DNA from: Hyphomicrobium sp. | GTDB taxonomy: Bacteria > Pseudomonadota > Alphaproteobacteria > Rhizobiales > Hyphomicrobiaceae | Direction of reading: 5' to 3' | Assembly (NCBI GenBank): GCA_003987725.1 | Contig: RXJH01000007.1 | Location: forward strand, 65,177-129,176 | Length of the DNA: 64,000 nucleotides | Shown here: positions 1 to 64,000 of the stretch, in pieces | Layout of the letters: each line of letters opens with the position of its first letter | Position numbering within the stretch: the first letter of the stretch is position 1 | The notes under the pieces: model-generated | The model's input: only the letters and a program-made list of their open reading frames with translations | What the model was told of the DNA's origin: nothing | Databases searched by the model: none | Position numbers and translations under genes: made by a program

Positions 1-169
1 CCATTGGCTCATGCGAAATCTAACGAATAATTCGCAGGCCCCGGTCAACTGTTACAAATCCCAGTTTCGCCCCGCACCGCGCTGATTAATAAACAGTAAA
101 GGTTTAACTATCGGGCTTTCGGGGAGGGGGCGTCCAACGCATCGCGCGCAAGCGCGGGCATACTCCCTA

Positions 170-544
170 TTACGGGCAGTGAATCCAGAACTTTCGGAAA
201 CAGGTTATCGGCCTCGAAGGAGGCAAGTCCCATTCGCTCGCAATCTGCGAGCACTGGATGTCGATGTTGTACGGGTAGACATCGATCTGCTTGACGAGGC
301 GGCCGGCGCGAAAAGCAATTAACGCTCCCTCGCGCACGAAGAGAATGTTGGGTAGGCGTTCCGGATGTGGCTCATAACCAAAGCACTGAACACCGTTGCG
401 TTCCAACCGAACAACATCAGCTGGGCCAGTTATTCGCTCGACCTCTCGCCGCGTCATCCCGAGTTCAAGTTCGCGCCCGTCGTTCGCGAGCGCAGACGGC
501 GCCGTAAAAAGCAGTGCAGCGATCAAGCAAGCGATTCGGCGCAT
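170..544 (-). CDS. Small secreted protein with a BamE/SmpA-like motif
   Basis: 124 residues. Residues 1-20 form a clear signal peptide (Arg-Arg, hydrophobic core, ending AlaLeuAla), so the product should be periplasmic. The mature N-terminus has LELGMTRREVERITGPAD, which resembles the 'GMs..eV...lG.P' turn of small BamE/SmpA-fold proteins, and two cysteines follow (in VQCFGY and IQCSQ). An AGGGG ribosome site lies about 7 nt before the ATG. It is divergent from the efflux lipoprotein gene and separated from it by about 216 nt. The fold assignment is a motif impression only; the function is unknown. Confidence 0.6.
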   Translation of the reverse strand: MRRIACLIAALLFTAPSALANDGRELELGMTRREVERITGPADVVRLERNGVQCFGYEPHPERLPNILFVREGALIAFRAGRLVKQIDVYPYNIDIQCSQIASEWDLPPSRPITCFRKFWIHCP

Positions 545-760
545 GACCGTACCCCTAACCCAATTGGCGACATTTTACGAAAGATTCGCCGTCAAAAACC
601 TCGCCAAACGTGCGGGCCCGAAAAATACGCAGAGCGCGTGGCAGATATCCCGCGTCATCGACCTTTCGATGCCGCAGCATTGCCGACTAATGCCGAATCT
701 GGCCAATTCGACATTTGTCGTTTGACCGTGCCGGGCGGTGAACAGGGAAGCGTTGCTCCG

Positions 761-2293
761 ATGCGCATGCCTCGCGATTGCAGCGGCCTCGTGAAACGAT
801 CTTTCGGAACGCTGGCATTGACGCCAATCGCGCTCGCGTCGATGTTAGTGGGCTTCTCGGGATGCGCCGTAGGCCCCAATTTCCAGCCGGCCCAACCGCC
901 TCCAGTCAGTTCCGTGACCTCGCAGGCGTTGAAGACGCCCGGGACCGCCGCGGGAGAACATCAAACATTTAGCCACGGCGCGGATATCCCTGCCGACTGG
1001 TGGACCTTATATCGTTCCCCACCACTCAATAGCCTGATCGTAAGAGCCTTAAGCGATAACAGCGATCTTGCTGCGGCGCAGGCAGCGTTACGTGCCGCCA
1101 ACGCCACGGTTCAAGCGCAAAGGGGTTTTTTCTTTCCGACGATCGACGCCAACTATTCGCCGACTCGGCAAAAAGTCAGCAGCAGCGTACTCGTCCCGTC
1201 CACACCAACACAGACGCCATACTTCACTCTACAAACAGCACAGCTCACGGTCACATATGCACCAGACGTTTTCGGCGGCAACCGGCGCCAGGTGGAAGCG
1301 TTGCAGGCTCAGGCTGACGTTCAGAGATTTCAACTCGAAGCAACCTATCTGACGCTCACGTCCAATATCGTCCTCGGCGCAATTCAAGAGGCGTCGCTGC
1401 GCGAGCAGATCGCGGCCACACACAAGATCATCAAGATTGAACGGGAACTTTTGGAACTCGTCCAACGCCGTTACAATGCCGGTCAGGTCGGACTGCTCGA
1501 TCTGGCCGCACAAAAGGCGGCGTTGGCACAATCCGAGCAAACGCTCCCGCCGCTCGAAACTGCCTTGGCGCGCCAGCGCGATGCACTCATCGCCCTCTCC
1601 GGCCATTTTTCGGGTGAAGGGCTACCTGAGCGTTTCGAGTTCAGCTCGCTTCGGCTGCCCGCAAAACTCCCCGTGAGTTTGCCGTCGGCCATAATTCAGC
1701 AACGCCCCGACGTACGTGCGGCAGAAGCCAACTGGCACGCTGCAACAGCCCATGTCGGAGTGGCTATTGCAAACCGGCTGCCTCAATTCAACATCAACGG
1801 CACAAATGTCGGCAGGCAATCAGCCTCTTTCGTCGATTTCTTCGTATGCGGTCCTACCTGCACGTTCTGGACCATAGCTGGCAGCGCCACGGAACGGATA
1901 TTCGACGGGTTCACTCTTGAGCAACAACAGCGCGCTGCCGAGGCAGGTCTTGACCAAGCCGCCGCTCAATATCGAAGCACTGCCATTGGCGCATTTCAGA
2001 ATATCGCCGACGCACTTCAAGTTCTTGAAGGTGATGCAAAAACACTGCGTGCTGCTGAGGCCTCCGCCACCGCAGCGGAGTTGAGTCTGACCCTCACGCG
2101 GCGACAGCTTGAACTCGGCCAAGTGAACGTGTTGGAGGTGCTCACTGTGCAAAACACCTATCAGCAAGCAATCATTGCTAAAATTCAGGCCAAGGCGAAT
2201 CGCTACGCCGATACGGCCGCGTTGTTCCAAGCATCGGGCGGCGGCTGGTGGAATCGCTCGGATGTCAATGCCGACGAAGGTAGTGGCTGGTAG
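761..2293 (+). CDS. RND-type efflux outer membrane lipoprotein, NodT/OprM family
   Basis: TolC-like outer membrane channel for a tripartite drug or metabolite efflux pump. From the ATG at 761 it is 510 residues, the usual length of the family. A lipoprotein signal runs to the lipobox FSGCAVGPNF, so the mature protein should start at the acylated Cys. The typical NodT N-terminus (VGPNFQPAQPP, PADWWTLYRSPPLNSLIVRAL) is followed by two long helical OEP repeats and the C-terminal stretch LELGQVNVLEVLTVQNTYQQA. The frame is open upstream to 365, but that part overlaps the divergent gene and looks non-coding. A GTG at 791 is another possible start. No RND pump or adaptor gene is adjacent, so it probably serves a pump encoded elsewhere, perhaps one of the HlyD/MFS systems near 27-32 kb. 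Confidence 0.88.
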   Translation: MRMPRDCSGLVKRSFGTLALTPIALASMLVGFSGCAVGPNFQPAQPPPVSSVTSQALKTPGTAAGEHQTFSHGADIPADWWTLYRSPPLNSLIVRALSDNSDLAAAQAALRAANATVQAQRGFFFPTIDANYSPTRQKVSSSVLVPSTPTQTPYFTLQTAQLTVTYAPDVFGGNRRQVEALQAQADVQRFQLEATYLTLTSNIVLGAIQEASLREQIAATHKIIKIERELLELVQRRYNAGQVGLLDLAAQKAALAQSEQTLPPLETALARQRDALIALSGHFSGEGLPERFEFSSLRLPAKLPVSLPSAIIQQRPDVRAAEANWHAATAHVGVAIANRLPQFNINGTNVGRQSASFVDFFVCGPTCTFWTIAGSATERIFDGFTLEQQQRAAEAGLDQAAAQYRSTAIGAFQNIADALQVLEGDAKTLRAAEASATAAELSLTLTRRQLELGQVNVLEVLTVQNTYQQAIIAKIQAKANRYADTAALFQASGGGWWNRSDVNADEGSGW

Positions 2294-2689
2294 TCACCTC
2301 GACAGGATCTTCACGGCAAGAATTGCGGCATAGGCATGCGAGGCAACTCGCAGCGCATCACGTTCCCTCGGAGCCCCGCAACCACCCTTTTGTCATCGCT
2401 GACTGTACTGTCATTAGTCTCAGTATACGCGAACCCGCAAGCAGCTCTAGATACAATTCGGAATAAGCCCTGGATTCGGCACCGCACGAGTCAAATGGAA
2501 TGGGCCATTCCTTGAAATATCGTCATTCGCACTCCGAAGTCGGAATAGAGGCGCTGATCCTGGAATTTGCGCGAAGGCATATTCCAAATGCGAATCATGG
2601 ACTGTCGACGAGGCGTAATTCCAAACGCACGTCACTCCGCTTCAGCGTTTCCCGATTGAACAAGTCGAAAACAATAAAGGGAAACTCCA
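2294..2689. other. 396-nt intergenic region
   Basis: No convincing gene. It contains one near-perfect palindrome at 2497-2511 (GGAATGG, one base, CCATTCC), about 180 nt before the next start codon; it could be a regulator site but matches no operator I recognise. A purine-rich AAAGGGAAA lies just before the ATG at 2690. Confidence 0.4.
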
Positions 2690-2956
2690 ATGATCTCGAT
2701 ACGAGGAACGGCCCTGGTGCTTGGCGTATTGTGCATCTCCGCGACTGCCGACGATGCATCGGCGCGGCCGCCGTCTTTCCCGGGTGCCAGCCGTTGGGTT
2801 TGCAATGCATACGGCTATAGTTCATCCCCGACGAGATGGCACACGGTCAGCGGCTCGCCTTCCTCCTCGCAAGAGGGCGCCATGCAAAACGCCAACGAGA
2901 AATGTCTGAGCAAGGGATTGCACGCCTGCGAACGAAGCGGATGCACGAGGTACTAG
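2690..2956 (+). CDS. Small secreted cysteine-containing protein
   Basis: 88 residues with a signal peptide (MISIRGTALVLGVLCIS, cleavage near residue 25). The mature part is rich in Ser and Gly and ends with several cysteines (WVCNAYGY, NEKCLSKG, HACERSGC) that could form disulfides in the periplasm. The start is supported by AAGGG about 10 nt upstream. No family is recognised. It stands alone between the efflux lipoprotein and the convergent aldoxime dehydratase gene. Confidence 0.6.
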   Translation: MISIRGTALVLGVLCISATADDASARPPSFPGASRWVCNAYGYSSSPTRWHTVSGSPSSSQEGAMQNANEKCLSKGLHACERSGCTRY

Positions 2957-3062
2957 AGCGCTTCAGCATGCGCGCCGGTATCGCGGGACACCAGAATCAG
3001 GCCGGTTCTAGCGGCGCCAACCGGAGGCTGGCGCCACACTGTTCGGATATCGCGACTATCAC

Positions 3063-4115
3063 TCAAACGGCGCGTAGGACGCCGGTTTTCGGATGACAGT
3101 TGATGTATTCGAAATACTGAGCTGAGGCGTCGAATACCGAAACCTCGTGATAAAGCGTCAGCTCTTTGAATTTCTTGGCGAGCCGGTTGAACGTCACGAA
3201 AATCTGCAGATGCGTGTGGTGCGATTCCGCCCATAGCTCGAGATGGCGAAGCGACCGCCAGAGGCTGTAACCGAAGCCCTTCTCCAGCGGATTGCCGTTC
3301 TCGTCCATGTGATGGACATAGCGGTTGCAATAGCAGCCTGCTTCGAGGCCGTCGTCGCGCAGGTAATCCATGCCTTCGAGCAGCACCGGCTGGATATCTT
3401 CGAACCAGGTACGCCGCTCTTCGCCTTCCGTCTTGCTCCAATCCTCGCCGGACCGGATGAGTGCAACGTTCTCATGGCCGGACACGATCACCCGCCCGCC
3501 GAGCGAAGGCGTTCCCGTCTTCACCGCGAGTTCGCCGGATGGATCCATCGGGTCTGTCTGCGAGAGAGGCAGGCGGTCGCGCATCGATCCCCAATAGCCG
3601 TGCTCCAGGATCGGCTCGCTCATGCCCCCCATCAAAATGCTGACACCTTCGAGCGGCCCATGCTCATGGGTGAAGATCGTCTCGAATTGCTCCATACGCG
3701 GGCGCAGCACTTCGCGAAAATAGCCGACGCCTTCCTTGAGACGATCGTCCGATGCCCACCAGTCTGCGATGGCGGGCCTGTCCTTCCACTTGTCATACGC
3801 AGCCGGGTCGGTCCAATAAGCAACGGCAATCAGATTGAGATAACCCTGGCCGTCGGTGAACTGAACGAGATCGTGACGCGCCGGTCCGTCGGGTTGCTTG
3901 AAGCTCTGCAAGATCTTTTGAAAAGCCGCGCAGGCCGGCCCTTTCATGTCGTCGCCTTTGGACTGAACGCCAAGGTAAGCCATCGTCAGGTTCTCGATCG
4001 ATTCCGCGCCGCGCGCCGAATACATTGGAACCGGTGGATTCCATTTGTCGCTGACGCGGCGCGAGCGTGTGCGCGGGCATCTCAGATGACTCGGAATTGA
4101 AGAGTCCAAAGGCAT
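3063..4115 (-). CDS. Aliphatic/phenylacetaldoxime dehydratase (heme-containing)
   Basis: 350 residues, the normal size of OxdA/OxdRE-type aldoxime dehydratases. These heme b enzymes dehydrate aldoximes (R-CH=N-OH) to nitriles, with the substrate binding directly to the ferrous heme. Family signatures run the whole length: SHLRCPRTRSRRV near the N-terminus, DWWASDDRLKEGVGYFRE, EHGYWGSMRDR, GHENVALIRSGEDW and the C-terminal YHEVSVFDASAQYFEYINC. Relative to the Rhodococcus enzyme, His302 and His323 fit the proximal heme ligand and the distal catalytic His, and Arg181 and Ser222 fit the substrate-binding pair; these assignments come from remembered alignment. The gene is monocistronic. No nitrilase, nitrile hydratase or amidase gene, the usual partners in aldoxime-nitrile pathways, lies nearby. 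Confidence 0.93.
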   Translation of the reverse strand: MPLDSSIPSHLRCPRTRSRRVSDKWNPPVPMYSARGAESIENLTMAYLGVQSKGDDMKGPACAAFQKILQSFKQPDGPARHDLVQFTDGQGYLNLIAVAYWTDPAAYDKWKDRPAIADWWASDDRLKEGVGYFREVLRPRMEQFETIFTHEHGPLEGVSILMGGMSEPILEHGYWGSMRDRLPLSQTDPMDPSGELAVKTGTPSLGGRVIVSGHENVALIRSGEDWSKTEGEERRTWFEDIQPVLLEGMDYLRDDGLEAGCYCNRYVHHMDENGNPLEKGFGYSLWRSLRHLELWAESHHTHLQIFVTFNRLAKKFKELTLYHEVSVFDASAQYFEYINCHPKTGVLRAV

Positions 4116-4657
4116 GAAATCCTCCCAACTTTTTTATTGGCCAAGAATTGGCAGCGATATAGTTCTACAGATACGTCGCGTTGTGCGACAAGAGTAGGGC
4201 CGTGCCGGATCGTGGAAGGTAGGCCACAAGCCTACGCGCCAGCGCCTTCTCACAAACCGGAGTTGGAAGGTGCCTAAGCCTGCGAGAACTAGCCAGGGCA
4301 CGCTGCCCGCATCAGCCAGGCAAAATACCCGGCACTCTCAGACTGGGCTGTTAAAGAGGCCGATAATCACTAGGACGCCGGGGCCGTTCCAACATGGCTT
4401 CCGAGCATTTTGGGAAGCTCCAAAAGCGAGAAACCCGGATGCGTCGACCAATGCGGTCCGGCATTCGGGATAGGTTGAAAAGCATCGCCGAGCCGCCCGT
4501 TAAAGTGCGGCTCGGTGAGATTTCCCGTCCCTAAGGCGCCGCGCATTTGCAGATTATTTTATGCAGTTTTCTCACTCGGCGCGTGAACGCAACGCAACCC
4601 TTCGCCTTATTGGCTGGTTCCCACTGAGTAACTCGAATGCGAATGGAGTTGCTTACG
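4116..4657. other. 540-nt intergenic region with a 9-bp hairpin
   Basis: No supported gene between the divergent aldoxime dehydratase and copper-storage genes. At 4488-4515 there is a perfect 9-bp stem (CCGAGCCGC / GCGGCTCGG, 10-nt loop) without a T-run. The open frame at 4270-4473 has no ribosome site and no recognisable product. Confidence 0.4.
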
Positions 4658-5008
4658 ATGCAAGAACTCAGCACCGAAATGCGGGCATGCGCTGATCTTT
4701 GCCAGACCTGCGCGACCACATGTTTCAATGAAGCCATGAACCATTGCCTTGAATCAGGCGGAAAACACATCGAACCCGATCATTTTCGATTGATGATCGC
4801 GTGTTCGGAAATCTGCAACGCATCTGCTGCGATATTGTTGACTGGAATTCCCGAGCACGTCTTTGTATGCCGCGCCTGCGCTCAAATCTGCCGCGCGTGC
4901 GCCGAGAGCTGCGAGAAGCTCGGAGACATGCAGGATTGCGTAGATGCTTGCCAAGTCTGCAGTGAGAGCTGCGAAGCGATGAGCGCGACACTGCAAATGG
5001 CAGCATAG
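4658..5008 (+). CDS. Four-helix-bundle copper-storage protein (Csp/DUF326 family)
   Basis: About 116 residues from the ATG at 4658, which has GGAG 9 nt upstream; an in-frame ATG at 4637 would add 7 residues. The product carries 16 cysteines spaced every three or four residues along predicted helices (CADLCQTCATTC, CRACAQICRACAESC, CVDACQVCSESC). This is the pattern of Csp proteins, which fill the core of a four-helix bundle with Cu(I). There is no signal peptide, so it resembles the cytosolic Csp3 type, which holds many Cu(I) ions per monomer as a tetramer. It is likely involved in copper storage or detoxification; no copper ATPase or oxidase lies nearby. Confidence 0.9.
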   Translation: MQELSTEMRACADLCQTCATTCFNEAMNHCLESGGKHIEPDHFRLMIACSEICNASAAILLTGIPEHVFVCRACAQICRACAESCEKLGDMQDCVDACQVCSESCEAMSATLQMAA

Positions 5009-5067
5009 GAAGTATATTTCTGGCAATGACCGAAGGCGAAACACGGCTTCAACCAGAACGTCAGCGC

Positions 5068-5093
5068 GGAACCTAAGGCCGAGCAACGACGTT
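5068..5093 (+). promoter_or_regulatory. EcfG-type (general stress sigma factor) promoter
   Basis: GGAAC at 5068-5072, a 17-nt spacer and CGTT at 5090-5093. This is an exact match to the -35/-10 consensus of alphaproteobacterial EcfG sigma factors. It ends 27 nt before the ATG of the small secreted peptide gene at 5121. Confidence 0.75.
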
Positions 5094-5120
5094 TCATTCC
5101 GGATTTTGCGAAGGTGACGA

Positions 5121-5297
5121 ATGAAGTCGTTTGTAGCGGGGCTTTCCGCATTGTTCATATCTTTCATGGCGCTGAGCGCTTATTCGCTCAACGCCGATTT
5201 GCGGTCGCCGCCCCTAAATGCTGGTGTGGCCGCGAGCAACGCGGATGCCGCCATGACTCCCGATTCAGGCACGTCGGGCGTCGGCTACGCGCCCTAA
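5121..5297 (+). CDS. 58-residue secreted peptide
   Basis: A small gene encoding MKSFVAGLSALFISFMALSA followed by about 38 polar, Ala/Ser/Pro-rich residues ending GVGYAP. It has a good signal peptide and GAAGG about 8 nt before the ATG. It sits directly downstream of a perfect EcfG-type promoter (5068-5093), which is strong support that it is real and stress induced. No family is recognised; it may be a periplasmic or cell-envelope peptide. Confidence 0.6.
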   Translation: MKSFVAGLSALFISFMALSAYSLNADLRSPPLNAGVAASNADAAMTPDSGTSGVGYAP

Positions 5298-5387
5298 TCT
5301 TCCAAATTGCCCGATGTCTTCCGAGCGTCGGGACGGAAGACCGCTGTTCTGGTCGTATGTCTCTGCGAGCTAGGCCGTTCGGCCTCT

Positions 5388-5413
5388 GGAACAAATCGCC
5401 TCCATCTTGCGTC
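5388..5413 (+). promoter_or_regulatory. Possible EcfG-type promoter (one mismatch)
   Basis: GGAAC at 5388-5392, a 17-nt spacer and CGTC at 5410-5413, one base away from the CGTT consensus -10. It ends about 25 nt before the ATG at 5439. Confidence 0.4.
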
Positions 5414-5438
5414 TTCAGTTAAGAGAGTGGAGGAAGTG

Positions 5439-5726
5439 ATGCGTGAGAGCAGCAGTCCGCCAACACGAGGCGAAATGGCATGGTTGGAGTATTGCTGCGA
5501 AGAAGCGCTCGACGCCTATACCCTTGATGACGCGTTGATGTGGCATAAGGAAATCGCGCGTGAACTGACGCGAAGGATCGCACTCGTCTCAGAAGCGAAT
5601 TGGCCGACCGATATCAAAACGCGAACACTGTTCGATATCATGCATCGACGCGCAATACACAGCGCCTGCATACACCATGCAGAGGCCGCCCTGCGCCGGA
5701 ATGAAAACATAGCATGGAAAGCGTAA
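5439..5726 (+). CDS. Hypothetical cytosolic protein
   Basis: 95 residues from the ATG at 5439, preceded by GGAGGAAG about 5 nt upstream. The frame is open to 5307, but the upstream part lacks a ribosome site. The product is acidic to neutral, predicted helical, with no signal peptide or membrane segment (GEMAWLEYCCEEALDAYTLDDALMW). No family is recognised. The likely EcfG-like promoter upstream and the preceding EcfG-driven peptide gene suggest a stress-linked role. Confidence 0.55.
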   Translation: MRESSSPPTRGEMAWLEYCCEEALDAYTLDDALMWHKEIARELTRRIALVSEANWPTDIKTRTLFDIMHRRAIHSACIHHAEAALRRNENIAWKA

Positions 5727-5747
5727 CCACGCCCTGGCGTCCAGCGA

Positions 5748-6044
5748 TCAAGACGCAGGCTTGAAAGCAATCCGGGCATAGCCAATCGTATCGCCCGCGC
5801 GGAATTTCCGGGCGCCGAGGCTCACAGCAGCTTCATCGAACTTCCGGAGAAAATTGGCGGCCGGCAACGGCTGCACATCCTTAGCTTTGCACCAGCAAAA
5901 ATACTCCGCCCACAGCACATTCGGCGCCAGCCAACTGTCAGGATCGGAGCGCAGTCGCTCAACCGCGAAGACACCCACCCGCCAGGAAATATCGTCGGCG
6001 TGGGTCGTCGGCGACGTGACACGGCGCAGCGCTTGTCGGATCAT
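5748..6044 (-). CDS. Hypothetical small protein
   Basis: 98 residues with AGGAGG 7 nt before the ATG. It contains RVGVFAVERLRSDPDSWLAPNVLWAEYFCWCKAKDVQPLPAANFLRKFDEAA split over two predicted helices. The W-x-x-Y-x-x-W-C pattern recalls the small winged-helix region found in some phage and plasmid primases, but the match is too weak to name. It is convergent with the 5439 gene with a gap of only 21 nt. Confidence 0.55.
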   Translation of the reverse strand: MIRQALRRVTSPTTHADDISWRVGVFAVERLRSDPDSWLAPNVLWAEYFCWCKAKDVQPLPAANFLRKFDEAAVSLGARKFRAGDTIGYARIAFKPAS

Positions 6045-6204
6045 TCCAAGGCCTCCTCATGCTTGCGAGGCGCCCAGGCTTCCTGCAAAAACCCGTCACA
6101 AAATGGGCGACACGACTCGCCGCGCTATCTTTACGGTGGACGATATGTTGAAAACGCCAATCAGTGCGTAGCTCGCATGTGGAAAAATCCGGTCGTCGAA
6201 ATTT

Positions 6205-6345
6205 CTATCCGTGAGCGGCCTTTTTCTTGAAGAACTCAACCTGCCTTTCGCGCTTCTGAGCACCGGCTTTGCTCTTATAGGTTCCGAGATTCTTGCCCTT
6301 CTTCGATACCAGGCGGTAGCCCGATTTCACTTTTCGAATGGTCAT
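6205..6345 (-). CDS. 46-residue basic protein
   Basis: Encodes MTIRKVKSGYRLVSKKGKNL and ends in QVEFFKKKAAHG, a very basic 46-residue product. GGGAG about 9 nt before the ATG supports the start. Similar short Lys-rich proteins with a K-x-G-Y-R-L-V-S core are widespread in Hyphomicrobiales and look like tiny beta-hairpin plus helix proteins. No function is known to me. It lies 92 nt downstream of the ClpP-like gene on the same strand and could be its last cistron. Confidence 0.65.
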   Translation of the reverse strand: MTIRKVKSGYRLVSKKGKNLGTYKSKAGAQKRERQVEFFKKKAAHG

Positions 6346-6437
6346 GAATTGTACTCCCGCTTCCAACTTAGGGAGAACCCACAGCACATGCCTTTCGTTG
6401 CACAATCGCTTCTCCGGTCCGCGAACGACCGCTCCTC

Positions 6438-7250
6438 TCAAGTCTTCGCCAGTCCCGTCGTGATTTTCAGCGCCTGGAGCTCTTCCGACCTGAAAATATA
6501 AAGGCGTTCCTTCGGCGTCTGCATGCCCTTGATCCAGCTTTCGGGATCGACGCCCATGCTGACAAGGTATTCGACGCAACGCGCCGAAATCTGTTGCGCG
6601 GCCGAAATGCCGTCGCCCCAGGATTCGGTCCCCTTCGCGATCGCCGAGACCTGATGGACGCCGATCAAGGCGTGTTTGCCAGCCAGGCGTTGCACACCTC
6701 CGGCAAACGCCAGCGGACACGAGGATGCGCAATAACCGCCATTCGCAACCATCGTATCGAGACGACGCTTGCGCACGGAGCGGCCCATGCTTATCGCATC
6801 AGGAACAGACCCGCCCGGCGATAGCAACCAGATCGTCTTCGCGCTTCTCCCGTCGTGATCGAGAAACTTTTCGAAATCTGCAGCGCTTCCCGGCTCGATT
6901 CTCCCGATCGCAGAAGCGTCGCCGTTGGATCCGAGGTAAAATGACATCCGGTTTGCGATCATCTCCGGCGTCGGCTTCTCCGCTAATCCCGGCATTCTCG
7001 GACTTTCCGCGCCTGAAATGACGGGCATGGCCTTCGGAAAATAAGGACGCTCCTGATCGGTCCGCGATGGCGGCTGAATGACGACGCGCGTAACCTGTTC
7101 TCCGCCCTCATCCCAAGCCCGGCTTATCTCTTCGCGGAAATCCAGCGCCAGGATGCTTCCGCTTGCCGACAGAAGAAGCAGAAAAATGGTTCGAATGATC
7201 GCGCCCTCGATACCACCCCCTTCTCCCGGAGAAATGGATTGATCGGCCAT
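6438..7250 (-). CDS. ClpP/crotonase-fold protein, probably periplasmic or membrane-anchored
   Basis: 270 residues. A hydrophobic segment near residues 15-36 is a signal anchor or uncleaved signal. The C-terminal half resembles the COG3904-type ClpP-like fold. TIWLLSPGGSVPDAISMG corresponds to the 'spGG.v..a..i' oxyanion region, YCASSCPLAFAGG (Ser176/Ser177) to the nucleophile elbow, and LIGVHQVSA (His199) to the catalytic His of ClpP-type peptidases. An Asp is available near residue 235. A serine peptidase outside the cytoplasm is therefore plausible but unproven. It starts 5 nt after the stop of the 436-residue membrane protein gene, so the two are co-transcribed and probably translationally coupled. 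Confidence 0.75.
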   Translation of the reverse strand: MADQSISPGEGGGIEGAIIRTIFLLLLSASGSILALDFREEISRAWDEGGEQVTRVVIQPPSRTDQERPYFPKAMPVISGAESPRMPGLAEKPTPEMIANRMSFYLGSNGDASAIGRIEPGSAADFEKFLDHDGRSAKTIWLLSPGGSVPDAISMGRSVRKRRLDTMVANGGYCASSCPLAFAGGVQRLAGKHALIGVHQVSAIAKGTESWGDGISAAQQISARCVEYLVSMGVDPESWIKGMQTPKERLYIFRSEELQALKITTGLAKT

Positions 7251-7255
7251 GGGAG

Positions 7256-8566
7256 TCAGCGGGTGAACCCGATAGCAGGATTGATGGATGAGACGTTACC
7301 TGGCGGCCTATCGGGCCCGGTAACAACCGGCATTTCCGCCGCGGCGACTCTTTCATCGGGAGAGGGTGCCATCACCATTGTCGACCGCGTCTCCATTGCG
7401 TGCAGATTATTGTAGATCTTGAGTGCGCGCATGATTTCACCCGCGGTGACCCCTTCTTCCTCGCGCGCGCCACCTTCTTCCCGACGGATCGCTTCGAAGA
7501 CGATCGAATGGATGAAAATCAACACAGCCGGCATGAGATCGAGCGAGATGGCGCCGGCCCAGCTCGGCAAAAAGTCCGTGCCGTACTGAATGACGGCTTC
7601 CGCTCTCGACAAAGGCACGAACCTGATGGGCTTCGCCTCGGGTCGCGAGAGGATCTCGTCGGCCGCAGCCGACAATGCCTGCGATTGAGCTTTGATCGAC
7701 TGCTCGACCTTCCCGACGACTTGGTTCTGCCGGTCCACTAGGCTCGCAGTCCGTCCACCGGCCGCCGGCGCAATAAAGCTTTTCGACAGCGCGTCAGCGG
7801 TCCGCTTCACTGCCGGAGCGATCGACGTCCGCTGCAGGTCGGCAATGACGCCGGTCAGGGATACGGTTTCGGCGGCGAACTCGTTCGTGCGGTCCTCAAT
7901 TGGACCCGTTCCCGACGTCAGCTGACGCATTTTTTCAAGCGTACTGCTTCCCGATTCAAAGAGCGTCTTTATGCGGTCTCGCGATGCCTCAATTTCACTC
8001 GCGAGCGCGTCGAGCTGTGTCGACATTTGCGCGGTAAGTTGAACCACAGTTCCGCTGCCCGAAGTGCCGGTAAGCGCGCCCGATTGGCGCTCTTGACCGG
8101 AAAGGATCAAAAAGCGCTTCGCTGCGATCTGAACATCCGGAAGAAGTCCCTGCGCCGCGAGCGCATTGCCATGGGCCATATCCAAGCTTTGCTGATATTG
8201 GTCGGTCGCGCTCGCCATGTGCTGTTCGAGAGCGGCAGATCCCGCCAACGCAGCGGCATTGAGCCAAGCCGACATCGCAACGATCATCACGCTCCCGATG
8301 AACATTGCGACGTACATCAGCCGCCGCGACGACGCCTGCCGGACGTGCGGAAGAAATCGCATCAAATACGTCCAAAATGCGAATATCGCCACGGAAACCG
8401 CTGCCGAATAAACGATCGCAGCGAGAAGCACCTCGATCGGGGGACCTTCGAGCAAGCTCCGCACGCCGATGTAGGTGTAGATCCCGCTGGCGAGAGCCAA
8501 CGTCGCGAGCGTGAACTTTGTCATCACTTCGAGGCGAGCTACGCCACCTCTAAGCACCTGTGACAT
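7256..8566 (-). CDS. Four-helix membrane protein with a large coiled-coil periplasmic region
   Basis: 436 residues. Predicted membrane helices lie near 17-35, 45-70, 83-105 and 335-360. Between the third and fourth lies a roughly 230-residue polar, heptad-rich helical region (STQLDALASEIEASRDRIKT, SSTLEKMRQL), which looks like an extracytoplasmic coiled-coil domain. The tail after 360 is acidic and cytosolic. No family is recognised. Its stop is 5 nt upstream of the ClpP-like gene, so the pair may form a membrane complex with the peptidase-like protein as effector; that is inference from gene coupling only. Confidence 0.7.
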   Translation of the reverse strand: MSQVLRGGVARLEVMTKFTLATLALASGIYTYIGVRSLLEGPPIEVLLAAIVYSAAVSVAIFAFWTYLMRFLPHVRQASSRRLMYVAMFIGSVMIVAMSAWLNAAALAGSAALEQHMASATDQYQQSLDMAHGNALAAQGLLPDVQIAAKRFLILSGQERQSGALTGTSGSGTVVQLTAQMSTQLDALASEIEASRDRIKTLFESGSSTLEKMRQLTSGTGPIEDRTNEFAAETVSLTGVIADLQRTSIAPAVKRTADALSKSFIAPAAGGRTASLVDRQNQVVGKVEQSIKAQSQALSAAADEILSRPEAKPIRFVPLSRAEAVIQYGTDFLPSWAGAISLDLMPAVLIFIHSIVFEAIRREEGGAREEEGVTAGEIMRALKIYNNLHAMETRSTMVMAPSPDERVAAAEMPVVTGPDRPPGNVSSINPAIGFTR

Positions 8567-8795
8567 AAATTCATCCTTCGACGGTCTTTCCGCACTCGGA
8601 GTTGTGGAGGCTACGCGCGCAGCGTTTAAAGCGGGCTCAATATTTGACCGAAAAATAAGACCAAATCCTATGGCTTCCCACCGATGATAGAATACGTGTC
8701 ACCGAGTCTGGATCGGGGCGCCGTTGCCGGACGTTTATAGGCCGGACAGGAATGCGCAGATCTGAATATCGCCATTCGATTTGAGGAACCGTTCA

Positions 8796-9098
8796 GTGTC
8801 AGACCCCGTCGTCATCACCATTCCGCACCGCTTGGGAAAGGACGAGGCCATTCGTCGTTTGAAAAACGGCTTGGCATCGGTGCATCTTCCTTTCGTGACG
8901 ATAGATCGCGAGATTTGGAATGGGGATCTTTTGGAATTCAGCCTGAGCGGAATGGGGCATAAGGCAAGCGGAACGGTTCTGGTCAGTAACGATGCCGTCC
9001 GGCTCGAACTTGTCTTGCCTTGGCTTCTCCAGCGCTTCGCTGAACTCGCCGCCAGCGCATTGGCATCTCGCGCTAAATTGCTTTTGGAAAAGAAATAA
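8796..9098 (+). CDS. Polyhydroxyalkanoic acid system family protein (PHA_gran_rgn)
   Basis: 100 residues from a GTG at 8796 with GAGGAA 8 nt upstream; a TTG at 8781 is also possible. The order ITIPHRLGKDEAIRRL, then IWNGDLLEFSLSGMG, a GTVLVSNDAVRLELVLPWLL strand-helix unit and a C-terminal amphipathic helix match the PF09650 family. That family is named for its frequent location in PHA granule gene regions; its biochemical role is unknown. No PHA synthase gene is adjacent, but a phasin-like gene lies at 62.8 kb. Confidence 0.8.
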   Translation: MSDPVVITIPHRLGKDEAIRRLKNGLASVHLPFVTIDREIWNGDLLEFSLSGMGHKASGTVLVSNDAVRLELVLPWLLQRFAELAASALASRAKLLLEKK

Positions 9099-9194
9099 GC
9101 GGAATTTCCACTATTAGCTTCGTGGATAAGATCTGCATACTGTTGAAAACCAGGACTTTCACCCTTGCGCCGAATCGCAGGTCACGCGACGGTT

Positions 9195-9275
9195 GGGGCC
9201 TCTCACCCGCATTGGCAAATCTGGGAGAGACCCCGCACCCCGACAGCAACCCTCGCTCGTCGGGGTGTTTTTTTT
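9195..9275 (+). ncRNA. Tandem-hairpin transcript end, possible 3'-UTR small RNA
   Basis: Two strong stems follow one another. One spans 9195-9234 (GGGG and CTCTC arms pairing with GAGAG and CCCC, about 11 bp with a mismatch and a bulge) and is followed by the intrinsic terminator at 9236-9275. The region from about 9100 to 9195 has no gene. It could be the 3' UTR of the PHA-region gene or an independent small RNA; no Rfam family is recognised. Confidence 0.35.
9236..9275 (+). terminator. Rho-independent terminator
   Basis: Perfect 9-bp stem CACCCCGAC / GTCGGGGTG with a 14-nt loop, followed directly by eight T residues. It is oriented to end transcripts from the PHA-region gene at 8796-9098. 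Confidence 0.9.
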
Positions 9276-9282
9276 ATTATCG

Positions 9283-9311
9283 GTGGCGGTCGCAGCATAA
9301 GCGACCGCCAC
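9283..9311 (-). terminator. Hairpin at the end of the DUF1236 transcript
   Basis: Perfect 11-bp stem (GTGGCGGTCGC / GCGACCGCCAC, 7-nt loop) starting 8 nt past the stop codon of the small secreted protein gene. No T-run follows on this strand, so its efficiency as a terminator is uncertain. Confidence 0.5.
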
Positions 9312-9319
9312 TTTGGATT

Positions 9320-9577
9320 TTAGAATCCAATCCAGATGCCATTGCGCCAATATCCGCGACCCTCGTGTTCACGCCAGCGATATCTCCTGGCGTCGGCGTC
9401 GGCCCATCGCCAGTTATCCGGATAAACGCGTACGCCGAATTCCGGACGATACACATGACGTTCGCGAACGTGCCAGCAATCGCCCTCACCATTGCAGACG
9501 ATTTCAGCGGATGCAGTCGTCGCCGACACTGCAAGCAAACTGCCGGCAGCAAGAACACACTTGGTCAGAGTCTTCAT
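9320..9577 (-). CDS. Small secreted Trp/Arg-rich protein
   Basis: 85 residues: a signal peptide (MKTLTKCVLAAGSLLAVSATTASA) and a compact mature part rich in Trp, Arg and His (CNGEGDCWHVRERHVYRPEFG, ending GYWRNGIWIGF, with two cysteines). It resembles the many small envelope proteins of Hyphomicrobiales but no named family. It follows the DUF1236 gene by 33 nt, so it probably shares the EcfG-type promoter at 10308-10332. Confidence 0.65.
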   Translation of the reverse strand: MKTLTKCVLAAGSLLAVSATTASAEIVCNGEGDCWHVRERHVYRPEFGVRVYPDNWRWADADARRYRWREHEGRGYWRNGIWIGF

Positions 9578-9610
9578 AGCGGTCTCCTCTGTCTCTCTAT
9601 TTATTTTTGC

Positions 9611-10264
9611 TTAGGCGATGATGATGATGTCGACGACTTCGAACGTGGCGGGATCCACGATGGCAACACGATTGTCCTCGAGCAGAATGTATTCGTACCC
9701 GCGATACTCTGGGACGATGGTCACGATCTCGGCTGGAACCGGATAGAGGTGCACTGAATGCGGCAGTGCGACCCCGATGTTGACCGACACGTTGAGACCT
9801 CGAGCCGGCTCGACGTGGTGCTGCGTAAAGACCGATTTGACTTTCGCTCTCTGCTCCTCGGTCACACCCGTGATGGAGGCTTTGCCGCCGGTACGGCCCG
9901 TAGCACCCTCACTTGCGCCTGTAGATTCGGCGCCCTTGCCAACCTCGGCCCGTGACGTATCGTCTTTTGCCTTGTCAGAGCGCTGCGATTTGTCGTTATC
10001 GGCCTTTCGATTACCGCTCTCGTCCGAACGCGATGCCGAATTCTCTTTGAGCTTCGAAGGCGATGCTTCCTTGGCAGAGCTGCCTTCCTCTTTGCGCTGT
10101 GACGGCGCGAGATCTTTGGATGAACTGCCTTCCTTCATTTTACCGGGAGCGTGTTCAGCCGCGGAGTTCGCGCCCGCTCCCTTGTCGCCGCGATCCATCT
10201 GTTCAGCCGCCGCAAGCGGACTGGCAGCGAGAAGGGCCGCGATTGCAATCGAATATTTCAACAT
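9611..10264 (-). CDS. DUF1236 domain secreted protein
   Basis: 217 residues from the ATG at 10264, with GGAG 7 nt upstream. It has a signal peptide (MLKYSIAIAALLAASPLAAA), then a long low-complexity linker rich in Lys, Ser, Glu and Asp (about residues 22-130). The C-terminal domain has ITGVTEEQRAKVKSVF, VNIGVALPHSVHLYPVPAEI, VPEYRGYEYILLEDNRVAIV and ends VVDIIIIA, which is the DUF1236 pattern. The family is periplasmic, common in Hyphomicrobiales and of unknown function. A perfect EcfG-type promoter lies 44-68 nt upstream, which suggests general stress control. Confidence 0.85.
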   Translation of the reverse strand: MLKYSIAIAALLAASPLAAAEQMDRGDKGAGANSAAEHAPGKMKEGSSSKDLAPSQRKEEGSSAKEASPSKLKENSASRSDESGNRKADNDKSQRSDKAKDDTSRAEVGKGAESTGASEGATGRTGGKASITGVTEEQRAKVKSVFTQHHVEPARGLNVSVNIGVALPHSVHLYPVPAEIVTIVPEYRGYEYILLEDNRVAIVDPATFEVVDIIIIA

Positions 10265-10307
10265 CGAAATCTCCGTCGTTTTCCACGCCTCGATGACGCG
10301 AAGTCTC

Positions 10308-10332
10308 AACGGAATGAGATCGGTGAAGTTCC
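10308..10332 (-). promoter_or_regulatory. EcfG-type promoter
   Basis: On the minus strand, GGAAC (10332-10328), a 16-nt spacer and CGTT (10311-10308). The match is exact and it reads into the DUF1236 gene, whose ATG is at 10264. Confidence 0.75.
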
Positions 10333-10457
10333 GAAAAGAACTTGTCTGAACGGCCGTTCATCAGTGGACGTCTGTTTGCGGTGCGTCCTACTTATGCCAG
10401 ACAAAACTGTATGATTTTCGCCGCAATCGCCACTTCAACAGCGATGCGATTTCAACA

Positions 10458-12446
10458 TCAGGAACCTAACTCTTCGCCGAACCGCATCGCATTCTCGTAG
10501 ACGATATCCGTGCGAATGGTATTCGGCTCAGCAATGCCGCTGCCGTGTGCGCCGTCAGTTCCGTGAAGTTCTTTGCAAAGCGCTACCGCGTCGGAGATCT
10601 TGGTCACGACGCGGTCCGCGCCTGCAGCTTCTCGCCATTCCTCCGCGAGATTGCTCTTTCCCGTCAAAGACCAAAAACCGGCGACCATAGTCGCATTCGG
10701 CATCGCACTTCGCGCACGGCGCAGGAGGATGCCGAGGAAGGCTGGAAGCTTGTCCGATCCCAAATATCCGAATACCACGATCTTCGGCTGCCCGCGCCCC
10801 GCTTCGAATGCGCGCAGGCGAAGAGATGCATTGTAGGGCAGCGTCGATGTGGGCATCCCCGCTTCGTCGAGAACCTGTTCCAGCATCAGCAGCGGCCCTT
10901 CATCGAGCTCGCTGCGAACCGGCAGGCAGAGCACGACGGCATCCTTCTCGCTCTGATCGCCCTTCTCTTCGCTCAGGTGCGGAGTGTCCCCGCTGCTGAC
11001 GTGCTCCGATAAGCCATCGACGACATCCTCGATCGCGTCCTTCACTTCCGTGATCTCGTCCCTGCTGAGCCGTCCACTCGCAGCATCGTCGTACGCCATG
11101 GATAAGGCCTTCATGGCGACATCGTCGTAGTATTGGACGAGCGGCATTTCCTTCATACTCTGCTCGGCAACTTCGATTGCCTCGACGCCATCGCCGGCCA
11201 AGACCCGTTGATAAAGCCTCTCGTGCGGCTCGAGGGCTGGCTCATCCCCAAACAGGATCTCGAGAAAGCTCAACGCCTCGACATGCCGGCCCAAGACCAT
11301 GAGACAGACGGTCAACGGCGTAGCCAGGATCAATCCGACCGGACCCCAGATCAGCGTCCAGAACAGCGTCGCGACGACGACCGCGACCGGCGATAATCCC
11401 GTGTTGCGCCCATAGAGCATGGGCTCGATGACTTCACCGGCCACGACTTCCGAGACGAGAAAGAGGATGGCCGTCTTGATCACGAGCGACCAGCCGGGAT
11501 CGATCGCCGCCGCCAAAATGATCGGAAAAATACATGCGATCACCGACCCGATGAACGGAACAAACCGCATCAAGCCTGCAAGAACGCCCCAGAGGACGGG
11601 ATTGGGCAATCCCATCGCCCAAAGGGCGACGCCGATGAAAATGCCGAAGCCGGTATTCAGCAGGCCTTGGATGATGAAGAATCGGCTGAGCCTGTCACCC
11701 GCATCATCGAGCGCAACGGTCGTGCGCTGAAGGTCACCCGTACCGGCTAGCCTCAAGAAGCGATCTCTTAGATCTTCCCGCTGAGCAAGAATGAAAAAAA
11801 GAAACAGGATGATCAGTCCTGTTGTCGCAAGCGGAGAAATCAGCGGCCGGATGAGCGACACCGTCCTGTCGAGTACCGGCTCGGGCGGCTGATGAATCTC
11901 GACGGGTATGGGCTTGAGCGCGTCGCTCCCGCCTTGAGGAGCGGCTACGGTCGAACCCTTGCGGGTTTCCGACCGCGCAAGCTCCGCCTGCAAATCTTCA
12001 AGCGTAATTCGTGCTCGCTCGAGCGCGCTGGATTCAACCGAAGCCGAACGAACCGACGAAATCTTCTTGAGTAGATTGTATTCATAGTTCGGGATCTCGG
12101 AGACGAGATCCGAGATCTGCCCGCCAACCACGAAACCAACCCCACCGATGGCGCCGATCGAGATCACAACGACGGTGATCACCGAGGCCATCTTGGGAAT
12201 GCCGATCTTCTTCAGCAGGCGGATCGCCGGCGTCAATACAAAGCTTAGAAGGCCCGCTAATGCCAATGGCATGAGCACGCTGCTTCCGTAATAGAGAAGA
12301 AGGATGACGCCAGTAAAGATGAGCACGTAGCAGGCGGCATCGAAAGCCGTCAGACGTCGCGGCGCATCTCCTTTGGCGAAAGTCGCCTTGCGCCTTCTCA
12401 GCCGGCGCATCGATGTTGAGTCGCTGGCGATATCGACCGCTCGCAT
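10458..12446 (-). CDS. AI-2E family transporter with a long C-terminal cytosolic extension
   Basis: 662 residues from the ATG at 12446, which has GGAG 6 nt upstream. Residues up to about 390 are a PF01594 (AI-2E/PerM/TqsA) permease. The first helix pair is near 35-80, the soluble insert has the helix-rich ARITLEDLQAELARSETR, and the C-terminal helix bundle has FIIQGLLNTGFGIFIGVALW, LMRFVPFIGSVIACIFP and EVIEPMLYGRNTGLSPV. About 270 extra residues follow. They contain a helical region (DDVAMKALSMAYDDAASGRL) and an alpha/beta segment (DAVVLCLPVRSELDEGPLLM, PKIVVFGYLGSDKLPAFLG) that resembles the cobalamin-binding or receiver-like Rossmann folds attached to some members. The substrate is unknown. 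The start lies just past the csbD terminator. Confidence 0.85.
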   Translation of the reverse strand: MRAVDIASDSTSMRRLRRRKATFAKGDAPRRLTAFDAACYVLIFTGVILLLYYGSSVLMPLALAGLLSFVLTPAIRLLKKIGIPKMASVITVVVISIGAIGGVGFVVGGQISDLVSEIPNYEYNLLKKISSVRSASVESSALERARITLEDLQAELARSETRKGSTVAAPQGGSDALKPIPVEIHQPPEPVLDRTVSLIRPLISPLATTGLIILFLFFILAQREDLRDRFLRLAGTGDLQRTTVALDDAGDRLSRFFIIQGLLNTGFGIFIGVALWAMGLPNPVLWGVLAGLMRFVPFIGSVIACIFPIILAAAIDPGWSLVIKTAILFLVSEVVAGEVIEPMLYGRNTGLSPVAVVVATLFWTLIWGPVGLILATPLTVCLMVLGRHVEALSFLEILFGDEPALEPHERLYQRVLAGDGVEAIEVAEQSMKEMPLVQYYDDVAMKALSMAYDDAASGRLSRDEITEVKDAIEDVVDGLSEHVSSGDTPHLSEEKGDQSEKDAVVLCLPVRSELDEGPLLMLEQVLDEAGMPTSTLPYNASLRLRAFEAGRGQPKIVVFGYLGSDKLPAFLGILLRRARSAMPNATMVAGFWSLTGKSNLAEEWREAAGADRVVTKISDAVALCKELHGTDGAHGSGIAEPNTIRTDIVYENAMRFGEELGS

Positions 12447-12459
12447 GGCAAGCTCCGGC

Positions 12460-12487
12460 AAAAAAAGGGACGGCCGATGACCGTCCC
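12460..12487 (-). terminator. Rho-independent terminator of csbD-like gene
   Basis: On the minus strand, a perfect 7-bp stem GGGACGG / CCGTCCC followed by TTTTTTT. It lies 11 nt past the CsbD stop and ends only 13 nt before the ATG of the AI-2E permease, so it separates the two cistrons or attenuates read-through. Confidence 0.85.
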
Positions 12488-12498
12488 TTGCGCTTTGG

Positions 12499-12714
12499 CT
12501 AGAGCTTGCGATTGATTTCGTCGGCGACCTTGTTAGCGCCGTCTTTCACGGCGGCTTTCGCTTTGCCGACCTCGACCTGGGCTTTGCCCTTCAATTCCTG
12601 AGCGCCGCCCTCGATCTCCATTTTGTCGGACCCGATAATCTTTCCGACGTTCTTCTTGATATTTCCCGCCGCTTCGTTCGCGTAGCCGGATACCTTGTCA
12701 GCTGTGCTGCCCAT
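12499..12714 (-). CDS. CsbD-like general stress protein
   Basis: 71 residues, MGSTADKVSGYANEAAGNIK and then alternating Lys/Glu/Ala-rich helical repeats (ELKGKAQVEVGKAKAAVKDG). This is the pattern of the CsbD family (PF05532), hydrophilic proteins made under sigma-B or EcfG control in many bacteria. AAGGAG lies 9 nt before the ATG. A perfect EcfG-type promoter is at 12746-12771 and a strong terminator follows, so it is a self-contained stress transcription unit. The molecular function is not established. Confidence 0.92.
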   Translation of the reverse strand: MGSTADKVSGYANEAAGNIKKNVGKIIGSDKMEIEGGAQELKGKAQVEVGKAKAAVKDGANKVADEINRKL

Positions 12715-12745
12715 CGTGACGACTCCTTTTGTGAATGCGGCTGTA

Positions 12746-12771
12746 AACGCGCGCCGCAATCACCAGGTTCC
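12746..12771 (-). promoter_or_regulatory. EcfG-type promoter for the CsbD gene
   Basis: On the minus strand, GGAAC (12771-12767), a 17-nt spacer and CGTT (12749-12746), exact consensus. It ends 31 nt before the ATG at 12714. Confidence 0.8.
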
Positions 12772-12827
12772 GATGCTTCGAGACGGATGTTGAACCGCTC
12801 CGAACACCGCATCATCACTGCCGCCGG

Positions 12828-12947
12828 TCACTCGGTGGACTGCGGACCTGCCGGTGTCGTTTCACCCAAATGACCGTAGTGCCCGACAATCAGAGCGAGA
12901 CCCGCAATCAGGACCATATGGACGATGATCTTGTGAATAAGTTGCAT
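12828..12947 (-). CDS. 39-residue single-pass membrane peptide
   Basis: A short gene with a very good AAGGAGG ribosome site 6 nt before the ATG. The product MQLIHKIIVHMVLIAGLALI is followed by a His/Gly-rich stretch and a polar tail, so it should be a single-helix inner membrane peptide with a short extracytoplasmic end. No family is recognised. It lies between CsbD and the small membrane-protein operon and reads in the same direction. Confidence 0.55.
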   Translation of the reverse strand: MQLIHKIIVHMVLIAGLALIVGHYGHLGETTPAGPQSTE

Positions 12948-13082
12948 GTCGAGCCTCCTTACTCCTATCCTGCTGCCATACGGGCCCAGCGGTGCATGGG
13001 AAATGCATAACCGAAACAGCACCGGCGCGTAATGGCACCGATGCTGTCCAGCATATCGATTGAATGAAGGACCGCGCTGCGT

Positions 13083-13424
13083 CTAGTAGGCGCGTCTCTG
13101 CACGGCGTCAATAAATCGGCCGAGATGCTTCTTTGCTGCACCTTCGATTTGGGCCGGAGAATAGCCTTCGTCATGCAATCTTCTCCGGAGTTTCTGGACC
13201 GTGTCGGTCGCGCCCGATCGTGCCATATCCAGCGCCCGCTCCAGCGAGCCATACGAAGAAGCGTTGGATTTCCGATACCGCCAGATCACCGCACCGACGG
13301 CAAAGCCGATAGCGCCCGCAGCAAGCAGCGCGACCGTCGGATCACTGAGTATCGATCCGTTCTCCTCACGATCCGAAGCGTCCATCACTTCGTCATCCAA
13401 ACGATTCATACCTGCGGATCCCAT
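13083..13424 (-). CDS. Small membrane protein
   Basis: 113 residues from the ATG at 13424 (AAGGAG 8 nt upstream). A single membrane segment (VALLAAGAIGFAVGAVIWRY, about residues 30-50) follows an acidic N-terminus. The rest is basic and helical (DTVQKLRRRLHDEGYSPAQIEGAAKKHLGRFI). It starts 17 nt after the stop of the upstream gene, so it is the last cistron of the 14229-13083 operon under the EcfG-type promoter. No family is recognised with certainty. Confidence 0.65.
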   Translation of the reverse strand: MGSAGMNRLDDEVMDASDREENGSILSDPTVALLAAGAIGFAVGAVIWRYRKSNASSYGSLERALDMARSGATDTVQKLRRRLHDEGYSPAQIEGAAKKHLGRFIDAVQRRAY

Positions 13425-13441
13425 AGATCTCTCCTTAATTA

Positions 13442-13924
13442 TCAAACTTGCGGAGGGGCCGATTGCGTCGTGCCTCCCGCATTTTCGGAACGGCTGAACA
13501 CATAAAGGCCCGCCGCTGCCGCCAGAATGAGCGGCCAATTCTTCGTAGCTGTCCTGAGCATCGCCGGAAGGACGATGGGTGCTGCCGCCGAGACGATGCT
13601 CATGACCTTCTCGTCTTCCAGAAAAGACGGACCCGCGCTCGGAGGTTCCTCCGCTACGGCCTCTTCGTGCAATTCGGGCGATGGGCCAGGCCGCTTTCTA
13701 AGCTTTACGATCAGCGCAACGATAAACCCCAACATGACGAATCCGCCGGCGACGATGAGATTGCCGACTTCAGGACCATAGGTGCGGTTGGCGAACGATG
13801 AGAAACTCGCCGCGGCGAAGCCAATCGCCACGATAAACGGAATTGCGATCAGCAGGCGATTTCCGAGTTCGCCAAGTGCGCTGTCGACACTTGCTTCGGC
13901 TCTCTTGAATAGGCTTGCGAACAC
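13442..13924 (-). CDS. Hypothetical membrane protein, holin-superfamily-like layout
   Basis: 160 residues. An N-terminal amphipathic helix (MFASLFKRAEASVDSALGEL) is followed by two membrane segments near 23-45 and 55-75, an acidic linker, and a third hydrophobic segment near the C-terminus (NWPLILAAAAGLYVFS). The layout resembles the small YqjE/holin-superfamily III proteins often found beside DUF883 genes. It starts 14 nt after the DUF883 stop, so it belongs to the same operon. It probably acts in the envelope under stress; the role is inferred only from its neighbours. Confidence 0.65.
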   Translation of the reverse strand: MFASLFKRAEASVDSALGELGNRLLIAIPFIVAIGFAAASFSSFANRTYGPEVGNLIVAGGFVMLGFIVALIVKLRKRPGPSPELHEEAVAEEPPSAGPSFLEDEKVMSIVSAAAPIVLPAMLRTATKNWPLILAAAAGLYVFSRSENAGGTTQSAPPQV

Positions 13925-13938
13925 CGGCTAACTCCGAT

Positions 13939-14229
13939 CTAGGCTTTCCAAATCGCGCCGAGAATGAAGCCGGCCGCGACCGCCATACCGAGAGTCGTCA
14001 GCGGCTGCTCGGCAACGGATTTGTCGACGGCATTCGAGAAATTCTTGGCAACTTTCTGCAAATTGTCGCCGAGCTCGGAGGTCTGCGCAGCCAGCCTTTG
14101 GCCCGTATCATGAGCGCTTGTGACCGCCCGATCCAATGAATCGACGGCTCTCAGTCCCGCATCCACGGCTCTGTCCGTTAAATCATGCGACGCGGAACGA
14201 ACCTCGTCCGCTGTGTCAATTCTTCCCAT
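13939..14229 (-). CDS. DUF883 family protein (ElaB/YqjD-like membrane-anchored)
   Basis: 96 residues. A long amphipathic helical N-terminus (VRSASHDLTDRAVDAGLRAV, LAAQTSELGDNLQKVAKNFS) is followed by EQPLTTLGMAVAAGFILGAI, the characteristic 'eqPl.sl..A.g.Gfl.G' C-terminal membrane anchor of DUF883. E. coli YqjD and ElaB of this family tether ribosomes to the membrane in stationary phase. It is the first gene of a three-gene operon with a perfect EcfG-type promoter at 14265-14290, which fits a stress or stationary-phase role. Confidence 0.85.
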   Translation of the reverse strand: MGRIDTADEVRSASHDLTDRAVDAGLRAVDSLDRAVTSAHDTGQRLAAQTSELGDNLQKVAKNFSNAVDKSVAEQPLTTLGMAVAAGFILGAIWKA

Positions 14230-14264
14230 GGAAACCTCCCGGCATCCTCTTCAGCTGGGCCTTG

Positions 14265-14290
14265 AACGCCGCGCCTCGAACGATAGTTCC
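14265..14290 (-). promoter_or_regulatory. EcfG-type promoter of the DUF883 operon
   Basis: On the minus strand, GGAAC (14290-14286), a 17-nt spacer and CGTT (14268-14265), exact consensus, 36 nt before the ATG at 14229. Confidence 0.8.
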
Positions 14291-14442
14291 GGAATAGCCC
14301 TGTGAACTGCGGGTACGACACAAACCCATGCCCGTCGGAGGGTGATAGAGCCTCGTTCCGGCTCTGCAGACAGCCATACAGAACTGTGAGCATTTCGCCC
14401 CAAAGCGACCGCCAAGGGCCTTAACTTTGCTGGACCTTCGAG

Positions 14443-15075
14443 ATGAACGAACAGGTCGATCAGGCAATGCACACTAAGGAATTAGCCCGCACTCTGCGCG
14501 CGATCGCTGAGCTGGCGGAATTCCAGAGGTCGCAGGAATTGTATCACTTTGCCGGCTGGCTTGAGCAGGGCTCGAACGAAACGATCCTTGCGCGGCTGAA
14601 ACGCCTGAACCCGTCTACTGTCTATCCTTTGCGGTTGAAGGACAGCCTGGAAGCCATGGAACTTGGTTTCAGAAATGCAGGCGCCCCCAAGCAAGCCAAC
14701 ACACTCCGTGCCGTCCTCAACCTGTTCTGTGGCCGTCCCGGAGCGTCTGTCGAGGCTTTCATCGCCGAGATTTCGGTTTTACCGCAAATGGCGAACCACA
14801 ACGCCAAGCGCTTCAAGACGGCGGACCTCGCACTTGTAAAAGATATTACGAGCCAGCTCGCAGGTCCGTCCCTGGATATCGAAGCGTTCGAAGTCATTCT
14901 GGCCAACCTTCGCTCGTCCAAGCTCATCGGAGGCGCGACGCTGACATTGATCGCTAACGGCTACCTCGAGAATAGACGGGTCTATCGAGACCGGAGAGCC
15001 GCACTCGAAGCCATTGAAAAGCATTTTCGCAGCAAAGCATCCCAGTCAGTCCAAACGTGCGAAGTGATGGGATGA
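14443..15075 (+). CDS. Hypothetical cytosolic protein
   Basis: 210 residues, predicted mostly alpha-helical, with no signal peptide or membrane segment. Features include TKELARTLRAIAELAEFQRS near the N-terminus and NLFCGRPGASVEAFIAEISV in the middle. GGA lies 8 nt before the ATG at 14443; an in-frame ATG at 14467 is an alternative. It is divergent from the DUF883 operon. No family is recognised. Confidence 0.65.
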   Translation: MNEQVDQAMHTKELARTLRAIAELAEFQRSQELYHFAGWLEQGSNETILARLKRLNPSTVYPLRLKDSLEAMELGFRNAGAPKQANTLRAVLNLFCGRPGASVEAFIAEISVLPQMANHNAKRFKTADLALVKDITSQLAGPSLDIEAFEVILANLRSSKLIGGATLTLIANGYLENRRVYRDRRAALEAIEKHFRSKASQSVQTCEVMG

Positions 15076-15165
15076 TCTGACAGCCTTGGATCGCGCCGAT
15101 CCGAACCAATCTCCCGATCTACGCCAACAGCGGGCGCCAAACATCTTGCAGCGGACGGATGATGA

Positions 15166-15948
15166 ATGAACCGGAACTATGCAGCCGAACAAAGTGCCGC
15201 CTATTCGAAGGTCGCAGAGGTCACGATCTTCTTCTGGATCATGAAGGTGCTGGCAACGACGCTAGGCGAAACCGCCGGCGACTTCATTTCGATGTCACTC
15301 GGCCTCGGATATTATGTCGGCCTCGCAATCACCTTTGGCATACTGAGCATCATTCTGTGGGCGCAGATCGGAAGCAAGGGTTACCAGCCGGCCCTGTTCT
15401 GGACAGCGATCATTGCGACGACGACGGCCGGCACCGAAATATCGGATTTCATGGATCGCTCGTTAGGCCTAGGCTATTTCGCCGGTTCAATTATACTCGT
15501 GACCGGATTGGCCCTCAGCCTGGCGGTTTGGTACGCTCGGGTCGGCAACTTGAGGGTATATCCCATTGCCACGCCAAGCGCCGAGATCATGTTCTGGATC
15601 GCGGTTCTGTTCTCAAATAGCCTTGGAACAGCTTTCGGCGACTACCTCGTCGACAATGTTGGACTTAGCTTTATTCAAGGCGCGTTGGTAACCGCCGCAA
15701 TCATTGTTGCGGTAGCCGCGTTGCATTTCTTCACGCGAATGAACGACGTACTTTTGTTTTGGATCGCCTTCGTCTTCACACGCCCGTTCGGCGCAACCTT
15801 TGGCGATTTTCTGACGAAGCCAATAGATGCTGGAGGCTTGAGCCTGCCTCGTGAGTATGCTTCGCTGGTGACCTTGGTGCTACTGTTGACCGTGCTTTAC
15901 GTGTCGTTGCGTTGGCCCGGCCGCAAATCCTTGCCACGTTCAGAATAA
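15166..15948 (+). CDS. COG4705-type membrane-anchored protein with four internal repeats
   Basis: 260 residues and about eight membrane helices, built as four tandem repeats of a helix pair. Each carries a small-residue and acidic motif: ATTLGETAGDFISMSLGLGY, ATTTAGTEISDFMDRSLGLG, SNSLGTAFGDYLVDNVGLSF and TRPFGATFGDFLTKP. The conserved Gly-x-x-x-Gly-Asp core in every repeat suggests a pseudo-fourfold membrane protein, perhaps binding an ion with its four acidic residues. COG4705 proteins have no settled function that I know of. The product starts MNRNYAAEQSAAYSKVAEVT. Confidence 0.78.
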   Translation: MNRNYAAEQSAAYSKVAEVTIFFWIMKVLATTLGETAGDFISMSLGLGYYVGLAITFGILSIILWAQIGSKGYQPALFWTAIIATTTAGTEISDFMDRSLGLGYFAGSIILVTGLALSLAVWYARVGNLRVYPIATPSAEIMFWIAVLFSNSLGTAFGDYLVDNVGLSFIQGALVTAAIIVAVAALHFFTRMNDVLLFWIAFVFTRPFGATFGDFLTKPIDAGGLSLPREYASLVTLVLLLTVLYVSLRWPGRKSLPRSE

Positions 15949-16082
15949 TGGCGAAAATGCTTGCAATGCTCACACGCTGATGGAGCCGATTTTGCAAACC
16001 GTGCAAAATTGGTAGGTATCCGCCCAGATCACGGCTTAATGCTCGCGGAGCTTCCGCGCAAAAACTTCGATGGGGGGATTTC

Positions 16083-16823
16083 TTGGTTCTACGTGGAATG
16101 ACCGCGTCTTCGGCGGCTATCGGCGCTGGCGATCCGCAACGCAGGACAGCGAAACTGCTTATCTTTGGCGCTTTGCTCGTCGGCATCGTTAGCGCAATTG
16201 TCTTCTCCATCTATCCCAATCTCGATCTCGCCATATCGCAGCTGCTCGTCGACTCCCAACACCAGTTCAGCGGCCGTGACTCACCGTTTTTCAACACCGC
16301 GAGACTGCTTTTCAATGTCCTTTTCTACGGCGCCTGCGCCGTCGGACTGGCGGGCTGCATCATTTCCCTCTCGACGGGACGCCCATGGCTCTCGCTGTCT
16401 TCGAACAAATGGCTGTTTCTCGCCGTCTGCGTCGTGGTCGGACCTTTGGCGATCGCCAACCTCGGTTTCAAGGACCATTGGGGCCGGGCGCGGCCTTCGA
16501 CAGTTGTCGAATTCGGAGGGTCGAAGGCGTACACGCCGCCGCTGGTGAAATCTCAGGAATGCCCACGGAATTGTTCGTTCTTTTCCGGTGAAGCGTCGTC
16601 GATCTTCGTCGTGTGTTTCGCCGCTGCACTCCTGTTTCCGGCAGCCGCGAGCGCTTGGATCGTAACGGGCCTCATCCTCGGAGGCTTATGCGGCTTCGTG
16701 CGTATGGTGGAAGGAGGGCATTTTCTCTCCGACGTCATTTTCGCCGGGGTCTTTATGGCGCTCACAGTCGCCGTCATCCAAATGCTGTTCTCGGCAATCT
16801 CAGGAAATAGCGAACCGGTCTGA
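16083..16823 (+). CDS. PAP2-family lipid phosphatase
   Basis: 246 residues from a TTG at 16083 with GGGGGA just upstream; an ATG at 16098 is the main alternative. It is a multi-pass inner membrane protein with the three PAP2 motifs in order: KDHWGRARP (KX6RP type), CSFFSGEASSIF (PSGH variant, with Gly-Glu in place of Gly-His) and RMVEGGHFLSDVIFAG (SRX5HX3D type). Members with this layout include the lipid A phosphatases LpxE/LpxF and undecaprenyl or phosphatidylglycerol phosphatases. Lipid A or another isoprenoid or phospholipid phosphate is the likely substrate. The Gly-Glu replacement in motif 2 is also seen in LpxE-like proteins. It is convergent with the sensor kinase gene. Confidence 0.87.
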   Translation: MVLRGMTASSAAIGAGDPQRRTAKLLIFGALLVGIVSAIVFSIYPNLDLAISQLLVDSQHQFSGRDSPFFNTARLLFNVLFYGACAVGLAGCIISLSTGRPWLSLSSNKWLFLAVCVVVGPLAIANLGFKDHWGRARPSTVVEFGGSKAYTPPLVKSQECPRNCSFFSGEASSIFVVCFAAALLFPAAASAWIVTGLILGGLCGFVRMVEGGHFLSDVIFAGVFMALTVAVIQMLFSAISGNSEPV

Positions 16824-16841
16824 GCGGCGGCCCTCGTCCGC

Positions 16842-18242
16842 TCAACCAGCGCGCCGCGCCTGATCGAACGCAACCTCAACAACCAGCCCGGGCTTGTTGT
16901 CCGCCAGCGTGAGCTTTGCACTGTGGAGTTCCGCGATCGCCGCAACGAGACTGAGGCCAAGACCGCTGCCACGCGTCGTCCGGCTCTTCTCCAAGCGGTA
17001 AAGCCGCCTGAATACCTTTTCTCGTTCCTCCGCCGGAATGCCTCGTCCCGTATCACGAACCCGGACGATGGGATGTTGCGCGTCGTTGATCAGTTCCACC
17101 TCGATTTCGGAACCACGCGGGCAATGAACAATCGAATTCTCGAAGAGATTTACGAAGAGCTGATTGAGGAGCCGGCGGTCCCCGCGAACGATCACGGGAT
17201 CACCGGCCCCGCCTAGCGCGCGCAACCGATGTTGATGCTCCTCCGCCACCGCCTCAAGCGCATCGATGATGTTTGCCAACAGGCCGTTCAACTCGACGTC
17301 GACGAATTTTGCCTTTTGCGCCCCCGCCTCGATCTCGGAAATGCGTAACAGCGCATCGAAGGTTTCGGCGATATTGTCGATTTCACAGATCGATTGATCA
17401 ACCGCCGCTTTGTAGGTGGCGATGTCTGATGGGCCCGACCTCACGGTTTCGAGCTTCTGCCGCATCCGGCTTATGGGAGTCCGGAGATCGTGCGCGATAT
17501 CGACCGAGACCTGCTTCAGGTTGCCGATCAGCCTCTGCAATCGATCGAGCGTAACGTTGATCAGCGCCGCGACGTGATCGATGTCGTCCGCGGCGGCATT
17601 CCTCGGGATACGCCGATTGAAATCGCCGGAGGCGACCGCGTCGAGCACGTGTTCCATCTCCTCGACGCGGCGCTGCGCCTTGAGACCGAGCAGATAACCG
17701 CCAACAAGCGCGCAAATGACGGACAAGACGATGCCCCACAGAAGTCCGGTGAGCAGCAGTCTTTGTGCATCCTTGATGTCGCCGTTGCCGTCTCCGACGA
17801 ACAGGTAGCCGCCCTTGACCGGCGTCCAGGTTCCGATGACGGCATCGCTCGCGCGCGATGACGACCATTGCCCAATGAGCTTTAACTCATTCCACGGGAT
17901 CGTTCGCCAACCCTCAAACCGATCCAACGAACTGACGTTGCCGGCGATGTATTTTCCGTCCGTATCCGTCAAAAGATAGATGTCTTCATCAGACTGGGCG
18001 ACAAGAGCATGCCGCGCAACCGCTGCCGAAAGTTCGCGAAATCCGTCGACCTCATCCCCCTGCACGTCGGCGAGCGTCTCGCGAACCTCATCGATATGCG
18101 CCTTCAGATGCTGGCCGAGCTGTTGGCTGATGATGAAAAATAAAATCGCGAAAATGAGGACGTTCGTCAGCGTAATGACGATGGCGACGAAGCCCGCCAG
18201 ACGAAAAGCCGTTCTCTGCGTTAGCTTATGCGGGCTGGTCAA
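16842..18242 (-). CDS. Sensor histidine kinase
   Basis: 466 residues. Two membrane helices near 15-40 and 163-188 enclose a periplasmic sensor domain of about 120 residues. A HAMP region follows at about 185-240. The HisKA motif DIAHDLRTPISRM has the phospho-accepting His251, and the HATPase domain has the N box (NLFENSIVH), G1 (DTGRGIP) and G2 (GSGLGLSLVAAI). It is the second gene of an operon. Its start lies inside the end of the response regulator gene (17-nt overlap), so the two are translationally coupled. The signal is unknown; the neighbouring PAP2 phosphatase hints at envelope sensing, by position only. Confidence 0.94.
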   Translation of the reverse strand: MTSPHKLTQRTAFRLAGFVAIVITLTNVLIFAILFFIISQQLGQHLKAHIDEVRETLADVQGDEVDGFRELSAAVARHALVAQSDEDIYLLTDTDGKYIAGNVSSLDRFEGWRTIPWNELKLIGQWSSSRASDAVIGTWTPVKGGYLFVGDGNGDIKDAQRLLLTGLLWGIVLSVICALVGGYLLGLKAQRRVEEMEHVLDAVASGDFNRRIPRNAAADDIDHVAALINVTLDRLQRLIGNLKQVSVDIAHDLRTPISRMRQKLETVRSGPSDIATYKAAVDQSICEIDNIAETFDALLRISEIEAGAQKAKFVDVELNGLLANIIDALEAVAEEHQHRLRALGGAGDPVIVRGDRRLLNQLFVNLFENSIVHCPRGSEIEVELINDAQHPIVRVRDTGRGIPAEEREKVFRRLYRLEKSRTTRGSGLGLSLVAAIAELHSAKLTLADNKPGLVVEVAFDQARRAG

Positions 18243-18903
18243 TGATGTAACCCAAGCCTCTCACCGTGCGAATGAGAGGCGTGTCCCCCGGCCGGTCGAT
18301 TTTCAACCGCAAGCGGCTGACGTTCGTTTGAACGATCGAAGTTTTGGTATCCGTCTCTAATCCCCACATCTGCTCGAGAATCATCGACCGCGTCACGACG
18401 CGTCCGCGGTTTTTGATGAGGATCTCGAGCATTCGGAATTCACGCGGCTGTAGATGAATGACATCTCCACCACGCCGCACTTCGTGTTTGACGAGATTGA
18501 CCTCGAGATCGTCAATCCTGAAGAGGAAATCCTGCTTCGGGCTTGGCGGCCGCCGCCCAAGCGCCGTCACGCGTGCGAGAAGCTCTCCGAGCGCAAACGG
18601 CTTGACGAGGTAGTCGTCGGCGCCGCTAGCAAGGCCCTCGATACGGTCTTCGGTCCCGCCGACCGCCGTGAGGAAAAGAATGCCGGAAGTGACGTCTGCC
18701 TGCCGCAGGCTCTGCACGACGCTCAAACCGTCAAGGTGGGGAAGCATGCGATCGATGACCAGAACATCAAAGGCTCCAACCACCGCTTTTTTCAAGCCAT
18801 CCACGCCATCGAAAGCCACGTCGACTTGATGTCCGTCCAGCGTCAAGCTGTCAGTGACCAGCCTCGCTGTCTCGGTGTCGTCTTCAATGAGTAGAATTCG
18901 CAT
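18226..18903 (-). CDS. OmpR/PhoB-family response regulator
   Basis: 225 residues from the ATG at 18903. The receiver domain has the acidic pair Asp8-Asp9, phospho-acceptor Asp51 (VLVIDRMLPHLDGL), the switch Thr (LFLTAVG) and Lys (YLVKPFALGE). The C-terminal winged helix-turn-helix has LQPREFRMLEILIKNRGRVV and the TSIVQTNVSRLRLKID recognition region. It pairs with the overlapping histidine kinase gene. A longer frame reaches 18996, but that would add about 31 residues not seen in the family. Confidence 0.94.
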   Translation of the reverse strand: MRILLIEDDTETARLVTDSLTLDGHQVDVAFDGVDGLKKAVVGAFDVLVIDRMLPHLDGLSVVQSLRQADVTSGILFLTAVGGTEDRIEGLASGADDYLVKPFALGELLARVTALGRRPPSPKQDFLFRIDDLEVNLVKHEVRRGGDVIHLQPREFRMLEILIKNRGRVVTRSMILEQMWGLETDTKTSIVQTNVSRLRLKIDRPGDTPLIRTVRGLGYIIDQPA

Positions 18904-19426
18904 TACATCTTCGTATTTGCGAGCGGCCTGACGATTAGGCTGCTTCCGGTCGTTTGGCGTCGAACTCGTTGCGGGGTGTGACGGAATTGCGGCCAAACAG
19001 TCACCGATATGTAAGTTGGGCCGGCCGCTCCTGTCCCTGACAACCTGAAAATATTACAAGATCGGAAGACAGCTGCCCAAATCAAAACGCCAACACGCCT
19101 AATCGCGGTCCAGGATGGGCCCCGACGAGCCATGTCTTCGACGACGCCGAGGCGCCGTTGCTGGCGCAAGCACCGAGCGAGCCTTCGAAACTCACCGCGC
19201 CTCCCCCGAACCCGCCAATCCGCCGCCCTCAAGGAGGCCGAGACATCCACCAACGGCGTCTTGAACGCATGGATGCATATCAAATCGTTTTGAGATGGAA
19301 TTGACCCTCGGCGCACCGGTCATGAGTTAACGCGGGCTCGCTCTCAGCCTCACGAAAGCCCCGGCGACAAAACCGTCGCTGCTTGCGCCTCTTCCCGATA
19401 TGCAGACGGCCCGATATGCAGACGGG
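18904..19426. other. 520-nt intergenic region with a 16-bp tandem duplication
   Basis: Separates the divergent response regulator and methyltransferase genes. I see no gene here; the open frame on the minus strand (18903-19316) lacks a ribosome site and family features. At 19394-19425 a 16-bp unit (CCCGATATGCAGACGG) is repeated twice in direct tandem, immediately before the ATG at 19427. Confidence 0.5.
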
Positions 19427-20542
19427 ATGACCACAGATGGCGAATTCGAAATCTTCCTCGCAACCTCCCCGGGCTTCGAACCCGTGCTTTGCAAAGAGGC
19501 CGAAGAACACGGCTTCAGGCAACCGAAAATCAGCACCGGCGGTGTGACGGTAAAGGGCGGCTGGCCCGAGGTCTGGCGCGCAAACCTCGAGCTTCGTGGC
19601 GCTGGTCGCGTTCTCGCTCGCATCGGCGAATTCCGCGCCATGCATCTCGCCCAGCTCGACAAACGCGCGCGCCGCCTCGTCTGGGGCGAAGTCCTGCGCT
19701 CCGATGTGCCCTTCCGCGTCCAGGCCTCCTGCAAGGGATCCCGCATTTATCATTCAGGCGCCGCGGCTCAACGCATCGAAAAAGCGATCCGCGAAGAACT
19801 GGGCGCGCCGCTTTCGGCCGACGCCGAAGTCATCATCAAAGCCCGCATCGACGACGATCTCTGCACCATCGCCGTCGATACCTCCGGCGAGTCCCTGCAT
19901 AAGCGCGGCCACAAGGAAGCCGTCAACAAGGCACCGATGCGAGAAACGCTGGCGTCGCTTTTCCTGCGGCAATGCGGATACGTTGGAACCGAGCCCGTCG
20001 TCGATCCGATGTGCGGATCCGGAACCTTCATCATTGAAGCCGCGGAAATCGCAGCCGGCCTGAAGCCTGGACGCTCGCGACGCTTTGCCTTCGAGCAATT
20101 GGCGACCTTCGACGAAGCTGCTTGGAAGAGCCTCAAGGCCACAGCCGATCGGCCAAAAACGGAACTCCGGTTTTTCGGCAGCGATCTAGATCCGGGAGCG
20201 ATCCGTATGAGCCGCGCCAATGCGGAGCGCGCCGGAGTCTCGGAGATGACGGAGTTCAATCAACTCGCTATTACCGAATTGACGGCGCCAAGCGGCCCGC
20301 CCGGACTGGTCATCGTCAACCCTCCCTACGGCGACCGGATCGGCGACCGGGACAACCTTCAACCCTTATACCGTTCGCTGGGACAGACGCTGCAGAGCCG
20401 CTTCGGCGGCTGGAAAGTGGGGCTCATCACGAGCGAAGCGTCGCTTGCCAAAGCGACCGGCCTGCCGTTCCTGCCTCCCGGCGGCCCCGTCTCGCACGGG
20501 GGACTGCGAGTGACGCTGTTTCGGACTGAACCATTGAAGTGA
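19427..20542 (+). CDS. THUMP-domain class I rRNA (guanine-N2)-methyltransferase, RlmL N-terminal-like
   Basis: 371 residues. The N-terminal THUMP/ferredoxin-like region (FEIFLATSPGFEPVLCKEAE and GGVTVKGGWPEVWRANLELR) is followed by the UPF0020 Rossmann methyltransferase domain. Its SAM motif is VVDPMCGSGTFIIEAA (about residue 190) and its catalytic motif NPPYG is at about residue 300. It should methylate the exocyclic N2 of a guanine in 23S rRNA (G2445 in E. coli RlmL). It lacks the second methyltransferase domain (RlmK part) of the E. coli fusion, as is usual in alphaproteobacteria. The start is uncertain: an ATG at 19400 lies inside the duplicated repeat, and neither site has a strong ribosome site. 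Confidence 0.88.
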   Translation: MTTDGEFEIFLATSPGFEPVLCKEAEEHGFRQPKISTGGVTVKGGWPEVWRANLELRGAGRVLARIGEFRAMHLAQLDKRARRLVWGEVLRSDVPFRVQASCKGSRIYHSGAAAQRIEKAIREELGAPLSADAEVIIKARIDDDLCTIAVDTSGESLHKRGHKEAVNKAPMRETLASLFLRQCGYVGTEPVVDPMCGSGTFIIEAAEIAAGLKPGRSRRFAFEQLATFDEAAWKSLKATADRPKTELRFFGSDLDPGAIRMSRANAERAGVSEMTEFNQLAITELTAPSGPPGLVIVNPPYGDRIGDRDNLQPLYRSLGQTLQSRFGGWKVGLITSEASLAKATGLPFLPPGGPVSHGGLRVTLFRTEPLK

Positions 20543-20599
20543 TGCCGATCGTGAATTGTATTCGCGTTCCGAGCACCCCTCGCCCGAAAGGAGCTAGCG

Positions 20600-21469
20600 A
20601 TGACCGATTACACGCCCCCGAAGGTCTGGACCTGGAATAAGCCGAGCGGTGGCCAGTTCGCGAGCATCAATCGCCCGATTGCGGGTCCGACCCACGATAA
20701 GGATTTGCCGGTCGGCCGCCATCCGCTCCAGCTCTATTCGCAAGGCACGCCCAATGGCGTGAAAGTCACGATCATGCTCGAAGAGCTGCTGGCGCTCGGG
20801 AACCACGGTGCCGAATACGACGCCTGGCTGATCAGGATCTCCGAAGGCGACCAGTTCGGCAGCGGCTTCGTGGACGTCAATCCCAACTCCAAAATCCCCG
20901 CTCTGATGGACCGGAGCGGCCCGACGCCCATCCGCGTCTTCGAATCCGGCGCGATCCTTATGTATCTCGCAGAGAAGTTTGATGGCGCCTTCCTTCCGGC
21001 CGAGGGCGCCGCCCGCGCTGAATGTTTGTCCTGGCTGTTCTGGCAGGTCGGCAGCGCGCCCTACCTCGGTGGCGGGTTCGGTCATTTCTTCGCCTACGCG
21101 CCGACGAAAATCGAATATGCCATCGACCGCTTTGCTATGGAAACCAAGCGCCAGCTCGACGTGCTCGACCGCCGGCTGGCGGAAAGCGCGTATATCGCGG
21201 GCGATACCTACACGATCGCCGATATCGCGATCTGGCCATGGTATGGCCAGCTGGTGCAAGGCAAGCTCTACGGGGCCGGTGAGTTCCTCTCGGTCGAAGA
21301 TTATAAGAACGTCCGTCGCTGGGCCGACCTGCTCAGAGATCGGCCGGCCGTCAAGCGCGGGCTCATGGTGAATCGCACCTCGGGTGAGCCCTCGCGGCAA
21401 TTGCACGAGCGCCACGAAGCCTCTGATTTCGAGACCAAAACGCAGGATAAAGTTCGCGACGCCGGTTAG
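20600..21469 (+). CDS. yghU: YghU-type glutathione S-transferase / disulfide-bond oxidoreductase
   Basis: 289 residues. It has the long YghU N-terminal extension (PPKVWTWNKPSGGQFASINR, RPIAGPTHDKDLPVGRHPLQ) before the thioredoxin-fold domain (LQLYSQGTPNGVKVTIMLEE, NPNSKIPALMD), then the helical GST C-domain (YIAGDTYTIADIAIWPWYG). E. coli YghU and YfcG bind two glutathiones and reduce disulfide bonds without a catalytic cysteine; the same is expected here. A GGAGC ribosome site precedes the ATG. It ends directly against the convergent esterase gene. Confidence 0.93.
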   Translation: MTDYTPPKVWTWNKPSGGQFASINRPIAGPTHDKDLPVGRHPLQLYSQGTPNGVKVTIMLEELLALGNHGAEYDAWLIRISEGDQFGSGFVDVNPNSKIPALMDRSGPTPIRVFESGAILMYLAEKFDGAFLPAEGAARAECLSWLFWQVGSAPYLGGGFGHFFAYAPTKIEYAIDRFAMETKRQLDVLDRRLAESAYIAGDTYTIADIAIWPWYGQLVQGKLYGAGEFLSVEDYKNVRRWADLLRDRPAVKRGLMVNRTSGEPSRQLHERHEASDFETKTQDKVRDAG

Positions 21470-22222
21470 CTATGGCGCGGCGGCGCGCGATGTCAGCCAC
21501 TCGGCGAGATCGCTGATTTCGCGATCTTGGGTTTCATGCTGCATGCCAGGATAGGCATGAAATTCGTTCGGCACGCCGAGACGATCGAGTTGCGTATGGG
21601 CAGCCTTTCCGGTCGCAAACGGAATGCGCGCGTCGGCCGTTCCATGCCCGATGAAGAGCGATGCGGTCTGCCAATCCTTTCGCGTGGAAAGTTCGTGCGC
21701 ATCGAAGCCATAAAGCGAGCCGCTGAGAACCGCAGCGCCGCGAAACCTGCCGGGATCCTCCAGAACGGCATGGTAGACGAGCACCGCTCCCTGGCTGAAG
21801 CCCGCCAGAAAAACTCTTTTCGGATCGGCACCAAACCGCTTGATCGCCGTGTCGACGAGCCTGCCGATGGCGGCGATGCTGAGCCTGATATCCGCGCCTG
21901 TCGAATTCCCCTTGCGATACCATCGATAACCGCTGGCCCCGCCGCCAAAAGGAGCGCGCGGCGATACGACGATGAAATCTTCAGGCAGTTGCTGCCAGAG
22001 GCCGATCATATCGTTTTCATCGGAACCGCTGCCATGAAGCACGACGATCAGAGGCGCGTGTGCGGACGTTTTCGCAGGCTCATGGACGAGATAGGTGAGC
22101 TCTAGCTCCGCTGCGTGCGCCCACGGCGCGGCCGCCGCGCGCAATATGGATATAAGGAACACGAAGAAAAAGCGCCGGCCGGTCCCACTGCCGGAAGTAG
22201 ACACGCTATGATGGCTCATCAT
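21470..22222 (-). CDS. Secreted phospholipase/carboxylesterase-type alpha/beta hydrolase
   Basis: About 250 residues from the ATG at 22222 (or 22219); the frame extends further upstream but overlaps the divergent gene. The N-terminus (RRFFFVFLISILRAAAAPWA, ending HAAELELT) looks like a signal peptide. The hydrolase core has the oxyanion strand LIVVLHGSGSDEND, nucleophile elbow GFSQGAV (Ser), an Asp in GTADARIPF and His in YPGMQHE, as in the phospholipase/carboxylesterase family (PF02230). It probably hydrolyses short-chain esters or lysolipids in the periplasm. Confidence 0.87.
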   Translation of the reverse strand: MMSHHSVSTSGSGTGRRFFFVFLISILRAAAAPWAHAAELELTYLVHEPAKTSAHAPLIVVLHGSGSDENDMIGLWQQLPEDFIVVSPRAPFGGGASGYRWYRKGNSTGADIRLSIAAIGRLVDTAIKRFGADPKRVFLAGFSQGAVLVYHAVLEDPGRFRGAAVLSGSLYGFDAHELSTRKDWQTASLFIGHGTADARIPFATGKAAHTQLDRLGVPNEFHAYPGMQHETQDREISDLAEWLTSRAAAP

Positions 22223-22260
22223 CCCGAACTCTAAGCGATGAATCGCACGGATTAAACCAC

Positions 22261-23055
22261 ATGCGCTGTTTCCCCGCCCGCCGGCTCGTCTGCCTGACCG
22301 AAGAGACGGTCGAGACGCTATACCTTCTCGGCGAGCAGAATAGGATCGTCGGTGTTTCGGGATATGCCGTCCGTCCGCCGCAAGTCCGCCGCGAGAAGCC
22401 ACGCGTATCAGCCTTTACCTCAGCCGACATTCCAAAAATCGAGGCGCTGAAGCCCGATCTCGTCCTTGCGTTTTCGGACATCCAAGCCTCGATCGCCGCC
22501 GACCTCGCGCGCGCGGGCCTGGCCGTCCACATTTTCAATCAGCGTGATCTCGCCGGCATCTTCGCAATGATCCGCACCCTCGGCGCACTGATCGGCTGCA
22601 GCGAGAAAGCCGATGCTCTCGCGAATTCGTTCGAGGCGCGCATCGAAAATACCCGCAGTGAAACGCGCTCGGCCACGCGACGCCCGCGCGTCTATTTCGA
22701 GGAGTGGGACGACCCGCTGATAACGGGCTTGTGCTGGGTCTCCGAGCTCATAGAGGTTGCAGGCGGTGATGATATCTTTCCCGAGAAACGGCGCGAGCCC
22801 GCAGCCAAAGATCGTATCGTGACGCCGGCCGAAGTGGCTCGGCGAGCACCAGACATCATTCTCGCGTCCTGGTGCGGCAAAAGGGTGAGACCGGAAAAAA
22901 TACGCGCGCGCGACGGATGGCAGGACGTGCCCGCCGTAAGCAAAAACAGGATCCACGAGATCAAATCGCCGCTCATTCTCCAACCTGGACCAGCCGCGTT
23001 GACCGATGGCCTCGATGCCATCCGCACGGCGATCGGTTCAACCGGCGATCTGTGA
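22261..23055 (+). CDS. Cobalamin-binding-type ABC substrate-binding protein without a signal peptide
   Basis: 264 residues with a PF01497 (BtuF/FhuD-type) fold: RRLVCLTEETVETLYLLGEQ and IVGVSGYAVRPP at the N-terminus, IPKIEALKPDLVLAFSDIQA, the connecting helix with DLAGIFAMIRTLGALIGCSE, and RVYFEEWDDPLITGLCWVSE with GGDDIFPEKR in the second lobe. BtuF normally carries a signal peptide. Here the ATG begins directly in the first strand and no in-frame start upstream could supply one, since the divergent gene starts 39 nt away. A cytosolic corrinoid-binding role, or an unusual start, has to be considered. No BtuC/BtuD genes are nearby. Confidence 0.82.
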   Translation: MRCFPARRLVCLTEETVETLYLLGEQNRIVGVSGYAVRPPQVRREKPRVSAFTSADIPKIEALKPDLVLAFSDIQASIAADLARAGLAVHIFNQRDLAGIFAMIRTLGALIGCSEKADALANSFEARIENTRSETRSATRRPRVYFEEWDDPLITGLCWVSELIEVAGGDDIFPEKRREPAAKDRIVTPAEVARRAPDIILASWCGKRVRPEKIRARDGWQDVPAVSKNRIHEIKSPLILQPGPAALTDGLDAIRTAIGSTGDL

Positions 23056-23110
23056 CCGCTATCACGAACAACTGCGCAATGTTCGCTAAGATGATTTTCA
23101 TCACAACCAG

Positions 23111-23135
23111 GGAACAGCCATAGCCTGAGAGCGTA
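23111..23135 (+). promoter_or_regulatory. Possible EcfG-type promoter (one mismatch)
   Basis: GGAAC, a 16-nt spacer and CGTA (consensus CGTT), about 50 nt before the ATG at 23187. Confidence 0.3.
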
Positions 23136-23186
23136 CTCTGCTAGGCTGCCACAAGGGGCGCGAAGCGGCAAATAATTGGCTGTGCG

Positions 23187-23624
23187 ATGTCAGATCGAGT
23201 TTATGCGTCTTTATTTTATATTGCTTTGATCGTGGCCAGCTCATGGACCGTCGTGACGGTCGGCGAGGGACTCGCCCGGGAAGCTCTCGCCCAGTTGGCC
23301 CTGGCTCCGTCTTCCAAAAGCCGGCCGACACGCGTGAATGTTGTACTCGCGTCGCAGAAAAATATTGCGGGGCCGGAGAAGGCTGGTGACGTCATCGTCC
23401 CGAAGGCCCCATCGATCTCCGCCGGCGAGTTGGCCAAAGCGCTCGACGAAGCCGAGCACAACGACAAGCAAACTAAAACGATGGGTACCATTGTTCGGCC
23501 GCGCGTCGCTGGCTGGGTGCGACGAATTCCAAGGCGCGCCATTCCAGAAGATCAGCCGAGGCGGGCCGTTTCCGAGGACTCCTCCGGCCACATCATCATG
23601 CGCGCATTGCGAGCAGAGATGTAG
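23187..23624 (+). CDS. Hypothetical membrane-anchored or secreted protein
   Basis: 145 residues. One N-terminal hydrophobic segment (VYASLFYIALIVASSWTVVT) acts as signal or anchor. The rest is polar, with SISAGELAKALDEAEHNDKQ and an Arg/Pro-rich C-terminus (RPRVAGWVRRIPRRAIPEDQ). No family is recognised. The gene stands alone and may be driven by the degenerate EcfG-like promoter upstream. Confidence 0.6.
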   Translation: MSDRVYASLFYIALIVASSWTVVTVGEGLAREALAQLALAPSSKSRPTRVNVVLASQKNIAGPEKAGDVIVPKAPSISAGELAKALDEAEHNDKQTKTMGTIVRPRVAGWVRRIPRRAIPEDQPRRAVSEDSSGHIIMRALRAEM

Positions 23625-23653
23625 CTTCGAGGCTTGAATACTTGAATGGAATG

Positions 23654-23730
23654 GTGGGCACCCGGCGGGGGGAAGAGGGGTGGCCGAGTGCCCACGCTCA
23701 AGACCTCAATCCGGGGGGAGGATATGAGGT
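23654..23730 (+). promoter_or_regulatory. Structured RNA element with a Shine-Dalgarno in a loop
   Basis: An 8-bp perfect stem (GTGGGCAC at 23654-23661 / GTGCCCAC at 23688-23695) with an inner CGGC/GCCG pair encloses a G-rich loop. It is followed by a second hairpin, ACCTCA (23703-23708) / TGAGGT (23725-23730), whose loop holds GGGGGGAGG, an excellent ribosome site. ATG codons follow at 23724 (a 14-codon frame) and 23731 (a 91-codon frame of doubtful reality). It looks like a translational regulator or small RNA; no family is recognised. Confidence 0.35.
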
Positions 23731-23870
23731 ATGCGTACAATATCAGAAATCCGACAGCGAGAAGTTAACGCCGGCGACCCTCGCGCGAAGATTTTCCAAA
23801 CCTTGAAGATTCGCGATATTCGGTCCGAGAAATTATCGCCAAACCCCGTCGGATGTTGTCATTTTCGCTC

Positions 23871-24074
23871 TTACATTGTTCGGCTTGAGCGGTCCCGCAA
23901 CGCACGCACCCGCCTGCCGCGAGCATTCGCCGACGGCCGTACGTGCGCAAATTCTCTTCGATGCCGGGCCGAGAGTGCTTGCTCCCATGCACGCGCCAGG
24001 GCGTAAACAAGAACGAACCCAAACGCGTAGAAACTTGCGATGAAGATGATGACGGGGGCCGCATCGCCGGACAT
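23871..24074 (-). CDS. Small membrane protein
   Basis: 67 residues with a strong AGGAGG ribosome site 6 nt before the ATG at 24074. The product begins MSGDAAPVIIFIASFYAFGF, a single membrane segment (about residues 8-28), and ends in an Arg-rich cytosolic tail (HRREFAHVRPSANARGRRVR). Small proteins of this shape are common in Hyphomicrobiales. No function is known. Confidence 0.6.
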   Translation of the reverse strand: MSGDAAPVIIFIASFYAFGFVLVYALARAWEQALSARHRREFAHVRPSANARGRRVRALRDRSSRTM

Positions 24075-24254
24075 GGTCGCCTCCTATTCGCTCTTGCGTT
24101 AGGTGGCGATTGCGGCATCGACGGTCAAGATGCACAAGCGAGTGGCCGACAAGCGGCCAGCGCATCGCTGCAATTTCAGCGGTTGTGGAGATCGATACGA
24201 AGTCCCTTCTTGCCGCGCTTCAAATCGCCTAGCTTGAGTGAGAGGGCCTCTCCC

Positions 24255-24476
24255 ATGAACACGAAGCTCCTGTCACTCCTCCAGCGCGAAGCAACTGCCC
24301 GTCTCAACGCAGCCGAATATGAGCTCGTCTCATACACCAGGGCGTGCCGCGGCAAGGTCGTCGATGTGAACGAAATGAAACGCATCAGGCAGCTCCGCGA
24401 GCGCGTGGAAAGTGCACGAGCACGTCAGTTAAAATGGACACGATATCGCTTCCTCGCGGAATCCGGCGTCCTATAA
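24255..24476 (+). CDS. Small basic helical protein
   Basis: 73 residues from the ATG at 24255 (AGAGGG 8 nt upstream): MNTKLLSLLQREATARLNAA, then VVDVNEMKRIRQLRERVESA and a basic C-terminus. It is predicted to be one or two long helices, cytosolic. No family is recognised. The longer open frame upstream to 23943 overlaps the opposite gene and is probably not translated. Confidence 0.55.
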   Translation: MNTKLLSLLQREATARLNAAEYELVSYTRACRGKVVDVNEMKRIRQLRERVESARARQLKWTRYRFLAESGVL

Positions 24477-24602
24477 GGCGAATTGCCGAATAGAACGGCA
24501 CATCCGGCGCATTTTGTCTAAATTGTCAGCAAGCGTTCTTTCGGCGTCGGTGTAAAATCCACGGTGGAACCACCGATTCGCGGTTCCTAAGGGACGGCTG
24601 GC

Positions 24603-24884
24603 GTGACCCTGGTCATCGTCTTCATCGGCGCAATCTGTTACTACTATTTCGGCTCCATCGGTGCTGTCCTCGGCGCTTTGGTCATAACCTCCGCGCTTTC
24701 AAAATCCCGAGCCAATGCCGCTCTACCGTCACTCGTTTTGATCGGCGTGTCATGGGCAGCTGGCAGTGCCATCGCGGGCAACGCCGGAGCCGGGGCAGGC
24801 GTCGTTTTGGCCACCGCCGTGGCGATATGGTTTGAAGGCGGAGAAAAACGCCGCCATCAACAACCGGCTATCGACAAGCATTGA
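24603..24884 (+). CDS. Hypothetical small membrane protein
   Basis: 93 residues from a GTG with GGGACGG about 8 nt upstream. It has two or three hydrophobic segments (VIVFIGAICYYYFGSIGAVL, and AAGSAIAGNAGAGAGVVLAT rich in Gly/Ala) and a short basic C-terminal tail. A GGAACC/GGTTCC inverted repeat lies about 15-35 nt upstream of the start codon. No family is recognised. Confidence 0.5.
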   Translation: MTLVIVFIGAICYYYFGSIGAVLGALVITSALSKSRANAALPSLVLIGVSWAAGSAIAGNAGAGAGVVLATAVAIWFEGGEKRRHQQPAIDKH

Positions 24885-25042
24885 CGCTCATTCTCTCTTC
24901 CCTCCCAACCTACTCCAAGAGCTTGCAACTTCGTATTGCCCGCGCGGCTACTCTCCGACGAACAATGGGCGCACTTTGCAATGATCGGAAACGAGGCCTA
25001 CATCAAAACCGCCGATAGCGCTCTCACCCCCGCGAGGTATCC

Positions 25043-26038
25043 ATGGAATACGTCAAGCTCGGCCACACCGGTCTCGAAGTGTCCCGTATTTGTCTGGGCT
25101 GCATGAGCTACGGCCAATCCGACGGCGGCGTCATGAAATGGGGCTGGACGTTGAGCGAGGACGAAAGCCGCCCGTACATCAAGTCCGCCCTCGAACAAGG
25201 CATAAACTTCTTCGACACCGCGAACGTCTATTCGCACGGCGAAAGCGAGCGCGTTCTCGGCCGTGCCATCCGCGATTTCACCAAGCGTGACGAAGTCGTC
25301 ATCGCCACGAAAGTCTACTCGCCGATGCGGCTCGGACCGAACGGCAAAGGCCTTTCGCGCAAGGCCATCCTGTCCGAGATCGACGATAGTCTAAAGCGCC
25401 TAGGTACGGATTACGTCGATCTCTACATCATCCACCGCTACGACTACGAGACACCGCTCGAGGAGACGCTGGAGGCGCTCGACGAAGTCGTGCGTTCAGG
25501 AAAAGCGCTCTATCTCGGCGCATCCTCGATGCACGCTTGGCAGTTCATGAAAGCCCTCGGCCTGCAACGCGCCAACGGCTGGGCGCAGTTCATATCGATG
25601 CAAGACTATTACAATCTGCTCTACCGCGAGGAGGAGCGCGAGATGCTGCCGCTCTGCCAATCCGAAGGCATCGGCGTCACGCCGTGGTCCCCGTTGGCTC
25701 GCGGGCGTTTGGCGCGTCCCTGGCAGGATGCACCGCAAACCGAGCGCGCTAAGAACGATCCGTTCGCCGATCGGCTCTACGAAAAATCGAAGACGTTGGA
25801 CAAGCCGGTCGTCGATCGCGTGATTACTGTCGCCAAGGAGCGAGGCGTCTCACCGGCTCAGATCGCCCTCGCCTGGATGCTGAGCAAACCCGCAGTGACC
25901 TCTCCCATCGTCGGCGCGACCAAGCCCCATCAGCTCGACGACGCGATAAAATCCATTTCGCTCAAGCTGACGAGCGAGGAAATTGCCCATCTCGAAGAGT
26001 TATACGAGCCGCATCGAGGGCCGGAAGGCTTCACCTAG
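25043..26038 (+). CDS. Aldo/keto reductase
   Basis: 331 residues, single-domain TIM-barrel NADPH-dependent oxidoreductase. The catalytic tetrad is visible: Asp58 and Tyr63 in FFDTANVYSHGESE, Lys90 in VVIATKVYS and His131 in LYIIHRYDYETP. The NADP-binding C-terminal SPIVGATKPHQLDDAI is also present. It resembles the YajO/YhdN-like aldo/keto reductases that act on broad aldehydes and methylglyoxal. GAGG lies 5-6 nt before the ATG. It precedes the MFS transporter gene by 76 nt on the same strand. Confidence 0.93.
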   Translation: MEYVKLGHTGLEVSRICLGCMSYGQSDGGVMKWGWTLSEDESRPYIKSALEQGINFFDTANVYSHGESERVLGRAIRDFTKRDEVVIATKVYSPMRLGPNGKGLSRKAILSEIDDSLKRLGTDYVDLYIIHRYDYETPLEETLEALDEVVRSGKALYLGASSMHAWQFMKALGLQRANGWAQFISMQDYYNLLYREEEREMLPLCQSEGIGVTPWSPLARGRLARPWQDAPQTERAKNDPFADRLYEKSKTLDKPVVDRVITVAKERGVSPAQIALAWMLSKPAVTSPIVGATKPHQLDDAIKSISLKLTSEEIAHLEELYEPHRGPEGFT

Positions 26039-26114
26039 ATGGCAATAACGCTCGAATTGAACCGCAGCACGGCTCACGCGTTTCCCTCCGAAGCGCGATC
26101 GAGTCCTGCGGTTC

Positions 26115-27578
26115 ATGCAAAAGCCGGTTGCAAGTGAGAGAATTGAAAGCGGGACTGTCGTCGAAACGACGATACCCTCGCGCCTCGATCGCCTGCCGTT
26201 CGGACGGTTCCACGTCCTCGTCATCGCCGCCCTCGGCATCACGTGGATTCTCGACGGGCTGGAGGTCACGCTCGTCGGCGCCATAGCGGGAGCTTTGAAG
26301 GAAAGCCCGACGCTGCGGTTTACCAACACCGATGTCGGCATAACGAACAGCTCTTATCTCGCGGGCGCCGTGCTCGGAGGATTGTTCTTCGGCTGGCTGA
26401 CGGACCGGCTCGGCCGCAAGAAGCTGTTTTTCATCACACTGACGACCTACATGATCGCGACGATCGCAACAGCCTTCTCGTGGAATCTCCTCAGCTTCTC
26501 GCTGTTTCGATTTTTCACCGGAGCCGGCATCGGCGGCGAATATACGGCCGTCAACTCGACCATCCAGGAACTGGTGCCTGCTCGCTATCGCGGCTGGACC
26601 GATCTCAGCATCAACGGCAGCTTCTGGCTCGGCGCGGCACTCGGAGCACTGGGCTCGGTCTTCCTGCTCAGCACCAGTCTTATGCCCGCCGATATAGGAT
26701 GGCGGCTGACCTTCCTGATCGGCGGCGGATTGAGCGCATTCATCTTTCTGCTGCGCCTCTGGATCCCGGAGAGCCCGCGCTGGCTCATCACGCATGGCCA
26801 GCCGGAAAAAGCTGACAAGATCGTCGGCGATATAGAAGCGGGGCTTCGAAGCGAAAATCACGTTCTCGATGATAATTCGATCACAACGACGCGCTTGAAA
26901 ACGCGGAGCCACACGCCGCTCCTGGAGGTCGCGAGATCCATCCTGAAAACGAACCGCGACCGCGCAATTGTCGGATTTGCCCTGATGACCGCGCAAGCCT
27001 ATTTCTATAACGCAATCTTCTTCACCTACGCGCTCGTTCTTTCGTCGTTCTACGGCGTCCGGACGGACAAAATCGGCTGGTATCTTCTCCCCTTCGCCGC
27101 CGGAAATTTCCTTGGACCGCTGCTCCTTGGACGGCTCTTCGATATTTGGGGACGACGCCCTATGTTGATCACGACATACAGCGTTTCCGCGATCCTGCTC
27201 GCCGTCACGGGATACCTGTTCGCAGCCGATCTCGTCTCCGATTCCATGCTGACCGTCGCATGGGTGATCGTGTTTTTCTTTGGATCGGCTGCAGCGAGCG
27301 CAGCCTATCTAACGGTCAGTGAGTCCTTCCCGCTCGAAGTTCGCGCGCTTGCCATCTCGCTCTTCTACGCCATTGGCACAGGAGTCGGCGGCGTCATTGG
27401 TCCCTTCTTCCTCGCCCATCTCATCGACACCGGATCGCGCGAAAGCGTATTCATGGGCTATCTCATTGGCACGGTATTGATGCTCATCGCAGCCGGCATT
27501 GCCTGGCTGAAAGCGGTCGCTGCCGAAGGCAAACCGCTCGAACAAGTCGCGCGCCCTCTATCCCTTGCCGACGAATGA
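26115..27578 (+). CDS. MFS transporter, metabolite:H+ symporter type
   Basis: 487 residues with 12 predicted membrane helices. The MFS signature between helices 2 and 3 is GWLTDRLGRKKLFF and the mid-loop repeat is GRLFDIWGRRPML. Sugar/metabolite-symporter motifs are present: FFTGAGIGGEYTAVNSTIQE, RLWIPESPRWLITHGQPEKA and YLTVSESFPLEVRALAISLF. The WILDGLEVTLVGAIAG helix 1 is typical of the aromatic-acid or sialic-acid-like symporter group. The substrate is unknown. It is convergent with emrB, and its terminator hairpin lies inside the emrB 3' end. Confidence 0.9.
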   Translation: MQKPVASERIESGTVVETTIPSRLDRLPFGRFHVLVIAALGITWILDGLEVTLVGAIAGALKESPTLRFTNTDVGITNSSYLAGAVLGGLFFGWLTDRLGRKKLFFITLTTYMIATIATAFSWNLLSFSLFRFFTGAGIGGEYTAVNSTIQELVPARYRGWTDLSINGSFWLGAALGALGSVFLLSTSLMPADIGWRLTFLIGGGLSAFIFLLRLWIPESPRWLITHGQPEKADKIVGDIEAGLRSENHVLDDNSITTTRLKTRSHTPLLEVARSILKTNRDRAIVGFALMTAQAYFYNAIFFTYALVLSSFYGVRTDKIGWYLLPFAAGNFLGPLLLGRLFDIWGRRPMLITTYSVSAILLAVTGYLFAADLVSDSMLTVAWVIVFFFGSAAASAAYLTVSESFPLEVRALAISLFYAIGTGVGGVIGPFFLAHLIDTGSRESVFMGYLIGTVLMLIAAGIAWLKAVAAEGKPLEQVARPLSLADE

Positions 27579-27617
27579 CGCCTGATCCCCTGGCTTCCAA
27601 GCACAAGTATCCGCCGA

Positions 27618-29219
27618 TCAATGTGCCGCTGAGGCGCCGCTGCTACGCGGCGCCTTTTGCGCGAACAGCAACGCCACCGCTGCGATCGCCAGCATGACGG
27701 CGATCACCGCGAACGTATCGCTGAAGCCCATGACCAGCGCTTGCCGCTTGACCGTCTTGCCGAGCGCGATGATCGCCTGATGGCGTGCCGCCGCGGCGTC
27801 GGAAATGCCGTGCGCCATGAAATAGCTAGTCATCTCGTCGATCCGCTGACGAACTTCGTCGCGATAGACCGTCACGGATTGCCCGATGACGTTCGAGTGA
27901 AACTGCTCGCGCTTCGTGATGATCGTTTCGAGCGCGGCCGTGCCCACGGCGCCCGCCAGGTTACGCAACATGTTGAAAAGCCCGGAAGCATTGGCCGCGT
28001 CTTTAGGCGCGATGCCCGAGGTCGCAATGGCCGTCAGCGGCGTCAGGATCAGCGCCTGGCCAACTGCGCGCACGATGTTCGGCAGGAAGAACTGATCGCC
28101 GGAATAATCGAGCGACATGTTGACGTTCATGAAGCAGCTCAACGCAAAAAGTGCGATGCCTGCCACGCCGATGTAACGCACATCAAAATGCTTCATCAGC
28201 AAAGGCACGAACGGGATAATCAGCAGCTGCGGCAAGCCGGTCCATGCGAGCACGTTGCCGATCTGCTCGGCGTTATACCCCTGCACCTGCCCGAGATACT
28301 GGGGCAGCACATAGACCGTCCCGAACAGCGCGAAGCCGACCAGCATGTTGGCGACGGTGCCGATACCGAAATTCCGGTTCTTCAGCAGCCGGAGATCGAC
28401 AAGCGGCTTTTGCACTTTTAGCTCGATCCACACGAACGCCGTCAGAAACACGACCGCGATGACCGCGAGTTTCACGATGAAGGGCGAGCCGAACCAGTCA
28501 TCCTTGTTGCCCTCTTCAAGCAGCGTCTGCAGCGCCGAAAGCCCGACGGCCATCGTGACGATGCCGGCCCAGTCGCCTTCCTTGAGAAGGCCGAGCCGCA
28601 ATTTGTCCTTCTCGAGCGTGAACCATAGTGCCACGATCATGATCGCGCTCGGGATCGCGTTGATGAAAAAGATCTTCTGCCAACCGTAGTTCTCGGTCAG
28701 ATATCCGCCGATCGTCGGGCCGATGGCCGGAGCAAACGTGACGGCGATGGCGAAAAGCGCCAGGCCCACGGGTTGCTGAGGCTTCGGCAGCTTCGTGACG
28801 ACCATCGTGAACGCCATCGGAATGAGGACGCCGCCCGCGAACCCCTGAAGGCCCCGCATCGCGATCATCGTGCCGAGATCGTGCGCAAAGGCGCATGCCA
28901 TCGAGAATACGGCAAAGAAAAAAGTGCTGACGAGAATGTACCGGCGAAACCCAAAGACGCGGCTGAAATATCCGGTCAGCGGAATGACGACGATTTCGCC
29001 GATGAGATACGACGTCGATATCCACGCGCCGTTGTCGGCGCCGGTTCCGATCCCGCCTTCGATATCGAGAAGGGATGCGTTGGTGATCTGGATATTCAGG
29101 ATCGACATGAAGGCGCCGATCATACCGGCGACGACGGCGATCCAGGTCGTCAGGCTTGCTTTATCGGCGGCCGCCTTCGGAAAATCCGCGCCGGTTGCTG
29201 CTTGAACACTGCTTGCCAT
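27618..29219 (-). CDS. emrB: DHA2-family multidrug MFS pump, EmrB type
   Basis: 533 residues with 14 predicted helices. N-terminal WIAVVAGMIGAFMSILNIQI, then ISTSYLIGEIVVIPLTGYFS and motif C (ALFAIAVTFAPAIGPTIGGY) of drug:H+ antiporters. It is the inner-membrane pump of an EmrAB-TolC-like tripartite system that expels hydrophobic compounds. It follows emrA by 35 nt in the same operon. The last 12 codons contain a hairpin that can serve as the terminator of the opposing MFS gene. Confidence 0.93.
   Translation of the reverse strand: MASSVQAATGADFPKAAADKASLTTWIAVVAGMIGAFMSILNIQITNASLLDIEGGIGTGADNGAWISTSYLIGEIVVIPLTGYFSRVFGFRRYILVSTFFFAVFSMACAFAHDLGTMIAMRGLQGFAGGVLIPMAFTMVVTKLPKPQQPVGLALFAIAVTFAPAIGPTIGGYLTENYGWQKIFFINAIPSAIMIVALWFTLEKDKLRLGLLKEGDWAGIVTMAVGLSALQTLLEEGNKDDWFGSPFIVKLAVIAVVFLTAFVWIELKVQKPLVDLRLLKNRNFGIGTVANMLVGFALFGTVYVLPQYLGQVQGYNAEQIGNVLAWTGLPQLLIIPFVPLLMKHFDVRYIGVAGIALFALSCFMNVNMSLDYSGDQFFLPNIVRAVGQALILTPLTAIATSGIAPKDAANASGLFNMLRNLAGAVGTAALETIITKREQFHSNVIGQSVTVYRDEVRQRIDEMTSYFMAHGISDAAAARHQAIIALGKTVKRQALVMGFSDTFAVIAVMLAIAAVALLFAQKAPRSSGASAAH
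27633..27658 (+). terminator. Intrinsic terminator for the MFS gene, inside emrB coding sequence
   Basis: Perfect 8-bp stem GGCGCCGC / GCGGCGCC (6-nt loop) followed by TTTT on the plus strand. It lies 55 nt past the MFS stop and within the last codons of the opposing emrB gene. Confidence 0.65.
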
Positions 29220-29254
29220 AGCTGCTCACTCCGGCGCGGATAACGCCTGCGCCA

Positions 29255-30481
29255 TTATTTGGCTGCGATAGACGCTGCGGTTACATCGGCCTTTTTCGTT
29301 TCAATCGTCGGATAGACCGACATGCCCGGACGAAGCTCGTTTGCGAGTGGGTTTCCCTTGTCCAGCGTGATCTTCACCGGAATGCGCTGGACGATTTTGG
29401 TGAAGTTGCCAGTCGCGTTATCCGGCGGCAAAAGTGCGAACTGCTGGCCGCTCGCCGGCGCAAGGCTATCGACGTGCGCCGGGATTTCCACACCCGGAAA
29501 CATATCGACCTCGACCGTCACGGCCTGCCCCGGGCGAACGTCCGCAAGCTGCGTTTCTTTGTAGTTGGCGACGATATAAGCAGCAGACGTCGGAACAACC
29601 GCCATCAGCTGCGTCCCGGCCTGAACGAACTGACCGGCACGCAAGGTACGGTTCCCGACGAAACCGTCGACCGGCGACAGAATGTTCGTATAGGAGAGAT
29701 TGAGTTCGGCCTGCCGCTGCACGGCTTCATTGCGCGCCTGCGTCGCCTGCGCCTGAGCCAGCTCTGCTTTCAAAATATCGGTCTGCTTCGTCGCCGTCGC
29801 GAGCGCAGCCGTGTCGCGCGCGATCGCGGCGCGAGCAGCTGCAATCCGTGACGTTGCCTGCTGGGCGTTCTGAACGCTGCCGTATCCCGTGGTCGCGAGA
29901 TGCGAGTAACGCTGATTGTCCTGCTCCGCGAACGTCTCATTCGCGCGATCAGCATCGATCGTCGCCTTGGCGCTGTCGATCACCGACTGCTGCGCGTCGA
30001 GCGACGCCTGCTTGTTCGCAACGGAGGCCTTTGCCGCGAGGACGTCGGCCTTCGCCTGATCGAGCGCGACCTTGAAATCGCGATCGTCGATCCGCGCCAG
30101 CACTTGGCCCACCTTCACCGCCTCGTTGTCGCCAACGAGAACATCCGAGAGATAACCCGAAACCTTCGGCGCGATCGTCGTGTTGTCGGCCTGGACGTAC
30201 GCGTCGTCCGTCGAAACCTGGAAACGCCAAACCGTCCAGTACTGCCAGCCGAAGTATGCGGCGGCCGCCAGAACGGCGAGGCTCGCCCCCGCGACAAGCG
30301 CCCCACGTGCCCTCTTCGGAGCCTGAACCGGCGGCTGCGCCTCGACGTGCGTATCATCGCCTGCCGGCGCTTTGAAATCTTCGACGTTCGATGGCTTCTG
30401 CGCTGTTGCGGGGACGTAACGCACTGTTTCCGCGTCAGAAATCTCTCTATCTGCCGTCAGCGCCGTTGAATGAAGACCCAT
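29255..30481 (-). CDS. emrA: HlyD-family periplasmic adaptor, EmrA type
   Basis: 408 residues. An N-terminal cytosolic tail of about 60 residues precedes one membrane helix (ARGALVAGASLAVLAAAAYF). The split biotinyl-lipoyl domain starts VSTDDAYVQADNTTIAPKVS, a long coiled-coil hairpin covers about 130-235, and the beta-barrel has IVANYKETQLADVRPGQAVT and the C-terminal VKITLDKGNPLANELRPGMS. It links EmrB to an outer membrane channel such as the NodT-type protein at 0.8 kb. It is divergent from the tetR-type regulator, with the shared control region at 30482-30595. Confidence 0.93.
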   Translation of the reverse strand: MGLHSTALTADREISDAETVRYVPATAQKPSNVEDFKAPAGDDTHVEAQPPVQAPKRARGALVAGASLAVLAAAAYFGWQYWTVWRFQVSTDDAYVQADNTTIAPKVSGYLSDVLVGDNEAVKVGQVLARIDDRDFKVALDQAKADVLAAKASVANKQASLDAQQSVIDSAKATIDADRANETFAEQDNQRYSHLATTGYGSVQNAQQATSRIAAARAAIARDTAALATATKQTDILKAELAQAQATQARNEAVQRQAELNLSYTNILSPVDGFVGNRTLRAGQFVQAGTQLMAVVPTSAAYIVANYKETQLADVRPGQAVTVEVDMFPGVEIPAHVDSLAPASGQQFALLPPDNATGNFTKIVQRIPVKITLDKGNPLANELRPGMSVYPTIETKKADVTAASIAAK

Positions 30482-30535
30482 GGACCCTGTTCCTCGCAGC
30501 CAAACGCGGCCCCTATGCCGCGACCATTAGGAAAT

Positions 30536-30564
30536 TTGACGTTTTCCAAAATAAGCACTATAAA
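30536..30564 (+). promoter_or_regulatory. Sigma-70 promoter of the TetR-type regulator
   Basis: TTGACG (30536-30541), a 17-nt spacer and TATAAA (30559-30564), close to the housekeeping consensus. The ATG of the regulator is at 30596. The TTTTCCAAA half-site of the presumed operator lies within the spacer. Confidence 0.7.
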
Positions 30565-30590
30565 ATCGATGTCAACAAGAATTTGGAAAA
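30542..30590. promoter_or_regulatory. Presumed TetR-family operator half-sites
   Basis: TTTTCCAAA at 30542-30550 and its exact inverse TTTGGAAAA at 30582-30590. They flank the promoter region between emrA and the regulator gene; one lies in the promoter spacer and the other just before the regulator start. Wide spacing between arms could mean two binding sites or one looped site. Confidence 0.45.
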
Positions 30591-30595
30591 TGATC

Positions 30596-31243
30596 ATGGG
30601 ACAAAATAGTACGGCTCAGAGGCGCTGTCGCGGCCGGCCGCAAATCCGGCCCGACGAGGAGACGCTTCACCTCCTGATCGAGGCCGCAGCCGTGGAGTTC
30701 CAGGAAAAGGGCTACGCGTCGGCCACGATGGGAAACGTCGCCCAGCGCGCCGGAATTTCGACGAAGACGATGTACCGCCTCATCCCCGCCAAGGCTGACC
30801 TTTTCGAAAAGGTCATCGCCGACCGGACCGCGCGCTTCATGCTCGCAGTCGAGCCTTCCGACCTCGATCGCTACGAACTCGCCGACGCTGTCGAGCATTT
30901 CCTCATTGCCTTCGGCAACCTGGCGCTCGACCGGGAAACGATCGCCATGCTTCGGTTGGTCATTGGCGAAAGGGATCGCTGTCCCGAGCTTGCCGCGACC
31001 TTCCACGAGGTCGCCGTGACGCAGACCACGAAAGCCATGACGTTGTGGCTGGAACGCCAGCGCGACCGCGGATTGCTAAAATTTGATGATCCTGTCGCAA
31101 CGGTCAGCGCGCTGCGAGGAATGATGGTGATGGATTTACAGCGCACCGCGATGCTCGGGTTGGCCCCCGCTCCCTCACCCGAAGAGATCAAGGCAAGAGC
31201 CCGGATCTGCGCCAAGCTTTTCCTCGATGGATGCCGAGCCTGA
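30596..31243 (+). CDS. TetR/AcrR-family transcriptional regulator
   Basis: 215 residues from the ATG at 30596 (MGQNSTAQRRCRGRPQIRPD), which has TTGGAAA about 8 nt upstream; the frame opens upstream to 30470. The N-terminal helix-turn-helix is ATMGNVAQRAGISTKTMYRL, followed by a helical ligand-binding domain. It is divergently arranged with emrAB and almost certainly represses it, with a drug-like ligand as inducer. Confidence 0.92.
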   Translation: MGQNSTAQRRCRGRPQIRPDEETLHLLIEAAAVEFQEKGYASATMGNVAQRAGISTKTMYRLIPAKADLFEKVIADRTARFMLAVEPSDLDRYELADAVEHFLIAFGNLALDRETIAMLRLVIGERDRCPELAATFHEVAVTQTTKAMTLWLERQRDRGLLKFDDPVATVSALRGMMVMDLQRTAMLGLAPAPSPEEIKARARICAKLFLDGCRA

Positions 31244-31437
31244 ACCGCGAAAATAGGCTGTGAGCGGAACTTCCACCGGCGCTGAAAGTAAGAAGCTTCT
31301 GTTCCCAATGAGATCGTCCCGCACGGCGCGGCGACTGTTCGCAACGGAAACGGCGCGACCGTCGCGTTTAAAACCTACGAGTTCGGCACTCGTGAGGTTT
31401 GCTTCCGCGAAACCAGGAGAAAGCCCAGGAGGAAGCT

Positions 31438-32613
31438 ATGACCGATGGCTCGCCCGCGCCACCTTCTCCTCGCCACGCACGCCCACTGGCTCTTAGGACG
31501 CTCGCAATCGCCACCATCGCATCGGCGGGAATTCTGGCATGGCATCTCACCAAGACCGAAGGCCGTTGGACCGCCGCCGCGCACAGCGAACCGGCGACGA
31601 GCACACTCGAAACGACTGACGATGCATTCATCGCCGGTGACGTCACACCCCTCGCGACCAAGGTGTCGGGCTACATCCGAGCGGTGCCGGTCACCGATTT
31701 TCAGGCTGTGAAGAAGGGTGATCTCCTCGCCGAAATTGACCCGTCCGATTACAACGCCGCGCTCGTTCAAGCTCAGGCGAACGTCGCCTCTGCGCAGGCA
31801 AACCTCGACAATCTCGCCAATCGGAAAGAAAGCCAGCAAAGCCTCGTGCGTCAGGCTCAAGCAGCAGTAGACGCGGCTGTGGCCGATCTCGATCGCTACA
31901 CGCTTGAAGCCAAGCGCCAGCACGACTTGCTGAAATCGAGCGATATCGGCACGACTCAGCGCGTCGAGCAAGCCGACGGCAACGCACGACGGAGCACGGC
32001 TCAGTTGGCTCTCAGCAAAGCCCAGCTTGATCAGCAGAAAACCGCTCTCGCAAGCCTCGCCCCCGCTGAGGTGCAGTTCGAAGCACAGCTGCGTGCTGCC
32101 AAAGCCGTGGAGACCCTTGCGCAGAACAACATGACGAGCACGCGCATCCTGTCGCCGGCGGACGGAATGGTCGGCCAGCGTCAGGTCCGTCCCGGGCAAT
32201 TCGTCGGCGTGGGATCTCCGATAATCACGGTCGTTTCGCTTCCCAATGTTTGGGTCATCGCGAACTTCAAGGAAACCCAGATGACGAATGTGCGGTCCGG
32301 ACAAACGGCGCGCATCAAGGTCGATGCCTTTCCGGATCTGAACGTGACGGGCCACGTCGAGAGTTGGGCGCCGGGCACCGCCAACATTTTCGCGTCGCAG
32401 TCTTTCGATCCGAATACGGCGTCGGGGAATTTCACGAAGGTCGCCCAGCGCGTCCCCGTGAAGATCGCCCTCGATCAAAACCCGGCGTTCGGCACGCTTG
32501 TACGGCCTGGAATGTCGGTTGAAGCGACGATCAATACGGGAAGCGGTCCTGTGGGCACCGGCTCAAGACCGTCAACGGCTGCCTCAGATCCGCCAACGGC
32601 ATCAGCCAGATGA
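31438..32613 (+). CDS. Second HlyD-family secretion adaptor, no partner pump
   Basis: 391 residues from the ATG at 31438, with GGAGGAAG just upstream. One N-terminal membrane helix (LALRTLAIATIASAGILAWH) precedes the lipoyl half-motif TTDDAFIAGDVTPLATKVSG and a coiled coil (about 110-220). The beta-barrel has VWVIANFKETQMTNVRSGQT and the C-terminus has VPVKIALDQNPAFGTLVRPG. It is clearly paralogous to EmrA at 29.3-30.5 kb, with the same domain order. No MFS or ABC pump gene follows; the next gene is an exonuclease. It may share EmrB or work with a remote pump. Confidence 0.9.
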   Translation: MTDGSPAPPSPRHARPLALRTLAIATIASAGILAWHLTKTEGRWTAAAHSEPATSTLETTDDAFIAGDVTPLATKVSGYIRAVPVTDFQAVKKGDLLAEIDPSDYNAALVQAQANVASAQANLDNLANRKESQQSLVRQAQAAVDAAVADLDRYTLEAKRQHDLLKSSDIGTTQRVEQADGNARRSTAQLALSKAQLDQQKTALASLAPAEVQFEAQLRAAKAVETLAQNNMTSTRILSPADGMVGQRQVRPGQFVGVGSPIITVVSLPNVWVIANFKETQMTNVRSGQTARIKVDAFPDLNVTGHVESWAPGTANIFASQSFDPNTASGNFTKVAQRVPVKIALDQNPAFGTLVRPGMSVEATINTGSGPVGTGSRPSTAASDPPTASAR

Positions 32614-32855
32614 CGCAGACGGCCTTGCATGCCGAAAAGCGCTGCCGGACGTCGCATTTCCGCGAGGTTATTCCCACGAAGAAGCCTGTTCTTGCTCTCG
32701 GCCGCGGCCGAATGCTACAGACCTATCTCGCTTTGAGTCCTAGAGCGTAACAGCATCAATCATTTAGCCTCCGGCAAGATAACTTCGGCGAGACTCGTGG
32801 CATCGCGACGAGCTGTCTCGACCGCGGCGGCGATGACGACGACGGAAATGAAACA

Positions 32856-33476
32856 ATGACCGCGCCCAAGATCAAGCTTCACAAAGGTGACTTACCAGCC
32901 GGCCTGACGTTTCCGAATGGCGTTGCGATCGACACCGAGACGCTCGGACTGAACCCCCATCGCGATCGCCTGTGCTTGGTGCAGCTTTCAGGTGGCGACG
33001 GCACGGCCCATCTCGTGAAGTTCGACGGTAAGAACTATGACGCTCCGCGTCTCAAGGCCCTTCTGACCGACCCGAAAGTTCTCAAGATTTTTCATTTCGC
33101 GCGCTTCGATATCGCAGTGCTTGAGCAGTACCTCGGAGTTGCAACCACACCGATTTATTGCACCAAGATCGCTTCGAAGCTTTCCCGCACCTACACGGAT
33201 CGCCACGGCCTGAAAGACCTCGTCGGGGAACTGCTTGGCATAGAACTTTCAAAGCAGCAGCAAAGCAGCGACTGGGGCGCCTCCGAACTTTCGGATAGCC
33301 AAAAGGCTTATGCTGCGAATGACGTCCTGCATCTTCACGAGGTTAAGAAGAAGCTCGATATGATGCTCGCGAGAGAAGGGAGGCAGGATTTGGCAGAAAA
33401 GGCCTTCGGCTTCTTGCCCACACGTGCCCGCCTCGACCTCGCCGGGTTCGAGGAAGACGATATATTCGCGCACTGA
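32856..33476 (+). CDS. RNase D-like 3'-5' exonuclease
   Basis: 206 residues, only the DEDDy exonuclease domain. Exo I is AIDTETLGL (Asp, Glu), Exo II lies in IFHFARFDIAVLEQYLG and Exo III is YAANDVLHLHEV (Tyr, Asp). The HRDC domains of full-length RNase D are absent, as in the short alphaproteobacterial form. Expected role: trimming of tRNA or other stable RNA 3' ends. It lies upstream of lptC/A-lptB-rpoN-hpf-ptsN, a conserved neighbourhood in Hyphomicrobiales. Confidence 0.92.
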   Translation: MTAPKIKLHKGDLPAGLTFPNGVAIDTETLGLNPHRDRLCLVQLSGGDGTAHLVKFDGKNYDAPRLKALLTDPKVLKIFHFARFDIAVLEQYLGVATTPIYCTKIASKLSRTYTDRHGLKDLVGELLGIELSKQQQSSDWGASELSDSQKAYAANDVLHLHEVKKKLDMMLAREGRQDLAEKAFGFLPTRARLDLAGFEEDDIFAH

Positions 33477-33566
33477 CCCCGGCCGCGGCTAAGCGCCAGA
33501 GCCGGAGCATAAGGTCCCAAAGTCTCCCCAATTACCGGCGAGATTAGGGGCCTTGGGGGGAACTTC

Positions 33567-35513
33567 ATGGCCACTGCGGCTGTCACATCGAATAATACGG
33601 CTGTAGCTGGTAGCCCCGCGCGCGCCTCGGGCAACAGCATCGTCATTGCCGGCGATCGCACCCAAAGCCGCATCGCCGCTCATCGCCATTCCCAGCGCGT
33701 CCGGATTCTCAAAATTGGGCTGCCGCTTGCCGCCGTCGCGACGGTCGCGATTTCAACCATGAACATTCTCGGCAACGCCGGAATTGGGCCGGCGCTCCCG
33801 CCGATCGAAGTTCCGCAGATCGTTGCCGACAATCTCAAGATGCATAATCCGCATTACGAAGGCTTCAACGCTGACGGCGGACGCTATTGGGTGAAGGCCG
33901 AGACCGCGCAACAGGATCTGAAATCACTTACGGCCATTCATCTGCAAGGCATCACCGGCGAGCTGACGGATGCCAAAAAGCAGAAGACGAACCTCGTCGC
34001 GGCTCGCGGCCTCTTCGACAACAATACGAACGTCCTGGAGCTTTACGATTCGATCGACGTGACGGGCGACGGAGGACTGACCGCGAAGCTGACGCGAGCG
34101 ACGATCAGGACGAAAGAAAACATCATCACATCCGATCAGCCATCGACGATATTGATGGGCGCAGGACAAATCACGTCGAACCAACTCACCATCCGTCAAA
34201 AGGCGAAAGAATATACGTTCGTCGATAACGTGCGGACGCATATGAAGCCGAAGGAAGCTCAGCCTGCCGCCGGCGATCAATCGGCTGATCAAGCGCTTCC
34301 CTTTGGAAAGCCCGGTGAGCCCGTCGACGTCGAAGCCAATCGCCTCGACATCGACGACGTCAAGAAAACCGCATTCTATACGGGCAAAGTCGTCGCGACC
34401 CAGGCCGGGGCCACCATGACCGCCCCCGAAATGACCGTCACTTATGAAGGCTCGGTCGCGCCCGAAGGCGGCAATGCCGCGAAGCCCGTTTCGCAGGCCC
34501 CCGGCAGCCAGGGAACTAAGGTGAAGCAAATTCTCGCGACGGATACCGTCGTGCTGAAGCAGCCGAACGGCCAGACCGCAACCAGTCACACCGCGCTCTT
34601 CGATACGATCTCGAACACCGCCGTTCTCGAAGGCGATGTCGTGCTGACTCAAGGCGACGACAAGAAAGCCGTCGGCGATCGCGTCGATTACGATCAGACG
34701 GCGCAGACGATGGTTTTGACCGGTACCGTCGTCGTAACGCAGGGACCGAACGTGCTCCGCGGGCGTCGCCTGACCTACCACCGCACGACGAGCAAAATGC
34801 AGCTGACGTCGCCTGCGGATCAAAGTTCCGGAATAGGTGCAGGACGCATCACGGCGCATTTTGTTCGTCCTTCGGCAAAGGCGGGTGCGCAATCGACTGA
34901 CGACGATCAGGACAACAGTGGCGGCATATCGTTCGGTGCAGCCTTCAAAACCGATCCAAATTCGCCTTACGACGTCGTTGCCGAAAAGCTCGACGTCGAC
35001 GACGTGGCAAAGACCGCCTTGTTCACCGGCAACGTTTCGGCCGTACAGGGCAGCATCTCGATGCGATCGCAGGAACTGACAGCGTTCTACACCGGCAATG
35101 CCGGGATCGGTTCTACTGATGGCGCTGCGGCAGCTGCTGGCACGCCCGCGTCGCTGACGCACCTGACCGCCCGCAAGAAGGTCGTCGTGACCGCCAAGGA
35201 CGGCCAGACCGCAACGGGCGACTGGGCAGAGGTTGACGTCAAGAAAAACTTGACGACGCTCGGCGGCGCCGTCGTGCTGACCCAGGGCAAGAATATCGTG
35301 AACGGAACGAGGCTGGTGATCGACATGAACACTGGCGAGGCCACGATCAAGACCGAGCCGACAGCAACGAGCGGAGCTGTGATGACGAGCCGCGAGGGCG
35401 GCGCCAATGGCGAGGTCTTCAAGGCCGAACGTCCGAGCGCCGTCTTTTATCCGGGCCAATTGAAGAAATCGAAGATCCAGGCAGATAGCTGGCAGGTCCG
35501 TACGTCGCCTTGA
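33567..35513 (+). CDS. LptC fused to two LptA/OstA domains (LPS transport bridge protein)
   Basis: 648 residues. A cytosolic tail and one membrane helix (about 47-67, ILKIGLPLAAVATVAISTMN) lead into an LptC domain (about 75-230; NPHYEGFNADGGRYWVKAET). Two OstA/LptA repeats follow. The first (about 253-415) begins VEANRLDIDDVKKTAFYTGK; the second (about 468-600) begins VVAEKLDVDDVAKTALFTGN. They are clearly homologous to each other, each continuing with the 'mta.e..v.Y.G' and 'G..v.Y' beta-jellyroll signatures. In most bacteria LptC (about 190 residues) and LptA (about 180) are separate proteins that form a periplasmic beta-jellyroll bridge for LPS. Here they form one chain, and no separate lptA lies between it and lptB. 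Confidence 0.9.
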   Translation: MATAAVTSNNTAVAGSPARASGNSIVIAGDRTQSRIAAHRHSQRVRILKIGLPLAAVATVAISTMNILGNAGIGPALPPIEVPQIVADNLKMHNPHYEGFNADGGRYWVKAETAQQDLKSLTAIHLQGITGELTDAKKQKTNLVAARGLFDNNTNVLELYDSIDVTGDGGLTAKLTRATIRTKENIITSDQPSTILMGAGQITSNQLTIRQKAKEYTFVDNVRTHMKPKEAQPAAGDQSADQALPFGKPGEPVDVEANRLDIDDVKKTAFYTGKVVATQAGATMTAPEMTVTYEGSVAPEGGNAAKPVSQAPGSQGTKVKQILATDTVVLKQPNGQTATSHTALFDTISNTAVLEGDVVLTQGDDKKAVGDRVDYDQTAQTMVLTGTVVVTQGPNVLRGRRLTYHRTTSKMQLTSPADQSSGIGAGRITAHFVRPSAKAGAQSTDDDQDNSGGISFGAAFKTDPNSPYDVVAEKLDVDDVAKTALFTGNVSAVQGSISMRSQELTAFYTGNAGIGSTDGAAAAAGTPASLTHLTARKKVVVTAKDGQTATGDWAEVDVKKNLTTLGGAVVLTQGKNIVNGTRLVIDMNTGEATIKTEPTATSGAVMTSREGGANGEVFKAERPSAVFYPGQLKKSKIQADSWQVRTSP

Positions 35514-35579
35514 CCTTGTGAACGGCATGGCGGCATTTGAGGCGGCGGCGATAGGGCACGAAGGGCTGCGAGGTATCGG

Positions 35580-36440
35580 GTGTTTAAGGCTTTACCAATT
35601 CGCCTCAGATCGAAGTCGAATGGTGCAGGCGCCAATGGCGCAAGTGGGCACACCAACGGCGTAAGCGCACGCCAAGTGCCTTCCCCCGACGACCCGCACG
35701 CCATCGGCGCCGACGGCTGGCTCACGGCGTTCGACGTCAAGAAGTCATACCGCAAGCGGATGGTCGTCAAAGGCGTGAACCTGGCCGTGGGCCGGGGCGA
35801 ATCCGTTGGTCTTCTAGGTCCGAATGGCGCCGGCAAAACAACTGTTTTCTACATGATCACCGGCCTCGTCGCCGCCGACGAGGGCCGCATCACGATCGAC
35901 GGCGAGGACGTCACAAAACTGCCGATGTATCAGCGCGCCCGTCTCGGCGTCGGATATCTTCCTCAGGAGGCCTCGATCTTTCGCGGACTGACGGTCGAGC
36001 AGAACATCATGGCCGTCCTCGAATTGATCGAACCGAACCGTAAGGCCCGCCAGGAGCAGCTGGACAGCTTGCTCGAGGAATTTTCAATCACGCGACTGAG
36101 AAAATCGGCGGCGATGGCGCTTTCGGGCGGCGAACGCCGACGCTGCGAAATTGCCCGCGCGCTGGCCTCGCGCCCGTCGTTCATGTTGCTGGACGAACCA
36201 TTCGCCGGCATCGACCCCATAGCCGTCGGAGACATTCAGCAACTGGTTCGCCACTTGACCGAACGCGGTATTGGTGTGTTGATCACAGACCATAACGTTC
36301 GCGAAACACTAAGCCTGATCGATCGCGCCTACATTATTTACGATGGTCAGGTTCTGACACAGGGCAAGCCTTCTGAAATCATATCGAATGAAGATGTGCG
36401 GCGGGTCTACCTTGGCGATATGTTCGTTAACGCGCGTTGA
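35580..36440 (+). CDS. lptB: LPS export ABC transporter ATP-binding protein LptB
   Basis: 286 residues from a GTG. A non-conserved N-terminal extension of about 45 residues precedes the ABC domain. It has Walker A GPNGAGKTT (80-88), Q-loop Gln129 (GYLPQEASIF), signature LSGGE (181-185), Walker B FMLLDEP (201-207) and switch His238 (TDHNV). The LptB-type C-terminus (YIIYDGQVLTQGKPSEIISN, then VRRVYLGDMF) is present. It powers LPS extraction with LptF/LptG, which are not in this window. It lies 66 nt after the LptC/A fusion gene. A start nearer residue 40 is possible. Confidence 0.96.
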   Translation: MFKALPIRLRSKSNGAGANGASGHTNGVSARQVPSPDDPHAIGADGWLTAFDVKKSYRKRMVVKGVNLAVGRGESVGLLGPNGAGKTTVFYMITGLVAADEGRITIDGEDVTKLPMYQRARLGVGYLPQEASIFRGLTVEQNIMAVLELIEPNRKARQEQLDSLLEEFSITRLRKSAAMALSGGERRRCEIARALASRPSFMLLDEPFAGIDPIAVGDIQQLVRHLTERGIGVLITDHNVRETLSLIDRAYIIYDGQVLTQGKPSEIISNEDVRRVYLGDMFVNAR

Positions 36441-36486
36441 GTATATGTCGCTCCGAATTTACGGAAACGGAGCAGCAGGTTAGCGC

Positions 36487-38019
36487 ATGGCGCTTTCAGC
36501 AAAATTAGAGCTGAGACAAGGCCAGCAGCTGGTAATGACGCCACAGCTGCAGCAGGCGATCCGTCTCCTGCAGCTCTCCAATCTCGAACTGAACGAATTC
36601 GTCGACTCCGAGCTCGAACGCAATCCGCTCCTCGAGCGCGACGACAACGCCAGCGCTAAGACCGCCGAAGAGCCGATCGTTGAACGCACGGAGGAAAGCA
36701 CTGCCGAGGACCGCTGGCTCGATCTGCGCGAGCCCGTCAACGACCATACCGGCGGCCTTGACGTCGACTTTGGCAACGTCTTCCAGGAGCCGGGAACAGG
36801 CGAACCCGGATTGGGCGCGACCTCGGCCGCAACATCGGGATTGAGCTGGGCCAACGTCTCCCAGCGCATGCATAATGGCGACGGCGACAACGATCTCGAG
36901 GATTTCGTCGCCAACCAGATTTCGCTCCGCGACCACCTGAGCAGTCAGCTGCCGCTGACCGTAAGCGACCCCATCGAACGGTTGATCGGCCAGTACCTGA
37001 TCGATCTCGTCGACGAGGCCGGCTACATCCCCGCGAACCTTGAAACGCTCGCCCAGCGTCTCGGCGCGCCGCTCGAATTGGTCGAAAGCGTGCTCGGCAA
37101 GCTTCAGACCTTCGATCCCCCCGGCATCTTCGCCCGGTCGCTGGCCGAATGCCTCGCGCTCCAGCTCAAAGAGCAAAATCGCTACGATCCCCTGATGGCG
37201 CAGCTTTTGGCGCATCTGGACCTGCTCGCCAGCCGCAACATCCCGGCCCTGAAACGGGCGATCGGCATCGATATGGACGAGCTTGCCGATATGATCCGCG
37301 AGATCAAACGGCTCAATCCCAAGCCCGGCCTCAAGTTCGGCTCCGTTCAGCTTCAGCCGGTTGTACCCGACGTCATCGTCCGCGCCGCCTCGGATGGCGG
37401 CTGGCACGTCGAACTGAATAGCGACACTCTGCCACGCGTACTGGTCAATCGCACCTACTACACGCGCATCGCCAAGTCCGCGACCAACGAGCGCGACAAG
37501 GGCTACATCTTCGATTGCCTGCAGACGGCGAATTGGCTCGTTAAGAGTTTAGATCAGCGAGCGCGCACGATCCTGAAGGTCGCAGAGCAGATCGTGCGGC
37601 AGCAGGACAGCTTCTTCATGTACGGCGTGCAGTACCTGCGCCCGCTCAATCTCAAAGTGATTGCCGACGCGATTTCGATGCACGAGTCGACCGTGTCGCG
37701 CGTCACCTCGAACAAGTACATCGCGACGCCAAGGGGTATATTCGAGCTGAAGTATTTCTTCACGTCCGCGATTGCCTCGGCCGCCGATGGCGAAGCACAC
37801 TCCTCGGAAGCCGTCCGCCATCGGATCAAGCAGCTGATCGACGCCGAAAGCGCCGGCGATGTTTTGTCCGACGATCAGCTCGTGGACCGCCTGAAAGGCG
37901 AAGGCATCGAGATTGCCCGCCGCACTGTCGCAAAGTATCGCGAGGCGATGCGCATACCCTCGTCGGTACAGCGCCGGCGCGACAAGAAACTGGTTGAACG
38001 TCTCGGCGACTTTGCATGA
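36487..38019 (+). CDS. rpoN: RNA polymerase sigma-54 factor RpoN
   Basis: 510 residues. Region I at the N-terminus is Gln/Leu-rich (QGQQLVMTPQLQQAIRLLQL), with NEFVDSELERNPLLE; an acidic region II follows (about 50-130). The core-binding domain has FDPPGIFARSLAECLALQLK. The C-terminus has the promoter-binding helix-turn-helix (ISMHESTVSRVTSNKYI) and the RpoN box ARRTVAKYRE at 477-486. It directs transcription of nitrogen and other genes with enhancer-binding activators. It starts 46 nt after lptB and precedes hpf and ptsN, the classic rpoN neighbourhood. Confidence 0.97.
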   Translation: MALSAKLELRQGQQLVMTPQLQQAIRLLQLSNLELNEFVDSELERNPLLERDDNASAKTAEEPIVERTEESTAEDRWLDLREPVNDHTGGLDVDFGNVFQEPGTGEPGLGATSAATSGLSWANVSQRMHNGDGDNDLEDFVANQISLRDHLSSQLPLTVSDPIERLIGQYLIDLVDEAGYIPANLETLAQRLGAPLELVESVLGKLQTFDPPGIFARSLAECLALQLKEQNRYDPLMAQLLAHLDLLASRNIPALKRAIGIDMDELADMIREIKRLNPKPGLKFGSVQLQPVVPDVIVRAASDGGWHVELNSDTLPRVLVNRTYYTRIAKSATNERDKGYIFDCLQTANWLVKSLDQRARTILKVAEQIVRQQDSFFMYGVQYLRPLNLKVIADAISMHESTVSRVTSNKYIATPRGIFELKYFFTSAIASAADGEAHSSEAVRHRIKQLIDAESAGDVLSDDQLVDRLKGEGIEIARRTVAKYREAMRIPSSVQRRRDKKLVERLGDFA

Positions 38020-38248
38020 TTTTTCAGCACATAACCCGCTGAGAAAAAAGAGACTTTCAGTTACATTCTTAGCCGAAAGCGTGATTTGACAGGGCCCATG
38101 GGGGGGCCTAACGATTATACTGTGAGAGGCTGGGTTGAGTGTCGGTCACACGCTCCCAAGGCTTCAAAAAAGGCAGCTCGGAGCCCAGGAGCACATTGCG
38201 CTCGGCAACGGCAAACGCAGCCTCGGTAAGTGCAGAACAGGCATTTTC

Positions 38249-38869
38249 ATGACCATTCAAATCACTGGTAAAAACATCGAAGTCGGCGACGCTTTCCAAA
38301 GCTACGCCGGTGACAAGATCCGGGGCATCCTCCAAAAATTTCTTCCGCGCGAAGTGAACGGCCACATCCGGCTCGAACGCGAGCGCGAGGTGTTTAAGAC
38401 GTCCTGCACGGTCCATGTTGCAGGCGGTCTTATGCTCGAGGCGCACGGCGAAGGTGGCGACGCGTACAGCTCCGTCGATTCCGCCGCACACCGGCTGGAG
38501 ACGCGCGTGAAGCGCTATAAGAGCCGCATTAAGCATCACACCTCGCCGGCTGCAGCTGCACGTCGCAAGGTCGACATCGAAGCACGCGATTATATCGTGA
38601 GCTTAGGTGACGACGACGAGCCCGAGCAGGAAGATGCGAATCCGCTTATCATTGCCGAGGGCCAGCGGAACATCGGCCATATGACGGTTAGCGAAGCTGT
38701 ATTGAAGCTCGACTTGTCCGAAGCGTCCTTCATGATTTTCAGGAACGCGGCGCATGGCGGGCTGAACGTAGTTTACCGGCGAAACGACGGGCACATTGGG
38801 TGGATCGACGCCGATCTTCCTGCGGCGGCGAAGGCGAATGGCGCCTCCGCGCCGGAACATGCGGATTGA
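38249..38869 (+). CDS. hpf: Ribosome hibernation-promoting factor, long form
   Basis: 206 residues from the ATG at 38249 (MTIQITGKNIEVGDAFQSYA). The N-terminal S30AE domain (about 1-100) binds the decoding centre of the 30S subunit. After an acidic linker, the C-terminal dimerisation domain (MTVSEAVLKLDLSEASFMIF, then NVVYRRNDGHIGWID) marks the long form that forms 100S ribosome dimers on its own. It lies 230 nt after rpoN and before ptsN. The frame opens upstream to 38135, but without support. Confidence 0.95.
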   Translation: MTIQITGKNIEVGDAFQSYAGDKIRGILQKFLPREVNGHIRLEREREVFKTSCTVHVAGGLMLEAHGEGGDAYSSVDSAAHRLETRVKRYKSRIKHHTSPAAAARRKVDIEARDYIVSLGDDDEPEQEDANPLIIAEGQRNIGHMTVSEAVLKLDLSEASFMIFRNAAHGGLNVVYRRNDGHIGWIDADLPAAAKANGASAPEHAD

Positions 38870-38967
38870 GGGCAGTTTATTTATTTCGATCAATGCAATG
38901 TGGCGGCCGTCCAGGAACCTGGCTCGGTAGCCACATTGACGGCCATATCATCGTGGATGGAGCCTGA

Positions 38968-39432
38968 ATGAATATCGAAGACATGCTCGCCCCTGACGCG
39001 ATTATTCCGCGTTTCGAGGCTGAGGACAAAAAGCAGGCGCTGCGCGACCTGGCTGAAAAGGCCGAGGGGCTGACGGGCGTTGCTGCCGGCGACATCTATG
39101 CAGCCCTGCTGCAGAGGGAGCGTCTGAGTTCCACGAGCCTTGGCCGTGGGATTGCGATCCCGCACGTCAAGCTTCCTGGCGTGAAGAAGATCACGTGCCT
39201 CTTCGCGCGCCTCGCGCGTCCCATTTCCTTTGAGAGTCACGACGGCGAACCCGTCGATCTTCTGTTCTTCTTGCTGGCGCCTGAACACGCGGGTGCCGAC
39301 CACTTGAAGGCCCTGGCACGCATTTCCCGGCTCGTCCGTGACCCCGCGACCCTCGAAGGCCTGCGCACCGCCAAGGACGTCGAGAGCCTCCGGAGCGTTC
39401 TCACGAAGCCCCTCACGTCGCATGCGGCCTGA
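38968..39432 (+). CDS. ptsN: PTS IIA-like nitrogen-regulatory protein PtsN (EIIA-Ntr)
   Basis: 154 residues with a fructose-type EIIA fold. The phosphorylated His66 lies in GRGIAIPHVKLPG, and the family signature LLFFLLAPEHAGADHLKALA is complete. It is the terminal acceptor of the PTSNtr phosphorelay (EINtr-NPr-EIIANtr), which regulates potassium, nitrogen and PHA metabolism. It follows hpf by 98 nt and closes the rpoN cluster. A strong hairpin lies downstream between it and the convergent uppP. Confidence 0.97.
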   Translation: MNIEDMLAPDAIIPRFEAEDKKQALRDLAEKAEGLTGVAAGDIYAALLQRERLSSTSLGRGIAIPHVKLPGVKKITCLFARLARPISFESHDGEPVDLLFFLLAPEHAGADHLKALARISRLVRDPATLEGLRTAKDVESLRSVLTKPLTSHAA

Positions 39433-39449
39433 CCGGCTCTAAGACACAC

Positions 39450-39472
39450 ACGGCTCGCAGAACGCGAGCCGT
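39450..39472. terminator. Hairpin between convergent ptsN and uppP
   Basis: Perfect 9-bp stem ACGGCTCGC / GCGAGCCGT with a 5-nt loop, midway between the two stops. No T-run; it probably acts as a bidirectional transcript-end structure. Confidence 0.55.
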
Positions 39473-39498
39473 CGAGCGTGATCGAGGAATGTCTCGCC

Positions 39499-40296
39499 TC
39501 AGTGTAGGACCGCGATGACGCCCAGTCCGATGCCGCCGACAAGCAGGCGCCACCAGCCGAAGAATGAAAGCCCGCGCCGCGAGATGAAGTCGAGCATGTA
39601 GCGGACCACGATGGCGCCCGTTATGAACGCCGCGATAAATCCGAGCACGATGTGGCTCACGTCGTCCGGCGTCAAAATCGCCCAGTTTTTATAGAGATCG
39701 TAGGCGAACGCTCCCGTCATCGTCGGCATGGCGAGAAAAAACGAAAACTCCGCCGCGGTGCGCTTATCGGCGCCGAGCAGCACAGCCGAGACGATCGTCG
39801 AGCCCGACCGCGAAACACCGGGGATCATCGCGAGACACTGCGCGAAGCCGATGATGAGCGCCGTCAGCGGAGGAATGTCCATAACGTCGGTATAGCGCGG
39901 CTTATACTTAATCCGGTCGACGACAAGCAGAATGATGCCGCCGACGACCAGAGCCGTGCACACGATCAGCGGCGATTCAAAGAGCACTTCCTTGATGATC
40001 TTATGTGCCAAAACGCCGATGAAAACGGCTGGCAGGAAGGCGATCAACACCGCAAAAACAAAACGCCGCGTTCTGGCGTTGCTGGGAAAATCAAGAGCGA
40101 TGTGCCAGAGCTTGCCCGCATAAACGGTCAGCAGGGCAAGGATCGCACCAAGCTGGATCAGAACTTCAAACGTCCGTCCCGAGGACGTTACGCCCATGAC
40201 CTGCTCTGTAAGGAGAAGATGCGCCGTCGAGGAAACCGGTAGATATTCCGTCAGGCCTTCGATCAGCCCGAGCAGTACGACTTGCCACGTTTCCAT
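39499..40296 (-). CDS. uppP: Undecaprenyl-diphosphatase UppP (BacA)
   Basis: 265 residues from the ATG at 40296, which has AAAGGAGC 4-6 nt upstream; the frame continues to 40356. It is a multi-pass membrane enzyme with the catalytic motifs [20 protein letters not shown] and [12 protein letters not shown]. It dephosphorylates undecaprenyl pyrophosphate to recycle the lipid carrier for peptidoglycan and polysaccharide synthesis, and gives bacitracin resistance when overproduced. It is divergent from the FzlA-like gene. Confidence 0.96.
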
Positions 40297-40433
40297 CAGT
40301 GCTCCTTTGGCGCTCCGAACGCGCGCGAGCGTTACCAGAAATTGCGGTAATACCAAAGAGGTCGTTTAGCCGAGTTGCCATCGAATCGACGACAGCGGGT
40401 GTATAATGGCGCGACCAGCAGAATAGGAATCAC

Positions 40434-41138
40434 ATGCCTCCGCGACTTACGCAGTATCGCCTCTGTCCGCGTTCCCGATCCATTCGATTGGCGCTTGCCG
40501 AATACGGCGTTGAAGTTCAGCTCGTCGATGAAAACCCATGGGAATGGCGCCAGAGCTTTCTTGCGAAGAACCCGGCGGGCGAGATGCCCGTTCTCGAATT
40601 CGACAACGGCCTGATCCTCTGCGGTGCTTATTCGATCTCGGAATTCATCGCTGAAGAAGTGCTCCCCGTTGCAACGATGGCGACGCCGGGACCGCCGCCA
40701 CTCATCCCTGGCAACCGGGAGGATCGCGCGGAAGTCCGCCGCCTCATCGACTGGTATCATGGCAAATTCGATCGTGAAGTGACGCGCGAGCTGCTGATCG
40801 AGAAGGTCTATAGCTCGATGCGCCCGTCAGGCCCGGTCGCTCCCGATCCTGGCGTTCTGCGTGCCGTCCGCGCCAACCTCAAATACCATCTGTCTTATAC
40901 GGGCTATCTCGCCGACAACCGGCGCTGGATTGGCGGGGATGAGCTGAGTTTTGCGGATTTCGCCGCAGCCGCCCAGATTTCGACCGCAGACTACCTTGGC
41001 GAGATCCCCTGGAGCGACTACCCGGCGGTCAAAATCTGGTATCAACGGATGAAGTCGCGGCCATCTTTCCGCGCCCTGCTCGGCGACCGGGTTCCCGGAA
41101 CCGCGCCGCCCCTTGCCTATTCAGACCTCGATTTCTAA
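40434..41138 (+). CDS. fzlA: Glutathione S-transferase-fold protein, FzlA-like
   Basis: 234 residues. Thioredoxin-like N-domain (LCPRSRSIRLALAEYGVEVQ, KNPAGEMPVLEFDNG) and helical C-domain (LIDWYHGKFDREVTRELLIE, GGDELSFADFAAAAQISTAD, IKIWYQRMKSRPSFRAL-like end). The KFDREVT helix and the SRPSFR...DR tail match what I recall of FzlA, the GST-like protein that binds FtsZ and couples it to septal wall synthesis in alphaproteobacteria. It is next to uppP and queG. If it is not FzlA, it is a general GST. Confidence 0.7.
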   Translation: MPPRLTQYRLCPRSRSIRLALAEYGVEVQLVDENPWEWRQSFLAKNPAGEMPVLEFDNGLILCGAYSISEFIAEEVLPVATMATPGPPPLIPGNREDRAEVRRLIDWYHGKFDREVTRELLIEKVYSSMRPSGPVAPDPGVLRAVRANLKYHLSYTGYLADNRRWIGGDELSFADFAAAAQISTADYLGEIPWSDYPAVKIWYQRMKSRPSFRALLGDRVPGTAPPLAYSDLDF

Positions 41139-41147
41139 ATCGCTCGT

Positions 41148-42302
41148 ATGCTCGACGTTCCTAAATCCGGTTCCGATCTCACGGACATGATCCGTGCCGA
41201 GGCATCGAAGCTCGGGCTCGACGCCGTCGGCATCGCACGGCTGGCCGACGACACGGAACTCACCGCACGCCTGGCGCACTTCCTCAGCGAAAAGCGTCAC
41301 GGCGACATGGATTGGATGGAAACCCATGCCGACCGGCGGAGCGGTCCGTTGAAGCTGTGGCCCGACGCCAAGAGCGCCATCATCTTCGGCCAATCCTACG
41401 CCCCGCCAAGCAATCCCTTGGATGCCCTTCGGGATCGGTCCAATGCGGCGATTTCGGTCTACGCCAAAGGCCGCGATTACCACGACGTGCTGAAGAAGAA
41501 GATCAAGTCGCTGGCACGTTCGTTCGCTGAAAGATCAGGTGCAGACGTCAAGGTCTTCGTCGATACCGCGCCGTTGATGGAAAAACCGCTGGCCGCCAAG
41601 GCCGGGCTCGGCTGGCAAGGCAAACACACGATCCTGGTTTCGCGCGACCACGGCAACTGGCTCTTCCTCGGCGCCGTGTTGACCACGGCGGAGCTTGAAC
41701 CTGACGCAGGCACCGAGAACCATTGCGGTTCGTGCAGGCGATGTCTCGATATCTGCCCGACGAATGCATTCCCCGCGCCCTATCAGCTCGACGCACGCCG
41801 CTGCATCGCCTACCTGACGATCGAGCACAAAGGACATATCGCACCGGAATTCCGCGTGCCCATCGGCAATCGCGTCTTCGGCTGCGACGACTGCGCCGCC
41901 GTCTGCCCGTGGAATAAGTTTGCAAGCGCCGCGACCGAGATCCGTTACGCAGCGCGCCCCGAAACCGACAATCCGCCCCTCGCCGAACTCCTCGCGCTCG
42001 ACGACGCTGCATTTCGCTCGCGCTTCGCCGGCACGCCGATCAAACGAACCGGGCGCGACCGCGTCGTACGCAACGCGCTGATCGCCTCTGGAAATTCTGG
42101 CGATCGATCGCTGCTACGTCAGATCGAACCACTGATGGAAGACAGTTCCGCTCTTGTCCGGGCGATGGCGATCTGGGCGTCACGCCGGCTTGCAAACCCC
42201 GGCGAGATCGAAGCCCTGCAAAAGCAATATCAAGATCGCGAGCGCGATCCCGAAGTCGCCGCGGAATGGACTTTGCCAATGGAAGGAACTCGAGGCGCAT
42301 GA
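41148..42302 (+). CDS. queG: Epoxyqueuosine reductase QueG
   Basis: 384 residues. It catalyses the last step of queuosine synthesis in tRNA, reduction of epoxyqueuosine, using cobalamin and two [4Fe-4S] clusters. The cluster motifs are CGSCRRCLDICPTNAF and CRCIAY-region Cys, with GCDDCAAVCPWN further on. The N-terminal DUF1730 domain has DMDWMETHADRR and KVFVDTAPLMEKPLAAKAGL. The C-terminus has HEAT-like repeats (RNALIASGNSGDRSLLRQIE). The stop overlaps the next start by ATGA. It begins 9 nt after the FzlA-like gene. Confidence 0.96.
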   Translation: MLDVPKSGSDLTDMIRAEASKLGLDAVGIARLADDTELTARLAHFLSEKRHGDMDWMETHADRRSGPLKLWPDAKSAIIFGQSYAPPSNPLDALRDRSNAAISVYAKGRDYHDVLKKKIKSLARSFAERSGADVKVFVDTAPLMEKPLAAKAGLGWQGKHTILVSRDHGNWLFLGAVLTTAELEPDAGTENHCGSCRRCLDICPTNAFPAPYQLDARRCIAYLTIEHKGHIAPEFRVPIGNRVFGCDDCAAVCPWNKFASAATEIRYAARPETDNPPLAELLALDDAAFRSRFAGTPIKRTGRDRVVRNALIASGNSGDRSLLRQIEPLMEDSSALVRAMAIWASRRLANPGEIEALQKQYQDRERDPEVAAEWTLPMEGTRGA

Positions 42303-43162
42303 GCCGGCTCTTCTGTTTCGGACTAGGCTACTGCGCGAGCGAGCTGGGCCGGCGACTCCTCGCACAGGGCTGGACCGTCGCCGGAACGACCGCACACGTT
42401 GAAAAGGTCGAGCGTCTTGCCGAGCAGGGCTTCGAACCGTTTCTCTTCGACGGAACCGATGCGCTCCACGACGTCGCCGATGCACTGCAGAGCGCAACGC
42501 ACGTGCTGCTATCGATTCCACCGGACGCCGAGAGCGATCCGGCCTTGCGCCACTATGGAGCGGCGATCGCCGCCAGTCCTTCCATTCGCTGGATCGGCTA
42601 CTTCTCGACCGTCGGCGTGTACGGCGACGCCTCTGGCAACTGGGTGGACGAAACGACGGAGACGCGGCCAGGAACCGAGCGCGGGCAACGTCGCGTCAAA
42701 GCTGAGAACGGTTGGATTGATCTCGCGCACGCATCCGGCAAAGCCCTTGTCATCTATCGCCTGCCGGGAATCTATGGACCCGGCCGCAGCGCGATCGATC
42801 AGCTGAAGGCAGGCACTGCCCGCCGCGTCTTCAAGCCGGGCCAGCTTACCAACCGCATCCATGTCGCGGACATAGCGACCGCCGTAGAGGCAAGTATCGA
42901 CCTTTCGCCCGGCGTCCATATCTTCAACGTGACGGACGACCTCCCAGCGCCCCCGCAGGACGTTATCGCCTACGGCGCCGAGCTGTTGGGGCTGCCCTGC
43001 CCCCCGGCAACCGACCCCGCCGATGCCGCCCTCTCTGCGACCGCTCGAAGTTTTTATGTCGAGAGCAAGAAGGTCTCGAACGCCCGCATGAAATCCGAGC
43101 TCGGCGTTAGACTTGCGTATCCCACGTACGTCGAAGGGCTAAAGGCGATCGCCGAGCTTTAG
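42299..43162 (+). CDS. SDR-type NAD(P)-dependent epimerase/oxidoreductase (YeeZ-like)
   Basis: 287 residues, with ATG overlapping the queG stop as ATGA. The Rossmann motif FCFGLGYCASELGRRLLAQG is an extended-SDR variant (GxGxxAxxxG). Then follow LLSIPPDAESDPALRHYG, YFSTVGVYGDASGNWVDETT (SDR Thr/Tyr region) and the C-terminal YPTYVEGLKAI. It resembles E. coli YeeZ-like NAD-dependent epimerases of unknown substrate. Co-translated with queG. Confidence 0.87.
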   Translation: MSRLFCFGLGYCASELGRRLLAQGWTVAGTTAHVEKVERLAEQGFEPFLFDGTDALHDVADALQSATHVLLSIPPDAESDPALRHYGAAIAASPSIRWIGYFSTVGVYGDASGNWVDETTETRPGTERGQRRVKAENGWIDLAHASGKALVIYRLPGIYGPGRSAIDQLKAGTARRVFKPGQLTNRIHVADIATAVEASIDLSPGVHIFNVTDDLPAPPQDVIAYGAELLGLPCPPATDPADAALSATARSFYVESKKVSNARMKSELGVRLAYPTYVEGLKAIAEL

Positions 43163-43280
43163 CGAACCCTTTTTGGTTTGCGGTCACACCTTTTCCCCCA
43201 TTCCGCCAGAATAGAGGATAAAGACGATAGCGGCTGCGCCCCGGCAGGCGTGCCGATGCGAGCGGGACCACGAGCTTTCC

Positions 43281-44219
43281 ATGGCAACTAGAGCGCTCAT
43301 TGTAGCGACGATGGCGGTGCTGACCTTCGCACTCGGCGTCCGTGCCGATCCCATCGATCCGGCCCAGGCGATCGCGCAAAAGTTCTCCGCTGCGAGCGAC
43401 GAGGAAATCCCAAAGCCATCGCCGAAGCCAGCGGCGAAACCATCACCAAAGCCAGCACCCAAGCTATCAGCCGCCGCGAGTAAGCCGGACGCCGATTATG
43501 AGGCGGACATGCTTAGCCGCGCCCGTGCCGAAGAGGCCGATCGCCAGAAGCAGGAAGCCCGCCCGCAGCAGCTTGCGGCCGAGCCCGCGGTGCCCGCAGC
43601 TCCCGTGCCTGTCCCACCGCCCGCCGTCGCTCCCGCTCCGGAAAAGCAACCGGCACCGGTTCCCGTCGCGGCAACACCCGCCCCGAAACCGGAAATCCAA
43701 CGGCCGATTGTCGCCGAGTCTCCGAAGTCCGACACGACGCAAGCCACGGTGTTGCTTGTGCTCGATGACGGAGGCGGAGCGCTCGGCTTCAAACCCGATC
43801 CGATCATTTGCATTGACCAGAGCTGCTGGCTTTCAAATGGCATCGAAGCCCCGGCCGTAAGCATGCCGCGCACTCAAGCCATCGCGCTGCAAACGACGCA
43901 GGAGACGACGTCTGATCCCTGCGCTGGAAAATCCGCCTGCGTCTATCGCAGCATCACGATCGACGCCGACGCGCGCATCGAAGTCATCGAAGTCGGCGAG
44001 AGCCGCGGCGCTTCCGCCGGGGCCTTCACGATTGCGGCCGACAAAAGCTGCCGCAACGCCGGTGGCGGTCTCCTTTGCGACAACGGCCTCGCGACGCAGA
44101 ATTTCCGGATTTGGGTGGTGCCCGAAGCCATTGCCGCGGCCACCGGCCCGGAAGGTCTCGAAGAGGCTATTGCCGAGGGCCTTCCCGAACCGGATGCCGC
44201 AGCCGGCAACGACAAATAA
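43281..44219 (+). CDS. Secreted Pro/Ala/Lys-rich protein
   Basis: 312 residues: a signal peptide (MATRALIVATMAVLTFALGV, then RADP), a KPSPKP-type repeat tract at about 44-70, a Pro/Ala/Val linker to about 145, and a globular C-terminal domain with six cysteines (IICIDQSCWLSNG, PCAGKSACVYRSI, KSCRNAGGGLLCDNG). The tract could span the peptidoglycan and the domain could be disulfide bonded. No family is recognised. It ends 2 nt before the convergent hydrolase gene. Confidence 0.7.
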   Translation: MATRALIVATMAVLTFALGVRADPIDPAQAIAQKFSAASDEEIPKPSPKPAAKPSPKPAPKLSAAASKPDADYEADMLSRARAEEADRQKQEARPQQLAAEPAVPAAPVPVPPPAVAPAPEKQPAPVPVAATPAPKPEIQRPIVAESPKSDTTQATVLLVLDDGGGALGFKPDPIICIDQSCWLSNGIEAPAVSMPRTQAIALQTTQETTSDPCAGKSACVYRSITIDADARIEVIEVGESRGASAGAFTIAADKSCRNAGGGLLCDNGLATQNFRIWVVPEAIAAATGPEGLEEAIAEGLPEPDAAAGNDK

Positions 44220-44221
44220 CG

Positions 44222-45025
44222 CTAAAGCAGCTTGCTGATTTCGGCGAAGAGCAAATCGAGATCCTGCGGGCGCGACAGCCGATGCTCCGCGTCGGCAACC
44301 TCGATCAACTTGACCTTGCCGCCCGTCAAAAACGTCGTGAGCTCGCGCGTGTGAGCCGCTGGCACATCGACATCCAGTAAGCCTTGCACGATCACAACAG
44401 ACCGGCCCGGATCGAACGGCGTTCGCGCGAGAAGATGCTCGCGCCCGTCCTCGATAAGGCGGCGCGTGATCGTATAGGGCTCGGCATAGGCGGACGGCTG
44501 CTTGAAAAACCCGCGCTCCAGAATCTCGCGCCGGGTTTCTTCGGAAAACCGCTTCCACATCAGCTCTTCCGTCATATCCCACGCGGGAGCAATCAGAACG
44601 AGCGCCTTGATGCGCGCCGCCTTCTCGGGGCGTTCGCGCAAAAGCTTGCGCAAGAGCAGAAGCGCGATATTCCCACCCATGCTCGAACCGATGACGATCT
44701 GCGGCCCGCTGGTGACTTTGGAAAAAATCGCCACAGCTTCTTCGAGCCATCGACCGATCGTCCCATCCTCGATGCGCCCGGCAGCGACGCCGTGGCCGGA
44801 ATAGTCGAACCGCGTCGATGCAAGGTTATGCTCCGCGGCCCACTGCGCAACAGCCGTCGCTTTCGTCGACGACATCTCCGACATGAAGCCCGAGAGCCAA
44901 AACAGACCGGGCCCGCTGGAATTCGCAGGGCGCTCCGCAATGAAGGGGATTTCCCGTGCCTCAGCCCCCGTCCCGACAGGAAGGATTTGCGGTTCGGCTG
45001 CTGCAATCTTATAGGGACTGTCCAT
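44222..45025 (-). CDS. Cytosolic alpha/beta hydrolase
   Basis: 267 residues from the ATG at 45025. The serine hydrolase core has LFWLSGFMSEMSSTKA, the Asp/Gly turn in FDYSGHGVAAG, nucleophile elbow IGSSMGGNIAL, an Asp in GLLDVDVPAAHT and His in ADAEHRLSRPQDL. There is no signal peptide. It resembles the 2-hydroxymuconate or esterase-type hydrolases of unknown substrate. It is divergent from the GT4 gene with only 34 nt between the two start codons. Confidence 0.88.
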   Translation of the reverse strand: MDSPYKIAAAEPQILPVGTGAEAREIPFIAERPANSSGPGLFWLSGFMSEMSSTKATAVAQWAAEHNLASTRFDYSGHGVAAGRIEDGTIGRWLEEAVAIFSKVTSGPQIVIGSSMGGNIALLLLRKLLRERPEKAARIKALVLIAPAWDMTEELMWKRFSEETRREILERGFFKQPSAYAEPYTITRRLIEDGREHLLARTPFDPGRSVVIVQGLLDVDVPAAHTRELTTFLTGGKVKLIEVADAEHRLSRPQDLDLLFAEISKLL

Positions 45026-45059
45026 CGTTGGTCTCGACGACTCCGCTTGATGAGCTGAA

Positions 45060-46220
45060 ATGAAAAACACGTTCACAGTGCTGCAGGTGATACCCCGGAT
45101 GCGCGCCGGTGGCGCTGAACTCGGCTGCCTGCAGATCGCGACTGCGCTCGTCAAGAACGGTCATCGCGCAATTGTGGCATCCGCAGGCGGCCCACTCGTT
45201 GATCAGCTTCTGGCTGCAGGAGCCGAGCATATCTCGATGCCGCTTGCCACGAAGAATCCGTTGCTTCTTGCGAAAAATGCTTCGGACCTGGCGAGCATCA
45301 TTCGCCGTGAAAACGTCTCCATCATTCATGCCCGTAGCCGCGCCCCAGCGTGGAGCGCCCTTTACGCCGCCCGGCGCACCGCCACGCCCTTTGTAACAAC
45401 TTACCATTCCGAATATTCAGAAAAAACGCGGCTGAAGAATTTCTACAACAGCGTCATGGCGCGCAGCGATACCGTAATCGCTGTCTCGGACTACATGGCG
45501 CACCTCATCCGCACGCGCTACCACACGCCCGAGAAGCGCATCGCCGTCATACATCGTGCATTTGATTCAACCGTCTTCGATCCGGCGTTGCTGACACCTG
45601 AAAGACTGGCTGCCGTTCGAACGCTGCTGAATGCCGACGGATCGAAACCTGTGCTCATTTTGGCAGGCCGCATCACGCCCCGCAAAGCGCAGCACCATCT
45701 TGTTTCGGCGCTCGGGATATTGAAGGAGCGCGGCGCCCCGGACGTCGTTTGCGTTCTCGCCGGCGAAATCGAAAAGCCGGCTTTCAAGGAGCAGCTCGAA
45801 GCCCAGGCGGAAAAGCTCGGGGTCGCGCATCAATTGCGATTCCCAGGCCACGTGAAAGATGTGGCCGCCGCCTACGCGATCAGCGACATCGCGCTGAATA
45901 TTTCAGAGCAGGAAGGACTGCCGCGCGTCGCCATCGAAGGTCAGGCGATGGGCGTTCCGATGATCGTATCGGATACCGGACCCGGCCGCGAAGTCGCGCT
46001 GACGGTGCCCGACGTCAAGCCGGACGAAGCATCCGGTTTGCGCGTGCCATACGCCGATCCGAAAGCCGTCGCCGATGCGATCGAAACGATGCTCGGCTGG
46101 ACGGCCGAAAAGCGAAAGGCTTACGGCCAAAGGGGATCGGCCAACGTCCGCAGCCGCTTTACGCTGGACCAGCTGACCTCGAAAACGCTGGCCGTTTATC
46201 AGCGTCTGCTCAGCACTTAA
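45060..46220 (+). CDS. GT4-family glycosyltransferase
   Basis: 386 residues, GT-B fold. N-terminal acceptor-domain region GGAELGCLQIATALVKNGHR; HARSRAPAWSALYAARRTAT and SDYMAHLIRTRYHTPEKRIA in the linker; the C-terminal NDP-sugar domain has ILAGRITPRKAQHHLVSALG, the EX7E motif EGLPRVAIEGQAMG and VRSRFTLDQLTSKTL. It likely adds a sugar to a lipid or polysaccharide in LPS or exopolysaccharide synthesis. The acceptor is unknown. Confidence 0.93.
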   Translation: MKNTFTVLQVIPRMRAGGAELGCLQIATALVKNGHRAIVASAGGPLVDQLLAAGAEHISMPLATKNPLLLAKNASDLASIIRRENVSIIHARSRAPAWSALYAARRTATPFVTTYHSEYSEKTRLKNFYNSVMARSDTVIAVSDYMAHLIRTRYHTPEKRIAVIHRAFDSTVFDPALLTPERLAAVRTLLNADGSKPVLILAGRITPRKAQHHLVSALGILKERGAPDVVCVLAGEIEKPAFKEQLEAQAEKLGVAHQLRFPGHVKDVAAAYAISDIALNISEQEGLPRVAIEGQAMGVPMIVSDTGPGREVALTVPDVKPDEASGLRVPYADPKAVADAIETMLGWTAEKRKAYGQRGSANVRSRFTLDQLTSKTLAVYQRLLST

Positions 46221-46471
46221 CGGCGCCGTGGAGGCGTTCGCTCGCTAAATATACCACATTCCACCTGTGCGACCGGGCGCCGGTTGTCCCCTCGAATTTC
46301 CCTCGAAAGCGGCATGCCGGCCGGTCAAAACCAATTTGACTTGTCAACAGCGTGAGACAATGCTGTGAGGCGGGCCCGAACGCTTCTGGCGTTTTTTCCG
46401 TTACTACTAGATAGAAAGATCTACGGCTGGGTGGCCGATACGGTAGGGACGCGAGAGTAACAAACGGGGCG
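46221..46471. other. 250-nt intergenic region
   Basis: Between two glycosyltransferase genes. It contains one weak intrinsic terminator-like hairpin (see 46379-46397). No gene is seen. Confidence 0.4.
46379..46397 (+). terminator. Weak intrinsic terminator
   Basis: A 5-bp stem AACGC / GCGTT with a 5-nt loop, followed by a T-run of six bases, about 160 nt after the GT4 stop. Confidence 0.45.
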
Positions 46472-47203
46472 ATGCAAACAGTAATCTGTATAAAGTGGGG
46501 CACTCGATACGGTATCGACTACCTCAATCGCTTGGCATCTATGGTCCGGCGAAATGCGCGGCGAGAGACACGCCTCATTTGTTTCACGGACGACGCTAAG
46601 GGAGCCGACCCCTGGGTGCAGATTGCGCCGCTGCCGCCCATCAACCTACCCGAGCGCGAATTCACGACCCCCTGGCGGAAGTTGTCGCTCTGGCAGTATC
46701 CGCTTCTCGATCTCGAAGGCGACGTCCTGTTCTTCGATCTCGACGTTGTCATCACCGGACAGATCGATGACTTTTTCGACTTTGAGCCGGGTCGCTTCTG
46801 CGTTGCTCAGAACTGGACCCAGCCCAATGAGCGGATAGGCAATACCTCGATCTATAGATTTCCGGTCGGGAAAATGTCTCACATCTTCGATACTTTTAAC
46901 GCCAATCCGGAAGCCATTCTTGGCCGCTACCGGATTGAGCAGCAATATATATCGGCCGAAAGCGAAGACGTTGTTTTCTTCCCTCCGGAATGGTGCCTGA
47001 GCTTCAAGCATTCGCTTATTCCAGCCTGGCCGCTAAACTTCTTCATCACGCCGCGACTACCGCCGGAAGCGCGCGTAGTGGCTTTCCACGGCAAGCCGGA
47101 CCCCGACGAGGCCCGCGATGGGATTTGGCCCGTGAACGCAACTTGGAAGAAATTTTACAAGTACGTCCTGCCGACCCCATGGATCGCTGATCACTGGCGA
47201 TAG
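46472..47203 (+). CDS. Putative glycosyltransferase (nucleotide-sugar GT-A fold)
   Basis: 243 residues. N-terminal VICIKWGTRYGIDYLNRLAS, then RETRLICFTDDAKG and the acidic DxD-like strand LEGDVLFFDLDVVITG (Asp-Leu-Asp), and a C-terminal ARVVAFHGKPDPDEARDG, which is the layout of GT-A enzymes related to family 8 or capsule synthesis transferases. It precedes infC but is transcribed separately or weakly with it (190-nt gap). The acceptor is unknown. Confidence 0.72.
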   Translation: MQTVICIKWGTRYGIDYLNRLASMVRRNARRETRLICFTDDAKGADPWVQIAPLPPINLPEREFTTPWRKLSLWQYPLLDLEGDVLFFDLDVVITGQIDDFFDFEPGRFCVAQNWTQPNERIGNTSIYRFPVGKMSHIFDTFNANPEAILGRYRIEQQYISAESEDVVFFPPEWCLSFKHSLIPAWPLNFFITPRLPPEARVVAFHGKPDPDEARDGIWPVNATWKKFYKYVLPTPWIADHWR

Positions 47204-47392
47204 CGGCCAATTGCCTTGCCAAAAGGCCATGCGGCAAAGGGATGTGTTCGGAAAATGGGCGAAATAGCCTCATTTGCCAATTTTGCTCAAGCGTCCCGCT
47301 TGACTTAGGCGCCCGTTGCTTCCCATGTTCGCCGCTGACCGGGGGTGGAGTCTGCCCCTAGTCATAATTGGAACCACAAAAGGAGCTGAACC

Positions 47393-47935
47393 ATCCGTAA
47401 ACCAATGCGACCCGAGCCTCAGAGCCGGGAAAACTCAGGGCCCCGCATCAACGACCAAATTCGGGCCCGGGAAGTCCGTCTCATCGATGAGACAGGCCAG
47501 AACGTCGGTGTCATTGCAAAATTCGATGCTCTTGCCCGCGCCGAAGAGGCCGGACTGGATCTCGTTGAGATCTCGCCCGACGCGGAGCCGCCGGTCTGCA
47601 AGATCCTCGATTTCGGCAAGTTTAAATTCCAAGAGCAGAAGAAGGCCGCCGAGGCCCGTAAAAATCAGAAAATCGTCGAGTTGAAAGAGATCAAGATGCG
47701 TCCTGGCATCGACGATCACGACTATGACGTGAAGATGCGGGCGATCAAACGCTTCTTCGAAGACGGCGATAAGGTCAAGATAACGCTGCGCTTCCGTGGC
47801 CGTGAGATGGCACACTCGCAACTCGGTATGGCGGTGTTGCAGCGCGTGAAAGCCGACACCGAGTCCATCTCCAAGGTCGAGAGCGAACCGCGCTTCGAAG
47901 GCCGCCAGATGGTGATGGTGCTCGCCCCCAAATGA
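47393..47935 (+). CDS. infC: Translation initiation factor IF-3 with an ATC start codon
   Basis: 180 residues from an ATC at 47393 ([10 protein letters not shown]); an ATG at 47405 would give 176. The ATC has AGGAG exactly 7 nt upstream, while the ATG is 19 nt from it, so ATC is the better start. Rare AUU/AUC starts in infC are known: IF-3 itself discriminates against them and so represses its own mRNA. Domains: N-domain ([20 protein letters not shown]), linker and C-domain ([36 protein letters not shown]). It binds the 30S subunit and checks start-codon and tRNA fit. A GC-rich hairpin follows the stop. Confidence 0.95.
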
Positions 47936-47944
47936 TCTGACTGC

Positions 47945-47965
47945 GGCGGGGTTATCCGCCCCGCC
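47945..47965 (+). terminator. GC-rich hairpin after infC
   Basis: Stem GGCGGGG / CCCCGCC with a 7-nt loop directly after the infC stop, followed by a T-containing stretch (CTTGTCT). Moderate terminator. Confidence 0.5.
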
Positions 47966-48081
47966 CTTGTCTCCCTCGTCCCGCTCCCGATTTGCTCCCA
48001 TCCGCGCCGGTGGACTTGCTCTCGCCGACAGACGGTTCTAGCGTTGCCGTATCCGACAGGTCTTTTCGGGGGAACGGCCGC

Positions 48082-48456
48082 ATGAGCGATGACCGGCCAT
48101 TTGATTTCTCGATACTTGACCACATTGGCGCGCCATTTCGCCATTTCGAGGCGGGCGAGAAGATTTTCCTCGAAGAAGATCCCGGCGACGCCATGTACAT
48201 GGTGCGATCAGGCCGCGTTGACATCATCACCTACGGCACGGTGCTCGAGAACGTCCGCACCGGCGGAATTTTCGGTGAGATGGCGTTGATCGACGATGGC
48301 CCGCGCAGTGCGGCAGCAATGGCCGCCGAACCGACCGAAGTCGTTGCGATAGACAAGCCGGCATTTCTTGCTGTCGTGCGCAGCGACCCGCAGTTCGCAT
48401 TACGCGTCATGAGCCTGTTGGCGACCCGCATACGCCGTATGAATACGCAGATATGA
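48082..48456 (+). CDS. Stand-alone cyclic nucleotide-binding protein (Crp/Fnr effector domain)
   Basis: 124 residues from the ATG at 48082. It is only a cNMP-binding beta-roll: FEAGEKIFLEEDPGDAMYMV, the phosphate-binding cassette FGEMALIDDGPRSAAAMA (Glu and Arg as in CRP), and a C-helix (RVMSLLATRIRRMN). The DNA-binding helix-turn-helix of CRP is missing. It is a small sensor that may act through another protein. It follows infC by 146 nt. Confidence 0.85.
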   Translation: MSDDRPFDFSILDHIGAPFRHFEAGEKIFLEEDPGDAMYMVRSGRVDIITYGTVLENVRTGGIFGEMALIDDGPRSAAAMAAEPTEVVAIDKPAFLAVVRSDPQFALRVMSLLATRIRRMNTQI

Positions 48457-48513
48457 AAATGAGTGAGAATGCGCGGCGATTGCAATGCGCCTGCCGCGCA
48501 TGATGTGAAAGCG

Positions 48514-48747
48514 TCAGCAGCCGTGACGCCACATGCAGCGGCGGAAACGCGGGCCGCCCCAACCCCAGCGATCGGCGCAGATGCGGCGCCAACGCCAGCA
48601 GGATCGCCGGAAATCAACCTGCGTCGCGAGTGACTGGTTTGTCTCGAGACCCTTTAGGGGCGCTAACGGGGCGGCTTGCGACCCGGAACTCGCCGCCGAC
48701 AAGCCGATGGCGACAACGGATGCAGCCAGAAGTGGTGCAATACGCAT
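48514..48747 (-). CDS. Small secreted Trp/Cys/Arg-rich protein
   Basis: 77 residues from the ATG at 48747, which has GGAG 6 nt upstream. A signal peptide (MRIAPLLAASVVAIGLSAAS) is followed by a short linker and a C-terminal cluster rich in Arg, Trp and Cys (SCWRWRRICADRWGWGGPRF, then RCMWRHGC). Four cysteines may pair as disulfides. It resembles small Cys/Trp-rich envelope proteins with no named family. Confidence 0.6.
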   Translation of the reverse strand: MRIAPLLAASVVAIGLSAASSGSQAAPLAPLKGLETNQSLATQVDFRRSCWRWRRICADRWGWGGPRFRRCMWRHGC

Positions 48748-48866
48748 GTTCATCTCCGCAATTTAAACGAACGCATTAAGGAAACGCACGCAACAAACGT
48801 GCGCGAAAAATGTGTCGTCTAAAAACTGAATGAACACTGAATTAGACAGAATTTCTGCAATCATTG

Positions 48867-49046
48867 TCATGCAGCGAGCTGAAGTTTCGGCTGTTGCGGT
48901 GCATGATCTGCCAAACTCTGGTGCGCATCGGCGAGCAGGCGAAGGATAATATCCTGGCGATTATAGAGATTTGGATAAGCTTGCCGCAGTTCGTCCAGCT
49001 TTTTCAGCGCGTCGCTGTTTAAGCCGATATGAACGATATGGTACAT
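48867..49046 (-). CDS. Small ribbon-helix-helix-like protein
   Basis: 59 residues from the ATG at 49046, with GGAG 8 nt upstream. MYHIVHIGLNSDALKKLDEL and YNRQDIILRLLADAHQSLAD have the short strand-helix-helix layout of small regulatory or antitoxin-like proteins. No toxin gene is beside it. The assignment is tentative. Confidence 0.45.
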   Translation of the reverse strand: MYHIVHIGLNSDALKKLDELRQAYPNLYNRQDIILRLLADAHQSLADHAPQQPKLQLAA

Positions 49047-49141
49047 GGCACTGCTCCGTAGGCTGCATTTGATGCAGCCCACGTCACCACAGCCGCGGCC
49101 AGCGCCGCTGTTCCCCAAGAAACGCTAAGCGATTTTGGTCC

Positions 49142-49342
49142 TCAATCGAGGTCCACCAGACCGAGCGCTGCAAGCGAAATAAATGCGGCAATCATCAAAA
49201 TTCCGACGAGCAAGACCAGCGCCGGATAGAACGCCGCGAATACCACGCCGACGCGCCAGCCGGTTGCAGAACGTAAGCTGATCGCAGCAGTCGGCAGCGC
49301 AGCCAAAAAGAAAATCGCGACGACGAACGGATCGAGTCTCAT
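49142..49342 (-). CDS. Small membrane protein
   Basis: 66 residues from the ATG at 49342; a GTG at 49366 would add 8. Two membrane segments: DPFVVAIFFLAALPTAAISL and VGVVFAAFYPALVLLVGILM, with a short acidic C-terminus. No family is recognised. Confidence 0.5.
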   Translation of the reverse strand: MRLDPFVVAIFFLAALPTAAISLRSATGWRVGVVFAAFYPALVLLVGILMIAAFISLAALGLVDLD

Positions 49343-49700
49343 GACCAAACTCTCAAAGTACGCCACTCAAAAACGGCAATCCTAGCTTGCCAGATATGGA
49401 CGCCCGCGCCAGTCAACAGCAGCTAACGAGACGCAATCCGCGGCAAATGGAAATTTTCTGCTGTGTACCGCCGTGGGCCACGAAGCACCCGCGCCAACAC
49501 TTGACGTCATAGGGATTGCTCCGGTCGATTTGGCGCATAACCGAAGTTTTCCGAAGGGCCTAGAAAACAGCAGATTAGAACTCCGCGCTGGTAAATCGCC
49601 CTCACGAAAAGTCCTGTTGTTTCCCAAGTTACAGCGGTCTACTTGCCAGCCCGCTTCATCTCCCGCATCGTTCGAAATCAGTCGCGAAAAGGCCGTCGGA

Positions 49701-50135
49701 ATGCACCCCAAGGTTCGCCATGCCCTACTTTATACCGGCGTCAACCTGGCTTCGACCGTCGTCGATTACACGATCTTTCTCAGTCTCACTTACCTTGTCG
49801 GGTTTCCCATTCTTGCGAGCGTCGTCGCTTACGGCGTCGGCATGCTCGTGAATTTCGCGCTGACGACGAACTTCGTCTTCCTGCATGACATGTCGCACAA
49901 ATCGCGGCATCGCCTGTTCATGGAGTTCGTCTCGACGTCACTCCTCGGCCTGCTTCTGACAGCCGCCATCATCTGGCTGACTGTGCACCACATGAACATG
50001 CCGCCGATCGAAGGCAAAACGATCTCTCTGCTGATCTGCTTCGCCTCGCTCTACTACGTCCGCACGCGTATCGTCTTCAGCAAGAACACGAATACGAGCG
50101 CGCCCACCGACGCCGAGCCGGCCTCGCAAGCCTGA
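49701..50135 (+). CDS. GtrA-like membrane protein
   Basis: 144 residues, four membrane helices. MHPKVRHALLYTGVNLASTV, VVAYGVGMLVNFALTTNFVF and FMEFVSTSLLGLLLTAAIIW match the GtrA family, which helps flip or deliver lipid-linked sugars (O-antigen glucosylation). The family often pairs with a GtrB glycosyltransferase; none is adjacent. It is convergent with the 50146 gene (10-nt gap). The frame opens upstream to 49473, where it is probably non-coding. Confidence 0.85.
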   Translation: MHPKVRHALLYTGVNLASTVVDYTIFLSLTYLVGFPILASVVAYGVGMLVNFALTTNFVFLHDMSHKSRHRLFMEFVSTSLLGLLLTAAIIWLTVHHMNMPPIEGKTISLLICFASLYYVRTRIVFSKNTNTSAPTDAEPASQA

Positions 50136-50145
50136 ATGGTTGGCG

Positions 50146-50493
50146 CTAGATGTTGACGTGCTGAATGACGTAGCTGCCCGCCGCCGCAATCAGGCCCGCG
50201 ATCAGCACATAGGGCAGGATGGAAACGAGAACCATCAACAGCTCGACAAAGGCCTTGAAGATCTGCTCCGCCGCCGCCCAGAGCTGGAAGAAGCCCTTGT
50301 AAAGCACGTAGACGATGGCGATGACGACGAGCGCGAGAACAGCGATTTTCCAAACCGGCAGCGCCTGCCAATCCGATTGAAAGATCGCCAGCATCTGGCC
50401 GAACGACCATTGCCAGACAAGCTCGACGAACCTGAAAATGGCCGTGATGCCCTGTTGGAGCAAACTGACGATCTGATCGATGATCTGCTTCAC
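50146..50493 (-). CDS. Hypothetical membrane protein
   Basis: 115 residues. An N-terminal amphipathic helix (MKQIIDQIVSLLQQGITAIF) is followed by two hydrophobic segments near 48-65 (VWKIAVLALVVIAIVYVLYK) and 85-108 (MVLVSILPYVLIAGLIAAAG). No family is recognised. Confidence 0.6.
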   Translation of the reverse strand: MKQIIDQIVSLLQQGITAIFRFVELVWQWSFGQMLAIFQSDWQALPVWKIAVLALVVIAIVYVLYKGFFQLWAAAEQIFKAFVELLMVLVSILPYVLIAGLIAAAGSYVIQHVNI

Positions 50494-50970
50494 GGCCCGT
50501 CTCCCTCGCCCATATGCGCCGTTAACAACGCATTAACTCTGTATTTAGTTCTAATGTAACTCTTGAGAAATTCGCGAGTCCCCGCCGAAAACCTGCGAAG
50601 CGTTGCATTTTTCGCATCGCATGCCGAAAATGTTGCGAAGTTCCGATGGCTCCCCTATAAACCCACCCAGAGCCGCCCGGCGAGGCATGCCGTGGCGGTT
50701 CTTATGCTTTTGAAAATCAAGCGGAAACCGCAAAAAGCATCCCTTCGCAGGACCGGCAGTTTCGCAGCTGCCGAGAGTGCTGCCGTCCAAAAGCAGCACT
50801 TCAGACCGCAAGGTCTGTCGGGCGCAACCCGAGCCGCCAGCACTTCGGACCCTTGGGTCCGAGGCCGCAAGGCGGCCCGGCGCAAGCGCCGCCCCCGCGG
50901 AGGGCCAGGATGTGAAGCGCGTCAGCGCGAGCATCCGATGCGGCCCGTGAGCGAGAACAGGACAAGCAAA
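50494..50970 (+). promoter_or_regulatory. Structured leader of rpmI-rplT
   Basis: 476 nt before rpmI without a gene. It holds a run of short stems: 50777-50799 (GTGCTGC/GCAGCAC), 50802-50817 (CAGACC-GCAA-GGTCTG), 50818-50832 (TCGGG/CCCGA), 50845-50862 (TCGGACCC/GGGTCCGA), 50864-50873 (GCC-GCAA-GGC) and 50879-50890 (GGCGC/GCGCC). Ribosomal protein L20 represses its own mRNA by binding such leaders in other bacteria; a similar role is likely here but the fold has not been seen before by me. Confidence 0.55.
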
Positions 50971-51171
50971 ATGCCTAAAATGAAGACGAAGAGCGGCGCC
51001 AAAAAGCGCTTCAAGATGACCGGCACGGGCAAGGTTGTTGCCGCCCAGGCCGGCAAGCGTCACGGCATGATCAAGCGCACGGCGAAATTCATTCAGAAAG
51101 CGCGCGGCACAGGCGTGCTGAACGATTCTGACGCGAAGATCGTCAAGAAGTACATGCCCTATAACCGTTGA
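50971..51171 (+). CDS. rpmI: 50S ribosomal protein L35
   Basis: 66 residues, [20 protein letters not shown], very basic, with the L35 signature [17 protein letters not shown]. It lies upstream of rplT by 95 nt, the conserved order infC-rpmI-rplT being split here, with infC about 3 kb away. Confidence 0.97.
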
Positions 51172-51266
51172 GATCTCTTGGCCCTTGGCGTCGGCTCCTT
51201 AGGAAGCCCCAAGCGGCAAACGAAATCTCTTCCATCTTGAAGCACTAATTCCAGGAGTTTTCTCCA

Positions 51267-51644
51267 ATGGCCCGCGTCAAACGTGGCGTTACCGCCCACG
51301 CCAAGCACAAGAAAGTCATCAAGGCCGCCAAGGGCTTTTATGGCCGCCGCAAAAATACGATCCGCGTTGCCAAGCAGGCGGTCGAGAAGTCGCAGCAGTA
51401 CGCCTATCGTGACCGCAAGCGTCGTAAGCGCAATTTCCGCGCACTCTGGATCCAGCGCATCAACGCTGCTGTCCGCGAGCACGGCCTGACCTACGGGCGC
51501 TTTATCAACGGCCTGACGAACCTCGGCATCGAGGTCGACCGCAAGGTTCTGTCCGACATCGCGATCAACGATCCGGCGGGCTTCAAGGCACTGGTCGATA
51601 AGGCTGCAGCCGCCGCCAGCTCGCCTGTCGCAAAGGCAGCTTAA
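51267..51644 (+). CDS. rplT: 50S ribosomal protein L20
   Basis: 125 residues, [60 protein letters not shown], all L20 signatures. It is needed for 50S assembly and is the usual repressor of the rpmI-rplT mRNA. Confidence 0.98.
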
Positions 51645-51659
51645 CAAAACGACCGTTTT

Positions 51660-51706
51660 CCCGGCAGAAGCCGGCCGCGCGTCAAGCGCGGCCGCGCAAA
51701 GCCGGG
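51660..51706 (+). other. Nested GC stem between rplT and pheS
   Basis: An outer CCCGGC / GCCGGG pair encloses an inner perfect 8-bp stem GGCCGCGC / GCGCGGCC with a 5-nt loop. No T-run follows; possibly an RNA processing or attenuation structure in the rplT-pheS gap. Confidence 0.4.
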
Positions 51707-51844
51707 ACCCAACGCTTCCGGCGGCGATCTGGGTCACGAATATGAGCCCGCGGATCGTCGCGCGGAGTTGATCGTGCGCACCAAGCCTGCCAAACAAAGG
51801 CCGCGCGTCGTCCGACAAGGACCCGCGCCCGGACGAGGTTTTGC

Positions 51845-52918
51845 ATGAGCACTTCTGACGTTCTCTCCGAACTCGAAACCAGCCTGTTGGCCGAGATTGC
51901 CGGTGCCGGCGATCTTGCCTCGCTCGATGCCGTTCGCGTTTCGGCGCTCGGCAAAAAGGGCCGGGTGTCCGAGCTGATGAGCAAACTCGGCTCGCTGCCG
52001 CCTGAAGAGCGCAAGAGCTTCGGCCAGACCGTCAATACGCTGAAGGCGAAAGTCTCCGACGCACTCGATGCCCGCAAGGCCGTGCTTGAAACCGCCGCGC
52101 TCGATGAACGCCTCAAGACCGAGCGCGCCGACGTCACGCTACCGGTGCGCCTTGGCCCCGTAGCCGAGGGCCGCATTCATCCGGTCAGCCAGGTTCTCGA
52201 CGAAGTCGTCGAAATCTTCGCCGACATGGGCTTCTCGGTCGCCGAAGGTCCGGACATCGAGACGGACGAGATGAACTTCGACAAGCTCAACATCCCGGCC
52301 GAGCACCCAGCGCGCCAGGATCACGACACCTTCTATTTCTCGCCGAAAGCCGACGGCTCGCGGCTGCTGCTCCGCACGCATACGAGCCCCGTGCAGATCC
52401 GCACGATGGTCTCGCAAAAGCCGCCGATCCGCATCATCGCGCCGGGCCGTGTCTACCGCATGGACAGCGACCAGACGCACACGCCGATGTTCCATCAGGT
52501 CGAAGGCCTCGTCATCGACGAGTCGACCCACATGGGTCACCTGAAATGGGTGCTCCAGGAATTCTGCAAGGCCTTCTTCGAGGTCGATGAAGTGAAGATG
52601 CGGTTCCGCGCTTCGCACTTTCCGTTCACCGAGCCTTCGATGGAAGTCGATATCGGCGCTGAAGCGATCGGCAAGCCCGGCCAGTGGCTCGAAATTCTCG
52701 GCTGCGGCATGGTTCATCCGAACGTGCTTCGGAACTGCGGCCTCGATCCCGAGAAGTATCAAGGCTTCGCATTCGGCGTCGGCCTCGACCGGCTGACGAT
52801 GCTGAAATACGGCATCCCCGATCTGCGCTCGTTCTTCTCCGGCGATTTGAAGTGGCTCAGCCACTACGGCTTTTCGATGCTCGACGTGCCGACCCTCGGC
52901 GGCGGGCTAAGTAGTTAG
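51845..52918 (+). CDS. pheS: Phenylalanyl-tRNA synthetase alpha subunit
   Basis: 357 residues. An N-terminal coiled coil (about 1-80) contacts tRNA. The class II catalytic core has [40 protein letters not shown] (motif 2 region), [17 protein letters not shown] and motif 3 [20 protein letters not shown]. It forms the alpha2beta2 enzyme with PheT. In this genome a ligase gene separates pheS from pheT. Confidence 0.98.
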
Positions 52919-53180
52919 TGCGTACAGAGCTTGACGTGCACAGCGCGCATGACGCATAAGGTCCGCACTCAACTTCAAGAATCGACGATATGAAACGCGC
53001 ACGCGCATATTTGTTTGCAGATCGGCGTCCAGAAATGGGCAGTCTGCAACCGCGCGCGGCCTACGTCGATCCTATAGAAGTTGATGGAGTTACACTAAGG
53101 TAACACACAACTATTTCTCGGACCTCGATGTAGGCCTCCCAGCAAGCGCTGCGGAGGTTTTTTTGTTTTCAGAATCGTAA
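52919..53180. other. 262-nt region between pheS and the RtcB gene
   Basis: A 37-codon frame (52990-53103, MKRARAYLFADRRPEMGSLQ) has no ribosome site and is weakly supported. A strong terminator follows (53135-53164), so pheS probably ends here rather than reading into rtcB. Confidence 0.4.
53135..53164 (+). terminator. Rho-independent terminator after pheS
   Basis: Stem CCTCC-CAGC / GCTG-c-GGAGG (9 bp with one bulge, 4-nt loop) followed by TTTTTTT. It lies between pheS and rtcB and breaks the usual pheST operon. Confidence 0.85.
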
Positions 53181-54542
53181 ATGGTGAACGCAATGGAACG
53201 TTCAGATCCCTACAAGGCGCGCGCTCGCGAACTTGCGGTAGCTGCCGGATACACTGATCCCGACGTAAAGGTTGAAAGGCCAGGCATGAAGGCATGGCCC
53301 GCTTGGTGCCAGTTCCGGCAGGCCGCCCGCGACGAACACATGGCGCACGAGGCTGAAGCGGCGCGTGCCGGGATTGCGGCGCTCAAGCCCCAAGACGCAG
53401 CATACCGCGACAGCCCGCTGACCGTCATCGGCGAGCACGATCCGGCGACAGTTGCGCAAATGCGCAACTGCATGAGCGTTGGCAACGCCGTCGCTGGCGT
53501 CATTTGCGCAGACGGACACCTTGGCTATGCGCAACCCGTCGGCGGCGTGATTGCTTACGAAAAGCAGATCAGCATCTCCGGTGTCGGCTTCGACATTGGA
53601 TGCGGAAACATGGCCGTGCGTCTCGATACGCGCTTCGACGAAATCGAAAGCCGAGTTGGAAACATCGCAAAGGATATCGCACGCATCGTTTCGTTCGGGA
53701 TTGGACGTTCGAACAACGAGCGCGTTGAGCATGAGCTGTTTGACGATTCTAATGCTTGGAAGGCCTCCGATATGGAGGCCTATCGGCAGAAGGCGGTCAA
53801 CCAGATTGGCACGGTCGGATCGGGGAACCACTATGTCGACTTGATGCGCGATGAAGCCGGTTATGTATGGATCGGCGTGCATTTTGGTAGCCGCGGCCTC
53901 GGCCACACGAGCGCGACGCGTTACCTCAAAGCCGCGGGCGGACAGGACGGCATGAACGTTCCGCCTGCCGTGGTTGATGAGGATAGCGAGCTCGGTCAGC
54001 GTTACATCGCTGCGATGGAACTTGCAGGTCGCTATTCGTACGCTGGCCGTGAGTGGGTGGTGGAACGCGTACGCCAGATCATCGGTGGTATGGTGACAGA
54101 CATGGTCCACAATCATCACAACTATGCATGGCGAGAGACGCACGACGGGCGCGATCTGTGGGTCGTCCGCAAGGGCGCAACGCCGGCCTTTCCCGGGCAA
54201 CGCGGGTTCGTCGGCGGCTCGATGGGTGATGACGCAGTGATCCTCGAGGGCGTTGACAGCCCTGAAGCAAAGGCGTCGCTCTACTCGACGGTGCATGGCG
54301 CAGGCCGTCTGTTTGGACGCAAGGAAGCCAAGCGGCGGTTCTCGCGCGTCGAAATGGACGCCTGGCTGCAGCGGCGCGGCGTAACGCTCGTCGGTGCCGA
54401 CCTCGACGAAAGCCCGATGGCCTACAGGCGGCTGGATGAGGTCCTTGCGCACCACGCGACATCAACGCGCGTGTTGCACAGGCTGACGCCTTTTGCCGTA
54501 GTTATGGCCGGAGAGGGCGAGTTTGACCCATTCAAGGACTGA
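53181..54542 (+). CDS. rtcB: RtcB-family RNA-splicing ligase
   Basis: 453 residues. RtcB joins RNA 2',3'-cyclic phosphate (or 3'-phosphate) and 5'-OH ends using GTP and Mn2+. Motifs in order: CADGHLGYAQPVGGV (Asp111, His113), GVGFDIGCGNMAV (Asp138, Cys141), TVGSGNHYVDL (Asn216, His217), HFGSRGLGH (His234), MVHNHHNYAW, RKGATPAFPGQRGFVGGSMG, and the guanylylated-His motif VHGAGR (His372). All catalytic residues seen in RtcB are present. No RtcA cyclase, RtcR regulator or archease gene is adjacent. The gene sits between pheS and pheT, bounded by the terminator at 53135 and a hairpin repeat at 54554. Confidence 0.92.
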   Translation: MVNAMERSDPYKARARELAVAAGYTDPDVKVERPGMKAWPAWCQFRQAARDEHMAHEAEAARAGIAALKPQDAAYRDSPLTVIGEHDPATVAQMRNCMSVGNAVAGVICADGHLGYAQPVGGVIAYEKQISISGVGFDIGCGNMAVRLDTRFDEIESRVGNIAKDIARIVSFGIGRSNNERVEHELFDDSNAWKASDMEAYRQKAVNQIGTVGSGNHYVDLMRDEAGYVWIGVHFGSRGLGHTSATRYLKAAGGQDGMNVPPAVVDEDSELGQRYIAAMELAGRYSYAGREWVVERVRQIIGGMVTDMVHNHHNYAWRETHDGRDLWVVRKGATPAFPGQRGFVGGSMGDDAVILEGVDSPEAKASLYSTVHGAGRLFGRKEAKRRFSRVEMDAWLQRRGVTLVGADLDESPMAYRRLDEVLAHHATSTRVLHRLTPFAVVMAGEGEFDPFKD

Positions 54543-54553
54543 GCGGCATCGCA

Positions 54554-54588
54554 GGTGGTAGCGGACGAGGATTGAACCCGCTATCACC
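54554..54588. repeat. tRNA-3'-end-like inverted repeat
   Basis: An 11-bp inverted repeat (GGTGGTAGCGG / CCGCTATCACC, one G-T pair) just past rtcB. Read on the minus strand it gives GCGGG-TTCAATC-CTCGT, a T-arm-like element, followed by CCGCTACCA, which looks like the 3' end of a tRNA. It may be a tRNA remnant or attachment-site scar. Confidence 0.35.
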
Positions 54589-54595
54589 TTGTCGC

Positions 54596-54643
54596 GAATT
54601 CTACCCACCCCTACCCCCTCCCCGCTAGGGAGGGGAATTCTGC
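54596..54643. repeat. Palindromic intergenic repeat
   Basis: GAATTC near the left end and GAATTC near the right end bracket CCCCTCCC / GGGAGGGG (perfect 8-bp stem, 5-nt loop). It has the look of a dispersed intergenic repeat; its copy number in the genome cannot be judged from this window. Confidence 0.45.
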
Positions 54644-54659
54644 TTACGAGACCTGCGAA

Positions 54660-57092
54660 ATGAAATTCACGTTCTCTTGGCTGAAGGATCACCTCGACAC
54701 GGAGAAGTCCGTCGACGAGATCGCGACGACGTTGTCGGCCATCGGCCTCGAGGTCGAAGGCATCGAAGATCCGGCGAAGCTGCTCGGCGCTTTCAAGATC
54801 GCCCGCATCGTCGAGGCGAAGAAACACCCGAACGCGGATAAGTTGCAGGTCGTCCAGGTCGAGGTCGCCAAGGGCGAACCGTTGATGGAGGTCGTCTGCG
54901 GTGCGCCGAACGCTCGCGCTGGCATGGTCTCGGTGTTCGCGCCCCTCGGAACGTACATCCCGGGTTCGAAAATCACGCTCGAAAAAAAGCCAGTTCGCGG
55001 TGTCGTCTCGAACGGCATGATGTGCTCGGCAGCCGAGCTCGAACTCTCCGAGGAAAGCGACGGCATTTTAGATCTGCCCGCGGACTGGGCCGATAACGTC
55101 GGCGCTCGCTACATTGATGTCGTGGGTCTCAACGATCCCATCATCGAAGTCAAACTGACGCCGAACCGTCCCGACTGCACCGGCGTGCGCGGCATCGCGC
55201 GCGATCTCGCGGCGGCTGGAATGGGCAAGCTGAAGCCCGAGCCGAAGCTCGGCGCGGTCGAAGGCAAGGCCGATTGCCCGATCGACATCAAGCTGGAGTT
55301 CACGAAGGAAACCGCGAACGCCTGCCCGGTATTCGCCGGACGTTTGGTCAAAGGCGTCAAGAACGGCCCGTCCCCGGCGTGGGTGCAGAACCGGCTCAAG
55401 GCGGCTGGCCTGCGACCGATCAATGCCCTCGTGGACGTCACGAATTACATCTCGCTCGATCGCGGACGGCCGCTGCACGTTTACGACGCCGACAAGTTGA
55501 AGGGTGCCATTCGCGCCCGCCTCGGCAAATCCGGCGAGCAGTTCCTCGGCCTCGACGGCAAGGAGCACGCCGTCGACGACACCATGTGCGTGATCGCCGA
55601 TGACTCCGGACCCCTAGGCCTCGGCGGCATCATGGGCGGCGAAGCCTCAGGCTCGACGGACGCGACAACGAACGTCTTCATCGAAAGCGCCTATTTCGAT
55701 CCGGTCCGCACCGCCGCGACGGGACGCAAAGTCGGCTTGCAGACCGACGCCCGCTACCGCTTTGAGCGCGGCGTCGATCCGGCGTCCGAGCGCCCGGGCC
55801 TCGATCTCGCAACCGATATGATCCTGAAATTCTGCGGCGGCGAGCCGACGAAGGCAAAGGTCGCGGGCAAGGAGCCGATCGAAGAACGCATCATTCCGTT
55901 CGATTTCGCGCGGGTCGAGAAGCTGTCGGGCGTAAACCTCACCGAAACGGAAATCTCGAATACGCTCAAAGCCCTGGGCTTCACGATTTCGGGCAAGCCG
56001 AACGCCGCGAAAGTGACGGTCCCGACGTGGCGTCCGGACGTCCACGGCCCCGCAGACCTCGTCGAAGAAGTCGTCCGCATCGCCGGTCTCGATCGCATCC
56101 CGGCGACGCCCCTGCCTCGCGCCGATGGAATTGCCCGCGCCGTCCTCACCGAGAAGCAAAAGCGCGCCCGGCGCGCCCGCCGTCTTCTCGCAGCCCGCGG
56201 CTTCGTCGAAGCCGTGACGTGGAGCTTCATCCCGAAAGAGCAGGCAACGCATTTCGGCGGTGGCTCCCCAGCGCTCGACCTCGGAAATCCCATCTCGGTT
56301 GAAATGTCGTCGATGCGTCCGGTATTGCTGCCCGGCTTGCTGACGGCCGTAACGCGCAATCGCAATCGCGGACTTGCCGATGTCGCCCTGTTCGAACTCG
56401 GCCAAGCCTATCGCGGCGAGCAGCCGGAAGATCAGTACACGAGCGCCGCGGGCGTCCGTGCGGGAACGGCGCGGCTGTCAGGCGCGAGCCGGCACTGGGA
56501 CGGAAATGCCAATCCCGTCGGCGTTTTCGATGTGAAAGCCGATGTCTTCGCGGCGCTGTCGGCACTCGGGCTCGACCCGACGAAAGCGCAAATCACGCGT
56601 GACGCCCCGGCATGGTATCACCCGGGCCGCTCGGCAGCGCTGAAGCTCGGCCCGAAAACCGTGCTCGCCTACTTCGGCGAAATTCACCCAGCAACTCTGA
56701 AGGCACTCGACGTCGAAGCCCCGGTTTCCGCTTTCGAAATCTTCCTCGACGCCCTGCCGCCGGAGAAAAAGAAGTCCCGCGCCAAGCCGCCGCTGGCCGC
56801 ATCAGATCTGTTGCCCGTGACGCGCGATCTTGCTTTCATCGTCCCGAAAGACGTCGCCGCAGGCGACGTGGTGAAGGCCGCCGCCAATGCCGACAAGGCG
56901 CTGATCCGCTCCGTCAACGTGTTCGACGTTTTTGAAGGCGGCAGCCTCGCGGCCGAGGGCAAGAAATCGATCGCCATAGAAATAACGATCCAGCCTGCGA
57001 CGGAAACGCTGACCGATCAGGCGATCGAAACGATAACCAAAAAAATAGTAACGGATGTTAAGAAGGCGACCGGCGGCGACTTGCGTTCCTGA
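54660..57092 (+). CDS. pheT: Phenylalanyl-tRNA synthetase beta subunit
   Basis: 810 residues. The N-terminal tRNA-binding (B2, EMAP/Arc1p-like) domain is FKIARIVEAKKHPNADKLQV, VVCGAPNARAGMVSVFAPLG and GMMCSAAELELSEESDGILD. The B3/B4 editing domain has LTPNRPDCTGVRGIARDLAA and the B5 domain VGLQTDARYRFERGVDPASE. The C-terminal FDX-ACB anticodon domain has DLAFIVPKDVAAGDVVKAAA. It completes the PheST enzyme. It is about 1.7 kb from pheS because of the intervening rtcB. Confidence 0.98.
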   Translation: MKFTFSWLKDHLDTEKSVDEIATTLSAIGLEVEGIEDPAKLLGAFKIARIVEAKKHPNADKLQVVQVEVAKGEPLMEVVCGAPNARAGMVSVFAPLGTYIPGSKITLEKKPVRGVVSNGMMCSAAELELSEESDGILDLPADWADNVGARYIDVVGLNDPIIEVKLTPNRPDCTGVRGIARDLAAAGMGKLKPEPKLGAVEGKADCPIDIKLEFTKETANACPVFAGRLVKGVKNGPSPAWVQNRLKAAGLRPINALVDVTNYISLDRGRPLHVYDADKLKGAIRARLGKSGEQFLGLDGKEHAVDDTMCVIADDSGPLGLGGIMGGEASGSTDATTNVFIESAYFDPVRTAATGRKVGLQTDARYRFERGVDPASERPGLDLATDMILKFCGGEPTKAKVAGKEPIEERIIPFDFARVEKLSGVNLTETEISNTLKALGFTISGKPNAAKVTVPTWRPDVHGPADLVEEVVRIAGLDRIPATPLPRADGIARAVLTEKQKRARRARRLLAARGFVEAVTWSFIPKEQATHFGGGSPALDLGNPISVEMSSMRPVLLPGLLTAVTRNRNRGLADVALFELGQAYRGEQPEDQYTSAAGVRAGTARLSGASRHWDGNANPVGVFDVKADVFAALSALGLDPTKAQITRDAPAWYHPGRSAALKLGPKTVLAYFGEIHPATLKALDVEAPVSAFEIFLDALPPEKKKSRAKPPLAASDLLPVTRDLAFIVPKDVAAGDVVKAAANADKALIRSVNVFDVFEGGSLAAEGKKSIAIEITIQPATETLTDQAIETITKKIVTDVKKATGGDLRS

Positions 57093-57125
57093 TGCCGCCG
57101 TCATGACTTTGCGCATGAGGCCAAT

Positions 57126-58484
57126 ATGAATTTGCAGGCTCCCGCTACCTTGCCCGAAGGCACCACCGGAAAGCAGCCCTATCGTATCGTCATCGTCGGC
57201 GGCGGTGCGGGCGGACTGGAACTCGCGACACAGCTGGGCAAAAGGCTCGGCCGGACCGGCAAGGCTGAAATCACCCTCGTTGATCGTGCGCGCACGCACA
57301 TTTGGAAGCCGCTCCTGCACGAGATCGCGGCAGGCAGCATGGATACCGGACGCCACGAGCTGTCCTATCAGGCTCAAGGCCACTGGCACGGATTTCGTTA
57401 TCGCTACGGCGAAATGATCGGTCTCGACCGCGCCAACAAGCGCGTACATCTCGCCGCGACCTACGACGAGGAAGGCCGCGAGATCACGCCGGACCGGTGG
57501 TTCAGTTACGACACCCTCGTCATCGCGATCGGCAGCATTTCAAACGATTTCGGAACCCCGGGAGTGGCGGAGCATGCGATTATGCTCGACACGCCGGAGC
57601 AGGCGAAACGATTCAACCGGCGTCTCCTGAATGCCTGCGTTCGCGCCTACGCCCAGCCGGGCCCCGTCAGAGACGGCCAGCTTCACGTTGCGATCATTGG
57701 CGCTGGCGCGACGGGATCGGAGCTTTCGGCGGAGCTGCACCACGCAGCCCGTGGCCTGATCGAGTTCGGCCTCGACAAGCTCGATCCCGAAAAAGACTTC
57801 CAGATCACGCTGATCGAAGCGGCTCCCCGCATCTTGCCCGCACTGCCCGAGCGCCTTTCCGCGGCGACCGCGAACATCCTGCGTGGCATCGGCGTGGATA
57901 TCCGGGTCGGCAGTCCGGTGACGAAAGTCACAGGCGAAGGCGTGACGCTGGGCAACGGCGAATTCATTCCGTCCGAGCTTGTCGTCTGGGCTGCCGGCGT
58001 TAAAGGCCCGGACGTGCTCTCAAAGCTCGACGGCCTTGAAGTGAGCCGTATGAACACGCTCATCGTCAAACCCACGCTGCAGACAACGAAGGACGACAAC
58101 ATCTTCGTCATCGGCGATGCCGCCTATTTGCTGCCCGACGGCGAAACGGCGCCGATCCCTCCTCGCGCCCAGGCTGCGCATCAGGAATCGAGCCATCTCG
58201 TGAAACAGATCGAGCGCCGCATGAACGGTGCGACGGATCTCGCGCCGTTCAAATACCGCGACTTCGGTTCGTTGGTTTCGCTCGGCAAATATTCGACCGT
58301 CGGCAATTTGATGGGCTTCATCGAAGGCAAGTCGCTACGCATCGAAGGCTGGTTCGCGAAGATCATGTATCGTTCGCTTTACAAGATGCACGAGGTCGCG
58401 CTGCACGGCTATGTGAAGGTCGCGCTCGACACGCTCTCGCGCCTGCTGACCCGCCGCACCGAACCGCAGGTCAAGCTGCACTAA
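57126..58484 (+). CDS. ndh: Type II NADH dehydrogenase (NDH-2)
   Basis: 452 residues. Two Rossmann folds: FAD motif RIVIVGGGAGGLELATQLGK at residue 20 and NADH motif VAIIGAGATGSELSAELHHA near 190; NIFVIGDAAYLLP for the FAD tail; and a C-terminal amphipathic membrane-binding helix (KIMYRSLYKMHEVALHGYVK). It oxidises NADH with quinone without proton pumping and is located on the cytosolic face of the inner membrane. It follows pheT by 33 nt. Confidence 0.95.
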   Translation: MNLQAPATLPEGTTGKQPYRIVIVGGGAGGLELATQLGKRLGRTGKAEITLVDRARTHIWKPLLHEIAAGSMDTGRHELSYQAQGHWHGFRYRYGEMIGLDRANKRVHLAATYDEEGREITPDRWFSYDTLVIAIGSISNDFGTPGVAEHAIMLDTPEQAKRFNRRLLNACVRAYAQPGPVRDGQLHVAIIGAGATGSELSAELHHAARGLIEFGLDKLDPEKDFQITLIEAAPRILPALPERLSAATANILRGIGVDIRVGSPVTKVTGEGVTLGNGEFIPSELVVWAAGVKGPDVLSKLDGLEVSRMNTLIVKPTLQTTKDDNIFVIGDAAYLLPDGETAPIPPRAQAAHQESSHLVKQIERRMNGATDLAPFKYRDFGSLVSLGKYSTVGNLMGFIEGKSLRIEGWFAKIMYRSLYKMHEVALHGYVKVALDTLSRLLTRRTEPQVKLH

Positions 58485-58519
58485 GCGCAAAGCGCCACGA
58501 GTTGCAGTGACGGAATACA

Positions 58520-58554
58520 ATTACGCCGGCAGCTCAACAAGCAGCCGGCGTAAT
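58520..58554. terminator. Hairpin between convergent ndh and lytic transglycosylase genes
   Basis: Perfect 11-bp stem ATTACGCCGGC / GCCGGCGTAAT with a 13-nt loop, halfway between the two stops. No T-run on either side; probably a bidirectional transcript end. Confidence 0.6.
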
Positions 58555-58567
58555 CATGTGATGCAAG

Positions 58568-59809
58568 CTAGCTGCGCCCGCGCAACGCCGTCAGCAGCTC
58601 GGCCGTCGGATAGCTGTCAGCCGGCAGACCGAACTTGATCTGCATTTCTTTGACGGCCTTGCGCGTGCCCGCGCCAAGCTTGCCGTCGATCTCGCCGACA
58701 TCGAAGCCCCGGCGCTTCAGAAGGTTTTGCAGCTCCTTCAACTGTTCGTAGCTGAGCGAGGCGACATTGCCGCTCTCGCGGCTGAGGTTCGGCGCGCCCG
58801 CCATGCGCGCCGCGAGATGCGCGGCTGTCATCGCGTAGGTCAGCGACTGGTTCCACTGCGTGTAAACGAGGAAGTTCGGATAGGCGAGAAAGGCAGGCCC
58901 ATTGCGCCCCATCGGCAGCAAAAGCGAAGCCTGAAGGCCATCCGCCGGAAGCCGCTTGCCGCCGACACCTTCGATGCCCCACGCGACCCATTGCGAGCGC
59001 GGCAGTTGGATGGCGAGATCAGCCTTGTCCCACGGCAGCTCCTTCGTGACGCGGACCTCCTCGAGCCACGGCTCGCCACGACGCCACCCCATCGACGCGA
59101 GGAACTTCGCCGTCGATCCGATGACGTCGTCATTGCTGCGAATGAGATCGACGCGCCCGTCGCCGTCGTAATCGATACCGTAGTTGAGATAGTGGCGCGG
59201 CAGGAATTGCGTCTGACCGAGTTCGCCCGCCCATGAGCCGATCATCTGATCGGGGGTGAGATCGCCGCGCTGGACAATCTTCATCGCCGCCTTCAGCTCT
59301 TCACGAAACATATCGCCGCGACGGCAATCCCACGCCAAGGTGACGAGCGAATGCATGACGGGCAGTTTGCCCATTCCGCCGCCGAAGTCGCTTTCAAGCG
59401 CCCAGAACCCGGTGATGACCGCACCCGGCACGCCGAACTCTTTCTCCGCACGATCGAAGATGGGGCGATAGCGCTGCAGGTAAGTGCGGCCCATCTGCTC
59501 GCGGCCTTTGGTGGCCAGCTTGAAATAGAATTCGATGAACGTCTGGGAGAAGAAGCCCTGCTTCCGGTCGCGACCGATGGTGCCCTGATCCGGCGTCATG
59601 CCGCCGATCGTCTCCTCGATCGTCTCCGGACGAATGCCCTCGGATAGGGCTTCGCGCTTGAAGTCGGCGAGCCAGCGGTTGAATGGTATCGTGTTCTGGC
59701 AATTGCGCTTGTTCGGGGGCGGCGGCGGGGTGCTTTCCGCATTGGCGTTCGCGGAAAGCCCCGCGAGCATGAGTGCTGCCACCGAGAAAACGAGAAAACC
59801 TGCGCGCAT
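58568..59809 (-). CDS. Lytic murein transglycosylase, MltB-like, with peptidoglycan-binding domain
   Basis: 413 residues from the ATG at 59809. A signal peptide (MRAGFLVFSVAALMLAGLSA, then NANAES) precedes the SLT2/GH103 domain. The catalytic Glu139 lies in ITGFWALESDFGGGMGKLPV and the supporting motif is WAGELGQTQFLPRHYLNYG. A C-terminal PG_binding_1 domain runs from EQLKELQNLLKRRGFDVGEI to the end. It cleaves the MurNAc-GlcNAc bond with 1,6-anhydro product formation, in the periplasm. The frame extends upstream to 59869 as an alternative. Confidence 0.95.
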   Translation of the reverse strand: MRAGFLVFSVAALMLAGLSANANAESTPPPPPNKRNCQNTIPFNRWLADFKREALSEGIRPETIEETIGGMTPDQGTIGRDRKQGFFSQTFIEFYFKLATKGREQMGRTYLQRYRPIFDRAEKEFGVPGAVITGFWALESDFGGGMGKLPVMHSLVTLAWDCRRGDMFREELKAAMKIVQRGDLTPDQMIGSWAGELGQTQFLPRHYLNYGIDYDGDGRVDLIRSNDDVIGSTAKFLASMGWRRGEPWLEEVRVTKELPWDKADLAIQLPRSQWVAWGIEGVGGKRLPADGLQASLLLPMGRNGPAFLAYPNFLVYTQWNQSLTYAMTAAHLAARMAGAPNLSRESGNVASLSYEQLKELQNLLKRRGFDVGEIDGKLGAGTRKAVKEMQIKFGLPADSYPTAELLTALRGRS

Positions 59810-59908
59810 GAGATGCCTTCGGCCATTGATGAGAACCGGCACTTTTGCCAGCCGCCTGGAGAGCGTCAAGAGACTATGGCCTGAGTGAGGCCTTCCCGGC
59901 CCTCTTGT

Positions 59909-60865
59909 CTAAGCGCTGCCGATCAGGATGCCCACCATAAAGACGATAAGGCCGCCAACCACGACTTCCGACGCCGCGCGCCAAAACCGCGTTTCGCTGA
60001 ATCGCGAGCGAATTCCGGCGATAATCCAAAGCTCGACGAATACGACGCAGACGGCAATTGTGGTCGCGGTCCAGAAATCCGGAATGAGATAAGGAAGTGT
60101 ATGTCCAAGACCGCCAAGGGCCGTCATTAATCCTGTGACCGAGCCGCGCAGCCACGGATGGCCGCGCCCTGAGATCTCCCCATCATCGGAAAGAGCCTCG
60201 GCGAAGGCCATCGATATTCCGGCGCCAACCGACGCAGCGACGCCGACGAGAAATGTCTGCCAGGTGTTATGTGTGGCGAAGGCTGCAGCAAAGATCGGCG
60301 CTAAAGTTGAGATCGAGCCATCGATCAAGCCCGTTAGTCCGGGCTGCACATATTGAAGCACGAAAGAGCGCCGCGCCGCTTGATCCTCGTGCAATTTCGC
60401 CGTGTCGGTCAGCTCCACTGCGGCGACGTCGTGGGCAATCTCGATGTGATTGTCTTCAGCCGCAATCAGATCGCCAAGAAGCTTGCGGATATCAGCGTCC
60501 GAAGCGCGCGCTAGCGCGGACTGATAGAAACTCCGCGTCTCCGCCTCGATTTGCTCGGCCTGTCGGCGCACCTTCTCGATGCCGAGCGGCCGAATCATCC
60601 AGATTGGATCATGGCGCACGAAGCCTGATACGTCGTGACGGCGAATGAGCGGAATATGGTCGCCGAACTTCCGCTGAAAGAGATCGATCAGCCAGCGCCG
60701 GTGCTCGTTTTCTTCCTCTCCAAGCTCCTTGAAAATTTTTGCCGACGCCGGGTAGTCGGCGCTGAGGCCCGCCGCATAGTCGGCGTAAATGCGGCCGTGT
60801 TCTTCCTCGAGTGAAATTGCGAGCGCTAGGATTTCGCGTTGATCAAGATCTTTGAACTGCCGCAT
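59909..60865 (-). CDS. mbfA: Membrane-bound ferritin MbfA (Er-VIT1 family)
   Basis: 318 residues. The N-terminal rubrerythrin-like domain (about 1-165) has diiron motifs SLEEEHGRIYADYAAGL (Glu20-22, His23), GEEENEHRRW (Glu50-His55) and AAEDNHIEIAHD. The C-terminal VIT1/CCC1-type membrane domain has PGLTGLIDGSISTLAPIFAA and the helices VGVAASVGAGISMAFAEALS. MbfA of rhizobia exports iron to the periplasm and protects against peroxide and iron excess; Irr represses it. An iron-control-element-like palindrome is 17-33 nt upstream (60882-60898). Confidence 0.95.
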   Translation of the reverse strand: MRQFKDLDQREILALAISLEEEHGRIYADYAAGLSADYPASAKIFKELGEEENEHRRWLIDLFQRKFGDHIPLIRRHDVSGFVRHDPIWMIRPLGIEKVRRQAEQIEAETRSFYQSALARASDADIRKLLGDLIAAEDNHIEIAHDVAAVELTDTAKLHEDQAARRSFVLQYVQPGLTGLIDGSISTLAPIFAAAFATHNTWQTFLVGVAASVGAGISMAFAEALSDDGEISGRGHPWLRGSVTGLMTALGGLGHTLPYLIPDFWTATTIAVCVVFVELWIIAGIRSRFSETRFWRAASEVVVGGLIVFMVGILIGSA

Positions 60866-60881
60866 CGGCCTCTACCATAGA

Positions 60882-60898
60882 ATTAGAATAATTCTAAT
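60882..60898 (-). promoter_or_regulatory. Iron control element (ICE-like Irr site) of mbfA
   Basis: ATTAGAATAATTCTAAT, a 17-bp palindrome with one central mismatch, 17 nt before the mbfA ATG. It matches the TTAGAA-N3-TTCTAA core of the ICE boxes bound by Irr in Hyphomicrobiales, and its position overlaps the expected promoter, as expected for repression. Confidence 0.8.
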
Positions 60899-61002
60899 CT
60901 AAGGCCAATTCGCGTGCAGGGCAAGCGGGGTCTCCGCTGGCCGCCAAACCACCGCTCAAACGAACAAAAACCGTTGCTGCAGCCGTTGAATCGACCCCGC
61001 AG

Positions 61003-62595
61003 CTACGCGACCACGCCAGCCCCCGGCGCGCCCGCGGCGCTCTCCTTGGCGGCGGCACGTTCGAGCGCATTACCGCTGCGTTGCTGATACTTGTTTTTGA
61101 GGGCATCCCATTCGATCGAGAGGGAACCGCCGCTCAAACCGTGCTGGCGATCCCAGTTCGACAAGAGATCGATGCACGCGTGATCGATATAATCGAGATC
61201 TTCGATATGGACGTGAACCTGCGCGCCGGGCTTCAGTCCCTCGAGCGCCGACGCGAGCATCGGCAGGCGAACGAGCGTCGCCGATCCCTTGAGATGCATG
61301 TCGATCCGATTGTCCGGCCCATCCTGCGTTGTGATTTCGAGATGCGAGAACGCATAGACGAGCTTCAGAAGCGACAGCCCAAGTCCGACGAGCACACCAT
61401 CCAGAAGGTTCGTCAGCACGATCGTGACGACCGTGACTACGTAGATCCCGACTTCGGCCCAACCGAAGGATCGCAACGTCGGCAGGATTTTCGGATACGC
61501 GAGTTTGTAGCCCGTATAGACGAGAACCGCGGCGAGCGCGGAAAGCGGAATGAGCTTCAGCACCGTGGGAAAGAACGCAACGAGAAGCAGAAGCCAGACG
61601 CCGTGGAGAATTGCCGACCATCGAGTCTGCGCTCCCGCAGCCACGTTTGCGCTGGAGCGAATGATCACGCCCGTCATCGGCAGCACGCCGAGAATACCGC
61701 AAATCGAATTGCCGACCCCCTGCGCGAAAAGTTCCTTGTCGTACTTCGTGCGTGGTCCGGTGTGCATCTGATCGACGGCCGTTGCACAGAGAAGCGTTTC
61801 CGCACTCGCAATGAAGGCAATGGAAACGGCACCGATGATCATACCCGGATCAAAGATGCTCATGAGCTTCTGCGGCGTCGGATACATCTGGAGCGACCAT
61901 TCCCAGATGTTGCTTGGCACGTCGACGAACTTGATCGACTCCAACCCGAGAAGCTTCGCCGCGATCACCGCCACGATGACGCCGACCAACGGCGCCGGCA
62001 TGAGTTTCATGGATTTGGGTGAATAAGCGCTCCACCCGGCGATCGTGACGATGGTCAGCAATCCGACGAGTCCGGCTGTCTGACGTCCATCGCCGCTGTG
62101 GATCGCGTCGAGAAATGCGTTCGGGATTCCGATCAGATTCTGCACGCCGCTGCCGATCGGTTTGCCGTCGAACATGACGTGAAACTGCGAAGCGAATATC
62201 AGCACGCCGATGCCTGCGAGCATGCCGTGAATGACGGCCGGCGACACCGCGCGGAACCATTGGCCGAGCTTCAAATAGCCCGCCAGCATTTGAATAAGCC
62301 CCGCGAAAAGCACGATCGTACCGAGCATGGCGGCGCCATGCTCTTGAACCAGCATATAGACGAGAACGGTAAGCCCGGCGGCCGGCCCGCTGACTTGCAT
62401 AGGTTGGCCGGAAATCGTCGCGACGACGATACCGCCGATAATGCCGGTGATGATGCCCGTCGTTGGCGGCAAGCCGGATGCAATCGAGATGCCCATGCAC
62501 AATGGCAAGGCCACCAGAAAAACGACAATCGATGCAAGAAGATCGCGTCCGAATACGCTTGCGGCGTTCGCCGAAGCCGGGTTCGACATCGTCAT
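61003..62595 (-). CDS. SulP-family inorganic anion transporter with STAS domain
   Basis: 530 residues, about 12 membrane helices: LPLCMGISIASGLPPTTGII, QVSGPAAGLTVLVYMLVQEH, GMLAGIGVLIFASQF and TRWSAILHGVWLLLLVAFFP. The cytosolic STAS domain is C-terminal (about 435-510; ATLVRLPMLASALEGLKPGA, then VHIEDLDYIDHACIDLLSNW). SulP members carry sulfate, bicarbonate or C4-dicarboxylates; the form without a fused carbonic anhydrase could be any of these. The start may be the ATG two codons in. Confidence 0.92.
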   Translation of the reverse strand: MTMSNPASANAASVFGRDLLASIVVFLVALPLCMGISIASGLPPTTGIITGIIGGIVVATISGQPMQVSGPAAGLTVLVYMLVQEHGAAMLGTIVLFAGLIQMLAGYLKLGQWFRAVSPAVIHGMLAGIGVLIFASQFHVMFDGKPIGSGVQNLIGIPNAFLDAIHSGDGRQTAGLVGLLTIVTIAGWSAYSPKSMKLMPAPLVGVIVAVIAAKLLGLESIKFVDVPSNIWEWSLQMYPTPQKLMSIFDPGMIIGAVSIAFIASAETLLCATAVDQMHTGPRTKYDKELFAQGVGNSICGILGVLPMTGVIIRSSANVAAGAQTRWSAILHGVWLLLLVAFFPTVLKLIPLSALAAVLVYTGYKLAYPKILPTLRSFGWAEVGIYVVTVVTIVLTNLLDGVLVGLGLSLLKLVYAFSHLEITTQDGPDNRIDMHLKGSATLVRLPMLASALEGLKPGAQVHVHIEDLDYIDHACIDLLSNWDRQHGLSGGSLSIEWDALKNKYQQRSGNALERAAAKESAAGAPGAGVVA

Positions 62596-62770
62596 AGAGC
62601 GTTCCCCGTGCTAGCGCGATGAGCCTTCGCGCTGACTGTTATTGTTTTTTGCGCGGAACAGTGTTGGTCCGCGTGCGGGCTTTCGCGGCCGGAACGATAA
62701 ACACAGCGAAACGCTGCCGCAACGGCATCAACGGGCATAAATGTTGCGGCATTGCGAGATAGATCAAACA

Positions 62771-62803
62771 ATAAGGCTCCGGTCCCACAGGAACCGGAGC
62801 CTT
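62771..62803 (-). terminator. Rho-independent terminator of the phasin-like gene
   Basis: Stem AAGGCTCCGGT / ACCGGAGCCTT (11 bp) with a 9-nt loop, 32 nt past the stop; on the minus strand a T-rich stretch TTATTGTTTG follows. Confidence 0.8.
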
Positions 62804-62834
62804 CAATCCTCAAATTACGGGCGAGTTCAGCGCA

Positions 62835-63398
62835 CTAACGCGCGTTGCCTCTACCGCCGGAAGATCTGTTTCCCGGCGTCTGCTGACCGTCCAGCCATGT
62901 GGACATTGCCTGCTGCCATCCCTTCTGCCACATCTCAGCGGCTTGCAGCCAGAACTGCACAGGGTTGACGGCCCCGCCGCCAAAGTCGGGGAAAGCGCCG
63001 CCGTTGGTGCCTGAGAATGGCGGGAAACCCGAGCCAGCGCCAAAACCAGGCACGTTCGGGAAGTTCGGGAACGTCGGAAAGCTCGGCATCTGCTGAGGAT
63101 TACCGAGCGCCTTCACCTGCTTCTCCCAAACGTCCATCACCTGATCGACGGCCTGGAGTTGCAGCTTCGAGGCGTTTTGCATCTGCTTGCGGCTGAGTTC
63201 GACGAAATCCGTCGGCCAACCGAGAGATTTGGCCGCCTCCGCCATCTTGTCGAAGACGGCGTTGCTGTTTTTCTCTCCGAGTTCGGCAAGCTCCGCCCGC
63301 CAATTGGCCATGGCGTCGAACGCCTGAGTGACTGCCTTTTTCGCATCATCCCCAAGCTTGGTAAAAGCCGGGTTCGCCTCGAACGATGAATTCGCCAT
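62835..63398 (-). CDS. Phasin-like PHA-granule-associated protein
   Basis: 187 residues from the ATG at 63398 (GGAG 8 nt upstream). Helical phasin-type N-terminus (ANPAFTKLGDDAKKAVTQAF, MANWRAELAELGEKNSNAVF, LQLQAVDQVMDVWEKQVKAL), then a Pro/Phe/Gly-rich linker (MPSFPTFPNFPNVPGFGAGS) and a C-terminal WLQAAEMWQKGWQQAMSTWL. The repeated aromatic linker and Trp-rich end suggest binding to a hydrophobic granule surface. It resembles PHA phasins but I would not give it a gene name. The frame extends upstream to 63509, which is probably not translated. Confidence 0.75.
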   Translation of the reverse strand: MANSSFEANPAFTKLGDDAKKAVTQAFDAMANWRAELAELGEKNSNAVFDKMAEAAKSLGWPTDFVELSRKQMQNASKLQLQAVDQVMDVWEKQVKALGNPQQMPSFPTFPNFPNVPGFGAGSGFPPFSGTNGGAFPDFGGGAVNPVQFWLQAAEMWQKGWQQAMSTWLDGQQTPGNRSSGGRGNAR

Positions 63399-63569
63399 AT
63401 CGGTTCTCCAGGGGCGCCGGGGAGCACAAAGGGCGCGAGAAGATTTCTGGCACACCGCCACCGCTCCCGCCACTCTTATCGACGTGCGGCGATCAAGCAG
63501 GCCCCGCAACCCCCTCAGTGGCTTAACGCCCCTTTTGCCGGTCAGTTCCGGGTGCTATGAGCCCCGCCC

Positions 63570-64000
63570 ATGACAGCCATTTCACATATTCGAAATTTCT
63601 CGATCATCGCCCACATCGATCACGGCAAGTCGACGCTTTCCGACCGGCTGATCCAGCTTTGCGGGAATGTCTCAAATCGTGAAATGAAAGAGCAGATCCT
63701 CGACTCGATGGACATCGAGCGGGAACGCGGCATCACGATCAAGGCTCAGACCGTCCGGCTCGATTACCGGGCGAAAAATGGCGAGCTTTATCAATTGAAT
63801 CTGATGGACACGCCCGGCCACGTCGACTTCGCCTACGAGGTCTCGCGATCGCTCGCTGCTTGCGAAGGGGCCATCCTCGTCGTCGACGCGAGCCAGGGTG
63901 TCGAAGCCCAGACCCTCGCCAACGTCTATCAAGCGCTCGACAACAATCTCGAGATCCTGCCCGTACTTAACAAAATCGATTTGCCGGCCGCCGACGAGGA
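63570..64000 (+). CDS. lepA: Elongation factor 4 LepA, partial (runs off the right edge)
   Basis: 143 residues visible of about 600. The N-terminus [20 protein letters not shown] has the G1 motif [10 protein letters not shown]2 is in [14 protein letters not shown]3 DTPGHVDF and G4 NKID. The gene continues past 64000. LepA is a ribosome-associated GTPase that back-translocates or remodels stalled ribosomes. Confidence 0.97.

Follow-up and report, generated by a model that had tools for sequence, protein, structure and literature searches.

An LptC-LptA-LptA fusion gene in Hyphomicrobium, a candidate single-chain half of the lipopolysaccharide bridge

Introduction

The number of LptA units in a lipopolysaccharide (LPS) bridge was stated to be unknown in the consulted sections of papers published in 2017, 2020, and 2024 (PMC5575297, PMC7237710, PMC10863985). 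A stretch of 64,000 nucleotides from Hyphomicrobium sp. (assembly GCA_003987725.1, contig RXJH01000007.1, positions 65,177 to 129,176; the whole stretch is called the window below) contains a gene that bears on this number, as it appears to join LptC and two LptA units in one reading frame. Is this a genuine gene, how widely is it kept, and what would it mean for the bridge? We put the probability at roughly 80% that the gene encodes the inner-membrane-to-periplasm half of the LPS bridge as one uncut chain, with one LptC to two LptA.

Results

Domain composition of the fusion protein

The original prediction, made from the sequence alone, described a single 648-residue chain in which a membrane-anchored LptC is followed by two LptA repeats at residues 253-415 and 468-600. 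Curated profiles and the presence of a single hydrophobic segment bear out this description, and the repeat limits agree with the profiles to within a few residues. The gene and its parts are as follows.

33567..35513, + strand: lptC-lptA-lptA fusion gene (ATG start, stop at 35511-35513, 648 aa; frame conserved in relatives)
33705..33776, + strand: single transmembrane anchor of LptC type, residues about 47-70
33792..34244, + strand: LptC periplasmic domain, residues about 76-226 (PF06835, TIGR04409)
34245..34322, + strand: linker 1, residues 227-252, hydrophilic and variable, with no hydrophobic stretch
34323..34808, + strand: LptA domain 1, over-long, residues 253-414
34548..34637, + strand: extra beta unit of ~30 residues inside LptA domain 1, about residues 328-357
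34809..34967, + strand: linker 2, probably flexible, residues 415-467 (pLDDT below 50 throughout)
34968..35360, + strand: LptA domain 2, residues 468-598 (best PF03968 stretch 470-590)
35361..35510, + strand: C-terminal tail, variable, residues 599-648

In the profile search, the LptC part (residues 51-226) passed the curated cut-off of PF06835 (2.9e-15, 56.8 bits against a cut-off of 21) and was matched over the same residues by TIGR04409 (2.7e-23, 82.4 bits, cut-off 38). The LptA parts of the 648-residue protein matched PF03968 above its curated cut-off (7.3e-35) and TIGR03002 with 107.1 bits across the whole protein (6.6e-31, cut-off 71.7). In the genome-wide profile search, three PF03968 stretches were located at residues about 255-366, 367-408, and 470-590, with both LptA repeats above the cut-off, indicating two LptA domains, the first of which is over-long. 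The alignment of the two repeats, proposed at the outset as a check on duplication, gave 39% identity over 114 columns (E 2e-19), which points to a duplication. LptA domain 2 is the part of the chain that most resembles free LptA from other families, and most of the free LptAs listed for the order align there. The extra unit of ~30 residues in LptA domain 1 is found in only part of the family, being gapped in 6 of the 11 other fused proteins of one alignment.

Judged by hydropathy only, the six highest 19-residue windows (1.83-1.47) all fall inside residues 44-69, and the highest value past residue 80 is 0.93, leaving the chain without a second hydrophobic segment downstream. Linker 1 occupies the position that the signal peptide takes in free LptA. 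The chain has no signal peptide belonging to LptA itself, and the LptA domains sit in the LptC chain rather than forming a free soluble LptA. An antisense open frame of 534 aa (33924-35528, - strand) overlaps the fusion gene; it is probably a by-product of codon use, since the antisense frames over the same gene differ in length among relatives.

Neighbourhood and host genome

The fusion gene is flanked by the following genes.

32856..33476, + strand: 3'-5' exonuclease, RNase D-like, upstream of the fusion gene (PF01612, 1.1e-38)
35580..36440, + strand: ABC ATPase (PF00005, 6.4e-36), the partner gene, which from its position and general knowledge we take to be lptB
36487..38019, + strand: rpoN (sigma-54; three sigma-54 Pfam domains)

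The gap between the fusion gene and lptB measures 66 bases, so that no separate lptA lies before lptB, as had been predicted. Past lptB, the gene order continues with rpoN and the genes of an S30EA/sigma-54 modulation protein and of a PTS EIIA protein. Elsewhere in the window, at 27618-32613, an MFS transporter and two EmrA/HlyD-type adaptors on opposite strands with a TetR-type regulator between them were recognized by eye, perhaps two efflux pump halves under one shared regulator.

The host genome (15 contigs, 99.98% complete) carries one LptD gene and two genes matched by PF03739, which are assigned jointly as the LptF/LptG pair. A genome-wide search for a free lptA, the check that the original prediction had called for, returned only the fusion gene with both PF03968 and PF13100, although a very divergent LptA could escape these profiles. 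PF03968 finds some match in 292 of 297 genomes of the order, yet it misses the N-terminal domain of the host's own LptD, which by eye carries OstA-type repeats; the absence of a free lptA is thus strongly supported, though short of certain.

Predicted structure

The model of residues 243-598 consists of two Lpt-type jellyrolls, which match the solved structures of LptD, LptH, LptA, and LptC. When the 3-residue strand that starts each domain is excluded, 10 strands are predicted in LptA domain 1 versus 8 in domain 2. In the full-length model, pLDDT lies below 50 all along residues 1-253, which include the LptC part. The expectation of three continuous jellyrolls was thus borne out in part, by the two LptA jellyrolls, the LptC domain being modelled with low confidence, and because residues 415-467 also fall below 50, the domains are better described as tethered than as rigidly continuous. 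The linkers look flexible, which suggests a string of tethered domains more than an established rigid rod.

Conservation in the genus and family

The query protein matched 59 of the 60 genomes searched (its own included), and relatives at 73-95% identity include four Hyphomicrobium records, H. facile DSM 1565 among them. LptC and two LptA domains were read in one uninterrupted frame in all 22 genomes of the genus that were searched (own included), by which a frameshift or assembly error joining separate genes is rejected. A tally of the parsed loci gave the LptC-LptA-LptA frame in 44 of the 46 family genomes examined, counting one (G034) whose frame reaches the contig end after LptA domain 2. 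Two apparent splits in the family (G029 and G030) were rejected, as the matching pieces both reach contig ends.

Among 39 of these 44 family members, the mean identity to the window protein was 0.62 for LptC, 0.55 for LptA domain 1, and 0.61 for LptA domain 2, compared with 0.37 for linker 1, 0.47 for linker 2, and 0.46 for the tail. The lengths in these relatives ranged from 18 to 37 residues for linker 1, from 45 to 77 for linker 2, and from 45 to 102 for the tail. All three domains are therefore conserved above the linkers and tail, as expected if all of them are used.

Distribution in the order, class, and phylum

A fused-profile search of 397 genomes of the order found at least 27 genomes with an uninterrupted LptC-LptA-LptA frame among the matches listed, plus the contig-cut G030. 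Of these 27, 20 belong to the family of the window and 7 lie outside it (G036, G042, G177, G260, G323, G746, and G758). The fusion is therefore not particular to the genome of the window, spanning its family and four other places in the order.

Loci were then read from stop to stop, in a sample biased to fused and long-frame cases, with a few loci reaching a contig or locus end. The 164 distinct LptC loci parsed in the order comprised 51 LptC-LptA-LptA fusions, 105 loci with separate lptC and lptA genes, two printed with lptA ahead of lptC (overlapping frames, also split), three with lptC followed by two separate lptA genes, two cut by contig ends (G029 and G030), and one with LptC in pieces. 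Every intact LptC fusion parsed carries two LptA domains (51/51), and a fusion of LptC to a single LptA, which was specifically looked for, was not found among the matches listed in the 164 order loci or in 37 loci of the class outside the order. These 37 loci included no LptC-LptA-LptA fusion: 35 have separate lptC and lptA, one is printed with lptA first (also split), and one pairs a separate lptC with a single protein that carries two LptA domains. Another eight loci, which gave no LptC match, were left out of the counts: four were second pieces from G029 and G030 (each fetched twice), and the rest were L079, L095, L238, and L197. In the split relatives that were parsed, lptC and lptA adjoin in the same order as in the fusion.

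The class survey (386 genomes) and the phylum survey (397 genomes) yielded no LptC-LptA-LptA fusion outside the order among the matches listed; distant groups score weakly with the profile, which makes this negative result a weak one for them. In four genomes of the phylum (G977, G1020, G1037, and G1028), one match extends from LptC into LptA across an internal stop. Long or same-frame open frames that had been read as fusions turned out on stop-to-stop parsing to be two genes each, both in the order (G187, G730, G207, G067, G307, G777, G725, G165, G091, G282, G264, G080, and G112) and in the class (G432, G561, G550, G475, and others). Two side observations come from the same surveys. At L226 (G225, genome 93% complete), LptC is spread over three frames, reflecting either an assembly error or decay. 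The genomes of family f49 (G084, G117, G146, and G172; 91-98% complete) have no match to PF03968 or PF06835, which suggests that their Lpt proteins are very divergent or that they lack LPS.

History of the fused and split states

A locus tree of LptC, LptB, and the last LptA was built by a quick method without bootstrap from 63 loci, of which 18 are fused and 45 are not; LptB was present on the fetched stretch in 61 of them. The fused or split label requires five changes on this tree, four of which are forced by well-supported branches. Fused and split species occur within single genera: in g118, G260, G323, G746, and G758 are fused versus G275 and G770 split, and in g101, G177 is fused versus G197 split. 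Switching between the split and fused states, in whichever direction, thus appears to have happened repeatedly.

In a careful tree of the LptA domains, both copies of the window family group with the LptAs of two split loci, G052 and G073 (97/81). The copies of G177 pair together, beside the split LptA of G197 (100/68, 100/96). The f1, G177, and G036/f30 copies fall in different places in this tree, with unsettled bootstrap and few columns. A quick LptA tree did not recover the group of window-family copies with G052 and G073, and the two f1 copies no longer paired. AU tests did not reject a single clade for the 17 first copies that were included (p 0.124) or the grouping of the f1 first copy with G177 (p 0.203); nor did they reject f1 with G036/f30 (p 0.56), for which the constrained tree was slightly better. 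The first copy of G042 (branch 2.93) and the over-long single LptAs of G520 and G488 were left out of the quick and AU trees. As one origin of the first LptA copy is not rejected, repeated independent duplication of LptA is not firmly claimed; these trees would favour it, without proof, for some lineages only.

Discussion

A single-chain bridge and its alternatives

In the preferred reading, the N-terminal helix and LptC domain would dock onto LptB2FG like LptC, and LPS would move head-to-tail via the pair of covalently tethered LptA jellyrolls and be passed on to LptD by the second of them. With no free LptA to recruit, each LptC would have exactly two LptA units. In Escherichia coli, LptC uses its C-terminal strand to pair with the N-terminal strand of LptA, and LptC, LptA, and LptD are joined edge to edge (PMC5575297, PMC7237710); the domain order of the fusion would place each C-terminal edge beside the N-terminal edge with which it pairs there. 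LptA binds to a second LptA less tightly than it binds to LptC (PMC5575297), and under a covalent tether this weak joint would become intramolecular. The fixed stoichiometry and set bridge length put forward in the original prediction would be properties of such a chain.

Two sets of published figures bear on the length. A bridge with one LptA was put at ~16 nm, and a periplasm of 21 nm was cited (PMC5575297); another paper gave ~4 nm per LptA and argued that a periplasm of 15 nm needs no more than one LptA (PMC10863985). By simple addition, a two-LptA bridge may come near 20 nm, an estimate from E. coli figures that may not be those of Hyphomicrobium, and the extra unit of ~30 residues would add perhaps 1 nm, as estimated from strand spacing. 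We offer tentatively, as a possibility somewhat short of even odds, that the bridge is a ruler counted out by the gene, in which one LptC is covalently linked to exactly two LptA with no exchangeable subunit and the length is tuned stepwise by whole LptA domains or by beta units of ~30 residues. This all-or-none pattern, in which loci are either split or fused with two LptA, would then mean that it takes two LptA to span this periplasm.

The fusion could instead be neutral, a stop and a signal peptide having been lost after tandem duplication of lptA with the function of the bridge unaffected. The adjoining lptC and lptA of the split loci parsed would make such a fusion easy, and the three adjoining genes lptC, lptA, and lptA of family f48 form a plausible intermediate; however, the fusion is kept throughout the family examined and occurs at five places on the locus tree, and the 51 intact fusions parsed always have two LptA domains and never one, although this regularity amounts to fewer independent counts under one origin with losses, and the AU tests allow one origin of domain 1. 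We regard neutrality as rather unlikely. It is improbable, in our judgement, that the duplicated LptA has nothing to do with bridge length, one domain (probably the over-long first) serving another role such as binding of peptidoglycan or LptFG or holding of LPS, with a single LptA in the conduit. Domain 1 is indeed over-long and somewhat less conserved, E. coli survives with a non-oligomerising LptA, and a one-LptA bridge has been put at 15-16 nm (PMC5575297, PMC10863985).

A further alternative is a polyprotein, made as one chain and cut in the periplasm at the linkers into an ordinary LptC and two free LptA, so that the fusion fixes the synthesis ratio only. The hydrophilic, variable linkers and the pLDDT below 50 in linker 2 are what cleavable linkers might show, but neither linker has a hydrophobic stretch resembling a signal peptide, both vary widely in length and sequence, and inspection by eye revealed no conserved cleavage motif; we consider this reading distinctly improbable.

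Significance

No description of a natural LptC-LptA fusion was found in the titles and opening abstracts of the open-access papers listed, several of which contain the string LptCA, and no open-access paper joining Hyphomicrobium and LptA was found. Pfam and NCBIfam recognize the domain content, and databases may show the fusion without comment. A natural chain of fixed count would make the number of LptA testable by genetics, by removing or adding domains or beta units and reading export and periplasm width. The contacts of the bridge have been proposed to be transient (PMC12498426, citing a single-molecule paper of 2023); where LptA is unable to leave LptC, as the single chain would imply, assembly and disassembly could occur only at the LptD joint. 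In two related species that grow at the pole, Brucella abortus and Agrobacterium tumefaciens, LptC is located at growth sites, and in B. abortus the distribution of LptD is dispersed (PMC9938171); a fusion would keep LptA at the site of LptC.

Comparison with known and related systems

The fusion has the same domains as the E. coli Lpt system, in the same order along the bridge, and the partners LptB, LptF, LptG, and LptD are likewise present in the host genome. In E. coli, LptC and LptA are separate and LptA oligomerises, whereas Hyphomicrobium has one chain with one anchor, no LptA signal peptide, and no free LptA found. The split lptC and lptA of most order loci parsed (e.g., G275, G197, and G052) share the adjacency and order of the fusion, with homologous LptC, LptA, and nearby LptB, but they are two genes with one LptA domain. 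In L223, L224, and L225 (G243, G311, and G065, family f30), a free LptA has one or two extra beta units of ~30 residues by profile overlap, so that jellyroll length seems to vary stepwise also in unfused LptA.

Two LptA copies lie beside LptC in family f48 (G145, G171, and G213; L158, L115, and L116), as in the fusion, but these copies are separate proteins, and both sets form one clade (100/99) apart from the copies of the window family. The first of the two adjoining lptA genes in family f48 has an insertion in its domain. In G624 (L195), from the class outside the order, two LptA domains share one chain and LptC is separate. OstA-type proteins also occur in the Lpt cluster of Negativicutes and Halanaerobiales (PMC5007114), and an Lpt bridge has been modelled for TP0784 and TP0785 of Treponema pallidum (PMC8407342), but in both accounts two separate proteins take the places of LptC and LptA, unlike the single LptC-LptA-LptA chain of Hyphomicrobium.
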